A stretch of DNA of 64,000 nucleotides from Chamaelirium japonicum. Its lineage: Eukaryota > Streptophyta > Magnoliopsida > Liliales > Melanthiaceae. The stretch's first letter is position 1, and each line of letters opens with the position of its first letter. This document shows positions 1-64,000 of the stretch, piece by piece. Both the position numbers and the translations under genes were made by a program. The stretch is taken from the NCBI GenBank assembly GCA_947650365.1, contig OX393550.1, positions 96,142,951 to 96,206,950 on the forward strand, written 5' to 3'. The notes under the pieces were generated by a model, which had not been told where the DNA came from, searched no databases, and was given only the letters and a program-made list of their open reading frames with translations.

Positions 1-1433
1 GGTATAGGGTGCAAACGGACCGGTACTGGTAGAACACAGGGTGCATGGCATAAGTGCAAGCGAGTCGACATAGTGCAGGGCACCGGTGGCCAAACTGGCA
101 GAGATCAAAGCGGAGGTAGTCCAGGCATAGTGCAGGGCGGGCTGGTAGAGCACAGAGCGCAGGGAAGCCAACAGAGCACAAGGTGCAGGCCGTGGGCTAC
201 TGCGACGCGGCACGCCACAAACTAGCGGAGCATGATAATGGGGTTCGGTCAGCTTGTGATGCAATCTTTCGCGAAGAAGGGTGGAGGTCATGCTAAAATC
301 ATGACGCACCAACGGCAGGGAGGTCGCACAACAGAGGAGGTCAGACGGCGATGAGGCAAAAGTGGCTGGGCCACTGGACTACATAGGCAGGGAAGGAGAT
401 TGGATTGCGCAGGAAGGAGCAAGAGTGACCTGGTAGTCGATATATGCAAGGAAAGAGGAGGACAACAGGTGCGCCGATCGGCGCGGCGCGGCGGGACACG
501 CGAAGGCGGCAATTGGCGCAAGGCAGTGGTCAACACACAGGAGGTAGTCAGTCGGACTGCGAGCAGTGGAGAAGAGGCGGTCGGGCTGGATCTGGCTTCC
601 CATGCCGCTATTACTGCTCGGCTGACCGGAGGAGGCGAGGAAGAGGCGATCCTGCAGATTCGAAGAGGAGAGGGAAAAGCAGCCGGCGGCAGGTGGCTTG
701 GTGGCCGTTTGTGTAGAGGACAAGGGTGACGGCGAGAGCTTGGGATCGCTCAGGGGACGAGACCGATCGGGATGCAGGGGATCACAAAAGGGGGTGCCGC
801 TTGGTGCCACTAATTGCAGATCACAGACGACGGGGTACAGGGGCTGCATATTGATCGCATGTGACTGATTTTTATTTTTTTTACTACTTCTGACCTCCTC
901 GATTGCTGACTGCGTCGAAGAGGCCGAGGCCAGAGGGGGTCTTCGAAACCTGGTGTCGGGCGTGTACTTGCAGTCGCCGAGGGTGACAAGGGGGAGGAAG
1001 GCGAGGGCACTGACGAAGAGGGCAGCGATGACGCACTTCATGATATCGGACGGAAGGAGTTCGGCACGAAGCAGGGAGCGCACAAAACAGAGAAATCATG
1101 GGAGGGAAAGGGGGTGGGGCTCGGGAAAATCACAAGGAAATCACAAGGGCTCAAGGGGAAATCATAGGGGGCACAGGGGCGCGCGTGGAAGGGGGAAGGC
1201 AGAGGGGGGGATCACACACAGGGGAGAGATCACGCACAGGGGCCGGTGGATCGCGATCAGGGGATGCGGCCAGGTGATCGCGTGCAGGGGCCCACAGAGG
1301 GATCGTAAGAGACGAGATCGCGATCGAGATCGAGACGGGAGAAAACAAATTAATTTGCTATGCCCAGTCTCCTCAAGGTCGCCGGCGAGGCCGAGGCCGA
1401 GGCCAGAGTTGGGATCTCGTAAACCCTAGGCCA
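1..1433 (-). mobile_element. Internal leader/gag-side part of a minus-strand copia element, truncated by window edge
   Basis: This stretch lies directly downstream, in element orientation, of a primer-binding site at 1434-1445 and an LTR at 1446-1608, so it should be the 5' internal part of a copia-type element read on the minus strand. I see no recognisable gag, protease or polymerase motif in it. The left 240 bases repeat phrases such as gtgcagggc and cagagcgcaggg. The assignment rests on position next to the PBS; the rest of the element is outside the window. Confidence 0.5.
379..1041 (-). CDS. Hypothetical ORF with signal-peptide-like N-terminus inside a copia leader
   Basis: The frame starts with Met-Lys-Cys followed by a hydrophobic stretch (MKCVIAALFVSALAF, then LPLVTLGDC), which looks like a secretory signal peptide with a possible cleavage site around residues 22-24. 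Its first ~30 codons end almost entirely in G or C, unlike the AT-richer transposon genes nearby. After about 35 residues the sequence turns Ser/Pro-rich and loses the codon bias, so only the first part looks like true coding sequence. I do not recognise the family. It may be a host exon carried in the leader of the element, or chance. An in-frame Met 14 codons upstream (1083) is less likely because it precedes the hydrophobic core by a charged stretch. Confidence 0.2.
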   Translation of the reverse strand: MKCVIAALFVSALAFLPLVTLGDCKYTPDTRFRRPPLASASSTQSAIEEVRSSKKNKNQSHAINMQPLYPVVCDLQLVAPSGTPFCDPLHPDRSRPLSDPKLSPSPLSSTQTATKPPAAGCFSLSSSNLQDRLFLASSGQPSSNSGMGSQIQPDRLFSTARSPTDYLLCVDHCLAPIAAFACPAAPRRSAHLLSSSFLAYIDYQVTLAPSCAIQSPSLPM

Positions 1434-1608
1434 GCTCTGATACCATGTTACGAAGAGAGAGGAAGAGAAAGACTAGGGTTTGGGGAGAAAACTCTTTGTA
1501 TTAATTATCGTATTAGTATATACGACTACCTCTCCTTATATAAGGAGAGAACGCATATCATTACAATACCACAATCAAGGCAAGGTGGGACATATAGTAA
1601 CACTAACA
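1434..1608 (-). repeat. Copia 5' LTR (1446-1608) with adjacent PBS (1434-1445)
   Basis: Read on the minus strand, an LTR beginning TGTTAG and ending TAACA is followed at once by TGGTATCAGAGC, complementary to the 3' end of initiator tRNA-Met, the usual copia primer. The LTR is about 163 bp and contains a TATA-like palindrome (ccttatataagg, about 1535). Its outer end runs into a CT array, so no target duplication can be read. Confidence 0.75.
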
Positions 1609-1611
1609 CAC

Positions 1612-1615
1612 TCAC

Positions 1616-1673
<58 letters not shown>

Positions 1674-1679
1674 CCTCTC

Positions 1680-1760
<81 letters not shown>
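1612..1760. repeat. (CT)n then (AT)n microsatellite
   Basis: A CT array interrupted by three tctcc units runs to about 1733 and passes into (AT)n to 1760. It abuts the outer end of the copia LTR at 1608. Confidence 0.97.
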
Positions 1761-1764
<4 letters not shown>

Positions 1765-2495
1765 ACCGTTCCTGCAGCATGAATCTGCAGCCGTCTGATG
1801 TACCACTGTATGCATCGCACGCACGTAGCGCCTCATCAGACTGTTTGCGGTTCACGCCGCACGAACCGCATACCAAAGGGGTTCAAGAGTTCTCAACCTA
1901 TGACAGATCAATCCGGTCTTTTTGGGGGAGGGTAATTATATTCGAACATACTTTGGGACAGCTTTACAGACAACCTGCGATGGTGTGGGGGCGTTGGCCA
2001 GGGCTTGGTGCGAATGCCAATGTACTAAGGGCTGGCCCACCCCTCCCCCTCCTGCCACACCATCGCGGGTTGTCAGCAAGGTTGTCTTGCAGTATGTTCA
2101 AATAGCATTGCTCTTTGGAGAAATGATGGTGAAGGATGATTTTGAAATTAAATTTAAAAGCACCTATTAGCAGAGACTAGAGCCATCATGGATGAAAATA
2201 CTACTAAATCAGGAAATTAGTTCTATGGCTGAATGGGAAGTCTATTCACTGCAACTGCACTTGCATCCTAGCTGTTAACCCGTTGTTTCTCTCTTGGGAG
2301 GTCGCATGATTGAATCCTGTGTATGTCTTACACCGTGTGGCGTTTAAATATTGTGGTGCAGTTGTGGGTAAAAACAAGACTCGGTCATTGTGGAGGGGGA
2401 AAAAAAAATTGCACTCCTGTGGTTGACAGGCTTCGAACCCGCAACCTCCTCACCAAAGCATCATTTGCTTACCAACTCTCTTATCCCCCGGTGGG
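1761..2495. other. No gene seen; possible degenerate SINE-like stretch
   Basis: No coding region is supported. Around 2230-2411 there are weak tRNA-like boxes and an A-run (2400-2408), but no flanking duplication. Confidence 0.4.
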
Positions 2496-2797
2496 TGCTG
2501 AGTTTAGTCCCACATTGGCTTGGGGCTGGGCAGTGATGTCTTTATATACCCTCTGTGAACCTCCCGTTGAGACCCAGGTTTTGGGACGAGAGGGTATCTA
2601 ACAATGGTATTAGAGCGAGGTTCTACCTAACCAAGGTGTACCTGGCCTCTTCCTCTAGTTTCCGTGCACGAGAGGGGGATTGGCGAGTGTTTAGCTCTAG
2701 CCTCGTGTGAGGAGCTGAGCGGTAGCATCTTCATATATCCTCTGTGGAGCTCCCAGCCCCTTATGACCCGGGTTTTGGAGCGAGAGTGCATCTAACA
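2496..2797 (+). mobile_element. Intact TRIM (terminal-repeat retrotransposon in miniature)
   Basis: Two direct LTRs, 2496-2603 (108 bp) and 2688-2797 (110 bp), flank an 84-bp interior. A PBS (tggtattagagc, one base off the tRNA-Met match) lies at 2605-2616, and a purine tract (agaggggga) lies shortly before the second LTR. Exact 5-bp target duplications GTGGG flank it (2491-2495 and 2798-2802). The LTRs share the core gtcccacatYgg and a TATA-like tatata element. The element has no coding capacity and must be moved in trans. The two LTRs are clearly diverged, so it is old. Confidence 0.88.
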
Positions 2798-2854
2798 GTG
2801 GGTATCACACCAATTATTATTACTATTTTTTTAACGTGTATGCATGGAATCTAG

Positions 2855-3291
2855 TAGGGCTGGCAATTTCGGACAAGTCAGACCCGACACGGAGTTAGCG
2901 GATATGAGTCAGGGTTAAACGGGTCAACACGATAGACCCGTTTAATAAATGGGTCGGATCCGGATTTAGGGTTTGGACACGGTAGACCCAGGAAGACCCG
3001 TTTAAAATTCAACGGGTCGTGTCGGGTTGGGTCGAGTCGGGTCTACCCGCAATCGGATACTGTATTATATAGTACTAGCGGGTCAGGTCAGGTCGAGTCG
3101 GATTGGGTCGGATCTGGTCAACTGAATAGACCCGTGTGGTAAATGGGTCTTATCGGGTCTACCCGTTTATTAGCGGGTCGGGTACGGGTTTATGATTTAG
3201 ACACGATTAGTTAAACGGGTCAGGCCCGGTCTAGGGGTTTTGGACACGACACGAACCCGACCCGACCTGACCCGACCCGTTGACACTCCTA
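2855..3291. mobile_element. hAT-type MITE rich in acgggtc motifs
   Basis: The 437-bp element begins tagggctggcaa and ends ttgacactccta, imperfect inverted termini. It is flanked by a perfect 8-bp duplication GAATCTAG (2847-2854 and 3292-3299). The body is made of repeated gacccg/cgggtc words. A second copy of the family lies at 43996-44424. Confidence 0.86.
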
Positions 3292-3299
3292 GAATCTAG

Positions 3300-4109
3300 T
3301 CCAATAGTAACCTTCCAAGCTATAAGGAGAATACAGCCAAAGCTCTTTAAGACGCTAACTCGCTACTCAGCATGCTACAAGGGTTTAGTTTAAGGAATTA
3401 ATAACCCGAGGATCCACTGTGGGGAGAGAGAAGAGGAGTTAATTATCGCATGTCAATCTTTCTATCTAATTATTATTGGCTTAGGGATTATGAATACACA
3501 CACAAATATATACAGGCAAATACCTATAATGTGCTCGTCATTAAGCCTCTCTTTGGGATGGGATTAGGTTGTTTGATAAGTGTTTAGCTGTCTAAACACA
3601 GCTGCGGAATTATTTTGCTCCTTAGGAGTTGTGTTGGTCGCTAGCTCGTTCTAGAGTTTAGCCATGAGTTGTAATTTCTCTTTCTTTCCGCTTTAGGGGT
3701 CTTAATATAATCTTACTTACCTTCCAAAAAAAATGTATAGAGTGACAATCGACGTTTGGTTTCTCAAATCGTTGCTTATACACGACAAAGTATTAACTAC
3801 GAAGATTCCGCTAAAAAAGGTAGGCACCTTCATCAAATTTTCTTTCTGCAACGATCAAGAAACAATTGATAATCTAGGGTTTTTTGGATTCTGTTAAATC
3901 ACTATGGTCAATTTGGACAGAGAAGAGAGCGAGCAAATGGAAACGCTTGGAGGCATGAGCGGAAGATTGCAGACTTTGACTGCAATTACATTGGATTGAC
4001 CTTGTGAGATGTATAATATACTATAAGTCCGGGGTTCCTAACGTGGCACCCCCGCTGAAGAGAAAACCTCATCTCTCTCATCCATCTCCAGACGCCATGT
4101 AGCAACACG

Positions 4110-4112
<3 letters not shown>
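3300..4112. other. No gene seen; possible LINE 3' tail near 3726
   Basis: Non-coding AT-rich sequence. A short A-run at 3726-3733 follows text resembling LINE 3' ends, but no target duplication was found. Confidence 0.4.

Positions 4113-4154
<42 letters not shown>
4113..4154. repeat. (CT)n microsatellite
   Basis: Uninterrupted CT dinucleotides. Confidence 0.97.
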
Positions 4155-4156
<2 letters not shown>

Positions 4157-4314
4157 CGGAACCAGGCTTGTACACTCTCAATATATAGAACCGCTCGCTC
4201 TCTCTTTCTCACAACGCTTCAGTTTTTTTTGACAAATTAGGTCTAGGTCCTTACCTATTTTGCAATATTAGCCACATGACACCATAATCTGTTATATTAG
4301 CTAAGGTCCCTACA

Positions 4315-4378
4315 AGTATATATTCATCTTTAGAAAGAGTATATATTCATCTTCAGAAAAAGTATATATTCATCGAGA
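4315..4378. repeat. Three tandem ~25-bp units (tatattcatc)
   Basis: The phrase tatattcatcttYagaaa recurs three times in a row. Confidence 0.8.
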
Positions 4379-4479
4379 GGTACTTAAGTTATATTTCAAA
4401 ATTAACTTGTCCTACAACTAAAAGTCTCTCAAAAAGAACTTATGTCAAACTTCCCCCTTTTTTTGTGTCTGTGTGTGTA

Positions 4480-4510
4480 GGGGGGGGGGGGGGGGGGGCG
4501 GGGGGGGGGG
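4480..4510. repeat. Poly-G run
   Basis: About 31 bases that are G except one C at 4499. Its length is unlikely to be exact in the assembly. Confidence 0.9.
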
Positions 4511-4540
4511 AGGTCATGCAATGAGGGGTTACCAGGTCAT

Positions 4541-5080
4541 TGTTGTGCAGCGGACGATACGGAGCCCGTCATAGAGAAAGGTCAAAGATGCGGATTCGAG
4601 GCCTGATGCCATGGATCCCCAAAACGTCAGATCCCATCGGTGCATCCCATACTGCACCAATCCATTACGGCACGTACAAGACACACAGAAAAAAATATAG
4701 ACAAAAAAGAGGGACACAAGATTTACAGAGGTTCACCCCGATCGGGGCTACGTTCTTTTTCCGGCAATCACCATCTCTAGGAATCTACTATGAAGAAGAT
4801 AAATAGGATAACACTCGACGACACTCCATACTCTCTAACAAATCCTCACATATCTCTCCACCACAAAAGACGACCATGCGCATCAACGGGGACCAGACTT
4901 TCTCCAACATACGCCAACGGTCCTCCAGAAAACCAGCAAATAGAGAAGATGAAAATTGAACATGCTACATGATAGATGGAGAAGAAAGCTCTACCTCTTT
5001 GTGCGCTCTCTCTTCCACAGATCTCACTGAACGGATCGCACATGAAAATCTCTGCAAAGATAACCCTCACGGGTTCCACA
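4541..5080 (-). repeat. 3' LTR of the non-coding element
   Basis: It aligns throughout with 7466-8011, with many substitutions and short indels. Confidence 0.75.
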
Positions 5081-5640
5081 AAAGTCATGATCAAGATACT
5101 CACCAGTCACGATCTGTTAGATTAATCATCATCGAAGCACCACGGATCTCCCAATGGCCTTGTGCTCCTCCTCTCGGACTTGCCCCATCATGGCCTCGGT
5201 CTCCGCAACGTGGCCTTGCCCTCTATAGCTCGCCACCATGCCCGAAGGCATCTTCCCCAGAATGGGGGTCTTCTTTAGGTTTTTCTCTAAGTAGAATTCC
5301 TCCAGGATTGATCACAGAGCACCCGAAAAGCGGTGCTCCAACACAGCGTCGTGGACACCGCTTGCCAACTTTTCAACGGCCCGGGGGAGGAGCAAGGCAT
5401 GCTCCTCCCCCGGGTTCATCTTCTCCACAAGAAGCTTCACCAAGAGCCGCCGCCTCCGAAATTGATCATCTCTTCCAAAGGATGATCAAGGATTCAAAGG
5501 TTCCTATTTCCCAAAACCCTAGACCCCTTTGTATACTAGGGGAATAGGACAGGAGCTTAATTTCGAGATTCCCCCAAAATAGACAGATCTGGAAAGTCCA
5601 ATCGTGCAAGACCGGGTCAAACCCGTCTCTGCCAGGCACA

Positions 5641-5790
5641 GTCATGCGCACGACCTAGGAAAGTAATGCGCATGACTGCCTGTAGCAAGACACGCCTTTC
5701 TAGAGAAAGACGCATCGCAAAAGTCGGGCTCTAGGTCGTACGCACAATAGACAGTCATGCGTACGACTGTACAGTAGTGCGCACGACCTG
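5641..5790. repeat. Dispersed near-palindromes of type gtcatgcgYacgac
   Basis: The motif recurs at about 5641, 5665, 5753 and 5775 in alternating orientation; cagtcatgcgtacgactg (5753-5770) is nearly self-complementary. It lies inside the non-coding LTR element. Function unknown. Confidence 0.55.
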
Positions 5791-7398
5791 CCCGAGGAGA
5801 CGAGTTTGACTCGAGCCATCATCAACAATCTTCACCATGGTGAGATGTCACAAACCAGACATCTATTCGTCATCTTCAAGGCACTCTGATAGTCTCAAGC
5901 GGTACCCTATCGATATCACGAACCCGCTTCCTAATAGAGCTCCAAACGGCACCCTGATGGTGCTGAACGACCCCTCCTCAGTGTCCTGAACGTGCGTCCT
6001 GAAGATACGCCAAAAGCACCCTGCCGGTGCCAGCATCCAAACATGTGCCCTACACCTCTAACCGGTGTCTGCACCCAACTGAATGCTGATGGTCGATCAT
6101 CATGCCCTATGATGGCCTCCATTAACCATCCTTCAGTGGCCATGACTCCCAGAGTCTCCTTTGACGTCCAAACAAACTCCACCATGACTGATGTCGCTCC
6201 ACCAATGGACAAACGTCCGAAGTATCCTCCGACATCAAACAAGCTCCACTTCTCCGATGGACTTGTGCCAGCGGGCAATCCCATCGGATTTGTACCCGTT
6301 TGAGATCACGAACATATGGCTCTCCTTCAAATAGGACTCTGAGCCAATCGGCTCTCCTCCAAATAGGATTCCAAGCCACACCACAATGCTCAACAATCTC
6401 CACCTTGGCGAGAGATCCGTAACACTAATCTCTTCTTCATCTCTGTCAGGGAAGTAAAACAAGTCACACCTCTACACACTCCACCATGAGTGCCCGGTCA
6501 CCATCCCTGATGATAAATGCATCTGTCCCATGCCTGAGGACATGCATCAAGTAGCCAACTCCACCACTGGACATATTCTTTGAGACCTGCATCGCTTAGA
6601 AAATGCTCCACCTGTAGCCATATTTCGCGACAAAGCCCGCTACGCCTGAAGCCAACACCTAACAATGCCAAACAATCCCCAGCTCATCGAGCCTCCAATA
6701 ATGATCTCCAAAGAAGTCTCCTAACAAGCTCCACCTCCAAAGGTGAGCCTGCACGTGTGAGACTCAGATTGAAAAAAAATCTGATATCTTCTCACACTCT
6801 GACATATGATGAACATGCAGCCCCTTCTGTCAGCACCTGAGTACGCCACCTTCGTCATCAACTGTCCACCATCACACTGAGTTGCTGAAACTCCAATCGT
6901 GTGAACAAACAACTAGGCACTGCCATCAAGAACATTGGATCTTGGTTAATCATGAGTTGTTGCCAAGATAACCCCCCATCAGACTCCACATCTGATGAAA
7001 CATGATAGCACTGAACCTGACCCTATCATTGGTAGAAACTTGAAGCAAAATCTGTCAGGTATACTCCACCTTTCCTCTGCAATCTTGATTATAGTGCCAA
7101 TAAGTACTCACACTCCAAAAACAAGATCCATCTGAAAGATGACCTCAAGCTATCGCCTCCTCAGGACTGATAACATCGGACCTACTTATGTCTTGTGCCA
7201 CCAAGATTTGACCAAAAAAAATTCTCTGTGTCGTTCTTCCAAAACTCCAACCAATGCCTCCTTTAGTCACGACTCGCGTCGGTGCCCGTCGGCACCTCCA
7301 CCATCCACCAATCGGTGACCCCGTCATCCCACTCGTCGGTGGCTGGAATAGTCATCCATCGGTGACTCTGCAACAACACTCTGAAGAAGCAACCCAAA

Positions 7399-7462
7399 GC
7401 TCTGATACCAAGATCGTTGGAATCAAAGCAATCCTACACCAAAAAGCCAAAGCTCTGATACC
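7399..7462 (-). other. Duplicated tRNA-Met primer-binding site
   Basis: The PBS complement gctctgatacca occurs twice, 7399-7410 and 7451-7462. Each is preceded by a similar ccaaa phrase, 52 bases apart. The copy at 7451 is correctly placed next to the LTR; the other is internal. Confidence 0.8.
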
Positions 7463-7465
7463 AGT

Positions 7466-8011
7466 TTGTTGCACAACAGACAATACGGAGCTCGGCATAG
7501 AGAAAGGTCAAAGATGCGGATACGCGGCCCGGTACTGCGGATCCCTGAAACGTCGGATCTCATCGCTGTATCCCATACTGCACCAGTCCGTTTTGGCAAA
7601 AGACACACAGAAAAAATATAGACAAGAGAGAAGGACACAAGATTTACAGAGGTTCACCCCGATCGAGGCTACGTCCTCTCTTCGGCAATCACTACCTCCA
7701 GGAATCCACTATGAAGAAGATAAACAGGATTACACCCGACAGTACTCCATGCCCTCTAACAAATCCTCACATCTCTTTTTACCAAAAAAGACGACCATCC
7801 ACATCAACGGAGACCAGACTGTCTCCAAAATACGCCAACGGTCCTCCGAAAAACTACCAAATAGAGAAGACCAAAATTGAACATGCTACATGATAGATGG
7901 AGAAGAAAGCTCTACTTCTTTGTGCGCTCTATCTCCCACAGATCTGATAGATCTGACTGAACAGATCGCATATAGAAATCTCCATATAGATAACCCTCAT
8001 GAGTTGCCACA
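7466..8011 (-). repeat. 5' LTR of the non-coding element
   Basis: Begins tgttgcacaac and ends gttgccaca. Direct repeat of 4541-5080. Confidence 0.75.
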
Positions 8012-9568
8012 CCCTAGAAATCTGAAGACCGATCCCTGAGTGTGAGGTGAGAAAAAGAGGGGGTTTAAGTTTGGTCAATTAACTATACCAATTAGGGTTC
8101 TCACAGGGCTGTTACTCTCTTATAAATGGAAAAGAAGGATGAGGGAGAAACAAGATGAAATCCTTTTAATTTGATTTTATAAAAATATTTTATTAATAAA
8201 AAATATAGAAATATAAAATTTTGTAAACAGTGAGAAGGTTTCTCAAGCTATACTCAACCTTCGAGATGGCTATCCTCTCATCATGGATAGCACGTCAGTG
8301 TTGCTACATACTGACAGGAGTCCCTCTAAGAGAGTACGACGCTCAAGCCTCCGACGATGAGTCAAGTAGCCTTACCTACTCCCTGACACTCGGGTGCACT
8401 AGTATAAGGGTCCTATCTGTAGGGTTGATCAATATGGCCATTTTTATATTTTTATATTTGCAGGTGATCTATCCTAAGCTTGGGGCCTTGAGGAGAGGCC
8501 TACCCGAAATAAATTCAGCTGTATCATTGCCACTAACAACTACAAAACACGAAATCAGACTAAAGAACTCTCATACCAATTCGAATCAAATTACATTGAC
8601 TGACAAGAAAATCCAACGAGACAAAAAAGGACTGAAAGAAAGATCAAGTTGCGACTCTATATCTGGCACTGAACTCCTATTGCTACTTCTGAGCCTCCGG
8701 ACCTGCAGGTGAGCCAACTTGTGGGAAAGATTAACCCCCAATAGAAAATTGAAAGATTAGCTAAATTAATGGCTAGTGATATCCTAATAGTCTTCAATAA
8801 TATGAGACAACCGATCTAATTGAATTAAATTATATTTAGTAGTCCTAGTATGAATTATTAATGTTTACACAAGGATAACCTAATCCTACCAGTAGTCTAT
8901 GTTCTCATGCAATACATACTGTCACTAGATGATTGTCTAACATAAAATTCATTCAATATTCTACAGTATTAATGAACAAATTAAAAAAACGACCATCTAA
9001 ATGTCACTAGATTATCACGCTCTATAATTTTATAATCCAATATTAAGATTCCATAGTTGTTACTTAGTAATCATATAAAACATCTACCCTAATGTGAACC
9101 TCGGTTATTTTGTTCATCCTGCCCCCAGTCAGGCATTACTATAGGGTTTTTTATTTCGATGCAGAGGGCCAACTCTCTCACTGTGCATCCACCAACACCA
9201 TACATAAATCACACAGATGATCCTAAGGGGTTTTTCATCTTTCACAGTAGAGCTCTACCGCCCAACTTATTTTTTTTAGAGTCTTCAACTACCCCGGGAT
9301 AGGAATTGCTAGGTCAATCCCTATTAAAGGGCTACTCCTATTGGCTTTACCATAGCCCTTGCCCGTGACCCCTTAGCCTATTGACCTTCAGCTATGCGCG
9401 CAGAATGGTTCACGGCCCTTGCGCACACGGAATCCTAATCTTTTTATAAGGTAGATTATCAATTTTATCCATTTTAATAAAATACCATAAGCTTAACATA
9501 GTAAATAATTACTTTTATATACATATACTGAAACAGATAAAAAGGTACATATGATGATTAATGATTTT
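8012..9568. other. AT-rich DNA without a supported gene
   Basis: A 160-codon open frame at 8230-8712 has no recognisable domain and no support beyond being open. I saw no transposon termini. Confidence 0.5.
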
Positions 9569-10068
9569 NNNNNNNNNNNNNNNNNNNNNNNNNNNNNNNN
9601 NNNNNNNNNNNNNNNNNNNNNNNNNNNNNNNNNNNNNNNNNNNNNNNNNNNNNNNNNNNNNNNNNNNNNNNNNNNNNNNNNNNNNNNNNNNNNNNNNNNN
9701 NNNNNNNNNNNNNNNNNNNNNNNNNNNNNNNNNNNNNNNNNNNNNNNNNNNNNNNNNNNNNNNNNNNNNNNNNNNNNNNNNNNNNNNNNNNNNNNNNNNN
9801 NNNNNNNNNNNNNNNNNNNNNNNNNNNNNNNNNNNNNNNNNNNNNNNNNNNNNNNNNNNNNNNNNNNNNNNNNNNNNNNNNNNNNNNNNNNNNNNNNNNN
9901 NNNNNNNNNNNNNNNNNNNNNNNNNNNNNNNNNNNNNNNNNNNNNNNNNNNNNNNNNNNNNNNNNNNNNNNNNNNNNNNNNNNNNNNNNNNNNNNNNNNN
10001 NNNNNNNNNNNNNNNNNNNNNNNNNNNNNNNNNNNNNNNNNNNNNNNNNNNNNNNNNNNNNNNNNNNN
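9569..10068. other. Assembly gap (500 N)
   Basis: Exactly 500 undetermined bases, probably a placeholder of arbitrary length. Confidence 0.99.
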
Positions 10069-10105
10069 ATACCTGATGAAGTTAACCTCTAAGTTGCTGG
10101 TATAT

Positions 10106-11312
10106 CTTATGATGGCAGAATGATCCTATTGCAATTGGTGTTGGCGGCTATGCCGGTACATCTTATGATGGTTAGGGGGCCTACCAATTAGTATTCTGCA
10201 AAAAATGGATAGCATAGGTCGGGTATTTTTCTGGGGGCACAACTTGGGGGGTCATCACTTTTATTTGATTTCCTGGGATGTGATCACACAAGATAGACGC
10301 CATGGGGGACTTCAGATACCAAGTTTTGTTGACCGACAATTACAACAGGAGGTTTCTGCCATGGAGTTTATTCTAAAGTCACCTCAAGACGGGGCTAGGT
10401 GGATTAGAGAGGCGAATCAACCGACTTTGGATAATTGGGAGCATTGGATTGGCAAGAGGAGTTCGAAGTGGTTGGGAAGATCCGTGAGGAGGGTTCAGGC
10501 TTTGAGTAACTCTGAGACTCGACTGGGAAAGAAGTATCAAAAACTTCTCAGGGGTCTAAGAGGGAGGAGTGGAAAGTATGACAGTGATCTACCTCTCTGG
10601 CGGGGTGCATCGATGTGGTCACTCAGGTTGCCTCCAATGGTCAAGTATTTATGTGGAAACTTCTCCATGGGGCCCTTCCAACCGCGACCTTGCTGTGTTC
10701 TAGAGTCGGGTGGGGTTTCGATAGCTACCCGTAGTGTGGGACTATTGAGGAAGATATTGAACATTTGTTCTGGAGCTGCTCAAGATCGAGAGTAAGTTTT
10801 GGAATGCGAAGAGATGTGGTGGAGGTGATGTGGATGGATGGCTCTTTTCACACTCAGGAGGAAATAGCTAGTGGAGCGTGGGTGCTCGCTTCCCTTGATA
10901 GGCAGATACGGGAAGGTGTTGCAGCTAGGTGCCGTGTGAATTCTACCTTTCCAACTGAAATGTGGGCACTACGGGAGGACTTTGGAGCTCTAGTTCAACA
11001 TCAAAGCAGAAATGTGGTAATCCTAACGAATGCTACGCAGTCCAGGGATGCGTTAGTTTTGGGGAAAGGAATTGCTGGTGAACATAGTCCTCTACTCCTT
11101 GAGTGCATGCAACGGTGGCAGTGCCTAGAGGTGGTGACGGTGCAGTGGGTTTCCCATATAGCTAATAGTACAACAAACTGGTTGGCGAGGGAGGCTCGGT
11201 TAAATGGAGTCGAAGGTGCGTGGGCCTCTTCATTTCCTAATGTTCTGTCAGCCTTAATTCGTGAGGGCCTAAGGTCATGATGTAATGGCCACCACCCAGA
11301 CTACCAAAAAAA
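10106..11312 (+). mobile_element. 5'-truncated LINE (L1-type) with poly(A) and target duplication
   Basis: The insertion ends in an A-run (about 11306-11314) and is flanked by the 15-bp duplication aagttgctggtatat (10091-10105 and 11313-11327), the hallmark of target-primed reverse transcription. It contains the 3' coding part of a plant L1-type element and starts abruptly, so the 5' part was lost on insertion. Confidence 0.88.
10205..11280 (+). pseudogene. LINE ORF2 C-terminal remnant: RT connection, zf-RVT and RNase H
   Basis: The first frame (10205-10795) carries features of plant LINE reverse transcriptases after the catalytic core: FFWG, SWDVITQD, GGLQIPS, then a region resembling the zinc-binding zf-RVT domain. 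The frame breaks near 10765 and continues in another frame (10765-11280) with an RNase H-like domain starting WMDGSF, followed by EMWALRE and ending WLAREARLNG. The palm with its YxDD is absent. At least one frameshift separates the two parts, so no functional protein is made. Confidence 0.8.
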
Positions 11313-11327
11313 AAGTTGCTGGTATAT

Positions 11328-11489
11328 TGTTCTTACAATTTATATCAATATTTTGGTATTATCATCATCTAGTTATTCAATTGCGTCAATGTATATGAAA
11401 ACATCAAAATCAGGCCAATAACTAATGTTAACTAATTGACGCCTTTGATAATTTCTGTCAATACCCTTTGATTCAACATATGCTGGAAA
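11328..11489. other. Short non-coding gap between elements
   Basis: No feature seen. Confidence 0.4.
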
Positions 11490-12592
11490 AACTTGGGAAT
11501 CAGCTCGTGGCACCGATCCCCTCCACCGCGGAACCCTTGAAACTCTAAGGAAGGTGATCAAAGGTTCAAGATCGAAACATTACAGAGATCGCACCAATAC
11601 GATAAAAATGAACTACACATATTCATAAGCAATTAAGAACTTGGATTATCACTAGGAAGAGAAATATGTACACCATGTGATGGTCACCATTTGTCGGATG
11701 TCACAAACCTCTCATTGCTCCTCTCACTGAACCAAACACCCACGAAGTAGAGAACAACTTTGCCCGAGAGATGCAAAAATATACCGGAGGACCCTCCAAG
11801 AGATGAAAACGTCTGAAGTAGAAGCCAATGTAGACGTGCCGAAGAACCTAATGAAGACCTGGATGAACTTGAAGAAGAACCCGAAGACGACCCTAGTCCA
11901 CTCTCTCTTTCAATCTTTCCCTCTTCTTCATTCTTCTTTTTTCTCTACCTTCCTCGCTCTTCTCTCCTTGCGGCAAAATCCAAAACTGGGATCCCTATTC
12001 TCTTCTCATCCTTCGATTCATCTCTCTCAATCATCTACCCTAGAAGAGCCACTCCATGTACTGTGGTAGCCACTCGTCATGCTCTACGAGCATCAAAGAG
12101 TCCTAGGGAGAGCACCGTGTCGGTGCCCCCTGGATCTTCCTTATCTCGCCGCAACCTCTTTTTATCAGTATACAATCTCAAGAACGCTTGGTAGCCACCA
12201 CAAATTGCTTCGATTAACCCTAGAGCTAGCCAACCCATGCTTTCCCTTTTTATCAGGGAACAAAATTTGACTTTAGGTTTCAAAAATCGGCCCAAAAAAC
12301 AACTCGATATGCCCCCCTTCTCGCATGCTCCAAGCTTGATTTGCTCGAGCGAAATCTTAGTTCGCTCGAGCAATTTTTTTTGGGTTTCTATGTGCAAAGG
12401 AGCTATCCAGTTCGCGCGGGAGAGCAAGATTTCTTCCAAGCGAATTTCCTGCTACTTTGGTCTTCATTCGGTATATGGGAAATTTCACAGGGCTTTCTTA
12501 TCCACTTAGGACTCACTCCTAGGTCTTGGACTCGATCTCGTCCCCATATAGTGTCTCGATCCGGGTTTGGCTGTTTCAAGAAAATTCCAACA
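11490..12592 (-). repeat. 3' LTR of second non-coding element
   Basis: It shares blocks with 13708-14843, including caccgatcccct, aagagaaatat and ctcgatccgggtttg. Strongly diverged. Confidence 0.7.
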
Positions 12593-13707
12593 AATCTCCA
12601 CCTTGGTTTTTGAAAGCTGACACCATGAAATCCTCTGTCATCTCCATTATCTTTAATATCATCATTGTTAGCATTGCCATTACTGTCAAAGAGCCTGTGA
12701 TAATCCAATGCCTTTCTTGTCACCTCATTGGTCACCCTACACCAGGTGCCCGTACACTGATTGATGCCCGATAATCTAGACCGATGATCAACTAACTTCA
12801 ATTTGATTTTGGACATAACCAAAATTCACTTCTTCCCGTCTTTCTCGTGCCTTGATTTAATCCACCTACAGACCAGTTTTTCACCGAACCCTCCACTGGA
12901 ACTACCCCTGTTGTGACCCACGCCTCTACTACAGACTCCCAACAAGACTGAAGAAATGTCATCGAAAACCTTCAGAACTCGACCTTGATCAGCGATCATG
13001 TACCTGAAAGAATCTAATATGTAAATAAAGATTTAGATTGCCTCTCAAAATTGACCTGGAACATGACAACCATTTATGAGTGTTAGAATTGTACTCAGCC
13101 CCCGGCTTTCTCAAATGATTTTATCGGCTCCCCTGATCTTTATCATGGAGCCATCGCCATCATCATCTTGTCACCCTAACACCTCACATAGCTGCAAAAC
13201 CATGCCCTGTGTGAGCACCCACGGCCCCACTATCTTGTACTCATTTTTGACCTGATTTCTTCTCAAAACTGGCCACCAAGAGATATTCATCATCCAAAGA
13301 TGATCCAACCAGATTAGCATATCATTCGACCTCCGCATCTCCATTGTTTTTCAGCCAACCTGGAGCCCTTTTCAAAACATGTTCTACCTTTTCTTTTGCA
13401 CTCGTATGCTCAGGCCTCAAGCCTATAGTGGCCTTCTCCTTGGAGATAAGGAAGACCACCATTCATGTCAGAAAGACGAATCAACCCTAGTGTTGAAAAT
13501 TATCCAATTCTATTTAGACATCCTCTCCTGCTTGTCAGCCAATCTGCCCAGATCAAATAGAGATCCTTCTGATAGAGTCAATCTTCAATTTACATCTTTT
13601 AGAATCCAAAGTTTGTACCATTGAATTTCTCGATCCTTAACTTGTCTTTCATCATCGCTCAAGCCACCTTGAAACCTCATACCGAAACCAAAGGTATGAT
13701 ACCAGTT

Positions 13708-14840
13708 TGTTGGGGAATCGGCCCGCAACACCGATCCCCTATACCGCGGAATCCTTCAAACCCTCAAGATGGTGCTCAAAGGTTTGGGGATCGAACCCTG
13801 TAGAGATCGTACAACCACAACAAATTCAATGCACCAGTTACAGTAGCAATCAAGGACTTGGAAAATCACTAGCTAGCAAGAGAAATATACTATGCGGTGG
13901 TCATTATTTATCAGACGTACTTCACAAACCCTCTCGTTGTTCCTCTCACAGAACCACACACCAATCAGTAAAGAACAATCCTGCTTGAGAGGTCTAGAGA
14001 TATACAGGAGTATCCACCAAGAGATGCACGCGACCAAAATAGAAGATGAGGTAGACACACTGAAGAACCTAGATGAAGATCGACCAGGATAATTAAACAT
14101 GAAGGAGAATCCGAATGCGACCCTCTACTCACTCTTCCCTTCTTCGCCTCTTCTCCTTTCTTCCTCCTTCTCTTCTCTTTCTCTCTTCCTCTCTCTTCTT
14201 TCCTTGCGGCAAAACTCTAAATTGGGCTTCCTATTCTCCTCCCGTCCTTCGATATATTCATATCTCTCAACTATCAACCCTAGAAAGCCCACTCCACCGT
14301 GGTCGTCAGCCGCCATGCTCCACAACAATCCAAGAGTCACGGGAGGAGCGTCATGCAAGTGCCCCCCCCGGCCAGAACTTCCTTCTCTCTCTACGACCTC
14401 CTCTTCTTCGTAGATGATCTCATTGAATCATTGGTAACCACCACACTTTACTTCGGGTAACCCTAGAGACACCATATGCTTCCCCTTTTATAAGGGAGCA
14501 TACTTATGGCTTTAGGTTTCCAAAATCGACCTCCAAAATAACTTGATACGCGGCCAGTCCGTTCGCCCCAGGCCTGATTTGCCCAAGCGAAATTCCAGTT
14601 TGGCCGGGCAAATTTTTTTGGGTTTATGCCTGCATAGGTGCTGTCCAGTTCGTCCGGGTGAGCCAGATTCAACTCAGGCAAATTTCTCGTGTGCTCTACC
14701 CTGTGCTAATTTGGTCTTAATCCGATACATGGGAAATTTCAAGGGACTTCCCTATACGCCTTGGACTTGATCTCTAGTTGTCTTGGACTTGATCTCGTCC
14801 CCACAGAGCACCTCGATCCGGGTTTGATTTTCACAAGTCA

Positions 14841-14843
<3 letters not shown>
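13708..14843 (-). repeat. 5' LTR of second non-coding element
   Basis: Begins tgttggggaatcgg next to the PBS remnant and runs into (CT)n at 14844. Confidence 0.7.

Positions 14844-14898
<55 letters not shown>
14844..14898. repeat. (CT)n microsatellite
   Basis: About 27 CT units at the outer edge of an LTR. Confidence 0.97.
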
Positions 14899-14899
<1 letters not shown>

Positions 14900-15245
14900 G
14901 GACGGTTAACCGCCCATGTCACGCTCTACCACACACAACAAAGACAAGTGATAAGTGGAGAAACTTTTGGAGTCCTGAAAAGATAAGCTTTCCATTTTGA
15001 TGCTAAGGAGTCGCGCAAGAGAGCGTGGGCTTTATGGGTTTCATGAGAACAACCTCAAACTGCAAGGAAACAAACATTAGCTGGGAGAGGACTGCCCCCC
15101 ATGTGTCCTCCCCTCGTGAGCTGGACGTTCAGGGCTATGTGGTGGTACCAAACCAAATAGAAAACGACTGCCTTGGATTCTTTGTCCCTTTGCAGCTGCC
15201 AAGAAAGAGAGAGGGAGAGAAGGAGACAAAACCCCACAACAACTA

Positions 15246-15282
15246 GGAGAGAGAGAGAGAAGGGGGGGGGGGGGGGGGGGGG
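15246..15282. repeat. (GA)n followed by poly-G
   Basis: A short GA array runs into about 20 G residues. Confidence 0.9.
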
Positions 15283-15400
15283 AGGGGAGGGTGGTTGTAG
15301 AAGCAAACAAACGCAATGAATGAGAAGCATTGGACGGAGAGGTTGTTTAATGAGGCTGAGGAACATTGGAAGAACACTCTTCGATGAGGAACCAAATGGA

Positions 15401-15467
<67 letters not shown>
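15401..15467. repeat. (TG)n(AG)n compound microsatellite
   Basis: Ten TG units followed by about 23 AG units. Confidence 0.97.
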
Positions 15468-15469
<2 letters not shown>

Positions 15470-15641
15470 TATATCTTTAGCCAAGCATAAAAGAAGAAGA
15501 GAAAAGGTGATTTAAGAGGCCAACAAGCCAATGGTGTGAACGAGGACGTTGAAAGAAACTGGTCAAATTTGACAGAGTCAAACCGAACAATTAACCAATT
15601 TCTAAAGTTCTATTGTACAAAGAAGTCAAAATACCATTGGA

Positions 15642-15644
<3 letters not shown>

Positions 15645-15690
<46 letters not shown>
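15645..15690. repeat. (GA)n microsatellite
   Basis: About 23 units. The flanks at 15535-15640 and 15760-15880 are partly similar (ggccaacaa, ttgtacaa), suggesting a local duplication. Confidence 0.95.
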
Positions 15691-15692
<2 letters not shown>

Positions 15693-15898
15693 TTTGGACA
15701 AGCTGAGAGAAGCTAAACCATGCACAAAATAGAAGTCAAAGCTAGGAAAAAGTGAGAGGCCAACAAACCAAATGGTTGAACGAGGATCTTAACCCCAATT
15801 AGAAGACTAGTCAAATAAAAATCGAGTACAGACTAACCACCAATTTATAAAATTGTATTGTACAAGAAAAATGAACATACAATTGGAATCAATGTCAA

Positions 15899-15945
<47 letters not shown>
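15899..15945. repeat. (TG)n(AG)n compound microsatellite
   Basis: Same structure as the array at 15401. Confidence 0.96.
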
Positions 15946-15947
<2 letters not shown>

Positions 15948-16279
15948 AGAAACCAATGAAGGAAATTAATGTGCAGCTAAATATAAATAAAAATCCAGCA
16001 TTCTTATAAATAAACTTTAAAAACTGAATTAAATTAAAGAAAATCAAGCACTCCACAAAACCAAATCCCCCCTTGTGTGTACAATTAGTGCAAACAACAC
16101 CATTTTTCGATCACATATCTTTTCCTTTCACCCCAAAATGAACAAATAGTCCAACAAAAATAAAAATGAACAAATAGTATATTATCACTGATACCTCTTA
16201 GAGATCCAATAGCACAAGAGTGCATGCATATGTACATATATCTTTCCAAATATATCCTGCATGCATAAATACATGCAAC

Positions 16280-16281
<2 letters not shown>

Positions 16282-16340
<59 letters not shown>
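16282..16340. repeat. (GA)n microsatellite
   Basis: About 29 units, roughly 0.65 kb downstream of the MIR167 hairpin in its transcription direction. Confidence 0.97.
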
Positions 16341-16343
<3 letters not shown>

Positions 16344-16974
16344 AAAAAGGGGGGGAAAAAAGGAATTCTTCCTTCCCAATAAAGTACATTCTCCCTCACT
16401 ATTAGATTCTTTATTTAAATTTGTTAGTGTTCTAACTCCAATTCAAACAAAGGCTGTTATCATCTCTAAAGCTATCGATTTCTTCGACACATGCAAGCTA
16501 GGGTTTCCAACTCTATTTCAAGTGGAAAAACATCTAGAAAAACTGTTAGATGAGGAATACATAACATTATGAAGATCAACAATAAATAAAGCTAGAAAAA
16601 ATAAAATTGAAAGGGATGAAAGCAAATAAGAACTCACAGAGAGAAGGATTTCAAGGTTCATCCCCTCGATTTTTTTGAAGCCACGATCTCAAAAGAACCA
16701 AATCAACCATGTGAGAGACAAATTGCACCCCCCTCCCTTCCTTCCACTTCACAAACCCCATCAATCCTTTGTTGAATTCTCTTATTCACACCACACAACA
16801 GAAGATCTAGAATAACACTAAAGAACTCAAGATTAGAGGAAACCATGAATACCCTGAATCTGAAATCAGCCAGAATTAATCCACAACCCTTTTGGGGGTT
16901 TGCCATGAAACCCTAATGACCAGGTTGGGAAATAGAGGTATTGCTGATTAGGGTTTTTTTTTCTTTTTCTTGTG

Positions 16975-17085
16975 CACCCATCAGCAGATGAAACTGCAGC
17001 ATGATCTGATCGTGTTCCTATCGAGAATTCGAAGCGAGGAAGACGGGAGATCAGATCATGCTGGCAGCTTCAGCTGCTTGTGGGG
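16975..17085 (-). ncRNA. MIR167: MIR167 precursor hairpin
   Basis: The minus strand encodes a foldback whose 5' arm contains the conserved miR167 sequence at 17051-17072 (first 20 bases TGAAGCTGCCAGCATGATCT). The 3' arm (16987-17007, AGATCATGCTGCAGTTTCAT) pairs with it almost fully, giving the star strand. The loop, 17008-17050, is about 40 bases. In plants miR167 guides cleavage of the auxin response factor ARF6 and ARF8 mRNAs in pollen, ovule and root development. A TATA box lies upstream at 17191-17198. The surrounding 1.5 kb is free of LTR elements but dense in GA/CT arrays. This is the best-supported host gene in the window; the family member number cannot be told. Confidence 0.93.
17051..17072 (-). 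ncRNA. MIR167: Mature miR167
   Basis: It matches the 5'-arm miR167 of land plants, starting with U as required for AGO1 loading. Length here is given as 22 nt; 21-nt forms are equally common in the family. Confidence 0.92.
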
Positions 17086-17187
17086 CACCATGAGAAGAGC
17101 CATCAGCCATGAGAGGAGGGGAGAAGAGGAGAGGAGAGGAGAGGAGAGGAGCCATGGTTGAATCTAGCTCTGAGGGGGTGAGGAGAG

Positions 17188-17200
17188 GAGATATATAGGA
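17188..17200 (-). promoter_or_regulatory. Putative TATA box of the MIR167 transcript
   Basis: On the minus strand tcctatatatctc lies about 115 bp upstream of the hairpin, followed by CT-rich DNA. This placement suits a pol II start near 17160. Inferred from position only. Confidence 0.55.
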
Positions 17201-17465
17201 GAAAGGGAGGGGTTATCTCTTTCGATTGTGTGCTGTTGGTGTAATTCATAGGTTGAAGGGAGAGATAATAATAATTAAGAAAAGTGTGGTCCCGGGAAAA
17301 AAAAGAAGAAAGAAAAAGAAAAAAAACCAACTTAAATATTTGTCATGCCAACGCCACCCCACCATGCAGTTAGGGTTTCTAAATTTACTCCCAGCTTTTA
17401 ATAGCTTCTGGAGGGGCCCCCTCATGCATCTCCACGTCCCATTCAACAAGATGCCCTCTCCCCAC

Positions 17466-17471
<6 letters not shown>

Positions 17472-17511
<40 letters not shown>
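17472..17511. repeat. (GA)n microsatellite in the MIR167 upstream region
   Basis: About 20 units, ~0.3 kb upstream of the TATA box. Confidence 0.96.
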
Positions 17512-17513
<2 letters not shown>

Positions 17514-17640
17514 AAGAAAGGTGATCAAATAGTATATAAGAGCACAAGTGAGTCCATCTTCAATGGAATCCTGTTTTGTTCCATAAGGTTCAATAGAAAA
17601 TTAAGGGGAGTAAGGCATCTTAACCTAACAAGAGCCATGT

Positions 17641-17641
<1 letters not shown>

Positions 17642-17675
<34 letters not shown>
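17642..17675. repeat. (CT)n microsatellite
   Basis: About 17 units, followed by a second short CT run near 17688-17710. Confidence 0.95.
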
Positions 17676-17677
<2 letters not shown>

Positions 17678-18189
17678 ATGTGACTTCTCTCTCTCTCTAT
17701 TGCTCTCTCTATCCTCATTGAATGGTGCCGTTTAACCCAGTCCTAGCTAATGGCATCTTTTTTTCTTTCTTAGGATCTTGTTTCTGTCCTTTATGAGCAT
17801 TGGTCCACTCAGAGCCCAGAGCATGCTGATGCCCCCTTTGTGGCTGGTGTCAGTTGTTCATAAGTAGTTGGTTAGGACAGCACCTCCAATATGGAAAACA
17901 TTGTTACATCAGTCCACATCACCAACAACCTATTTCAACAAAGCAAGAAAACTGATGTTTTTCATCCAAGCAAGGCTTAATTGCTTTGGGATGAAGGGTG
18001 TTTGTCCTATATATACAACCCCTTTGAAAATTCTCTCTCTAGCTAGCTAGGTTTTAACCACATTGCCACACACAGTCAGTTGGCCAACTTGATCAGTTCA
18101 GTAAACCAAATAATATTTTGCCACTCCAACAGTCATATTCACATAAGAGAGTAAAGGGCTCGGAGTATACTCACCCTTTTTCCCTTTCT

Positions 18190-18963
18190 TCCTTAATCTA
18201 GGGTTTCGTTTTTCTCTCTCTTAGCATCCTCGGATGCCACCGGCGGCTCCAGAGAGGCCAAGTGATCAGCGAAGGTGCTCTTGGGGAACGGATTTGCATA
18301 GTTCTTCCCTTTTCTCCTCTTGTTGACAGGGTTTTTTTTTTTATCATTTTTAGGGATCGGTCCCCGTTGATCTGGATATCCTCCCATCTTTCTCTTTTTG
18401 TTGGGATTTTGGGGTCGTCCTTTTTGGATCAGGCTCTATCGGGGTTGGTGTTTTCCCCTTCAGGTGAGATGCGGTAGCTTAGTCTGATCGGTGCGACAGC
18501 CTTGTTTTTCCCTTCTGGTGAGGTGCAGACCTCGTCCCTGCTCGTTTCGGTAGCTCCCGGTCTCGGCGTGAGTGGCGGCTCCAACTCGACGTGGAGTTGT
18601 GGCTTCGGGAGGCTCGTCGGTGACTCCTTCCCGTGGATCGTGGGTGGTGGTTTGCCAATCCTGGCACATGTGGGCGTTTGCAGGGTTTATGTTCTTTTGT
18701 TTTTTTTCTTCTTCTCTTGGGTGGTGCGAACGTGTTGCTCGATTTGTCCACAGTCTGGAGGTGGTTGTGTTTGTTTCGCCGTTGTGGCGGTGTTGGTTTC
18801 TCGCTGGTGTGATGGTGTGTTGGTTGCCGTGGTAGTGGTGTGTATTGTCGCAACCTTGTGCCCTTTCTCTCTGCCAGGTTACGGTGGTCGTTGCTTGCAT
18901 CGGACTGTGGTGCCTCCCGGAGGTCTTTTGACCTCTCCCTTTCATAAACCAAAAAAAAAAAAA
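18190..18963 (+). mobile_element. Possible retroposed sequence ending in poly(A)
   Basis: A G+C- and T-rich stretch ends with ccctttcataaacc and an A-run (18950-18962), resembling a LINE or LINE-derived 3' end. A 157-codon frame (18502-18975) runs through the tail and is Val/Cys/Phe-rich without a known domain, so I do not call it a gene. No target duplication was found. Confidence 0.3.
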
Positions 18964-18974
18964 GTAATAACGTA

Positions 18975-19945
18975 AGGTTATCTTTTCATTCTACCACATA
19001 TTGAATTGATCATTTTGTTAGGTTTAGCCCCGGTGGTGTCTTATGCCCTCTGTTCGGGTGGGGCCGGATTGTGCCTCTTCTCGCATTCCGCACATTAGGG
19101 GGTCCCTTAGAGTTTGTCCAGACCTAGCCTCGTATGAGGGGGAGGTTGTTGGATTTAGTCATGCAGCGGCTAGTGTAGATAATTTGCATGTTGTTTGAAA
19201 TTTTTTAGGGAGGGTGCAAAGGGTGCCTTTGGAGCGGGCGGAATGAGTGTGATTTATTTATCGGGGTGCTTTCCATCGGACGGCTGCGATTCCGACGGTC
19301 CCGAATCCGGATAATCTGGAATACAGAGTAGTAGACACCTTTTGGGCTGCATGCGGTCATTATTGAACCATCCAATTTTTGGACCTACACATTAGGGATC
19401 CCCCCAATAATCAGTGTGAAGATTCTAACAAGAATGTCGATTTTCTGGTGGACCTTAGCTTCTTGAATAAATGCTACGAATCCATAATTGATCCTTCAAC
19501 AACCTTTCAACTTGTTTTGCCCTATGAATAGCCAAAAAAAAATTGTCAACTTTTGAATTCTCCATAAAAATGATTTCTGGCAGGAGCATTGAGTTATGGG
19601 CAATTGGACGGGATCCTCTGAGATTATAACCTTAGAGGATCAAGATAAGTTTTGATCGAAACTGAATCACAACCGTCCATTACACACCGGTGAATCACAC
19701 TCAGCCCAAGTCCGGCAAAGCCATAAAAGGACGGACACTCACCCCAAAATGAACAACCGTGACTTTAACCTATCTGATAGTCTCAGAGGATCCACGTCCT
19801 TCTTTTCTAATTTCATCTTTGACAAAAACGATTTAAAATACTCGCCAAAAATTAACTTGGATTATGTGCTTTTTCTCATACACGATGCCAATGTTGAAGC
19901 GCAAAAGAGTGATCTGATTGCCGGTTTCTTGTTCAGTCAAGTCGA
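18975..19945. other. No gene seen; possible LTR fragment near 19138
   Basis: gagggggagg at 19138-19147 followed by ttgttgg resembles a polypurine tract next to an LTR start, but no partner LTR was found. Confidence 0.3.
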
Positions 19946-20139
19946 AGAGAAATGCTATTCAGCCCCGAAGGTTTTCCTGTTTCGCTCAGCTCGATTGGCG
20001 TGGCCGTGTGCGAGTGGTGGTTGAATCTCATTAGTAACATTTGAATCTGGCATTGCACCAGTACCACTCGCACGCAGCCACATCAATCAGACTGAGTGGA
20101 ATCATAAAAACCTTCGGGCTAAATAGCACGTATTTCTCC
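19946..20139. mobile_element. Foldback MITE, copy 1 of a three-copy family
   Basis: Long inverted arms: aatgctattcagccccgaag near the left end pairs with cttcgggctaaatagc near the right end, and the inner arms (gtgcgagtggtggt / accagtaccactcgcac) also pair. The whole ~190 bp can form one hairpin. Related copies lie at 43049-43230 and 63593-63768. Confidence 0.8.
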
Positions 20140-20365
20140 AAGTCAAAATAAAAGATGCCGAATTCTTACCTAGCTAGTAACTGAAATGTAAAACGCCAAA
20201 TCCATTTAAACGAATTAGGCCATCTTTTAAGCAACCGTTTATATGAACTAGGCATCTCAATCTCATACACCAATATCATTCAAGGGAAAAATAGAAATCC
20301 AACATAGTTCATCATATATTTGTGCTATGATTTCCCCTTCATGAAAGTTCCCCCCTTGATGCCTC

Positions 20366-20924
<559 letters not shown>

Positions 20925-21165
20925 GTCCGAACAGCTGTTCGGACCTTATGTATTCTAGGTCGATCTGAATAACTTTTTAGACTCCTAAACATATGTACGG
21001 TCGGAGGGATCTTTAGTTATCCAAACCGTTAGGGACAACTTAACACTAGACATCCGAACATCTGTTCAGACTACCTACGTACTGTATTTGCTTATTTGCT
21101 GGGTCTACCTTCCAAATAGTTGTTCAGACCGGATAGCTTAGTCGTTTGAACAATTGTTCGGACCA
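20925..21165. repeat. Spaced palindromes around tgttcggac
   Basis: gtccgaacagctgttcggac (20925-20944) is a perfect 20-bp palindrome. Related imperfect palindromes follow near 21052-21070 and 21143-21163, and a half copy near 21119-21129. Not recognised. Confidence 0.65.
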
Positions 21166-21169
21166 CTAG

Positions 21170-22259
21170 TACCCAGTCACTTTTGTATAAATACCCCTTT
21201 TCTCTTTTGGGTTTGTGTGAAAAAATTCGAGAAAAATCATTTTGTCGAAGAACTTTTTGAAAATTTTTCTTTGTTTCTTTCTCATTCCAAATCCTACTAC
21301 CAAGGTAAGATATTATAGACTTGTAGGTCATTTTTCACCACGTATGCTTTAATTTGATATAAATTAAAGATTTATTTATCTTTTTATCGGGATGTGTATT
21401 TTGAACCATTTTCTTAGGTTAAATGGTTTAGTTTGGTTCTCTCTATCCCACCCTTGCAAATCCCATGTGTTGGGTTCTTTCATGTTAAACGAAAGAGGGT
21501 TTGGTCTTGCTCATGCGACATGATAAGAAGAACCCTAAATCCTATTAGTAGGGAGTCGGGATGTACTGACGTAATTTCTTTGAGGTCCGTCGGACGAGTT
21601 ACTCCGGCGAAGTAGTCCCTTATATAATGCTGCCACCCACAACAGGGTGCAATTCACTTTTGGGCACATTTGGATCCCGAAAGGACAAGCGTTGGTGTTT
21701 TCACGTGTATGAAGCACAAAAGTCTGAGCGGTGACTTGGGTGAGCTCTAAGGCCACGTACGTGTGTTGGATCACATGAAGACGGTCGAGCAGGGAGTGTG
21801 TGAAACGCTGGAAGGAGAGCGACAAAATGCAGTGTGGAGAAGAGGGATCGATGTCCCGAACCGGTCCCATGTGTTCATTCTTTGTGTCTATAATCAAATC
21901 TTTTACTTAGTAGATTGCTCTCACTATCCGGCATGAAGTCAACGAGGTTTTCTCCTGTAAAGTGTTTTCTCGTAAAAATATTGTGTGTTGTTGTTTAACT
22001 TGTAAAATACAAACATTGTATGCTTTTGCCCAACACTTCATAGAAACTCACTAAACTGATAATTTCTGTTAGTGTGGGAGAGAGAGAACCACCCAACATC
22101 TAATCACCATTTCATACAAATCGTAATATTCTGCGATGAGTTTAGAATTTAGCATAATATAACTTTTAATCTACATGTCTAGCATAGTGCCTATTGATCA
22201 GGGCGATTATAGGAGGTATAATTTATTGGAGACCGTCACGCTCCGGTCGTACCTCCCAC
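21170..22259. other. No gene seen
   Basis: Several short open frames without domain signal; no element termini recognised. Confidence 0.4.
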
Positions 22260-22596
22260 TAGGGATGGCAGCGGTGCGGTTTAAAACCAAAAAACATGGT
22301 AAACCACACAGTATGGTGCGGTTTTAGTTTGCCAAAATATAAAACCGTTGCGGTGTGGTGCGGTTTCGATTTTCGGTTTCGGGGTAGTGGTGTAGTTTCA
22401 GCTTTGCCAAAATTGTATAAAATTGCACCATTTAGGCTATTATAATGATAAACTACGGTACACCGCACCACACCACACCGCATTGTGCGGTTTTGATTTT
22501 ACATAATGGTACACCGTGGCGGTGTGGCGGTTGGGTGTTGTGGTGCGGTTTCGGTTTTGCCCAAAACCAACCGAAACCGTGCTGTTGCCATCCCTA
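22260..22596. mobile_element. hAT-type MITE rich in gcggttt motifs
   Basis: The termini tagggatggcag and gttgccatcccta are inverted repeats. The 8-bp flanks cctcccac (22252-22259) and cctcccat (22597-22604) match at 7 of 8 positions. The 337-bp interior repeats gtgcggtttt/aaaccgca words in both orientations. Confidence 0.85.
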
Positions 22597-22644
22597 CCTC
22601 CCATTGGTCCCTCTATGAGGGATCCACCCATGGCTAAGGTAATT

Positions 22645-22649
<5 letters not shown>

Positions 22650-22703
<54 letters not shown>
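22650..22703. repeat. (CT)n microsatellite abutting a gypsy LTR
   Basis: The array ends at the base before the LTR start TGTGGG at 22704. Confidence 0.97.
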
Positions 22704-22707
<4 letters not shown>

Positions 22708-23307
22708 GGTGCAAAAATTGTACCGGACCGGATCAGAGCGGCATGGGCCCGCGCAACGGCCCAAGTGGGTAAGCCCGGCCGGGTTCATGGGCCCACTCTA
22801 CGAGGCTAGCAGATCAAGCCCTCCCCCTTATTGGGCCCGAACAACGGCCCAATAAGGGCCCAGCAAGGAGGCCCAGAACCAGTGCCACGTCATCATCGCC
22901 ACATCATCACTGCCAAATCGGGCACGTGCCTACACTATAAAAGGACCCCCAAGGCATCCAGGAAGGGGGTTGGTCATTCAATCAGAGGAAGAGAGGATTC
23001 AGAGCTAGAGCTTACTTCTCCCCTCCGAGTCTTCTTTTCTTGTTGCTCCGTGCAACCCCCACTGTAAGAAGCTTCTCTCGGCCTGTCGAGAGTACGCTCA
23101 ACCCTCATTTTACTCAAATTATAGTGGAAATCAGGTGGCACCTCTCGCCCGGAGACGTAGGTCGTAAGACCGAACTTCGACAACAACTCAGTGTGTCATC
23201 TCTCTCCTTCTCAACTTTACAATCTCTAACTCTACAAACCATCCTCATTCGATCAAGGCTGTGGGGCGGGGTTCCCGATCAAGGCGGCTCGGAAATTTCC
23301 CCCCACA
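22704..23307 (+). repeat. 5' LTR of the Tat-type element
   Basis: It carries a G-box palindrome (ggcacgtgcc, 22921-22930) a few bases upstream of a TATA box (ctataaaagg, about 22935-22944), a compact promoter for the element transcript. Confidence 0.95.
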
Positions 23308-23311
23308 ATCT

Positions 23312-23329
23312 TTGGCGCCGTCTGTGGGA
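23312..23329 (+). other. Primer-binding site of the Tat-type element
   Basis: tggcgccgtctgtggg, the common plant gypsy PBS, lies 5 bases after the LTR. Confidence 0.9.
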
Positions 23330-23447
23330 TATCGATAGAGGTCTTACCCACACCTCTACCGACTCCTATTCAACTTGTGGTGACGAGCCACAAGTCCTCC
23401 TCCAAATCAACCTCAACGCCTTCATCACGCCGACATCAACACGCTCG

Positions 23448-25018
23448 ATGGTGAAGGCCAGCACCAACCCACCAAAGGCGAGTGCTGAACGAACAAACGA
23501 TATGCTGATCGAAGAAGAACAAGAAGTCTCGGTTACAACCAACCGAAGAAATGTTCGGGAACGACTGGGGCCGCAAGGCAGCCTTCCAGAAGGGCACAGC
23601 GATCGGCGAGACCCATCATCCCCGAGGCGTCGGTCCGGCAAAGAACCTGCTATTCAAGGGAACGAGCCTCAGGCTACATATGAGATCTCGGCTGCTAACT
23701 TCCAGCTGCTAAATCTCATCAAGAAGAATGCGGCCCTCAAACAAGAGAGAGAATCCTTGAAGAAAGCAGCTGAGAGGGCGGGGGTTATGATCCTCAACTC
23801 TCCCGCTGCGACTGAAGGCCCACTGAAGACTCACCCAGCTGCGAGTCATCACCTCGAAGAACCAAGAAGGGCTCATGACGAAAAGCGTCAGGCATCCACG
23901 CAAGCACCTAAACAAACGGTGTGGGATCGTTTCAACATCGATGGCGCTCCAAGCCACCGTCGAGAGAAGTCGCCTGAATCAACGGGGTCCACTGGATGCC
24001 CCGTTCACTCGCATGCAAGAATGTCAGATGCACGTGAGCTACTCAACCGACGAAGGCAAACCACCGATGTGGGACGCTACCATCAAGATCGTAGGCTACT
24101 AATCGCCTCAGCAGACCTCTTCATCCCGAGGTGCTCGCAACCCCTTTCCCTGTGGGTTGGCGAACACCAAGTCTGCCCAAGTTCGACTGCATCAAGGGAG
24201 ACCCAGCCCTCCACATCCTAGCCTACAAGCAGGCCCTGACGCCATACGAGTATGAGAACCATGTTCTTTGCCGTATGTTTGCGGGAAGCCTCGAAGGGCC
24301 TTCCCTCGATTGGTACCACACATTGCCCACTGGAGCGGTGGCTACTTTCGAAGAACTGGCGGAACTCTTCATGGATCACTATCGGCTTAACCTGAAGCCA
24401 GAAAAGAAGCTGGATACTCTTTACCAGCTAAAGATGGGCTCCGATGAATCCTTGAGGAGCTTCACAACCAGGTTTCGCAATGAGCATTCTGAGCTCACTG
24501 GCCGTTACCAAAATGAGGAGGCCATTATGTTGGCATTCCAGAATGCCATCTGACCGGAACTCCACGTCTATACTGATTTTATCCGACATCCTCCGAGCTC
24601 CTTGGAGGCGATGTTCAAATGCGTGCAGCGGGAGATAGATGTGGAGGACAACCAGCGAGCCAGAAAGTTGCGCGAGCCACGCGAACCTCGCGACTCGCGA
24701 CACAGGAAGGCTGACGAAGTCCCGAGGGATGCACGCTACAAGAAGCATGCCAATGCGGCATCCGAAGAGAAGAAACCAGCCAAGAGGCAAAATAAGGAAC
24801 CAAAAGTCCCTCCAGCAGGGAAGAGGAGAGCTACGAGGGAGCAGAGGGTGTTCACCGAGTTGAACACCTCCATCGAAGATATATTCGCCTACCTTCAGAA
24901 CGAGCCATTCTGCAAGTGGCCGCAACCCCTTCCTCCAAACTCGGAGCAGACCAAGGATACGACCGTCTACTGTGAATTCCATCGCAGCCACGGGCACCCG
25001 ACTTCAACCTGCTGGTGA
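23448..25018 (+). pseudogene. gag of the Tat-type element, broken
   Basis: Gag forms the capsid of the virus-like particle. Starting from Met at 23448 the frame encodes a charged N-terminal region with a short coiled coil (LIKKNAALKQERESLKKAAE), then is frameshifted near 24100. The next frame (24131-24553) contains the Retrotrans_gag fold with LDWYHTLP, FEELAELF and SLRSFTTRF. A TGA at 24551-24553 interrupts it. The frame resumes with a basic segment and ends at TGA 25016-25018 just after HPTSTCW. Both stops fit CGA-to-TGA changes in arginine codons. Confidence 0.85.
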
Positions 25019-25039
25019 CTGAAGCACCACATCGAAGAC

Positions 25040-25840
25040 TTGGTCCAGGAGGGGCGACTTGATGGCTACATCGCCAATAAAGAACCAAGGCAAGAGAAAG
25101 AAAGGCAGCAGCAGAAGCGGAAGGGAGTCAACATGATCCATGGATGCAGAAGCCACCAAGCGAATGTGGTTCACAGACACTTACATCGGCAAGCACCTTC
25201 TGGCAAAGAAGTGGAACGCCTCAAAAGGCGAATTCACAACGTCCGCCAGGCAGCCAACGTGCAAGAAACTTGGGTCGAGCAGCCTTGGCCCGGGCTGCCC
25301 TGGCCGGCAATTATCTTCACGCCTCGTGATCTGGAAGGAGTACTTCTACCACACCAGGACCCGCTCGTCCTGCAGCTCAAAGTCGACGGAGTACCGATCA
25401 GTCGGATTCTGATCGACACCGGTTGCTCCGTGGATATCATGTTCAGTAACTGTTTCTCAAGCCTTGGCCACGGAGCTGAGAGCCTCGAGTATCTGCCTCT
25501 GATCATCACCGGCTTCAATGGGGGTGAAGGCAAAGTCCTTGGCGAGGCCAAACTTACTGTTGAATTGACAGAGAAGACCCGAGTCTCTACTCGGTTTGCC
25601 GTATGTGACGGTACATCGAGCTACAACATCATCCTGGGAAGGCCCTTCCTGTATCATCTTGGGGGAGTATCCTCTTCCTACCACCAGCTCCTCAAGTTTC
25701 CCACCAATGAAGGCATCAGGTGCATCAAAGGGAATCAGGCGGCCAGCAAGTCCTGTGAAGCTGTCGCCACCAAACAAAAAGCACGATCCATCCTCCCATC
25801 CAAGAGGTCGGCCAACGAGGCCGGCACCTCAAAGCAATAG
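25040..25840 (+). pseudogene. Aspartic protease region of the Tat-type element
   Basis: A 266-codon open segment contains the retropepsin active-site motif ILIDTGCSVDIMF (Asp-Thr-Gly at about 25414-25422) and the later NIILGRPFLY motif. The protease cuts the polyprotein inside the particle. The third residue after DTG is Cys-Ser rather than the usual Ser-Ser/Ala; this is common in plant gypsy proteases. It ends at an in-frame TAG (25838-25840) that fits a CAG-to-TAG change, and the same frame continues beyond it. Confidence 0.85.
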
Positions 25841-26960
25841 CAATTACCGAAAGATCCAACTCTTCCAGTTCCACCGCTGGGAGAGTGGGATGGTTCACCC
25901 TCGATCGAGCCCATCGTCAAGGTGGAGATCGGGGAAGGTGGGCAGCCGCGCGAAACATACATCGGGGCTGACTTGACCAAGGAAGAGGCGAAGCAGATGA
26001 CAACCTTTCTCCGAGCCAATATTGACATATTTGCTTGGAGCTTTGAAGATATGCCGGGCATCGACCCCGAGGTCGCTTGCCACCGGCTAAATGTCAAAGA
26101 CGGAGCCGTTGCCATCCAATAAAAGTCAAGAACCATGAGGCCGGAACGAGCTACTGCAGTCCGGGAAGAAGTGGCCAAGCTCCTCCAGGCCAACTTCATT
26201 CGAGAAGTCAAGTACCCGACTTGGATCTCCAATGTCGTCGCGGTACCAAAGAAGAATGGGAAGATCTGGGTCTGCATTGACTTCACTAATCTCAATAAGG
26301 CCTGCCCGAAAGATCCCTTCCCGTTACCACGGATCGATCGACTTGTCGATTCTATAGCAGGGCATGAGCTACTGTCCTTTGTAGATGGATACTCCGGATA
26401 CAATCAGATTCCACTACACAAGGACGATCAGGAGAAAACATGCTTCGTGACGGATCGTGAGCTCTATTGCTACAATGTGATGCCTTTCGGCCTCAAGAAT
26501 GCTGGCTCAACATATCAACGACTCGTCACAAAGATGTTCGAGAAGCAAATTGGCCGGAACATGGAAGTCTACATAGACGACCTGCTCACTAAAAGCCGAA
26601 GATGAGAAGATCACCTCAAGGACCTGGAGGAAACATTCAACATCCTGCGATACTATCGGATGAAGCTCAACCCAGCAAAGTGCGCCTTCGGTGTAAAATC
26701 TGGAAAGTTCCTCGGATTCCTCATCACGCAAAGAGGGATCGAGGCCAATCCGGACCAGATTAGAGCCATCCAGGAGATGCCGTCGCCATCAAATGAACAG
26801 GAGGTCAGACGACTCACCGGTCGTCTAGCAGCGCTGAATCGCTTCATATCCAAAGCACTCTGACAGATGCAAGCCTTTCTTCGAGAGGCTTCGGAAGGGC
26901 AGTAACTCTAAATGGGATAGCTCCTGCGAAGAAGCCTTCCAAAACATCAAGGCTTACCTT
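25841..26960 (+). pseudogene. Reverse transcriptase region of the Tat-type element
   Basis: The order of motifs is that of a Ty3-type reverse transcriptase: the leader ADLTKEEAKQM, then VAVPKKNGK, DFTNLNKACPKD, YSGYNQI, MPFGLKNAGSTYQ and the catalytic VYIDDLL (Tyr-Ile-Asp-Asp, 26570-26581), followed by LGFLITQRGIEANP. Stops interrupt it at 26120-26122 (TAA) and 26603-26605 (TGA); both fit C-to-T changes. A one-base insertion near 26862 shifts the frame before RNase H. All catalytic aspartates visible in the palm are present. Confidence 0.88.
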
Positions 26961-26987
26961 GTCCAGCCGCCGGTACTGGTAGCTCCC

Positions 26988-27880
26988 ATGCTAGGGGAAC
27001 CCCTATGGGTCTACCTATCGGTCTCTGAGCAAGCCACCGGTGCGGTGCTTGTAAGCCGAAGGGACGGGCTTGAGCGCCCAATCTACTACACTAGCCATGC
27101 TCTGCTTCCAGCAGAGACAAGATACTCAAGGGTCGAGAAGGTAGTTTTAGCTCTGCTCATGGCAACGCGAAGACTAAGGCCATACTTTGTCGCCCATCAA
27201 GTCAGTCACCACAGAACATCCCCTCAAGGACATCCTCGATCGGTCCGATTGTGCCGGGGAATGGCCAAGTGGGTAACAGAAATGAGCTCATTGGGAGTGC
27301 TCTTCGAGCCAAGAGTCTCGATCAAGGGGCAGGCGCTAGCAGACTTCCTCACCGACTTCCCAGTTGAGGACCCAGTCGGCCTACATCAAGATCCTGACCT
27401 CGAATTGGATGATAACGGGAAAGGCGAACCCGCAGAGCTTCACGCGCTTCCTAGCCACCCGTTGGCCGGCTGTAACCTTTACACCGACGGGGCCTCAAGC
27501 TCAGCAGGCTGTGGAATCGGAATATTACTATCTCCCCAGACCTGCACAAGATTCAGCGATCCATCATGCTCGGTTTTGCAGCCACAAACAATGAGGCCGA
27601 GTACGAAGCAATCCTTGCCGGCATGGAGATAGCCTTGAGCTTATCAATCAAGCAGATAACCATTCATAGCGACTCTCAACTCATCGTCAGGCAGATCGAG
27701 GGGCAGTACGAAGCCAAGGACAGCAGGATGCAGCAGTACTTGACCTTGGCGCGGAAGCTATCTGAATGCTTCCAGGAGGTCGAATTCAAGGAGATCCCCC
27801 GATCCGATAATCGAATCGCTGACGCTCTCGCAAATGCAGCTTCAGTTCTTGGGGATGAACAAGAGGTCAGAGAAATCAAG
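26988..27880 (+). pseudogene. RNase H region of the Tat-type element
   Basis: The first frame (26988-27632) starts in the connection domain (GAVLVSRRDG, RYSRVEK) and contains LYTDGASSSAGCGIGI, the start of a second RNase H domain. The remainder (EAEYEAILAGM, HSDSQLIVRQ, ADALANAAS) is in the next frame from 27566. At least one frameshift near 27560 separates them, and the connection region itself looks shifted near 27190-27250. RNase H removes the RNA template during cDNA synthesis. Two RNase H-like modules in a row fit a Tat-type pol. Confidence 0.8.
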
Positions 27881-29140
27881 ATTGATTTCCAAAGATACCC
27901 AAGGGTGAACCTTCATCATCAGACCGGCCTGATTGCTGATATAACGACTGAAGCACCCACGGGATGGTTGGTACCTATAATCAGCTATCTTCAGCAAAAG
28001 GTCCTACCTGAGGACCCCGTTCAAGCAAAGAAACTTCTGAGGAAAATTCATCGCTTCCGTCTCGACGGAGAAGACCTCTATTGGCAGTCACATGGAGGTA
28101 TGTACCTTCGGTGCCTATCCAAGGAACAGTCACGGAGGATCCTTACAGAGATACATTCAGGGGCATGCGGCAACCACGCCGGGGGTAGATCGCTAGAAGG
28201 CAAAGTCAAGCTGCAAGGATACTACTGGCCGACCATGGTCAAAGATGCTCGAGAATTCGTCAAAAGATGCGAGCAGTGTCAGCGGCATGCAAAGCAGATT
28301 CACGTCCCTGTAGGAGATCTAAACCCCCTAACGAGCCCATGGCCTTTTCATCAATGGGGGTTAGATTTCCTGGGGCCTTTTCTGCTGTCACCAACCCAGA
28401 AAAAGTATCTCCTCGTTGCAACAGACTACATCACCAAGTGGATCGAAGCAGTGTCGTTAGCAAGGATTACCGATGTCGAAGTCATCAAGTTTGTCAGAGG
28501 CAATATCTTTTCAAGGTTCGGGTCCCCTAAGGTACTAATTGCTGATAATGGAGCCCAGTTCGATTCAGACAACTTCAGAGAATTCTGCCAAGGTTACGGG
28601 ATCAAACTATTCTATTCGACGCCTAGATACCCACAGTGCAACGGGCAAGCCGAGGCATCAAACAAAGCAATCATGGATACTCTGAATAAGAAGTTGGGAC
28701 CTCGAAAAGGCCTATGGGAGAAAATGCTTCCGGAAGTATTATGGGCGTATCGTACTACCCCACGGCGATCGACTGGATTCTCCCCGTTCCACCTCACGTA
28801 TGGCTCTGAAGCTGTCCTACCTACTGAAGCGCTCCACTCCACGGTCAGGACTAAGGCTGTTGAGTCTAGAATGAACAATGAGCTTAGAATCAATGACCTT
28901 GACTTCGCGGAGGAACTGAGGGACTCAGCGGCTGCTCACGTCACCGACTACCAGCAGAAGATCAAGAGGGCGTACGATAGAAGAGTCAAGAAAAGAGAGT
29001 TCAATGTGGGAGACATGGTACTCAGAGCCGTCTTCCCAAACACGAAGGAAGTTGCTAGTGGCAAGTTCGCTTCGTCTTGGGAGGGGCCATACGTCATAGA
29101 GTCCAGAGGCAGCAAAGGCTCATACAGGCTGATCGACTAG
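27566..29140 (+). CDS. Integrase with upstream RNase H end, uninterrupted 524-codon segment
   Basis: This is the longest intact part of pol. After the RNase H tail come the zinc-binding HHCC module (IHSGACGNHAGG ... CEQCQRHAK), the DDE core with WGLDFLGP, LIADNGAQF and GQAEASNKA as the three acidic positions, the YRTTPRRSTGFSPF motif, and a C-terminal GKFASSWEGPYVI segment. Integrase inserts the cDNA into the chromosome. The frame ends at TAG 29138-29140, while recognisable sequence (RRLPRAWNVTHLK) continues to about 29200, so the last ~20 residues are cut off, again by a stop that fits C-to-T. Confidence 0.88.
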   Translation: MLGFAATNNEAEYEAILAGMEIALSLSIKQITIHSDSQLIVRQIEGQYEAKDSRMQQYLTLARKLSECFQEVEFKEIPRSDNRIADALANAASVLGDEQEVREIKIDFQRYPRVNLHHQTGLIADITTEAPTGWLVPIISYLQQKVLPEDPVQAKKLLRKIHRFRLDGEDLYWQSHGGMYLRCLSKEQSRRILTEIHSGACGNHAGGRSLEGKVKLQGYYWPTMVKDAREFVKRCEQCQRHAKQIHVPVGDLNPLTSPWPFHQWGLDFLGPFLLSPTQKKYLLVATDYITKWIEAVSLARITDVEVIKFVRGNIFSRFGSPKVLIADNGAQFDSDNFREFCQGYGIKLFYSTPRYPQCNGQAEASNKAIMDTLNKKLGPRKGLWEKMLPEVLWAYRTTPRRSTGFSPFHLTYGSEAVLPTEALHSTVRTKAVESRMNNELRINDLDFAEELRDSAAAHVTDYQQKIKRAYDRRVKKREFNVGDMVLRAVFPNTKEVASGKFASSWEGPYVIESRGSKGSYRLID

Positions 29141-29302
29141 GACGGAAGGCGACTACCCCGAGCTTGGAATGTAACCCATTTGAAAATCTTCTACCCTTAA
29201 CCAAACTCTGAAATTTGTAACCACGAATTTGGTTTATCAATAAAATATCTATTTTTCTCGAAGTTCAAGTCTATTGAAATTCTATTCAGCCTGTGTGAAG
29301 TA

Positions 29303-29820
29303 CCAAAAGGCTCCTAGCAACCCAGGTCATATTAAGCCTTCGATTCCGCCAGTTCAAGTCGGAAGCTCGAAGCAAAATCGGATGTGCCCTTTCAAGGCTA
29401 AATCCCGATAAAAAGGCTCCTGGCAACCCAGGTCATATTAAGCCTTCGATTCCGCCAGTTCAAGTCGGAAGCTCGAAGCAAAATCGGATGCGCCCTTTCA
29501 AGGCTAAATCCCGATAAAAAGGCTCCTGGCAACCCAGGTCATATTAAGCCTTCGATTCCGTCTGTTCAAGTCGGAAGCTCGAAGCAAAATCGGATATGCC
29601 CTTTCTAAGGCAAAATTCTGATAAAAAGGCTCCTGGCAACCCAGGTCAACCCAAATACTTCGATTCCCCCAATTAAAGTTGGAAGCTCGAGGTAAATTCG
29701 ACTACGCCACTTCAAGGCTAAAGTCAAATAAGAATAACTCCTGGCAACCCAGGCCAACCCAAAAAATTTGATTCCGCTTATTCAAGTTGGAAACTCAAAG
29801 CAACTCAGAGTTGTTGCCCT
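29303..29820 (+). repeat. Tandem repeat, ~106-bp unit x5
   Basis: The phrase ggctcctggcaacccagg recurs at about 29309, 29415, 29521, 29628 and, altered, 29735. The first three units are nearly identical; the last two are diverged. It lies just after integrase. Confidence 0.92.
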
Positions 29821-29989
29821 CAAATACAAAAATATGAACCATCAAATTGTCAAGCTGGAGTGCTCTCACACAAACAAAGTTAAAAACTCAGATGTAAAGA
29901 GTGCAATTTATTAAGCAAGGCACGCAACTACATCAAGATGAACGACGACAAACGAAAAAGAAGAGGAGTGCAAGTCAAGAAAACGAGGC

Positions 29990-32818
29990 TCAAGAAGGCC
30001 GCGTAGCAGCAGACGGAGCCAAAGTGCGTGTGGACTTGATGGCTTTGAGGGTGTCTAAAGACTCAAGCCATCCGGTGTAGTACTCTCCGCAGTCTTTCTC
30101 AAGCTCTGCAACACGCTTGCGAAGGCCGGCGACCTCCTGCTCCCGCGCGACGGCAGATGACTGACTACTCGCCACCAGCTCCTCAATCTGTTTTTGAAGC
30201 TCGGTCTCCCGCCCATGCAGACTAGCAACCTCTGCTTCCCTTGCTTCAAGCTGAATGGCACGAGTCATATCTTTCTCCTCAAGCTCGGTGACTCGGGTCC
30301 TCAAGCCAGTCACCGACTCCTCCAACTGTTCATGCAGGGCAATCTGAGATTGCAGAGTGACAATGATGGCCGCTTGATCCTCAAGCTTCTTCGCGTCAAG
30401 GGCTTTGTCCTTCTCAAAACCTTCAGCTCGGGTACGCCACATCACTGCTGAACGTTCATCCTTCTTGGACCCGGTGGAGAGCTTCTTCACCGTCTTCTCA
30501 GCAGACTCAGCACGTTCCAGAGCTGCCTTAAGATCCTCCTCAAGGCTCTTGACTTTTCTATAGAGGTCTCTGCGCCCACTACGGATCCCGATATCTAGAA
30601 GGGTCGACATCTGGTTCCAAGGATCAATAAATTAGTACAGTATATCAAGTAAAAAGGAAAGGAGGAAAGAACCAGGAGAGGGCTCACATGTACCGCATCC
30701 TCAATACCATCCACAACTTTTGGGTGACAGGCCTGGGGCAGTCCCAGATGTCTTCTGTAAAAAGTGGTAAGCTCTGAGGGTGAAACTGGGGGACGGGCCA
30801 ACGTATTTGGTGCAGGCCTTGATGCCATAGCTTTTCCTTTCACTCTCCGAGGCACTGAATCAGGCTTCCCCTCCCTAACTCGTGCACAACCCCTCGAGGC
30901 GAAAGGTTCACCAATGACGCCATCAACCATGGCCTCATCCGGCTGAGCCACTGGGGCGTCCGGAATCAGGGTAGCAACCTCCTGCACTTGAGTGTCCCCA
31001 GCAGACACTGCGGACAAAGCAACAAAGTCAGACCGAAAAACACAGGCTAATAACGAAGGTGGAAGAAGGAAGAAGAAGGATACCGTCAAGGGCAATCGGA
31101 CAAGAAACACCAGCACCCTCGACCGCAGGGAGTCCGAAAACTATCACTTCAGTCAGGCGAGTCCCTTCCTCTGGAGCATTGAGCTCAGCCATCATCGCTC
31201 TCATCTGATCAGGGCGGAGAACCATCTTCGGCGATGATCCTGGTCTCATGGAATTCCGTGCTGGAAGAATCGAAGGACCATGTTCTGGAAAAACACAAAC
31301 CTCAGCCGGAGGACATTCGCTCTCCTTTGCCTTTCCAACCTTAAACCGGTGTATCAGACGCCCAGGCTTGTAACTCAAAGTGGCAGGTCGACAGTCGATA
31401 ACCACATCCTCAAGTTCCTTCTCGATCCTGCGAGACCGAGGGTCGCGAGAAGGAGAAACTGTAGCAGGAGAACCAGCGCAAGGACGCGGGGATCCGGCGC
31501 ATCCCTCGTCTTCACTGTCACCAGAAGCCATAAGAGAAGACTCGCTCGTGTCATCTTCTTCACCAACATTGAGGGCGCCATCGCCACCCTCCTTCAAAGC
31601 AGCACCTGGGAGAACCAAGTCATGCCCAACTGCAGCGGCGCACAATTTCAAACTTTTCCCTGGAAGACACGTGCTCGAAGGCCGTCGAGACATAACAATC
31701 CTCTCTCGGGCCTTTTTGGGCCTCAGTACCTTCCTTTTCTCCTTTCCGCAGGAGACCACAAGTTCGGCAGGAACAATCTCTCGAGTCACCCGAGCAGGCT
31801 CAATCATCGCCTCCATCAGCTGGGCTCGGCTTGGCTCATCAGAACCTCGAGGAAACTCTTCCTCATAATCAGACACCACCACCACATTCTCCGGCGCCCT
31901 GGAGAGCGCGTAATCTGGCAAACCGAGGCATTTAAGCCGTGCGGGGGAATAAGTAAAATCCTTCCACATATTAGTCCCAAAAGTCAACTTCTTAAAGAGC
32001 TTGTCCAACTTCTTACATCGCGCCTGAGGCCACGCCCTCTTACCGCTCCCCGAATACCGGCCAACTGCATAGCTAACCACTTTAAATGGCAATTCGGGCA
32101 CGTGAACAACGGAGCACCACGCGCCAGTCATGGATAAGGGGTTGAGACGATAGAACCTGTCGGATGAACTCGGATATTTTATCGGGGGCTGATGTGACTC
32201 CGGTATAAGAGTAAAAAGTAGCTTCGACCCAGACACTTTCTGCCATCGAAAATGGTGAAAGAAATACCCGAGCTCGACACGAGGAATTTCACCATCAGGG
32301 ATCTCAGAATAGCAAGCAGCAAGTTCCTCACGATGATCCGATTCGATTCGGCAAAAAGCATAGATCACCCTCCAAGCGTTGCCGCTAACTTGCCCTGGAC
32401 AAAGATCAGAGATGGACAGTAGCCTGGCAGCAAAAGGAGGCAGAGGCAAGCGTAGTCCGCTGTTCATCTGACCCATGGTCACAAGGGTCCCCAGGACCTT
32501 CTCCATGCTAGCCTCATCGAGGAAAACTGCATCCCTGCGAGCCCCAAAGGCGGCATAAGCTCTCTCAATGGATGGCCTGTCGTTATTGTCCCGAAACTCG
32601 GCCGTCAGTTCACCCCAGGATGTTCGCCTCTTCTCCACACTACTGCAATCGATGGAGGGTTCATCATGTTCTTCATCCACAAAGGGCCTTAACGGCCCTA
32701 ACTCACCGTCAGAGCCACTGTCCGAATCCTCAACATGTGGCCGAGGAGGAGCGCAAACAACCTCCTTTGTTCCTCGATGGCGTTTTCCCAACACAGCGGG
32801 ACCCTTGACGGATTTCAT
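29990..32818 (-). CDS. Antisense three-exon ORF of the Tat-type element (gypsy-type transposon protein)
   Basis: On the strand opposite to gag-pol, three open segments join at consensus splice sites in one frame. Exon 1 is 32818-31084 (donor G/gtatcc), exon 2 is 31007-30688 (acceptor tccgcag, donor gtgagc), exon 3 is 30610-29990 (acceptor aaccag). Total is about 890 residues. Residues ~75-230 resemble the domain known as putative gypsy-type transposon (Pfam Transposase_28), with LPLPPFAARLLS, NAWRVIYAFCRI and GYFFHHFR. The middle is acidic and basic with low complexity. Exon 3 is a coiled coil (KSLEEDLKAALERAESAEKT and onward). Antisense ORFs between integrase and the 3' LTR are known in plant Tat elements; their function is unknown. 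No stop interrupts the exons, although pol is full of them. Confidence 0.75.
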
Positions 32819-33117
32819 TTTGGAAAAGAGCAGCCTGCAATGGAGGCACAAACGATAAGTTAAGAGCAGGGTAGGCGAAAAATCTACCAAAATGCGAGAT
32901 AAAAGGACACTTCCTTGATCCTGGCCAAATCAACACCTTTACACAACCGCAGTACCTGTCGAACATAGTAACCAGGTGCGATAGTACATTGGGTGAAGAC
33001 TGGCTAGCCATCATGTGGCATTGTCCTAGATTATTTCTAAGAAACCCCCTCAAATATATGAACGGATGAGTTATCGCGTGCCGAGACATCCTCAAGACGC
33101 GCGTAGGACACTCGACC

Positions 33118-33480
33118 AATGCGTTCTTTCGAGTCATCTCTTTATGAAGGTGATTACAGGAATAGTTACTCGTCAAGGTGAACAATATTTCACGTCCACT
33201 TTGACCGGTTTTTCGGCACCGACACAACGGCACCTTATACGCGTTGATCCAACGCACGTATGAAAAGTTACGGCTATCAGAAGTTTTTTAGGTGTTTTTC
33301 TTTAAATAAAGACATCGGAAAAGTTGTACATCAAGGTGAGCTATATTTCACGTCTACCTTGATCAGTTTTTCGACGCGGACGCAATGGCGCCTTATACGC
33401 ATTGATCCGACGCACGTATAAAAAGTTATGATTGTCGGAGGTTTTCGAGACATTTCTTCCTGAAGACCAACATCAGAGAA
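33118..33480. repeat. Tandem repeat, ~158-bp unit, upstream of the antisense ORF
   Basis: tcaaggtgarcWatatttcacgtc recurs at about 33173 and 33331, with flanking sequence repeated for about 2.3 units. Confidence 0.85.
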
Positions 33481-33690
33481 GTTACACGGCAGCGACGGTC
33501 ACACTGACGCCTTCAACCTGGTTCCCTATACGAACAACTCGCAGCAGGCCAAACACTGCGCCTAAGAGAAGAACTCATGCCTCTCCTCGCGAGCATGGAT
33601 ACTTGGCGGCAGCGCACGGGTCGGAACGGGGACAAGGGGTTGGATGAACCAAACCCCCCTTCGTGTGACGGCCCACGACGACCTGGGTAG

Positions 33691-34740
33691 GTGACGCAGT
33701 CCACCCGCCTGTGCGCGAAAGCCATCAGCCACCACGATGCGCTCGTCGATGCGCCCGCCACCTACACCATCTCCTTCTATGCGGCCGAGGCCTACCTCCA
33801 TCGTTTCCTCGACACGATCCAACTCCGATCCCCACGTGCGCTCTCTCGTCCCGGTGCTGGACCGGTCGACGAAGGGAGGGGGGACCTGACTCCCCCCCCA
33901 TGCGTCCTCTTCACGTGGCGCGGCCCGAGACATGAAGTGAAGGGGGGGACGAGGAAGCCGACTCTTCCCCCACACGCTCTCTCGTTCGAACCCTCTCTCT
34001 CATCGAGGGTTCTCTCTCGCACCCGCTCTCTCTCACGCGGACCCTCTCTCTCGCCGAGGGCTCTCTCTCGCCCCCGCTATCTCTCACAGAAGACAGAAAG
34101 GAAGGAGAGAAAGAGAGACGCCTGCTCTCTCTCTCTCACGGAAGAGAAGGCGCCGGGGTGCAACCCGCAGTCTAGCGCCCGTGCCCACCTCCAACCCGGC
34201 CGGAACCCGCGCCCGAAGCCGCTGACCACCGCCTCCGCCCGCGTCCGGAGCCGCACGCCGACCACCGCCTCCGCCCGCGTCCGGAGCCGCAATTCGACCA
34301 CCACCTCCGCTCGCACCCGGTCGCCGCTGAGCCCCGCGCCACAGCCCGCGCACCGCACGCCGTTACCACCGCCTCCACCTGCGCCGCCCGGCTCTTTCTC
34401 GCACCCGCTCTCTCGCGTGGATCTCCCCCTCACGCTCGGCCTTGTGAGAAAAGAGAGAGAGAGCGGAAGCTGCCCTCTCACCGAACAAAAGAAAAGGAGA
34501 GAGAGAAAGAGAGAAAGGAAAGAGAGAGAGAGAGATGCGCTGCTCTTTCACGTGAATGGAATACAAAGAAAAGAAAAGAGAGCAAGAGAAAGGAAAGAGA
34601 GAGACAGACACGCTGCTCTCTCACGTGAATGGAATACAAAGAAAAGGAAAGAGAGAGAGAGAAAGGAAAGAGAGAGAAGGACGATTTGCATCCGACGGGG
34701 TCCAGGAGGACTTGTGCGGAAAAGGATTCACCTGTTGGGT
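33691..34740. repeat. GC- and CT-rich low-complexity region with ~70-bp tandem units
   Basis: Contains repeated ccctctctctc blocks (33970-34090), repeated cctccgcccgcgtccgg (about 34230-34290), and a ~70-bp unit with cacgtgaatggaatacaaag repeated twice (34547 and 34623). A 355-codon frame crosses it, but its composition is explained by the repeats and I do not call it a gene. Confidence 0.75.
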
Positions 34741-34827
34741 ACTATCGGACGGCTGTGATGCAGCCGGACTCGGATTTAGAGATTTTAGGAGAGCAGTCAG
34801 ATCCCAGCAATCTGCCGATTCGAGTCA

Positions 34828-34914
34828 ATCTCTCTCTTTTCCTCCTCCTCCGTTGTTGTTGTTGAGAGAGATCTCTCTCTTTTCCTCCTCCTCCGTTGTT
34901 GTTGTTGAGAGAGA
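34828..34914. repeat. Two tandem ~43-bp units with complementary ends
   Basis: Each unit reads ctctctcttttcctcctcct followed by ccgttgttgttgttgagaga; the CT and GA ends could pair. Confidence 0.85.
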
Positions 34915-34939
34915 AAAAGAAAAAAGCTGTTCTTTCACC

Positions 34940-35215
34940 AAAAGGGTCTCGGTACCCTCTCGGTATGCTCTCGGTATGCTCTCGGTACCCTCTCGGTACC
35001 ATCTCGGTATCCACTCGGTCGGAAAACACATTGCTTTTTTGGAAACACACCCTTGCAAAACCGAGACTTTTTGGCTTGCACCAAAAGAGTCTCGGTACCC
35101 TCTCGGTATGCTCTCGGTATCCACTCGGTCGGAAAACACACTACTTTTTCGGAAACGCCCCCTTGCAAAACCGAGACTTTTGGCCCGCGCCAAAAGGGTC
35201 TCGGCATCGGCAGAA
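34940..35215. repeat. Minisatellite of ~11-bp ctcggtaYSMt units within a ~120-bp duplication
   Basis: The word ctcggtaccct/ctcggtatgct/ctcggtatcca is repeated seven times between 34947 and 35011 and again at 35091-35130. A longer unit ending ggaaac-caccctt-gcaaaaccgagac is duplicated with it. Confidence 0.85.
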
Positions 35216-35340
35216 GGAGACTCTGCTAATGCGAACCACGGCACCGACAGCCCTTGCCAACCACGCCAGGATCCTAAGGCGTTTGCACCTCGGAATCCCA
35301 GCCGACCCAGGGGGCCCTGACCCGACTGGGAGGGGATAAC

Positions 35341-35944
35341 TGTGGGTGCAAAAATTGTACCGGACCGGATCAGAGCGGCATGGGCCCGCGCAACGGCCCA
35401 AGTGGGTAAGCCCGCCCGGGTTCATGGGCCCACTCTACGAGGCTCGCAGATCAAGCCCTCCCCCTTATTGGGCCCGAACAACGGCCCAATAAGGGCCCAG
35501 CAAGGAGGCCCAGAACCAGTGCCACGTCATCATCGCCATGTCATCACTGCCAAATCGGGCACGTGCATACGCTATAAAAGGACCCCCAAGGCATCCAGGA
35601 AGGGGGTTGGTCATTCAATCAGAGGAAGAGAGGATTCAGAGCTAGAGCTTACTTCTCCCCTCCGAGTCTTCTTTTCTTGTTGCTCCGTGCAACCCCCACT
35701 GTAAGAAGCTTCTCTCGGCCTGTCGAGAGAACGCTCAACCCTCATTTTACTCAAATTATAGTGGAAACCATGTGGCACCTCTCGCCCGGAGACGTAGGTC
35801 GTAAGACCGAACTTCGACAACAACTCCGTGTGTCATCTCTCTCCTTCTCAACTTTACATTCTCTAACTCTACAAACCATCCTCATTCGATCAAGGCTGTG
35901 GGGCGGGATTCCTGATCAAGGCGGCTCGGAAATTTCCCCCCACA
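35341..35944 (+). repeat. 3' LTR of the Tat-type element
   Basis: Same length as the 5' LTR and near 98% identical by eye. Confidence 0.95.
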
Positions 35945-36534
35945 ATATCTCCTATAGTCCTTTAAATTACTTTATTCAGATATATGGGATCCATCTCCAT
36001 TGCCCTTCATGTGTGAGTTTTATTATTATGTTGCATTAATGATTACTCGATCTTAATACACTTACGTCCATGTCATTCGCCGCGACTCCAATATACCCGA
36101 GATCTACCAGAATTTCACTCGAATCAAGGCTTTTCGATCTGATATTGTGCCGTGCGTACCTCTCATTCACGATGTGCTTCCTTCTTCGATTTCGGAGGAC
36201 CCTCTTTCGGTTGTCCTATCATCACACGCATAAGTAGAACGATGTTACTGAGAGGAAGCACTAGTACAATTATATCCTTAAGACAATCCGTGCTCAACTC
36301 CTCTCCTCCTCCATTCCCCACACTTTCTGGATAAAGACCATCTTGGCCTCTGTCAGCCTAATTAACATCACTCCTTCCTCCGATCTCTATGGTGTGTCTG
36401 CTCACGAGCGGGTTCTACTTCACTCCACCCAACTACAGATGCACATGCTTTATCCTTATACCTCCTATGAATGCACCAAAATGCCTGTCATGTCAGCAAA
36501 TTTAATTCGGGTTTCTAATTAAATTCGGTTAAAC
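35945..36534. other. No gene seen
   Basis: Intergenic sequence without recognisable domains or termini. Confidence 0.4.
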
Positions 36535-36547
36535 TTAATCTAATTCA

Positions 36548-36758
36548 ACCGCATCTTTAACGGCAAATCATCAGGAGTGGAGCATCTTTGTCATTCGATG
36601 TCCTCGATTTTCAAGACATGGATCATACCATGATCCCACATGCTAGAGGGGGAGGCACTTTCTTTCTGTAACATGATCTACTCGTGATTTTAATAAATTC
36701 CGGTTGGGGGCTGCCTAACCCTCCCTCCTTTAGGAGTGGTTCTCAAAAAAAAAAAATT
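36548..36758 (+). mobile_element. Short 5'-truncated LINE-type retroposon
   Basis: A 210-bp segment ends in an A-run (36747-36757) and is flanked by ttaatctaattca at 36535-36547 and 36759-36771 (13 bp, exact). The end cctcctttaggagtggttctc resembles plant LINE 3' ends. Confidence 0.75.
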
Positions 36759-37212
36759 TAATCTAATTCAGAAGTTTTATTTTCCATACGATCTGTCTGC
36801 GAAGACTTTTTGCATGACTTTGGATATGGATTGTAGGACCTAGACCTTCCTTGGTATTTAATAATCACATGTGCTTGTTCCCAAATAGCTTAAAATTTTC
36901 AAATACTATTTAATATTTAATTGCTAAATTTTAATATTAAAAAATTAGATATTTACAATAGGAACTTATTCCTACGTCTGTCCCGCATCAATTAGGAAGA
37001 GAAAACCTATCATGAACTTGGTCACATATTCAATCAAACTTATCAGCAAGTTGCTCTAAATCCAATAGTAATAAAAATAATAATTTTTATTTTTATTTTT
37101 ATTATTATCACTATTACTAAATTAATAAAATTCCTAATGACCAAAATGAAGCAGTGCTGTAAAGCCAACCACTCGCCAAAAGAGTGGAGTGGATAAAAAA
37201 ACACCAAAACAA

Positions 37213-37971
37213 GTGTTTATTGCTGCTCGCTAGAAATGAGGAAGTGTTCAAGGGAAGTAAACCGGAAAACCCATATGATTGGTTTTTTTTTTTTTTTGAG
37301 AAATAAAACCCATAAGATTGTTAACATAGCTATCAGAGCAATTAAAGAATTTAGAGAAGCTAATGAGTATTTAGTGGTGCAGGGATCAAGAAAAATAATG
37401 GCTGCCACTAAATGGGAAGCATCTATGCTTGAAGAGATCAAGCTTAATTGTGATGGTACAGTGAACCAGAGGAGCGACGAGACCAGTGCAGGCTTCATAT
37501 ATATTGCAGGACCAGAGGGGAGTGATTCTGCATTCAGGGGTCGTTCATGATATCGTAATACTCAATCACTGATTGATGCGAAAACCTGAGGACTGTGTGT
37601 GGCTGTTCGGTACTCGTAGTACCCAGGATGCAAGATGTGGGTCAAGGGGGACTCACGTATTGTTATTGACTAGGTTATAGCGGGCAAGGGCGATCATGTG
37701 CACCTGAAGGACATCATGCATATTGATTCATTGATTCCCTTTTGTGCGGGTGTCTCATATATATCTTTAGATCAAAGGAAATCAAGTGGTCGATTGGCTT
37801 GCTTGCCAATGGATGAAGGCGTCGTCACTCTCTCTTAGATCCACCTTTTCGAGCCACTTGATAAAGTTATATAATTAAGATCGACATAAGTCCTTACCGT
37901 TTTTCTAGAAACATTAATTTATGACTAATGTAAGGGTCCCTCTCTACCCAAAAAAAAAAAATAAAAAAGAG
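37213..37971 (+). mobile_element. 5'-truncated LINE fragment with RNase H remnant
   Basis: The flanks aaacaccaaaacaag (about 37198-37212) and aaacaccaagacaag (37972-37986) differ at one position, and an A-rich tail (about 37950-37967) precedes the right flank. The frame 37236-37550 includes IKLNCDGTVN, the start of the LINE RNase H domain. Later parts of that domain appear only as out-of-frame remnants. Confidence 0.75.
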
Positions 37972-38154
37972 AAACACCAAGACAAGGTAGAGGAAGAAAG
38001 TCAAGGGGTTGCAACCACATGACAAAGAGCATATACAAACTTGGAATTGTTAGGAGAATCACCAAAAGAAAAGGAAGGCATGGGAATAAAGAAGAAATCA
38101 AGCCAGTAACAACCTTATAGGGAAATTTTTTTTATACCTATAGATCGGGTCAGT

Positions 38155-38697
38155 TTTTTTTTGGAAAAGGTGGGAGGTCAATACAGAACAACCTGGAGGT
38201 CTTCCCAAACAAGGAAAGACAAAGCATCATAAACAACAGACAACCCATATCCCTCAGCCCCAGGGAGCCGAGCTTCCTTTGCTAGCCAGTGAGTAGCACC
38301 ATTTGCCCACCGCGGAATCCACTACACTGACACCCTCTCCAGTTGCTGCCATATCTTCTGACACTCAAGAATCAGAGGGCAGATGTCATCGGAGACACAC
38401 TTGCCGAGCACCAAAGTATTCTGGGCCTGCATATCATCATTGAGGATAACCACATTTTTGTGGAGCCGATCAGCGATCTCCGAGTACGCAGCTTTTAGAG
38501 CCCAAAGCTTAGTCTGCATGGGAGTGTCCACCCTACCCTGGAAGGCAGCAGCCGCAATGATAGTACCACTAGTGGTAGTCAAAACCTAAGCGCCACTAGC
38601 TAGTTCGTCCTGCACCACGAAGGAACCATCAGTTCACATGACTGCATCCACCCCCATCGCCAAACTAGACCGAGACGGAATGGAAAGATGGGGATTT
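38155..38697 (-). mobile_element. LINE 3' fragment, minus strand
   Basis: The minus strand encodes an RNase H-like stretch (MQTKLWALKAAYSEI, VVILNDDMQAQNTLVLGK), similar in arrangement to that at 10765-11280. It ends at a T-run (38155-38162), the complement of the poly(A). Imperfect flanking similarity (tatagat at 38141 and 38698) may be the target duplication. Confidence 0.65.
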
Positions 38698-38722
38698 TAT
38701 AGATGAGAGTGAGAAATCCCTT

Positions 38723-38727
<5 letters not shown>

Positions 38728-38805
<78 letters not shown>
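38728..38805. repeat. (GA)n microsatellite
   Basis: About 38 units. Confidence 0.97.
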
Positions 38806-38808
<3 letters not shown>

Positions 38809-38914
38809 AGGGTACAATCTTACAATCACTCTATCCAGAGGGGAATGCAATGCAGGGTAGTTTCCCACCGATTAGTATAGGACTGATGGTCCCTAGAATA
38901 ATTGCATAATAGGA

Positions 38915-38945
38915 TTCCCGATTCCCGATTCCCGATTCCCGACCC
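38915..38945. repeat. Tandem cgattcc heptamer
   Basis: Four copies of cgattcc in a row. Confidence 0.85.
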
Positions 38946-39216
38946 CTTGACTTCTCTCCTTTTTCATGTGAAACGTTAACACATTTGGTGGAGACTGAGA
39001 GGAGAGATGAAGCGGTAACCTGCGGTGGAGCCTAGTGCGACTTCTCAATTTTTTAAAATTTGACGAAAACCTATGGTTGGTCCAGTGGGATAGCGAATTC
39101 AGTTCGCTCGCTATATGTGGTGAGCGTTGTAGCGAACAACTACTTTAGAGAGCACCCTAGCAAGGCCTTTGGAGAGCATATTTTTGCCAACCCGCTGCCT
39201 ACTCTAGCGAGGGGAG

Positions 39217-39519
39217 TTTTTTTTTTTGGTAGTAACAGGCGGTGGTCAAGACAGCAAGACCGACAAGTCCTCACTCACGAGGGCAGAGAGAACAGGAGGG
39301 AACAGGCGCTCCTAGTAGCCTTCCAACTCGTTCCGACGGACATCCTGAGCCAACCAATGAGCAGCCAGGTTACTGGATCGGGGAACCCAGTGGACCGTTA
39401 AGTCGAGGAGTTGGCCCCAAGCGTAAACAATTCGCCACTAGCGGTTCAGCAATCAGCATTAGGGGGGCCTCCTTTTCCCAAAACCAAAGTATCCCTTGCA
39501 AGAGTTGCATCCATACTGA
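39217..39519 (-). mobile_element. Short LINE 3' fragment, minus strand, with target duplication
   Basis: A T-run (39217-39227) is followed by the complement of a LINE-like 3' end (ggtagtaac, compare ctaccaaaa at 11301). The 10-bp flank agcgagggga occurs at 39206-39215 and 39520-39529. Confidence 0.7.
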
Positions 39520-39890
39520 AGCGAGGGGAAGCTGAGTAGGGAGGCTGTTGGAGATGCTCTTATGAGCCACGTACCACCGCCTTTTGCGTATGGGTTCTCT
39601 TTCGATATTGTGGGAAAAGATCGAGGACCAGCGCGCAGGACCTAATCTGAGGCAGCTCCCCATTCTGCTAAACCAAACAGTCGTAACCCTAAAGTGGCGT
39701 CCGCTTCCTTTCTAGGAGGTGACAGTGGGTTGATTTCACTAAGCCAAATACACCCAAATTATCTTAGGTTAACTGGGTGTTAAAGGATTGGGGATCATTA
39801 TTTTTGTTTTTGGAGGCAATGCTACTCAACTAGACCCATGTTGGTCTGGTTGCGGAGGTATCAGTCCAGTGGATCCAACATGAAGCTAAC

Positions 39891-40067
39891 CAGGGGCGGA
39901 GCCACGTTGGGGCAAGAGTGGGCTCAAGCCCCCCCTTACCCAAAACAAAAAACCTGGTTTAATTAGGTTTGATTCCCAATCTCCACGCAGCGAACGACAG
40001 CTTCTTTGATTCTAGATTTCCACGCAGCGACGGCACCGTTCTCCACATATTCTAGATTTCCACGCAG

Positions 40068-40156
<89 letters not shown>

Positions 40157-40416
40157 CTTGTTACGAACATGGGGCCGGCAGTCGGCTACTAGTCTCCAAA
40201 TGCGGCCAAGTCCCGAACGCCCCGCCAGGTGTTCGACGGAACGGCTGAGAAGAATTTGGTGGTCTGGAATATGAGAAGTTAAAAAAAATTCAAGTCAGGG
40301 CTTCGACCCCGAACTGGGGGGCTACCGCCCCCCTGTAACCCCCCAAACGTCTTCGGCGTCAGCATAAGTACTATAACTATAAGCTCCCCTACTAAAAATT
40401 TCTAGCTCCGCCACTA
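39891..40416. mobile_element. hAT-type non-autonomous element carrying a CT array
   Basis: The termini caggggcggagc and gctccgccacta are inverted repeats with an 8-bp duplication AAGCTAAC (39883-39890 and 40417-40424). The interior has repeated tctagatttccacgcagc and a (CT)n array at 40069-40153. It is related to the 3.7-kb element at 60251-63939 by termini. Confidence 0.88.
40069..40153. repeat. (CT)n microsatellite inside the hAT-type element
   Basis: About 41 CT units. Confidence 0.97.
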
Positions 40417-40424
40417 AAGCTAAC

Positions 40425-40844
40425 AGTGCGGCCCACTGGCTGGCACTTTGTGCCCAAGTGTCGTAAGTCAAAGGTTACAAGGATCATGACTTTCCATCTA
40501 CTATATCTATTCTCGAGTATGAGAACCAAAGGTTCATGATGTCCTGAACGACAGACGCAATGTACAAAAATAAAGAAATGACCCATGTTGGTCTGGCCAA
40601 TTTGAAGACTGGGGTGAGGACAAGGGACTAGTTGGGCTGAGTGTGATGTATGGTCATGGGACCTACCATCACCAATACCTCATCCTCTATCAATTCAGTT
40701 TAGAAAAATCTCCAACCCTACATGGGAAGTTTTTTTTTTCTTATTATACTTTACACGGTCATGATTGTGCACCTTACTCGTACCCTTTTTACATCCAATC
40801 AGATTGCTCCCTTTGTCCTACATATTAGGGAATGATCCAGATGC
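40425..40844. other. No gene seen
   Basis: Intergenic sequence; the phrase catgttggtctgg recurs from the left side of the hAT-type element. Confidence 0.4.
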
Positions 40845-41003
40845 CCAGCTGTGGGCATCGAAATTAGCCCACGGGTCGAACCCGATTTTTACACAAAAAA
40901 ATAGGCCCGCACCCGACGGCCTTCGGGTCAAACCCGATTTTTACACGAAAAATGGGCTTGCACTCGATGACCTTCGGGTCGAACCCGACTCGCTCATGCA
41001 ACT

Positions 41004-41165
41004 TGGGCCCGCACACAACGGCCCACATGCGAAACCTGGCCCGCACACAATGGCCCGCATGCGAAACTTGGGCCCGCACACAACGGCCCGCATGCGAAAC
41101 TTGGGCCCGCACACAACGGCCCGCATGCGAAACTCGGCCCGCACACAACGGCCCGCGTGCGAACT
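41004..41165. repeat. ~33-bp tandem repeat x5 in the solo LTR
   Basis: cgcacacaacggcccgcatg recurs five times at 32-34-bp spacing. Confidence 0.9.
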
Positions 41166-42119
41166 AGGCCCACGTACGAACTCAATTCGTGCGCCATGGC
41201 CCGACCCAAAGCAAACGGGTCCCACCGGACCCGCAACTCGGACACAAAGAGGGGGGCCCACCGGCCCCCCCCCCCCTTCTAGAAAACCGTGCCCCCTCTT
41301 CATGGAGAGGTGGGGCCGGCCCTTCTTGAAAACCGTGCCCCCCTCCTCATGGAGAGGTGGGGCCGGCCATAAAGAAAAAGAAAAAGAAAAAGAAAAGAAA
41401 AAGAAAAAGAAAAGAAAAGAAAAAGAAAAGAAAAAGTCAAAACCGCCTTGATGCGGGGGGAGGTGGCGTGGATGTCTACACAACCGTAGATCCGCGACGA
41501 TCCCTCGATCCAACGGACAAGATGACGTTGCGTCGCCATCCGATCCAAAAGTGCAACAAAAATAACAACTCGATCTTTAAAGATCGAGTCACAACTAGCC
41601 CGTAACCACTCCAACTAAAAAGGAGGAAATCGGGTTTGTTTCCCCAAATAAGGGAACGATATCTCGATGGTTATGAGGGGAGAGATTGGAGGAAACAATA
41701 AGATTTCAGCAATATCTCCCCCAACCGCCCCCCTTTGCCTATAAATAGAAGGGGTCGGGGAAGGCATCAAGGGTCCGAAAGCCGAAGACGAAAGAGCTTC
41801 GCAAGAGAAGCTCCAACGCTCGAAGACCGAAGGCTTCACGAGGCACGGCAAGCATATCCTACGGGAGTCCTTGGCCCTTCAAGTCCTCATCAACGTGAAG
41901 ACCTTGCACTCGGAGATCAAAGCTTCGACTCCTCGCACGAAGAAGAAAGCGTGGAGAAGAAGACCCGGAGCCGTCATCGCCCGATTGCTCCAACGATCTT
42001 CATCAGCTCCGAAGACGCCATAAGCAAAGGCCGGAGAAGAAGATCGAAGCCGACAATACTCGTCGTCTTCAATCAAGGCATCGACTCCTCGCACGAAGAA
42101 GAAAGCCGGGAGAAGAAGG

Positions 42120-42345
42120 CCTGAAGCCGGTGCTACCCCTGCCGCCTTCGTCAACCAAAAGCCGACGCTACAACCGTCGTGCTAAAGCCGGTGCCACACC
42201 CGCCGTCTTCATCAACAAAAGCCGACGCTACAACCGTCGCATGAAGATCGGTGCTACACCCGCCGTCTTCATCAACGAAAGTCGACGCCACAACCGTCGC
42301 ACAAGCATCGGTGCTACCCCCGCCGAAAAGCCAAAACCGACGCCA
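42120..42345. repeat. 60-bp tandem repeat in the solo LTR
   Basis: cgccgtcttcatcaac recurs at 42201 and 42261 with diverged units either side (about 3.5 units). Confidence 0.88.
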
Positions 42346-43048
42346 CAACCGTCGAGGAAGCCGGAAGAGTAAAGAAGCCTTGAAGAGGTAACGCCAGTCG
42401 TTCGAGAAGAAGATCGAGTCGAAGCTAAAGTCAAAGCCGACGCAAGAAGCCAAAGCAAACGCACCGGTAAAGCCCGCGCTAAAGCAACGCACGTGCCAAA
42501 GCCAAGCAACTACGACGGTCACGAGCAAAGCACCGCACGTTCTAGCCGATACGACGCGAAGTCCGGAAGAACTAAAGCATCGCAAGTCTCTACCCGTCTA
42601 CGTTCAAGCGCAAGCGCCAAAGCAAAGCAAAAGCCAGAGCCACGCCAAAGCTACGCCAAAGCCGAAAGCTAAAGCCAAAGCTGACGCCAAAAACACGATC
42701 GACGCCGCGAACCGACGATCAAGGACGTCGAGGTCAAGCAAGGATCGAGGAAGACACGAAGACCGAGGAACGAAGCCCAAAGCCTCTCTAGCCGAGAAAG
42801 CGCGAAGCACGGACGGGACAAAATCAACGGCGGAAACTCCTTAGCCTCTCAAAAACCCTCACCCTGTAAAGACCTCTGTCCTGGGCAACCCCTTCAGAGC
42901 TCTCGCACGAACACCACGTGGAGACGCGGATCAAAGGGACCCTCCAGAGGATCTCTCCCACAATCTCCTGATCAAAGAAAATTTGTAATCTCGTGTGATC
43001 CACAATAAAGACGACCCGAATCTTTTTCTGCGACCACACCAGCAAAAA

Positions 43049-43230
43049 GAGAGATGCTATTCAACCCGAAGGTTTTCCCTATTCCGCCAGTCCAATTGAT
43101 TTGGCAGCATACAACTGGTGGTTGAAACGCACTAGCGATATTTAAATCATTTACACCACCAGTTGCATGCTGCCACATCAATCGGGCTGAGCGGAGTCGG
43201 AAAAACCTTCGGGCTGAATAGCATTTCTCC
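43049..43230. mobile_element. Foldback MITE, copy 2
   Basis: gagatgctattcaacccgaa pairs with ttcgggctgaatagcatttc, and the inner arms (gcagcatacaactggtg / caccagttgcatgctgc) also pair, giving a near-complete hairpin of ~180 bp. This is the best preserved copy. Confidence 0.85.
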
Positions 43231-43537
43231 AGCTAAAATGTTCTCCCCAATGTAGGTCTGACTGAACAGTACTTTCCTTCTTTTTAGAATTATTTTAGTT
43301 TACCCACTAAGACCCTCCAAAAAATCAATATTAGAAGTTACCCTCAATTTTAACACTATCATATAATGACCGCTATTTATATTGAAAGTACTCCTCATTA
43401 TGCCCTAAGGTAATAATCGAAGCCCCTCGGAGATAAGTCAACATTACTTAGGGTGGTTTCTTTATAAATGACACCCCCCCCCCCCGATAGACGAAACTAT
43501 TAAGATTTGGGGTATTTCTAATCAGGAAAAGAAGATC
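43231..43537. other. No gene seen
   Basis: AT-rich; a C-run at about 43476-43488. Confidence 0.4.
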
Positions 43538-43900
43538 TTACACTCGAGGTGTATCTTCGTTGCTCACTTCAGGTATAGTTTACCACCCTAAAAGTTTTAG
43601 AATTTAACGACTTTTTATTGATGTGTTATATAAGGTAAGATGATCATCCTCATCAAAATCAGTAAATTCTAAAACTTCTAGGATCATCAAATGTTTGAAG
43701 CTTTATTGATCATCCATTGCAACGGATAATTTTGCTTAGCACATTTGATGACCCTAGAAGTTTTAAACTTTATCAATTTTTTGTGAGAATGATTACCTTA
43801 TCCTAGATAATACATACACAAAAAATCACAAAATTCTAAATCTTCTAGGGTGGTAAACTAGGGAAGAGATATAGCAACGAAGCTATACCTCAAGTGTAGG
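43538..43900. mobile_element. MITE with ~25-bp inverted termini
   Basis: acactcgaggtgtatcttcg at the left is matched by the complement of cgaagctatacctcaagtgt at the right. Inner arms around gtttaccaccctaRaag and gtggtaaac also pair. The interior words tagaagttttaRaattt and gaatgattaccttatc are shared with the MITEs at 58709-59093 and 59590-59872. Confidence 0.78.
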
Positions 43901-43995
43901 TCCCTGTTCTCTGCTAATAATGAAAATTTGGGATATTCTTAATAAAAAAATACCCTTCTATCTTATGTCTGCCAAACTTCAAAGGGCCAATTTTA

Positions 43996-44424
43996 ATGGG
44001 CTGGCAATTTCGGACCCGACACGGCATACCCGACACAACCCGACACGAAGTTAGCGGGTCTGGGTTAAGGCTAAACGGGTTCGGGTCGTAAACGGATCGA
44101 CACAATAGACCCGTTTAATAAACGGGTCGGGTCCGGGTTTAAGGTCTGGACACGGTAGACCCGGAAAGACCCGTTTAATATTCAACGGGTCATGCCGGGT
44201 CGGGTCTACCCACAATCCGATACTGTAATATATAGTATCAGCGGGTCTATCAGGTTAGGTCAGGTCGAGTCGGATCGGGTCAACTGAATAAACCCGTGTG
44301 GTAAACAGGTCTTATCGGGCCTACCCGTTTATAAACGGGTCGGGTCCGGGTCTAGGGGTTTTGGACAGGACCCGAAATTAGACACGACACGAACCCGACC
44401 CGACACGACCCATTGCCACACCTA
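43996..44424. mobile_element. hAT-type MITE rich in acgggtc, second copy
   Basis: Homologous over its length to 2855-3291, with termini atgggctggcaa and ttgccacaccta. No clear 8-bp duplication. Confidence 0.82.
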
Positions 44425-44467
44425 TGTTAAAGCTTGTCATCAATAATATAAGCCTGACGAATCTAAC

Positions 44468-44718
44468 TAGGGGTACAAATTGGGCCAGGATGGACCGGGT
44501 TGGGCCTGGGAGGAGCTTGTTCATGCCTGGCACTCTTCTTGAGTAGGACCAGACCTTGAGCCGAAGGTCTCGGCACGGGTCTGGCTAGTTTCGGGTTCCA
44601 AACATACAAAATTTCGGGCCAAACCACGGGCTCGGGGTGGCAGTCCGAACCCAACCCCAGGGGTCACAGGGTCGATCGGGCCGGGCTTTCGGTCCGACGG
44701 GCCGTTTTTACACCCGTA
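44468..44718. mobile_element. hAT-like MITE, 251 bp
   Basis: The termini taggggtacaaattgggcc and ggccgtttttacacccgta are imperfect inverted repeats, and the body is rich in gggcc words. Target duplication not found. Confidence 0.6.
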
Positions 44719-45151
44719 CAAGCCCATGAGTCTTGAAGAGCACATGTGAGACACACACGTGTGCTGCCAGAGACCTTACCATCTCATCAGACCTAAATCC
44801 ATGGTGGCTCGGGTCAGGGGACTTGTTCATTCTTCCCATAGGCTCGTTTGGATGTGAATACATATGATGCTTCTTGTGGACTAATCGCCTCATTGTGATT
44901 GATGGAAAGATCAAGGTTAAAAAAGTCCACCGGATTTTATTTTTTTATTGGGATATAAATGTTCGGTTGGAAAAACCATGGTTCGAAGCCTGCAACAGCC
45001 ACAGGAATGCAAATATTTTTGCCTAAGACCAGTCTTGAATTCACCCACAAGAGGACTACCGTAGACTTACTATCGCATTATGACTAGTCGTGGGTTGAAG
45101 CAGGTCTGAGCCTGGGTTGGCTCACCCAACGGGAACGGGTCCGATCTAGAG

Positions 45152-45373
45152 TGTTGAGAATAGTTATGTTTTTCTTTTACATGTCATTTCTTCGTGTATT
45201 TTTCTTTTATCTCATTTTGTGTGGTATTCTCACCGTAGGTGGCTACAACGGTCTGTCCGTTGTGTAAATTCTTGGCCTAGTGATCTTACATCTTGGAGCA
45301 TTGGCCTAGCCTTTAGACAATAGCCCCGTGACGTACCTTTGGACTTCCTCCCATGGTAACATGGTATCAGAGT
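45152..45373 (+). repeat. Copia LTR (45152-45361) with PBS, remnant
   Basis: A 210-bp sequence with ends tgttgagaa and ggtaaca is followed at once by tggtatcagag (45362), the tRNA-Met PBS. The internal region that follows is lost after some 50 bases. No second LTR in the window. Confidence 0.72.
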
Positions 45374-45469
45374 TATGATCCATTGCCAACCTCAATCATG
45401 GCCGCCTCTGTACCAATTTTTGATCACAGCTGATTGTCTCTGCGCACCACACCAATTTAAGGAATAAAC

Positions 45470-45625
45470 TACATAAATAAGCGACGGACAAAGTCCGTCT
45501 TTTAATAAACGACGGTCAATACATATTTTTAGTGACAAAAAACAACGAGCATTGATAAACGACAAATTGAAAAATGACATAATGAAAAACGATGGTCATT
45601 GTCCGTCATTTTTCAACAGTATTGA
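45470..45625. repeat. Cluster of gacgg/ccgtc near-palindromes (CACTA-like subterminal repeats)
   Basis: gacggacaaagtccgtc (45482-45498), a gacggtcaa copy (about 45514) and gatggtcattgtccgtc (about 45590-45606) resemble the subterminal repeats of CACTA elements. Termini were not identified. Confidence 0.45.
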
Positions 45626-45979
45626 TATAGTGGCGGTGATTTTCGATCACTGTTGGCATTCCTTGCCATGAATGTGCTCCATTCATCTCCCCCATCTTAT
45701 TGGTTTAGTAGATATGATATTTTTGGTCATCCAATTGAATTAAATCCACCTTGTTCAATATATGGGTAAATTGGCTTGATTGGTGTCCACTATCTGAACC
45801 AGTTTAAAGTTCTATGGTACACATCCCCTCTCCTCCATGAGATCCTGTCGCGGTTGTACTCTTTTGTAATCTGCGAATTGAGGAACTATCTACATATTGT
45901 ATTTTTTGATGTGTGTGATGTGCATCATCAGCCTCTTCATCCCACAGTTCTTTATCAAAGGTTGATGTTCTTATAATCT

Positions 45980-46280
45980 AGCCAACTAGGGCATAGTCTG
46001 CAAGTCCAAGGATCAAGGAGGTCTAGGGGTGATCAACGTCAAGGATCACAATCGCGCCCTGTTCAAAAAGTGATGGTGGAGGCTTTAGAACGATCGTACA
46101 GACGTGTTGAGCAAGGTCGTCCGTGGAAGATACTTAGGAGATTCTTAGCCTTCCAGACCCGTAGCAGGGCCTCTGGAAACATCTCCCTATTCTGGAGAGG
46201 AATTTTGATGATCGGGGGAGTTTACAGGTGCAGGAATAAGCTGACCATAGGTAATGGGAAGAACATTTATTTCTAGGAGT
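45980..46280 (+). pseudogene. LINE ORF2 remnant
   Basis: One frame reads GGLGVINVKDHNRALFKK, stop, WWRL, stop, NDRTDVLSKVVRGRYL, and a later part reads NKLTIGNGKNIYF. This is the region after the catalytic core of plant LINE reverse transcriptases. The stops replace tryptophan codons (TGG to TGA/TAG). Confidence 0.7.
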
Positions 46281-46375
46281 ATATCTAGCTAGGAGAGCGG
46301 TCCCTCAAAAGTATGTTGGCCCTTTGAAAGGTTGCCCTCCAAGGGATTTGAAAGGTCTCATATTATTACCCATTA

Positions 46376-46560
46376 GGGGATAGGAGAGTTGGCAAGCAAC
46401 TGGCAGGTGAGGAGGCTGTGTGTTCGACTCTTCCTCCCCTCGATTGCCCTATGAGTGTGGTGGGAAATTTTGAATGGGCCGGGCTTCACTCTCGGAGGGA
46501 TTAGTCCGAGCCCGAAGTGGGTCATTGCCTGGAAGGGTTCGGGACACCTGCCGATCTTTA
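46376..46560 (+). mobile_element. Probable tRNA-derived SINE
   Basis: gataggagagttggcaagca (A-box position) and tgtgttcgactcttcc (B-box position) are spaced as in a tRNA promoter. The 3' part with ggattagtccgagcccg resembles plant SINE tails. No target duplication recognised. Confidence 0.5.
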
Positions 46561-47082
46561 AAATAAGAAAAGGTACAATTGTTAAAAGCATTTGGTAAGA
46601 TCATGTAATTCTTATGGGGCCTCCTTGTAAGCCCCAATATGAAGAATTCTTGTATTGTCTTGTTGCTACATGATTGAGTGATTTGTAGCGGGAGAACTCG
46701 AATTCAAAGCTTATGGCGATGTTTCTTCGATGTCATTTAGCCCGTACGCTTTTTAATCTTGTTATTGATTTCATGTTCCTATGCCTTCTATTATAGGTTC
46801 TATCATCTTTTATTAATTACGAAACTGTCGTTACGCATTAGTTAAAAAAAAAAATGATATTATCTTGATAGATTTGCTGTTTTTTTAGCTCAATAAGTAT
46901 TTTGGGATTAGTTGTGGGCTTATCAATTTTGAGTTCACTAAAAACTATTGAATGTATAGTACTTGTTCCTATGGTTCAGAGATGATTTCTAATACCTCGG
47001 TGCGGTGATTCTTGCAAAACCTAATTGAAGGTTAGGTAACCATGCTTAGATCTTCATCAAGAAGATTAGGTGATGATCATTT
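46561..47082. other. No gene seen
   Basis: AT-rich; an A-run near 46846-46854 may end a LINE-like insertion. Confidence 0.35.
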
Positions 47083-47087
47083 TGATC

Positions 47088-47423
47088 TATTACGATTCTC
47101 ATGCCCCCTTAAAACCGGTGATGAGAGGGAGAGGGCAACAGTATATGAAGACGTGGAACTCCCACCCCTTTATGGATGTGGGACTATTCTCAACATCCGC
47201 CCGCACGCAGAGCTCATCTCGATCGGAGGGAAGGAGAAGATCTCGATCGGAGGGAGAAAGAGGGTGCGACGGGACATCATAGAGGGGAGACGGGATGGGG
47301 CCTAGCTCCGATACCATGTTACGATTCTCATGCTCCTTAAAACCAGTGATGAGAGGGAGAGGGCAATGGTATATGAAGACATGGAACTCGCACCCCTTTA
47401 CCGATGTGGGACTATTCTCAACA
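47088..47423 (-). mobile_element. Intact TRIM, minus orientation
   Basis: The LTRs are 47088-47195 (3') and 47317-47423 (5'), about 108 and 107 bp. The PBS complement gctccgatacca lies at 47305-47316. Exact 5-bp duplications TGATC flank it (47083-47087 and 47424-47428). The LTR core gatgtgggactattctcaaca is shared in type with the other TRIMs of the window. The 109-bp interior has a repeated ctcgatcggaggga and no coding capacity. Confidence 0.9.
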
Positions 47424-47625
47424 TGATCGATTAATCTTAAATCTGTATCATTGACCATTGACAATGTAGCTTTGTGAAAATTTGTCAAAAAAATCGAAGA
47501 TTATTTGCATCGAAATCCTTTTATTCATTTTTCCATAGAGAAAATTAGTGGGAAGTAATTCCCTACTAGCAACACTTGTTTCAGCAGCAGTCTTGAGCTA
47601 GGGTTTACTTTTCTTTCTTGCTAAC

Positions 47626-47739
47626 CTAAAGAGGCAAGTCTTTTGGAGAGCATGCACAACACTTTGTCATACAAGATTCTCCTGCTGCAGTACATGTCCA
47701 AAGGCAACCCATAGTGGCAGCCTCCATATTTATGGCCAT
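47626..47739 (-). CDS. Small Cys-rich ORF, unrecognised
   Basis: A 37-codon frame encodes Met-Ala-Ile-Asn followed by MEAATMGCLWTCTAAGE and SCMTKCCACSPKDLPL, with six cysteines in the last 26 residues. It lies at the 3' end of a longer open segment on the minus strand (to 48030). No signal peptide is evident. It may be the end of a transcript rather than a peptide gene; evidence for translation is weak. Confidence 0.2.
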   Translation of the reverse strand: MAINMEAATMGCLWTCTAAGESCMTKCCACSPKDLPL

Positions 47740-49679
47740 TCCTCTTTTTTTCTGAACAACTTGATTCCACCACCCAAAAAAGAAAGAAGAAAAGAAATGG
47801 GGAGAGGAGAGCAATGTGGTCACTAACTTCTCTTTCAGCAGCAGAAATGGCTCCTCTACAAACAATGAAACCTTGCTATAAATTGCTAGTCTCCCAGTAC
47901 ACTCACTAGCTGAATCCTGCCCACAAGAAAAAGAATCACACAGACCCAATTGAGTTGGGGTGGGGAGAAAGTGATTCCCTACCATCTTTGGATTTGGCCC
48001 ACATGGACAAAGCCAGAGCAAGCCTAGCATGGTTTTGTGGATGTATGTGAATTGGACAAGGAATCAAAGTACTCTTGTACAATAATATAGGAAAAACTCC
48101 ACAAACATAAACAAGTTGGAGGCTAGGTTTGATCATGTGATCAGGGGCAACCGATATGGAAGTGATCGACATTGATCGTAGAATTGTCGCAAGATAGATT
48201 ATACGGCAATCGGAAAGGTGTATCGCACGAGACTGTGGTCCCGATACTTATAGTAGTGGTGCAAGTATGTGTACACATTGGAAGAAATTATGTACCCTTG
48301 TCCATAAAACTCCTAGTGGATCCATCACTTTCCTTGCCAATTCAATTGTGAGCCAATTCCAAGGAGGTGCCAGTTTTACAAGTCCCATGACAGGGTTGCA
48401 GATAGAGAAGGAGCTAGCTCCCTGCAGAGCGCCGGCAAACCCTAGAGAAACCCTAGAGTGGTCCATGCATGGACTTCCCCCTATCTTTTCGGCTCATTGT
48501 AATCCATTGGTTGTGTGGTCCTGGCTTCCCTCCACCTCCAATAATGCCCTCACATCAACAAAGAACCAGCCTGTGCAGCTGCAATTACCCATTAAATATC
48601 TCATGTAGCATCAAAGGATTGTGATGCTATTTGTCCTGTATCTTTATTTTTCCATCGCTCATCGACGTGATCGTTGAAAGGATTCGAAGGGGACCATCGG
48701 GCACATGATCGACCACATAGGGACATACGCATAGCCTTTCCTCCCTTGCACATGCCTCTCTGAAATCCAATCTCATGCGCGATTTTATGCGTTCGAGGTC
48801 TTTTTAGAGGTATAATCTCTTTTATCACATGCGTCGAAATAATTAGCAAGGGGTCTACTTTCTATACTTTCAAATTAATTAATAAGTTCTTTTGTTGCAA
48901 TAGCAATTGCTTATTAATTCCATGCTATGCTTTCTATCCTTTCAAATTAATCAACAAGTTCTTCTTGTTGCAATAGAAATTGAAAGGCCAAATCTATCAT
49001 TTCTTCCTTCGATATAGAAATAAGCATCGAGCAATGGTAAGCCCCAACACTAATCTAAATGTAATGTTCGTTAATTCTAACGTTGCGGGAGAATGTTCAA
49101 AGAAGAGGACAGTCTTTCCTCGAACCGAGTAAGCCTAGGAATCCACCAAGGTCATCCTAGAAGCCACCAAGACAAGGAGACTACTTCGGAAATGTGGGAT
49201 TTCTTGGATGAAGATTGCATCGTCACCAAGATAGGTGAGGTGGTAGACTTGCGATCCAACATCAGGACTCCCCTTCTTTAAAGAACCCACCCTCGAGTTC
49301 ATTGCTAAAATTTGAACTATCTTCTCCACGATCCACATAGGTACCATCATAGTATCGACATGATCTCGTAAGTTCAGGATGACGACCGATCAGGTAATGA
49401 CGAGCTATCGAAAAATCTGATCATCGTCTTCTGCTACACATAAACAAGACATCTACTATCCTACATCATTACCACAAATTTCGGCAAACAAAGACAAATT
49501 ATACATAATTTTTAATCCAAAAAGTAATCTTAAATTTCTTTTGATCACTGAAAATCCCTCCATCGGTATAGATTACCATGAAGATCTACAGTGGTCATGG
49601 AAATCACTCATTTAAGACAGTGATATAATTTTTATTATTTTCAATCACAAGAGATCCCTCCTCCATCACTCTCCCTTAA
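47740..49679. other. Low-copy-looking DNA without a supported gene
   Basis: No transposon ends recognised. A ~80-bp local duplication (ctttcaaattaat, caagttcttYttgttgcaat) lies at 48860-48985. Several open frames have no domain signal. Confidence 0.45.
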
Positions 49680-50080
49680 GTTGGAGCAAAAATGTTGATC
49701 AAGCTCAACTTGGAGAAGATCTCATGAAACATCTTAGAAGGTAGCCCTTTGGTAAATATGTCCGCGGTTGATCGTTGCTACGAATGTAAGTACACGAATG
49801 ACGTTGGCTTGAATTTTCATGCGTATGAAGTGGCAATCAACTTTGATGTGTTTAGATAATTCATGAAACACTGAGTTGGAAGCAATGTGTATAACTAATG
49901 ATTGGTGCAGAACATGTGAAAAAAAGAGAAGCTTTTATACACATGTACCCAAGAGAGTTTGAAAAACCAATTCACTTCTGGTAAAGGCCATTGCTTTATG
50001 CTCAACTTCGGCGCTAGAAAGAACAACATACTATGTTTTCTCATTTATGCAACTTTAATTGTCTCCATCAAATGTGTGGT
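49680..50080 (-). pseudogene. Degenerate copia RNase H, part 1 (3' part), split by an LTR insertion
   Basis: Minus-strand remnants resembling the end of copia pol, including a stretch like AEVEHKAMA and HIKVDCHFIRMKI, followed by a purine-tract-like region near 49672-49680. It stops at 50080 where a solo LTR starts and continues at 57147. Many stops. Confidence 0.6.
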
Positions 50081-51079
50081 TGTGGGCATCGAAATTAGCC
50101 CCTAAATAAAACCCGGCCCAAACGCAATGGCCCACACACGAAGCCCGGCCCGTGCACAACGGCCCGCAAAAGAAAAAGGCCGAACCCGACTCGGATAGAC
50201 CCAAGCGAGCCCAACCATGCGAGTGGAGCCTACCGGGCCCACTACCCGAAGCCGAAAGGGGGCCGGGCGAGCCGACCCGAAAGTGGGGCCCACCAGCTCC
50301 TATATGAAAACGCACCCCTCCCCCCACGGGGAGGTGTGACCGACCAAAAGAAAAATAGACAAGAAAAGGAAAACAGCACCATGCACATTGAAGATAACCC
50401 GGACGTCTATGCAACCGCGTCGATCCCTTGATTCGACAGAAAAAATTGAAAGTTGTGTCACCATCGATTTAAATGTACAAAGATGGCTCATATCTTGAAA
50501 AATTGAGCTCAATCTAGCCCCCATAACCGCCGCTACAAAAATGGAACGAGAGAAAAGTTATTTTCCCCTAAAAAAGGAAGATAAATCCCAACAGTTATAA
50601 AGAGAGATATTCAAGGGATTCAAAAATTGTAACCATATCTCTCACATCCTCCCCCCTTCACCTATTAATAGAGAGCAGAGGGATGGCTTCAAGGGTCGAA
50701 AGCTAGAGACGTGAAGGCTCTGCAAAGAAGAAAGCTCTAACGCTTGACGACCAAATACTTCACAAGGCACGAGCAAGCGCATCCCAAGGGAACGGCATAA
50801 CCCACAAAAGTCTTTATCAACATGAAGATCTTGCACAAAAAGATCAAAACTTCGACTCCTTGCACAAAAAAGAAAGTTTACAAAAAAAGGCTCGGAGTCG
50901 GCATCATCTTGCCGTCTTTAACAAAGTCCACACTATAACCGTCGCATGGAGATTGGTGCTACACTCGCCGTCTTCAACAAAGCCGACGCTACAACCGTCA
51001 CACGGAGATTGGTGCTACACCCGCCATATTCATCAACAAAAGTCGACACTACAATCGTTGCACAGAGATCAATGCTACA

Positions 51080-51256
51080 TGTTAAGATGTATTCATGTAT
51101 ATACATACACTCAGTGTATAAATGACTCACATGTATTCACCTTATATAGGTCTATTGGCCTAATAAGAGATTCATTCCATTCTCTCCCCAAACCCTAGCC
51201 ATCTCTCTCTCTCTATCTCTCTCTCTTTTCTAGGGTTTGTCACATGGTATCAGAGC
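51080..51256 (+). repeat. 5' LTR and PBS of the copia element
   Basis: The LTR contains a CT-rich patch (51200-51230) and is followed without a gap by the tRNA-Met PBS. Confidence 0.95.
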
Positions 51257-51766
51257 AAGGTTGATCGTCGGTGTCTACGGCTCCCTTGTCTCCGTCGATC
51301 GATCGAGATCGACTCCCAAGCCTCCCGCGTCCACTGATCTGCTCTCCTCATATCTGATCGATCGAGCCGTGCTCTGCTCTCCTCAGATCTGATCGATCGA
51401 GTCTCCCGCGAGATCGTCTCCCGAGCCTCCCGCGAGATCGTCTCCCCTGTTCCGCGCGACTCCTGCATCTAGTGCCACCGTGCTCTGCTCTCCTCAGATC
51501 TGATCGATCGAGCCTCCTGCGAGATCGTCTCCCGAGCCTCCCGCGAGATCGTCTCCCCTGCTCCGCGCGACTCCCGCGTCCAGCACCGCTCGCGCCCTAA
51601 TCTGCTGCGACTCCAGTGCCGCTCGCCTCTGCTCCGCGCTACTCCTGTGCCCTCTGCTGCAACTCCAGGGTCTCGCGCCCTCTGCTCCGTGCGACTCCCG
51701 CATCTTGCCTAATTTGATCCGAGGGAGGGACCCCTCGAGCTCTTCGACCCTTCCCTCTCTCCGGAC

Positions 51767-52745
51767 ATGTCCTTGACTTCTTCGATGACGACTCCGTCGT
51801 CTCATCCGGTGACTCCCTATGAGATTCCACGGGATTTTCTCCCGCTTGCCACCGACTTTCTTCTCCAAGAGGCCTCCGATTGGCCGGCATGGTCAGCCAC
51901 GGTGGAATCCACCCTTGAGGGTCGCAATCTTCGAGGACACCTTGATGGCTCTTTCATGCTTTCTGCTCCCGATGCAGAATACGGTCCCTGGCGCCTTCGT
52001 GATCAGCGCATCAAGGCCTACCTTGTTGCGTCTGTGGATTGTTCTCTTCGCCGGGACATGGTTGGGCTTGCCACTTCTGCTGCGATTTGGGGTCATCTCA
52101 CTGCTCGCTTTGTTGAGAAGAGTGGAGCGCGTGAGTATCAGCTTCTTACATAGGCTCAGTCGGCACAGCAGGGAGAGTTGACGGTCTAACAGTTTTATTG
52201 TCAGATGCGCTCCTATAGGCGTGATCTTCAGGATCTTGCTTCCGTTCCTGACCCGTCACGTGCTGTAGAGTATCAGCTTTACTGGGAGCGCCTTCAGCTC
52301 TATCAGTTATTCGCTGCCCTACGACCAGAGTTCAGTGCTTTGGCCGGTCAGCTTCTTCACCGGGACAGTCTTCCTCGTCTTGATGAGGCTGTGGCTGAGT
52401 TGGTAGCTGAGGAGACTCGTCTGCGTACTCTTGCCTCCAGGGCCTTACCTCTTCCACCCAGTCTTCAGGGTGTACTTGCTGCGCTCGGCCACCAGTCTCA
52501 GGCCCACCAGTGTCTTTTGTGCCTTCTCTCTCAGCTACTGCCTCCCATGGTAGACCGTTTTGCAATCACTGTTAGATACCGGGTCACTTCGTGGACACTT
52601 GCTTCTCACTTCATCCAGAGAAGAGTCCTAGCTACAAAGATCGAGGTCGAGGATGAGGTCGAGGTCGTGGTCGCCCAGTTCCTACTGCTGCTGCTGCCTC
52701 TTCCGTCTCAGCTGGCGAGCTACAGTCTATTCGTGAGGAACTAGT
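51767..52745 (+). pseudogene. gag of the copia element, interrupted
   Basis: From Met at 51767 the frame encodes a copia Gag (DWPAWSATVESTLEGRNL, then DQRIKAYLVASVD). It is cut by TAG at 52151-52153 and TAA at 52187-52189, both fitting glutamine codons changed by C-to-T. The downstream part (52205-52560) has the gag region rich in LRPEFSALAGQLL. A CCHC zinc knuckle (CNHC ... IPGHFVDTC) follows in another frame around 52561-52605 and contains a further TAG (52573-52575). Confidence 0.85.
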
Positions 52746-52829
52746 TCAGCTTAGACTCTGTCAACAGTCTGTCGCTACTCCTGGACCTTCCAGCGCCTCA
52801 GCCTTCTCTGCCTCTTCTGGTAGTCCCAC

Positions 52830-53130
52830 TGTTTGGATACTGGATTCGGACGCCTCACACCACATGACTCCGGATGCCTCCCTGCTCACTGCCTGTCAGC
52901 CTGCGACTCACCTGCCACTGATCCACACTGCAGATGGTTCTCGCTTAGCCATCTCACAATCTGGATCCATTACTTCAGCCTCCGCCCCTGCTTGCCATCT
53001 CTCCTTATCCTCTGTGCTTCATGCTCCCACACTCCACATGCATCTGATTTCTGTTAGTGCTTTGTGTGACTCTGGCTGCTCTGTGACATTTATCTCTTCA
53101 TCTTGTTCTGTGCAGGATCTGCGTACTAGC
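52830..53130 (+). pseudogene. Copia protease with altered active site
   Basis: The segment WILDSDASHHMT corresponds to the copia aspartic protease motif, but the residue after Asp-Ser is Asp (codon 52849-52851), where the family has Gly. The glycine of the D-S/T-G triad is needed for the active-site fold, so this copy should be inactive. The change fits G-to-A. The frame ends near 53130. Confidence 0.8.
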
Positions 53131-53404
53131 TGACCGATTAGAGCAGGTCGTAAGGCAGGCGGACTCTACCAGATGGAGTTTCTTCACTATTTGGATCCGT
53201 CATCATCTGGGTTTTGTGGAGTTGTTTCTCCTGATGCTGACTGTGGCATAGGAGACTAGGTCATGTGTCGGAACCGTGACTTAAGAGATTACTCCATTCT
53301 GGAGCTCTAGGTCGTGGTCATTTTTCATCTTTATCTACTTGTATTGGCTGCAAGCTCGCAAAAGCTGTTGTCCTTCCCTTTTCATCCAGTACTTCTCAGA
53401 GCTC

Positions 53405-54640
53405 TGCTCCTTTTGATCTTGTTCACTCTGATATTTAGGGACCCTCTCCTCTCCCTTCTATGACTGGGTATTTATATTATGTCTCGTTTGTGGATGATTA
53501 CAGTCGCTACATGTGGGTCTACCTTCTTCGCCGTCGATCGGATATCATCCAAGTCTATAAGGACTTCACCTCCATAATTCACACGCAGTTTAGTCAGTGC
53601 ATCAAGATCTTTCGATCTGATTGTGCCCTTGAGTATCTATCTACCGCTATGCGTAGCCTTATTCAGTCCCATGGGACTATTTTCCAGCACTCGTGTCCTC
53701 ACATCCATGAGCAGAATGGTATTGCTGAGCAAAAACATCGTCATAATCTTGCGACTACTCGTGCTCTCCTTCTTTCTGATTCTGTTCTTTGGCGCTTCTG
53801 GGCTGAGGCTCTTCTCACCTCAGTCCAGCTCATTAACATCACTCCTTCGTCGGTTCTTCCGGATGACTTGTCTCCTCATGAGTGTCTCCTCTCTATCACT
53901 CCTGACTACAGCCCTCTTCACACTTTTGGGTGCACCTGTTTTGTTCTTCTTCCTCTCCATGAGCGCACGAAGCTGTCTGCTCAGGCAGCTAAGTGCATCC
54001 TTCTTGGGATCAGCACTGAGCACAAGGGATACCGCTGTTATGACCCTGTTGCTCATCGCTTGCGTATCTCTCGACACGTCTCCTTTGTCGAGGATACGCC
54101 CTACTACTCTCCTGAAGCTCAGGATCTCACCTTCCTTGAGGTTTCTTCTCCTCTATCATCGACACCTATGCCTCCCTCGTCAGCCTCTCTGGTCCCTCCG
54201 ACTCCGTCGGCTCCTTCCCCGCCACCAGCTCCCTCGGCACCACAGGCTCTTTTGCTAGTTGTTTCCCCAGCGTCTCCAGGGGACTCCTCCGAGGCTTCCT
54301 CTTTTATGCCTGTGCCTCTCTCTCCTCCCCGGATTGTCTCTCCATTTCCTCAGGTTTACTCTCGCCGGCCTACCCCTGTGTCTCTGTGTCCTTCCTTCTC
54401 AGTGGATGTCGGCTCCCCTGTTGTTGAGGTTAATCCTGGTTTTCCGCCTCCTGTGTCGGCTCCGTCATTGTCAGTCGTGGATCCGTACCCGCCTCGCTAC
54501 CCTCAGCGCCAGCATCACTCGCCTGACCGCTTTAGCCATAACACTGGGCCTCCTGATCGTTTTGGTTTTGCCTCTGTCTGCAGTTACTCACCTCAGTTTA
54601 CTGCCTTTCTTACTACTGTGCACGCAGATCAAGAGCCCCG
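53405..54640 (+). pseudogene. Copia integrase and proline/serine-rich linker
   Basis: The integrase core begins around SFVDDYSRYMWVYLL (first Asp), followed by FRSDCALEYLS (second Asp; the usual Asn-Gly-Gly-Glu is altered) and HEQNGIAEQKHRHN (Glu). The C-terminal GCTCFV, KLSAQAAKCILLG and GYRCYDP motifs are present. From about 54150 to 54640 the frame is the long Ser/Pro-rich linker to reverse transcriptase. The zinc-binding N-terminus is upstream in broken frames. Confidence 0.87.
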
Positions 54641-55502
54641 GTCCTACTATGAGGTAGTTCAGTTTCCTCAGTGGCATCAGGCTATGGATGAGGAGTTTCA
54701 GGCCTTTCAGCAGACTCAGACCTGGGATGTTGTCCCTCTGCCCTCTGGCGTTGAGCCTATCAACTGCAAGTGGATCTATAAGGTCAAGCACCGACCTGAT
54801 GGCTCCATTGAGCATCACAAGGCTCGGGTGGTGGCTCGTGGCTTTACTCAAGAGTATGGCGTTGACTACGAGGAGACTTTTGCTTCGGTGGCTCAGATGA
54901 CCACCGTTTGAGCTCTTCTGGAGGTTGCAGCTATTCATCGATGGGCCCTTCCTCAGATGGACATGAAAAATGTCTTTCTTCACGGTGACCTGTCTGAAAC
55001 GTTTTACATGGATCCTCCTCTTGGTCTCTGTGTTCCTTCTCAGCACGCGTGTCGTCTTCGTCGGACCATTTATGGGCTCAAGCAAGCTCCTCGCGCCTGG
55101 TTTGAGCGGTTCCGTCGTGCTGTCAGGGAACTTGGTTACTCAAAGAGCAGTCAGGACCACTCTCTCTTTGTCAAGTCGTCCCCGCAGGGCCGGGCGATCC
55201 TACTGCTATACGTGGACGACATGATCATCACTGGAGATAACTCTGCTGCGATTGCTAGTCTTCAGCAATACTTGAGGAACCAGTTTCAGATAAAGGATTT
55301 GGGTACGCTTCGCTACTTTCTTGGTCTTGAGGTTGCATACAGTGCAGACGACATTCTGCTCTCTCAGCAGAAGTACCCTTCAGACATCCTTAGTCGTGCC
55401 GCCCTCACAGATAACCGCACAGTAGACACCCCTCTTGAGCTTCACTTGAAGCTACGTCCTACAGATGGAGTTCCTTTTTCAGATCCCACTCGATACAGGT
55501 AG
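54641..55502 (+). pseudogene. Copia reverse transcriptase
   Basis: Motifs in order: WHQAMDEEFQAFQQTQTWD, INCKWIYKVKHRPDG, ARVVARGFTQEYGVDY, then TGA (54909-54911), MDMKNVFLHGDL, YGLKQAPRAWFERF, and the catalytic LLLYVDDMIITGD. The frame ends at TAG 55500-55502. Both stops fit C-to-T (CGA and CAG). Apart from the stops, the catalytic residues are intact. Confidence 0.9.
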
Positions 55503-56152
55503 ATTGTGGGACAGCTCGTCTACCTCTGCATCACTCGGCCTGACATTGCACACGCTGTCAGCATTGTCAGTCAGTTTGTTGCAGCTCCATACTCAGTTCA
55601 CTATGGTGCTTTTCTTCGGATCCTCCGGTACTTCAGAGGTATAGTTACTCGCTCTTTGTTTCTGTCATCGTCCTCCTCTCTCAGCCTTCGAGCCTATTCA
55701 GATGCAGACTGGGCTGGAGATCCGACTACACGCCGCTCCACCACTGGTTACTGCTTGTTTCTTGGCGACTCTTTGATATCCTGGCGCAGCAAGAAGCAGA
55801 AAGTGGTGTCTCTCTCTAGCACTGAGGCTGAGTATAGAGCCATGGCCTCCACGACTAAGGAGATAGTTCACCTTCGACATCTCCTCAGTGATCTCAGTGT
55901 TACTTTCTCTGAGCCTACTCCACTGTGATAGCCGGAGTGCTATTCAGATTGCTAGCAATCCGGTTTTTCATGAAAGGACAAAGCACATCAAGATTGACTG
56001 TCACGTCGTCCGACAGGAGTATGAGGCCATGACAATCTCACTACCCTTCGTTCCCTCAGTAGAGCAGATCACAGACATCTTCACGAAGTCACATCCTACG
56101 CCACGTTTTCGGTCTTTGATTGCCAAACTCTTGGTGCATGATCCACCCTGAG
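55503..56152 (+). pseudogene. Copia RNase H
   Basis: YSDADWAGDPTTRRSTTGYC, then SWRSKKQKVVSLSSTEAEYRAMA, are the copia RNase H motifs. A small deletion near 55925 shifts the frame. The remaining end ([28 protein letters not shown]) is in the next frame up to 56151. Confidence 0.88.
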
Positions 56153-56164
56153 TTTGAGGGGAGG

Positions 56165-56327
56165 TGTTAAGATGTATTCATGTATATACATACACTCAGT
56201 GTATAGATGACTCACATGTATTCACCTTATATTGGTCTATTGGCCTAATGAGAGATTCATTCCATTCTCTCCCCAAACCCTAGCCATCTGTCTCTATCTC
56301 TCTCTGTCCTTTCTAGGGTTTGTCACA
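56165..56327 (+). repeat. 3' LTR of the copia element
   Basis: Direct repeat of 51080-51244 with a handful of substitutions and a 2-bp length difference. Confidence 0.95.
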
Positions 56328-57146
56328 CTACAACCGCCGTCTTCAAAGAAAGCCTTCGACTCCGATCACACCAAAGAAGCCCAAAGAAGAAGAAGAGAAG
56401 CAAAGCCGACGCTACAACCTTCACCGTCAAAGTTTCATCCCTAAAAGGCGAAAGCTGGAAGAATAAAGAAGACTCGGAGACATGCCATAGTCGTTCAAGA
56501 AAAAGATCAAGCCAAAAAAAAGCCGAAGCCGAAGCAAAGCAAAGGTAAAGCATGCGCCAAAGCAACACACATGCCAAAGCCGACGAACTACGACAATCAC
56601 GAGCAAAAGCAACACACGTTCTAGCCGATACGAAGTGAAGTCCGGAAGAACTAAAACACCACAAGTCTCTCCGTCTATGTTCAAGTGCAAGCGCCAAAAC
56701 AAAGCAAAAGCCAGAGCCATACCAAAGTGAAGCTAAAGTCAAATCCAAAGACGATGCCGAAAGCAAGATCAACGCCGCGAACCGACGATCCACCGCCGAG
56801 GTCTAGCAAGAGCCGAGGGAGATGCGAATATCGTGGAAACAACACCGAAAGCTCCATAGTCGAAAAAGCATGAAGCATGGAGGGGACAAAAGCAAATGCC
56901 AAAACTACTCGAGCTCTCAAGAAACCTGAAACCTTGTAAAGACCACTGTCCTGGGCAACCCCTCCAGAGCTCTCGCACGAAATAACGTAGAGACGCGGAT
57001 CAAAGGGACCCTCCAGAGGATCTCTCCCAGAATATCCTGATCAAATTTTCGCCGCACCCGGCTCACCACCCCCGAGTCATCGGGAACCGGCTTTGTAATT
57101 TTCGTGTGCGCAATAAAGACAACCCGTATCTTTTTCCGTGCATACA

Positions 57147-57275
57147 ATGGTATTCACAAGTAAAGCATCTATCAATAAGACTTACAGCCCAATCGGTATT
57201 AATGTAATATTGGAGACTGGTAGGTCCATTTCTTTGCATCCATACACCATGAACAGGAGAACTCTTCAAATTGTC
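57147..57275 (-). pseudogene. Degenerate copia RNase H, part 2, continuing from 50080
   Basis: The minus strand reads INTDWAVSLIDRC, corresponding to the D-A-D-W-A-G segment of copia RNase H, which precedes the part at 49680-50080. The two pieces are contiguous if the solo LTR is removed. Confidence 0.65.
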
Positions 57276-57279
57276 GAAG

Positions 57280-58448
57280 AGTTATATGAATAAAATTCAT
57301 GTAGGTATCTCGCAGCAATGCATGAACTCGATCACAAGACTGACAACACAGTAATTATCAAGAATGTGATAATTAATATAGTAGTTACCAGCCAATCGCT
57401 GAAATTATATCATATTCTCTAAGGCTATGTTTGGTTGGTTGATGAGAAAGCGTAATCCCCACAAGAAAATAATTTACTAAAACCCAGCTTTCCGTCAAAT
57501 CCATAAAAATTTTCTTGCCAAAAGCATGGGAAAACACAAGAATTCTATTCTTTTGCAGACAACCAAACAGTAGCAAGAAAATGCACTTTTTTCTTTTCAT
57601 TCCATTTCCTTTCCAATGGTTTTATTTCCTGCAAAACTTTCTCTGAAACCAAAACAACCTAAGGTAGCACCATCAGAATTTAGTTTGTGAGAGCTATCGA
57701 AGGGGATTGAGGCAGGCTCTGCACCAATCTTACTTGTTTCCTTCAATATATCCCCTTTGATTAATGAATAAGCTCTTCTTACAGTGAGCTATTTCCTTTC
57801 CCAAAAAACACCTCATGATTTTCAAAATTATGACATCAAATTTCTGTGTAGAAGAGGGTTTAAGTGTACGTGTTATATCTCGGATATCATCCCCTGTAAT
57901 GACCAAGTCTTTTTACCCGCTTCTAGGTGTTTGTGTCATTGCTTCCATGTATACTTTCACTCTCTATCATAGATTATCCAAGAAGTCTCGTCTCTCTGTA
58001 GACTATTTGGCGGATGAAGAGTATACCACAGTCTACGTATCGAGGATAGAACCAAATGGTCGTTGTAACCTGCTCGTCAACCTGGCTTGAATGGAACAAT
58101 GGTATTTTTGCCACAAAATCCAACAGTGTCAGAGTTGTCATGAAAATAAACTTTATGAAAAAAGAAAAGGAAAAAAAAAGAAGAAAGAAAGACAGAACTC
58201 GCATTTTTATGTCTCACATAAGCGAACATCAAGTTTATAGATGCAAACCAACTGAATACAATTACTTGCCAAAAAAACACAATTACTCATATTAAGCTGG
58301 AAGTTAAAAGCACACATGGGACCATGCTTTCCCTGCTATTATTCGACTCATAAAGTAAAATTGTCACACATTATCAATGAAAGTGGCACTAGACTCGAAA
58401 ATATTTCAACCTCAAATCACTCAAAAAAAAAAAACTTAAGCTGACAAA
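57280..58448. other. No transposon recognised; probable 3' flank of the aldo-keto reductase exon
   Basis: AT-rich. The part next to the stop codon at 58449 would be 3' UTR of the minus-strand gene. Confidence 0.4.
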
Positions 58449-58629
58449 TTGATGTTTTTCGGCGGTGTATTTCCATACTTCCAGGTGACAATTTCATCAC
58501 TATTAAAGGCTCTAGAACCAGCCACCTCTTCAACACACACTGCATCATTCATTTCCTTCAAGTCCTCTTCCGTGAGCTTCACCTTTATAGAGCCAAGGTT
58601 GTCATCCAGGTTCTTGATCTTGGTTGTCC
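58449..58629 (-). CDS. Last exon of a plant aldo-keto reductase
   Basis: The minus-strand exon reads GTTKIKNLDDNLGSIKVKLT, EEDLKEMNDAVCVEEVAGSR and WKYGNTPPK before the stop. This is the C-terminal segment of plant NADPH-dependent aldo-keto reductases of the auxin-induced/IN2-2 type; GTTK and the Asn that follows bind the cofactor phosphate in this superfamily. A splice acceptor (attcag) precedes it at 58630. No upstream exon is visible between 58630 and 64000, which is filled with MITEs, hybrid retroelements and a hAT element. So either the preceding intron exceeds 5.3 kb or this is a lone exon. The exon itself has no disruption. About 60 of ~340 family residues are covered. Confidence 0.82.
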
Positions 58630-58683
58630 CTGAATATATTAGAAGCAAGAAATATTAGAAGATAACACTCCAGATAGCAGATC

Positions 58684-58708
58684 AATATATATATATATAT
58701 ATATATGA
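58684..58708. repeat. (AT)n microsatellite
   Basis: Borders the left end of the following MITE. Confidence 0.9.
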
Positions 58709-59090
58709 GGGCTGGGTTCCTATGACATGTCATAGGGAGTACCCTATGACATATGGTGAATTAGTAATGCTAGAATGTTTAGAATGTACTGAATTTTTTT
58801 GAGGGTGATCACCTTACCTTAGATAGAATGTCCACAAAAAATCAAAGAATTCAAAAACTTGTTGGGGCATCAAATGCTAGAAGCTTTATCGGCCATCCAT
58901 TTTAACCGTTAAATTGAAAATCATATTTGATGCCTCTAGAAGTTTTAGAATGAGCCGATTTTTTGCGGGGGTCCTATCTAAGATAGGGTAATCATCCTCA
59001 TAAAAATTCAGAACATTCTAAATATTCTAGGGTTACTAACTCACCATATGTCATAGGGTATTCCCTATGACATGTCATAGGAACTCATTT

Positions 59091-59093
<3 letters not shown>
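58709..59093. mobile_element. MITE with ~85-bp inverted repeats
   Basis: ttcctatgacatgtcatagg near the left end is mirrored by cctatgacatgtcataggaa at the right. The pairing continues through accctatgacatatggtgaR and tctagaatRtttagaatgt. It is inserted in an AT array, so the target duplication is not readable. The core is shared with 43538-43900. Confidence 0.88.

Positions 59094-59175
<82 letters not shown>
59094..59175. repeat. (AT)n microsatellite, left part
   Basis: About 40 AT units, continued at 59525-59588 after the retroelement insertion. Confidence 0.95.
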
Positions 59176-59179
<4 letters not shown>

Positions 59180-59520
59180 AGATACCCTCACACCTCAAAA
59201 CCCGGGTTGTAAGGGGAGGTCCACAGGGGGTATATTAAGCGGGTGATGGGTGCCTCCCTCACCGATGTGGGACTATCCGTTAACACTCCCCCTCACGCAG
59301 AGCACGCGTGGCAAGGCACGATCGGTGGGGAGCACCCGGAGCGAGAGCAAGAGCAGGAGATGGTGAACCCAGCTCTGATACCATGTTAGGAGATGACGGC
59401 TAGGGTTTGGAGAGGAATGTAATTCTCTCTATTGAGGGACTCAAGCCCAATATATATGTACATGTATGACCATACAACCCGACCCGACTGTACATGTAAC
59501 CCGACCCATCTATATACATT

Positions 59521-59524
<4 letters not shown>
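59176..59524 (-). mobile_element. Hybrid retroelement 1: copia-type 5' LTR on a TRIM body
   Basis: On the minus strand: 5' LTR of type C (59384-59524, 141 bp), PBS TGGTATCAGAGC (59372-59383), an 86-bp TRIM-like interior ending in a purine tract (complement of ctccccctcacg), then a 3' LTR of type T (59176-59285, 110 bp). The two LTRs are unrelated in sequence and length. The pentamer ATATA flanks both ends, but the site is an (AT)n array, so this is weak support. The T LTR is nearly identical to 63250-63360 and the C LTR to 60820-60960. Confidence 0.85.

Positions 59525-59588
<64 letters not shown>
59525..59588. repeat. (AT)n microsatellite, right part
   Basis: Continuation of the array interrupted by hybrid element 1. 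Confidence 0.95.
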
Positions 59589-59589
<1 letters not shown>

Positions 59590-59590
<1 letters not shown>

Positions 59591-59872
59591 TGAGAAACCT
59601 CCATTCATGAGAAATCATCGCAAAACGTACAGACATTTCAGAATTTGCTGAAACTTGGAGGATGTGCTATCTATAACAAGTAGGAGCAAGAAAAGTTAGA
59701 AGATTTGTCGACCCGTTAATTTGAATCTCATATTTGTTATGCCTAGAGGATTTATAATTGATGATTTTTGGTGAGAATGATTAACTTGCCATAGATAGCA
59801 CACCCACCAAGTTTCAGTAAATTCTGAAACCTCTATATAGGTTTTGCGATGGTTTTGCATCTTAACAGGTTA
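59590..59872. mobile_element. Foldback MITE related to 43538-43900
   Basis: tcatcgcaaaacg and tttcagaatttgctgaaact at the left pair with agtttcagtaaattctgaaa and ggttttgcgatgg at the right; gtgctatctat / atagatagcac also pair. The interior gagaatgattaacttgcc links it to the other two MITEs. Confidence 0.75.
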
Positions 59873-60701
59873 TATATATATTCCGTACGGATCTACTGCT
59901 AGTTGTTAATGTAACCGATTAGTGTTCTTTTCCTTACAAAAAAGGGATTTAAAATGTTGTGCGTATGTGTGCAATGTCCACTTCATTCACATATTTCAGT
60001 CGCATAGTACAGATATTCGTAGGTGGTGTTCAAGGCTTACTGAAACAACCTTCTAATTTTTTAACCAATCAGATTGTGGAACATCAGAAGACATCTTATT
60101 CCAATCACAACACGAAAATATAGAAGAATAACTTACAAATCTTCCTATGGGTGCGAGCACATTGTAGAATTACATAATTTTTGTCAAATTCTATATCAGA
60201 GACCGCCATGTTGCAGCTTCCAAATTAGATTTAGTTAATTCACTCATAAGCAGAGGCGGAGTCAGCTTAGGCCCAGTGGGGGCATCTGCCCCCACTCAGA
60301 TTTTGAAAAAAAAAAAAAATTGGTTCTCCTCTCAGAAACACGTGTCACCCAACCAAAAAATATCTCCACTAAAAACCTAAAAGCAAGATCGATGGCTGAG
60401 ATCGATTGCCAAAAAAAAAAATCTTCTCTTGAGGTGCGACTTGCAGGTTCGCAGCGCGGACGGCCCGGCGGCGGGCAACCTCTTACCTCACCGTCGTCAC
60501 CGACGCCTCGCAGGGCCGCACCGGTGGCGGCCCGCACGGGCTCAGGCGGATCGCGGGATCGGGACCACGCCACACGCTCGCGGGCCTCGCGGCTCGCCGA
60601 TCACCACCTGCGGCTGCGGAGTGCGGGCTACCGTCGGTCGACTCGGTCCGTCACCGCCGACGTCGAACAGGCTGAACAGGCTGAACAGCCGAACAACAAT
60701 G

Positions 60702-60702
<1 letters not shown>

Positions 60703-60773
<71 letters not shown>
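60703..60773. repeat. (CT)n microsatellite inside the hAT-type element
   Basis: About 35 CT units. Confidence 0.97.
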
Positions 60774-60775
<2 letters not shown>

Positions 60776-60819
60776 AATCCATGATCTGAGATTCAGATCT
60801 GTTTTTTTTTTTTTATATG

Positions 60820-60960
60820 TGTTAGGAGATGACGGTTAGGGTTTGGAGAGGAATGAAATTCTCTCTATTGAGGGACTCAAGCCCAATATATATGTACATG
60901 TATGACCATACAACCCGACCCGACTGTACATGTAACCCGACCCATCTATATACATCAACA
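60820..60960 (-). repeat. Type C LTR (3') of hybrid element 2
   Basis: It differs from 59384-59524 at 3 of 141 positions by eye. Confidence 0.93.
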
Positions 60961-61056
60961 CACCCCTCAAACTCACGGTGGATCATGAACCGAGAGTTTG
61001 CCGATAAAGTGCCAGAAGCGAACAATCGTAAGGGGCTTCGTCAGAAAATCAGCAGT

Positions 61057-62445
61057 CTACTCCGATGATGAAATGAATGGCAGGGAGATGGTGTGGTCGA
61101 GAAACTCCTGGCGAACATAATGATAATCAACCTCAATATGTTTTGTTCGCTCATGAAAGACCGGGTTGCTAGCAATTTGAATAGCACTCCGGTTGTCACA
61201 GAAGAGAGGCGTGGGCCCGGATATCACAACCCCCAAGTCGAGCAGAAGGCGGCGAAGCCAGACAATCTCTGCGGTGGTGGAAGCCATAGCCCTATATTCG
61301 GTTTCGGTGCTGGAGCGAGCAACAGACTCCTGTTTCTTGCTGCGCCACGAAATAAGCGAATCACCCAGAAACACGCAGTATCCTGTAGTAGAGCGGCGAG
61401 TGGCTGCATCTCCTGCCCAATCTGCATCGAAGTAGGCACGCAGCACCAACGGGGAGGTGGAGGGAAACAGTAGTGAACGGGTGATGGTGCCCCGGAGGTA
61501 GCGGATAATCCGAAGGACAGCTGTATAGTGAACTGAACGTGGAGCCTGAACAAACTGAGTGACAATGCCAACAGCATGGGCAATGTCTGGCCGGGTCATA
61601 GTGAGATAGACGAGCATCCCAACCAGCCTCTGGTAGCGGGAGACATCCTGGAGCGGCTCACCATCTGTAGCTAGAAGCTTCAAATTGAGCTCCATGGGTG
61701 TATCAGCAGTGCGAGAGTCAGTAAGAGCAACAGCAGCAAAGATGTCGGAGATGTACTTTTGCTGGGAGACCAACAGACCACGAGCGGACCGGGCAATCTC
61801 AAGGCCCAAAAAGTAGCGAAGAGAGCCCAGATCTTTCATCTCAAACTGACTCTGGAGGTGCCGCTGAAGGGATGCTATGGTGACACTGTCATCCCCAGTG
61901 ATGATCATATCATCCACATAGAGAAGAAGAACTGCAATACCCTGACTGAAGGAGCGAGTGAACAGGGCATAGTCGGAGTGACGCTCAACAAACCCGGTAG
62001 CCAGGACTGCACTGTGGAATCGCTCAAACCAGGCACGAGGGGCCTGCTTGAGCCCATAGATGGCTCGGCGCAAACGACACACGTGCCCTGGAGGAACTGA
62101 AACGCCCAGAGGAGGAGCCATGTAGACTTCCTCGGAGAGATCACCGTGGAGGAACGCATTGGTGACATCCATCTGATGGAGAGGCCACCCTCGAGCAGCT
62201 GCCACAGCTAAGAGGGTGCGCACAGTAGTCATCCGAGCAACTGGAGCAAACGTCTCCTCGTAATCAATCCCATACTCCTGGGAGAAGCCACGAGCAACGA
62301 GGCGAGTCTTGTGCCGCTCAATGGATCCGTCAGGTCGAGTCTTGACCTTGAATATCCACTTGCAGCTAATAGGCACCATACCTGAGGGACAAGGCACCAA
62401 ATCCCATGTCTGGGTCCGCTGAAAAGCTTCAAGCTCAACTGACAT
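61057..62445 (-). pseudogene. Copia reverse transcriptase-RNase H, open 462-codon segment
   Basis: The frame contains ELEAFQRTQTWDLVPCPSG, SCKWIFKVKTRPDG, ARGFSQEYGIDYEETF, MDVTNAFLHGDL, YGLKQAPRAWFERF, the catalytic LLLYVDDMIITGDD, LGSLRYFLGLEIA, then RNase H with YFDADWAGDAATRRSTTGYC, SWRSKKQESVARSSTETEY and [19 protein letters not shown]. It ends at a TAG (61057-61059) that fits CAG-to-TAG, about 25 codons before the natural end. No other stop interrupts it. Because gag, protease and integrase are gone, the element could not move alone. Confidence 0.9.
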
Positions 62446-62786
62446 GGCCTGCCGCCACTCTGGAAGTAAAGCTACCCCACGGTACGATTGGGGCTCCCGA
62501 TGGGTGTGTATAGCAGTAAGAAAAGCCTGAAAAGATGGTGAATAGGAGGCACTGGCAGATTAGCCAGAGGAGTCAGGAGAGTCAGAGGGAAAGGCAGAGT
62601 AACCAAATCTGTCAGGAGAGTAGTCATATCTGTCAGGAGGGTGATATTCGCGCGCTGGGTAGCGCCAAACAGGAGTAGGATCCACGACCAGGGAGGAGGG
62701 GGCAGCAGCATCAGGTGAAGGAGTACCAGTATGAACTGACTCTGAAGGAGGAGCTGCAGACCGACGAACATAGACACGAGTAACAG

Positions 62787-63225
62787 GTGGTGGTGGAGGT
62801 GTCGAGGAAGACGGAGGAGGTGGTGGCGGTGGTGATGGTGGTGGTGGAGGTGGCGGGGAGGCTGTCGGGGCAGAGGAAGGGGGCGGGGGGTGCCAGGTGG
62901 TTCCGGGTGGGACTGTCGGGGCAGAGGAAGGGCGGCGGAGGGGGCTGTCGGGGCAGAGGGAGGGGGCGAGGGGGCTGTCGGGGCAGAGGGAGGGGGCGGG
63001 GGGGTCTGTCGGGGTAGAGGAAGAGGGCGAAGGGGGCTGGCGGGGCAGAGGAAGGGGGTGGAGGGGGCTGTCGGGGCAGAGGGAGGTGCCGGGGGGGGGC
63101 TGTCAGGGCAGAGGAAGGGGGCGGGCGGTGCCGGGTGGGGCTGTCGGGGCAGAGGGAGAGGCCGGAGGTGCTGCCGGGGTGGAGGAGAGGCCGGAGTTTG
63201 GTGCTGTCGTCGCCGTCGTCGTGCG
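62787..63225. repeat. ~33-bp minisatellite in the copia linker
   Basis: ggggctgtcggggcagagg recurs about ten times between 62866 and 63165, preceded by ggtggt repeats. On the minus strand it would encode a Pro/Ala/Ser-rich linker, consistent with the low-complexity region between integrase and reverse transcriptase of copia elements. Confidence 0.88.
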
Positions 63226-63249
63226 AGAAACTCTAGAGCTCTGATACCA

Positions 63250-63360
63250 TGTTAGATACCCTTACACCTCAAAACCCGGGTTGTAAGGGGAGGTCCACAG
63301 GGGGGTATATTAAGCGGGTGATAGGTGCCTCCCTCACCGATGTGGGACTATCCGTTAACA
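63250..63360 (-). repeat. Type T LTR (5') of hybrid element 2
   Basis: It differs from 59176-59285 at 3 positions including one indel. It contains gatgtgggactatcc, the same core type as the TRIM at 47088-47423. Confidence 0.93.
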
Positions 63361-63592
63361 ATATGGTTCACAGGTCTCAATTCAGATCTGTTTTTTTTTT
63401 ATATGGTTCACGGGTCTCAATTCTCAGAGTTGACTCAGTCTCAACTCTCATGTTTATCTTCTTTTTTTTTTTTTTGACATTTTGTGTCATTGTGTGGTCT
63501 ATGGTCACTGGTTAGTGGCCCGAGGGGAGGTCGTGGGGACGGGGGGTAGCCGGGTAGGTGGGGATGGATTGGGGGTTTGGGGCCCATGGAGT

Positions 63593-63768
63593 ATCTCAAA
63601 GGTTTTTTCGATTTCGCCGACCCGATTAACGTGGCAACGTGCAAGTGTGCAACTAGTGGCTGAAACCCACTAGCTACATTTTAAGTCTTTTACACCACAA
63701 GACTGTTGCACTCTGTCACGTCAATCGAGCTGAGTGGAATTAGAAAAACCTTTTCGGGCTGAAAATCA
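63593..63768. mobile_element. Foldback MITE, copy 3 (diverged)
   Basis: tctcaaaggttttttcgatt pairs with the complement of aaaaaccttttcgggctg, and inner arms (cgtggcaacgtgcaag / ttgcactctgtcacg) pair. Related to 19946-20139 and 43049-43230. Confidence 0.65.
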
Positions 63769-64000
63769 TAACTCTAATTATTTAGATTAATAGATTTTGG
63801 GCTTCTACATTTTTTAACAAAATTATTTACTTTTTGCAATCAATTGAATTCCTTTGAGTCTTTGACGGTGAAAAATGGATAAAATACTTAGATCCAAACA
63901 AAGGTCGCCCCCATTAAAGCAAATTCCTCTCCGCCACTGCTCATAAGTGCTTCAAGTTTGAATACCATCATTATAATGAAGTTGACAAATTTTCACAAAG

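Follow-up and report, generated by a model that had tools for sequence, protein, structure and literature searches.

Hybrids of a TRIM and an unrelated copia retrotransposon joined at the primer-binding site in Chamaelirium japonicum, probably by second-strand transfer between templates

Chains of LTR retrotransposons with a common internal LTR, 5-bp target duplications and matched outer LTRs have been described as template-switching complexes and ascribed to abnormal template switching within one particle (Sabot and Schulman 2007, PMC1950507). For the tandem LTR arrays reported in 2025, the choice between illegitimate recombination and retrotransposition is left open in the sections of that paper that concern their origin (PMC11899658). 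TRIMs are very short elements with short LTRs, a primer-binding site (PBS) and a polypurine tract but no coding interior. In the 2016 survey, longer relatives could be assigned to just 11 of 289 subfamilies (PMC4717578). In the Cereba/Quinta pair of autonomous and non-autonomous elements, identical PBS and LTR termini are taken as the sign of partnership (PMC11302176). Intermolecular second transfer in HIV-1 is predicted to leave a breakpoint at the U5/gag (PBS) joint; such a breakpoint was present in 0 of 27 proviruses, and the second transfer is described there as generally intramolecular (PMC5651808).

The window, the whole 64,000-nucleotide stretch of Chamaelirium japonicum DNA analysed here, holds two elements that a preliminary description had read as hybrids between a TRIM (LTR T, interior t) and a copia element (LTR C, interior c). 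Element 1 (59176-59524, minus strand) has the order C-PBS-t-T, and element 2 (60820-63360, minus strand) the order T-PBS-copia-C. Both structures were confirmed, with coordinates and LTR differences as claimed; whole-genome counts were made on the host assembly (GCA_947650365.1, 1.52 Gb). The features are as follows.

59176..59285, minus strand: T1, TRIM-type 3' LTR of element 1 (110 bp), with no difference from either LTR of the homotypic TRIM L003
59286..59383, minus strand: t, TRIM interior, 98 bp, starting with the PBS TGGTATCAGAGC and ending with the polypurine tract GAGGGGGAG
59384..59524, minus strand: C1, copia-type LTR (141 bp), foreign to element 1 and at its 5' end, nearest among the copies compared to the 3' LTR of L072
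60815..60819, no strand: target duplication ATATG, C side of element 2
60820..60960, minus strand: C2, the native 3' LTR of element 2, 141 bp
60961..63249, minus strand: c, copia interior of element 2, 2.29 kb, with the PBS at the 63249 end and the polypurine tract adjoining C2
61057..62445, minus strand: open reading frame of 462 aa in c, a copia-type reverse transcriptase (RVT_2 domain match, E=3e-71)
63250..63360, minus strand: T2, TRIM-type LTR (111 bp), foreign to element 2 and at its 5' end
63361..63365, no strand: target duplication ATATG, T side of element 2

C1 and C2 differ at 3 of 141 sites, and T1 and T2 by two substitutions and one 1-base indel. The two LTR types are unrelated, as had been supposed: their longest common string is TGTTAA (6 bp), a length equalled in 442 of 500 shuffles. 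Element 2 was said to have inserted as a hybrid unit, and this stands, since it is bounded by an exact ATATG and its flanks, once joined, form two tandem copies of a ~45-bp unit (with one substitution and a different T-run between them), which fits such an insertion. Its c is shorter than in L013/L040, where T-c to c-C spans ~4.6 kb. Element 1 is bordered by a TATAT repeat, which is uninformative because the element sits within an (AT)n tract; its t is 97% identical over 90 bp to the interior of L003. Chance cannot explain the C-t-T structure: among 4,611 candidate places in the genome, 40 of those scored cover 332 or more of the 349 bases in the C-t-T query, and 38 of these cover every base or all but 2-3. 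Identities are 83-94%, the window's own copy apart.

Homotypic parents, sought genome-wide as the preliminary description had proposed, were recovered for both families. T-t-T elements carry 5-bp target duplications at L002 (GTCTC), L003 (ACATC) and L007 (CAGCC), and that of L008 matches at 4 of 5 bases. With a T of 110 bp, a t of about 98-128 bp, a PBS, a polypurine tract and no coding interior, they are TRIMs. One tandemly arrayed TRIM, L004, has the order T-t-T-t-T, the duplication GTTTA and outer T LTRs matching at 109/110. A homotypic C-c-C at L072/L112/L113, read at its ends (a C-PBS-c start and a polypurine tract-C end, 4.9 kb apart), has an ATTAT duplication and LTRs matching at 138/141.

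All foreign LTRs counted lie on the 5' side of the PBS (188 + 199), with none 3' of the polypurine tract (0 + 0). Allowing at most 3 mismatches, 188 foreign T-PBS-c joints were counted genome-wide against 2,896 native C-PBS-c, and 199 foreign C-PBS-t(a) against 1,149 native T-PBS-t(a). At the other end, the genome has 0 c-T joints against 2,179 native c-C, and 0 t-C joints against 1,524 native t-T (Fisher p for the 5'-versus-3' asymmetry 3e-45 and 1e-69, the joints not all being independent). The asymmetry exists despite a similar length of common sequence at both ends: the 12-base PBS is identical in the TRIM and the copia, with 19 bp of shared homology there, and the polypurine-tract end shares GAGGGGGAGTGTTAA without any swaps. 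Little else is common to the two families beyond their LTR ends. A foreign LTR 5' of the PBS with a native LTR 3' of the polypurine tract is expected of intermolecular plus-strand strong-stop transfer, and these counts support the earlier proposal that LTR and PBS were swapped between TRIM and copia at the second strand transfer. They do not support the accompanying idea of a rare reciprocal event, as hundreds of hybrid joints exist and the window pair is not unique. Regular co-occurrence of C and T as one family had been named beforehand as a refutation, and half of this applies: they are regularly together, but as two recombining families.

Further mixed elements with matching target duplications were also sought, and several were found. 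Some are single hops, T-c-C or C-t-T, and others chains of the form T-c-C-t-T or C-t-T-c-C. Exact 5-bp duplications flank two single hops, the T-c-C of the window (ATATG) and the C-t-T of L017 (AGGTT). Among chains, they surround C-t-T-c-C at L026 (TGTAC) and L034 (GTTAC), both with a shortened c, and at L065/L111 (CCGGG); T-c-C-t-T at L013/L040 (CTTCT) and L023/L074 (ATAAC); and T-dc-t-T at L082/L099 (GATGC). A clean duplication was not found around L019/L073 or L084/L100. Outer C LTRs of chains match at 129/130, 151/151 and 136/140, compared with a median identity of 86.6% and a 95th percentile of 95.7% for C LTRs between loci; those of L030/L109 match at only 114/150. For outer T LTRs (110/111, 108/110, 109/110), identity comes only close to the 95th percentile for unrelated T pairs, which is 99.1%; those of L023/L074 (102/110), L095/L104 (100/110) and L019/L073 (104/110) show no more similarity than a typical pair. 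The outer-LTR comparison left out L001, a duplicate that is the window's own copy, and partial LTRs were excluded from medians and trees. When 3' ends were sought in 1-kb segments at their expected positions, an end was recognised in four of nine T-terminal copias and a C LTR at three of seven C-t-T-c loci (L065/L111 matched with a duplication, L030/L109 did not match, L036/L110 was cut).

C-t-T could also be taken for a mere 349-bp LTR of one copia family, with element 1 as a solo LTR. This was rejected because the chains with both ends resolved end C...C (L026, L034, L065/L111) or T...T (L013/L040, L010/L039, L023/L074); none of them is C-t-T-c-C-t-T. Loci of the forms flank-C-t-T-c and c-C-t-T-flank, which such an LTR would fit, are seen separately.

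We consider it probable that both window elements are products of intermolecular second-strand transfer between TRIM and copia templates, a process that would have been repeated and sometimes have occurred twice running. Particles would hold RNAs of an abundant copia (C, c) and an abundant TRIM (T, t). Plus-strand strong-stop DNA, consisting of the LTR and the PBS copied from the tRNA, would pair with the complement of the PBS, which lies at the minus-strand 3' end of the other family, and be extended through that family's interior and 3' LTR. A single hop would produce element 2 (T-c-C) or element 1 (C-t-T). If the PBS at the new 3' end hopped once more, the product would be T-c-C-t-T or C-t-T-c-C, whose outer LTRs would derive from one template. 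For a jump at the R region, C and T lack homology. Structures, duplications, directionality, aberrant joints exact to the PBS and repeated switches of joint type on the LTR trees are directly observed; from them we infer co-packaging, a plus-strand intermediate and mobilisation of the TRIM by copia proteins. Chains with like outer LTRs may also be copied onward as units, so that joints would outnumber events.

Aberrant joints also fall at the PBS. Those in L015, L023, L026, L029 and L034 (the last with two changed bases in its PBS) break precisely at the end of the 12-base PBS. Landing sites lie inside c or t, one in inverted orientation. In three of the four that were located (L015, L026, L034), the preceding 6 bases match CAGAGC, the PBS 3' end, at 5/6, a level reached in copia loci at 0.55% of 28,960 positions (p about 7e-7); L023 matches at 2/6, and the site of L029 was not located. 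These joints were picked from intact PBS sites (85 LTR-PBS joints, L002-L072), a selection that misses breaks inside the PBS. Two further joints do not break at the PBS edge, L028 breaking after 8 bases and L021 having lost most of its PBS.

A possible but less favoured explanation, compatible with second-strand transfer, is that a few chains, of single or rare origin, went on to proliferate as ordinary elements with T or C for their LTR, simple hybrids being by-products of these parents via an internal PBS or polypurine tract. In 6 of 11 sampled T-terminal copias, C-t or t-T does follow downstream, and the c of element 2 is 95% alike to that of L010, L011 and L013. A founding hop would still be required, and hybrid and homotypic LTRs are interleaved on both LTR trees. 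The C tree has 15 C-t/C-c changes, at least 7 of them forced by well-supported branches (label shuffles gave a mean of 18.3, with 33 of 500 as low as 15). The T tree, whose bootstrap is not settled, has 9 T-c/T-t changes, 6 forced, against a shuffled mean of 8.3. Both trees left out the window's own copies (L001, L009), L035 (a duplicate of L031) and joints with an unnamed interior; the T-LTR comparison likewise omitted L001 and L009, and L053 and L070, misaligned by an indel in the ungapped comparison, were ignored.

The LTR relationships also bear on the earlier argument that similar divergence points to a single episode, which we reject as proof. Of the copies compared, the 3' LTR of L072 comes nearest to both C1 (1 difference) and C2 (2 differences), and C1 and C2 differ by 3. 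As the two LTRs of L072 themselves differ by 3, three differences are usual for contemporary copies of this C sublineage. T1, although identical to the L003 LTRs, is 3 changes from T2. One episode yielding both window products is neither needed nor shown.

Copy choice on the minus strand seems unlikely to us. Nascent minus DNA would switch at the PBS to the 5' end (U5-R) of the other family and make an ordinary first jump to the 3' R of that RNA. If either polypurine tract then primed the plus strand, the outcome would be identical hybrids and chains, from the same PBS homology and with the same 5'-only asymmetry. Intermolecular first transfer is described as common in two studies (PMC5651808, PMC3187697). 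Copy choice, however, poorly explains joints that stop at the PBS 3' edge and land, once inverted, at PBS-end-like targets in c or t, and the similar common stretch at the polypurine tract yields no switches. Recombination or conversion between integrated DNA copies at the 19-bp PBS homology, including unequal crossing-over, has been proposed for tandem TRIMs and tandem LTR elements in passages of PMC11899658 and PMC7215508. We regard it as very improbable here, where C and T are not homologous, hybrids are flanked by exact duplications, the flanks of element 2 rejoin into one tandem repeat, and the common GAGGGGGAGTGTTAA stretch gave 0 swaps. Hardly any weight falls on the window pair being one T-c-C-t-T, in order and strand like L013/L040, split by later insertion or duplication of C: this was rejected because element 2 by itself has ATATG on both sides and continuous flanks, and element 1 lies within an (AT)n tract with AT on either side.

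These hybrids differ from the described systems in several ways. The complexes of Sabot and Schulman (PMC1950507) join same-family or closely related partners by a switch between R regions, whereas the present hybrids have unrelated LTRs, exchange at the PBS, include single-hop heterotypic elements and come with a genome-wide directional count. Chains L013/L040, L026 and L034 do have the common internal LTR, duplication and matched outer LTRs of such complexes, without R-region homology between partners; the window elements, each with only two, unlike LTRs, are not of that class. They also fall outside the tandemly arrayed TRIMs, which have three or more LTRs of one family (PMC4717578; Cassandra, PMC7215508; pear, PMC4668562). 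Those arrays resemble L004 and the inverted joints, but as portrayed in the corresponding sections of these papers they are single-family, whereas here the same TRIM also forms chains with a copia unrelated to it. Tandem LTR retrotransposons of rice and other plants likewise alternate LTR and interior, some with duplications, but in the part of the paper describing them consist of highly similar repeats (PMC11899658). The unlike LTR labels of the present chains favour an origin by retrotransposition: because the partners' LTRs are unrelated, chains cannot form through homology between LTRs, and exchange takes place at one fixed point, the PBS. The origin of tandem LTR elements, by DNA recombination or reverse transcription, thus becomes testable. 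Searches of the open-licence literature, supplements aside, turned up no TRIM connected through its PBS with an unrelated coding element.

We lean slightly towards a broader reading, in which copia particles carry TRIM RNAs, second transfer is often intermolecular, against the retroviral rule, and plus strands hop across at least two templates running. The LTR-PBS joint would then be a fossil record of particle sharing that names a TRIM's autonomous partner without LTR homology. PBS-joined hybrids would offer a route to that partner in the absence of sequence similarity, and any genome can be scanned for TRIM LTRs that adjoin a coding interior across the PBS. In contrast to the HIV-1 proviruses, this genome has hundreds of PBS joints between unrelated templates, and unlike Cereba and Quinta, its two families are physically joined while having little in common beyond LTR ends, PBS and polypurine tract.

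Sequence comparison within the window delimited two neighboring hybrids, each joining a copia-type LTR (C, 141 bp) and a TRIM-type LTR (T, 110/111 bp) to a TRIM interior (t) or a copia interior (c):

59524 to 59176, minus strand: element 1, C1-PBS-t-T1
63360 to 60820, minus strand: element 2, T2-PBS-c-C2

The preliminary description had held C and T to be unrelated, and their longest common string is indeed the terminal TGTTAA, no more than in shuffles. Its claim that element 2 was inserted as a hybrid unit also stands, because ATATG directly flanks the element on each side and the rejoined flanks give two copies of a ~45-bp unit that differ by one substitution and in their T-run; this tandem duplication at the target site (63361-63420) allowed the empty-site check. 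Element 1 lies in an (AT)n tract, where its TATAT repeat is uninformative as a target duplication. The c interior of element 2 encodes a copia reverse transcriptase and is shorter than that of annotated locus L013/L040 (about 4.6 kb, T-c to c-C). Both elements carry the PBS TGGTATCAGAGC, which we take to be a match to plant initiator tRNA-Met. Cassandra elements share this PBS (PMC7215508).

Elsewhere in the window, an inverted repeat adjoins element 1 (58713-59087; 163-bp arms, 84% complementary; MITE- or foldback-like), and a second copia-like stretch lies 4.7 kb from element 2 (54603-56161; 68% identity to c over 1.57 kb), listed with a plus-strand ORF (53460-54911). Two segments (2540-2603 and 2729-2797), 75-81% similar to the T 3' end (bases 47-110), are probably old TRIM LTR fragments. 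The Rfam mir-16 match at 43093-43184 (43.7 against a cut-off of 36.5 bits) is probably a chance hairpin in a plant, because mir-16 is an animal miRNA family.

Hybrids recur across the host assembly (1.52 Gb, which contains the window). Among 40 places scored of 4,611 candidates for the 349-bp C-t-T query, 38 span all bases or all but 2-3 and the other two all but 17, with 83-94% identity, the window's own copy apart. Thirty loci from this search, window included, were annotated with C, T, t, and c. Most are of the forms flank-C-t-T-c and c-C-t-T-flank; a small number are stand-alone C-t-T loci (L009, which is the window; L017; and L031, of which L035 is a duplicate), and there are also truncated and inverted examples. 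LTR-PBS-c occurs at 1,749 sites; in the first 30, which match exactly and lie on a single contig, c is preceded by C in 28 and by T in 2. From these counts and locus classes, hybrids form a substantial minority beside the prevailing homotypic copia and TRIM families.

Twenty of 188 T-c sites were sampled as consecutive exact matches on contigs labelled C1-C4, leaving out earlier-sampled sites. Eleven, one of them truncated, begin with T, seven are C-t-T-c, one is t-T-T-c, and one is t-T-c with no recognized C. A same-strand C-t or t-T stretch follows in six of the 11 T-terminal sites (L076, L078, L079, L082, L090, L095); L084/L100 is T-c-C without t, and the other four have no resolved downstream end. 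The preliminary description had suggested searching for further mixed elements with target duplications and for homotypic parents, and the genome yielded both (the former including L017, L026, and L013/L040; the latter L002, L003, L007, and L072/L112/L113).

Target duplications of hybrids, chains (more than two LTRs), and homotypic controls
Window element 2: T-c-C, exact ATATG
L017: C-t-T, exact AGGTT
L026: C-t-T-c-C, shortened c, exact TGTAC
L034: C-t-T-c-C, shortened c, exact GTTAC
L065/L111: C-t-T-c-C, exact CCGGG
L013/L040: T-c-C-t-T, exact CTTCT
L023/L074: T-c-C-t-T, exact ATAAC
L082/L099: T-dc-t-T, exact GATGC
L002: homotypic control, GTCTC
L003: homotypic control, ACATC
L007: homotypic control, CAGCC
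L004: homotypic control, T-t-T-t-T, GTTTA
L072/L112/L113: homotypic control, C-c-C, ATTAT

Duplications match at 4/5 bases in L010/L039, L095/L104, and L031; L019/L073 and L084/L100 showed none. Throughout the annotated loci, the LTR after an interior is its own and the one before it may be of either family, the pattern expected if plus-strand transfer at the PBS takes place repeatedly. An extending plus strand, with LTR and PBS at its end, would anneal to any minus strand that terminates in the complement of the PBS and would then copy that template's interior and LTR. If two templates took part, the path T to c-C to t-T would begin and finish on the same TRIM minus strand, yielding like outer LTRs. 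The leading alternative, in which the minus strand switches template at the PBS and then makes an ordinary R jump, would give the same products and stays tenable.

Plus-strand transfer would also account for like outer LTRs. Outer C pairs of three chains (129/130, 151/151, 136/140) are far closer than background C pairs (67 copies; median 86.6%, 95th percentile 95.7%); the exception, L030/L109 (114/150), is no closer than background and may not be one element. T copies vary less (50 compared; median 92.8%, 95th percentile 99.1%), so outer T pairs that agree at 110/111, 108/110, and 109/110, with added support from variants shared within a pair, are only suggestive, and those of L023/L074 (102/110), L019/L073 (104/110), and L095/L104 (100/110) are uninformative. 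In L004, the outer T pair agrees at 109/110, and the middle T differs from them at 4 and 5 sites.

Five odd joints, neither c-start nor t-start (L015, L023, L026, L029, L034), are a sharper pointer to the mechanism: each breaks directly behind the last of the 12 PBS bases (the L034 PBS has two changed bases). Counting against this, the five were picked among sites with an intact PBS, and in L028 and L021 the break falls within or ahead of the PBS. Landing sites were located for four of the five, all except L029. Compared with CAGAGC, the end of the PBS, the six target bases preceding the landing point agree at 5/6 in L026, L034, and L015 (where c is inverted) and at 2/6 in L023. Because matches of at least 5/6 occur at just 0.55% of 28,960 positions (four copia loci, both strands), three of four located sites resembling the PBS end gives p about 7e-7. 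This discrete 3' end at the PBS is as strong-stop DNA would have.

If short homology guided the recombination, LTR swaps would be expected at both ends, since c and t share CTAACATGGTATCAGAGCT where the LTR meets the PBS and TGAGGGGGAGTGTTAA where the polypurine tract meets the LTR (the tract of element 2 itself is GAGGGGTG).

Whole-genome joint census, up to 3 mismatches
T-PBS-c: 188 (5' side, foreign LTR)
C-PBS-c: 2,896 (5' side, native LTR)
C-PBS-t(a): 199 (5' side, foreign LTR)
T-PBS-t(a): 1,149 (5' side, native LTR)
c-C: 2,179 (3' side, native LTR), against 0 c-T
t-T: 1,524 (3' side, native LTR), against 0 t-C

Foreign LTRs thus occupy 188/3,084 (c) and 199/1,348 (t(a)) of 5' joints and 0/2,179 and 0/1,524 of 3' joints (Fisher 3e-45 for c, 1e-69 for t), in counts of joints rather than independent events, one chain yielding more than one, with diverged joints missed at both ends. 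Of two t 5' subtypes seen, the 5' counts for t cover t(a); the window's t is the other.

When 27 C-t LTRs and 27 C-c LTRs are placed on one tree, labels change 15 times, 7 forced by well-supported branches (shuffles: mean 18.3, 33/500 as low as 15); in a tree of 33 T-c and 9 T-t LTRs they change 9 times, of which 6 are forced (mean of shuffles 8.3; bootstrap not settled). Label changes this near the shuffled mean indicate that hybrid origins are multiple; in addition, some chains may have multiplied as whole units. As for the two window elements, the nearest relatives of C2 among 40 scored of 1,901 candidates are the 3' LTR of homotypic L072 (2 differences), then C1 (3). That L072 LTR is also nearest to C1 among copies compared (1 difference), and T1 is identical to both L003 LTRs. 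C1, C2, and both L072 LTRs have A at site 101, where other copies compared differ, so the two hybrids took their C from one young sublineage, in keeping with an origin in the same era. The pair may have come from a single particle.

L006, L024 (inverted c-C directly adjoining C-t-T), L032, and L039 (T-PBS joined to inverted t-PBS-C) hold head-to-head or inverted joints, located at LTR ends or the PBS, that resemble the inverted TRIM pairs described from maize (PMC4717578). The general kind is already covered by heterodimer complexes (PMC1950507), tandem TRIMs (PMC4717578), Cassandra arrays (PMC7215508), tandem LTR elements (PMC11899658), and HIV-1 second transfer (PMC5651808). As far as the literature searched shows, the new part is the unlike-LTR version together with the directional census.
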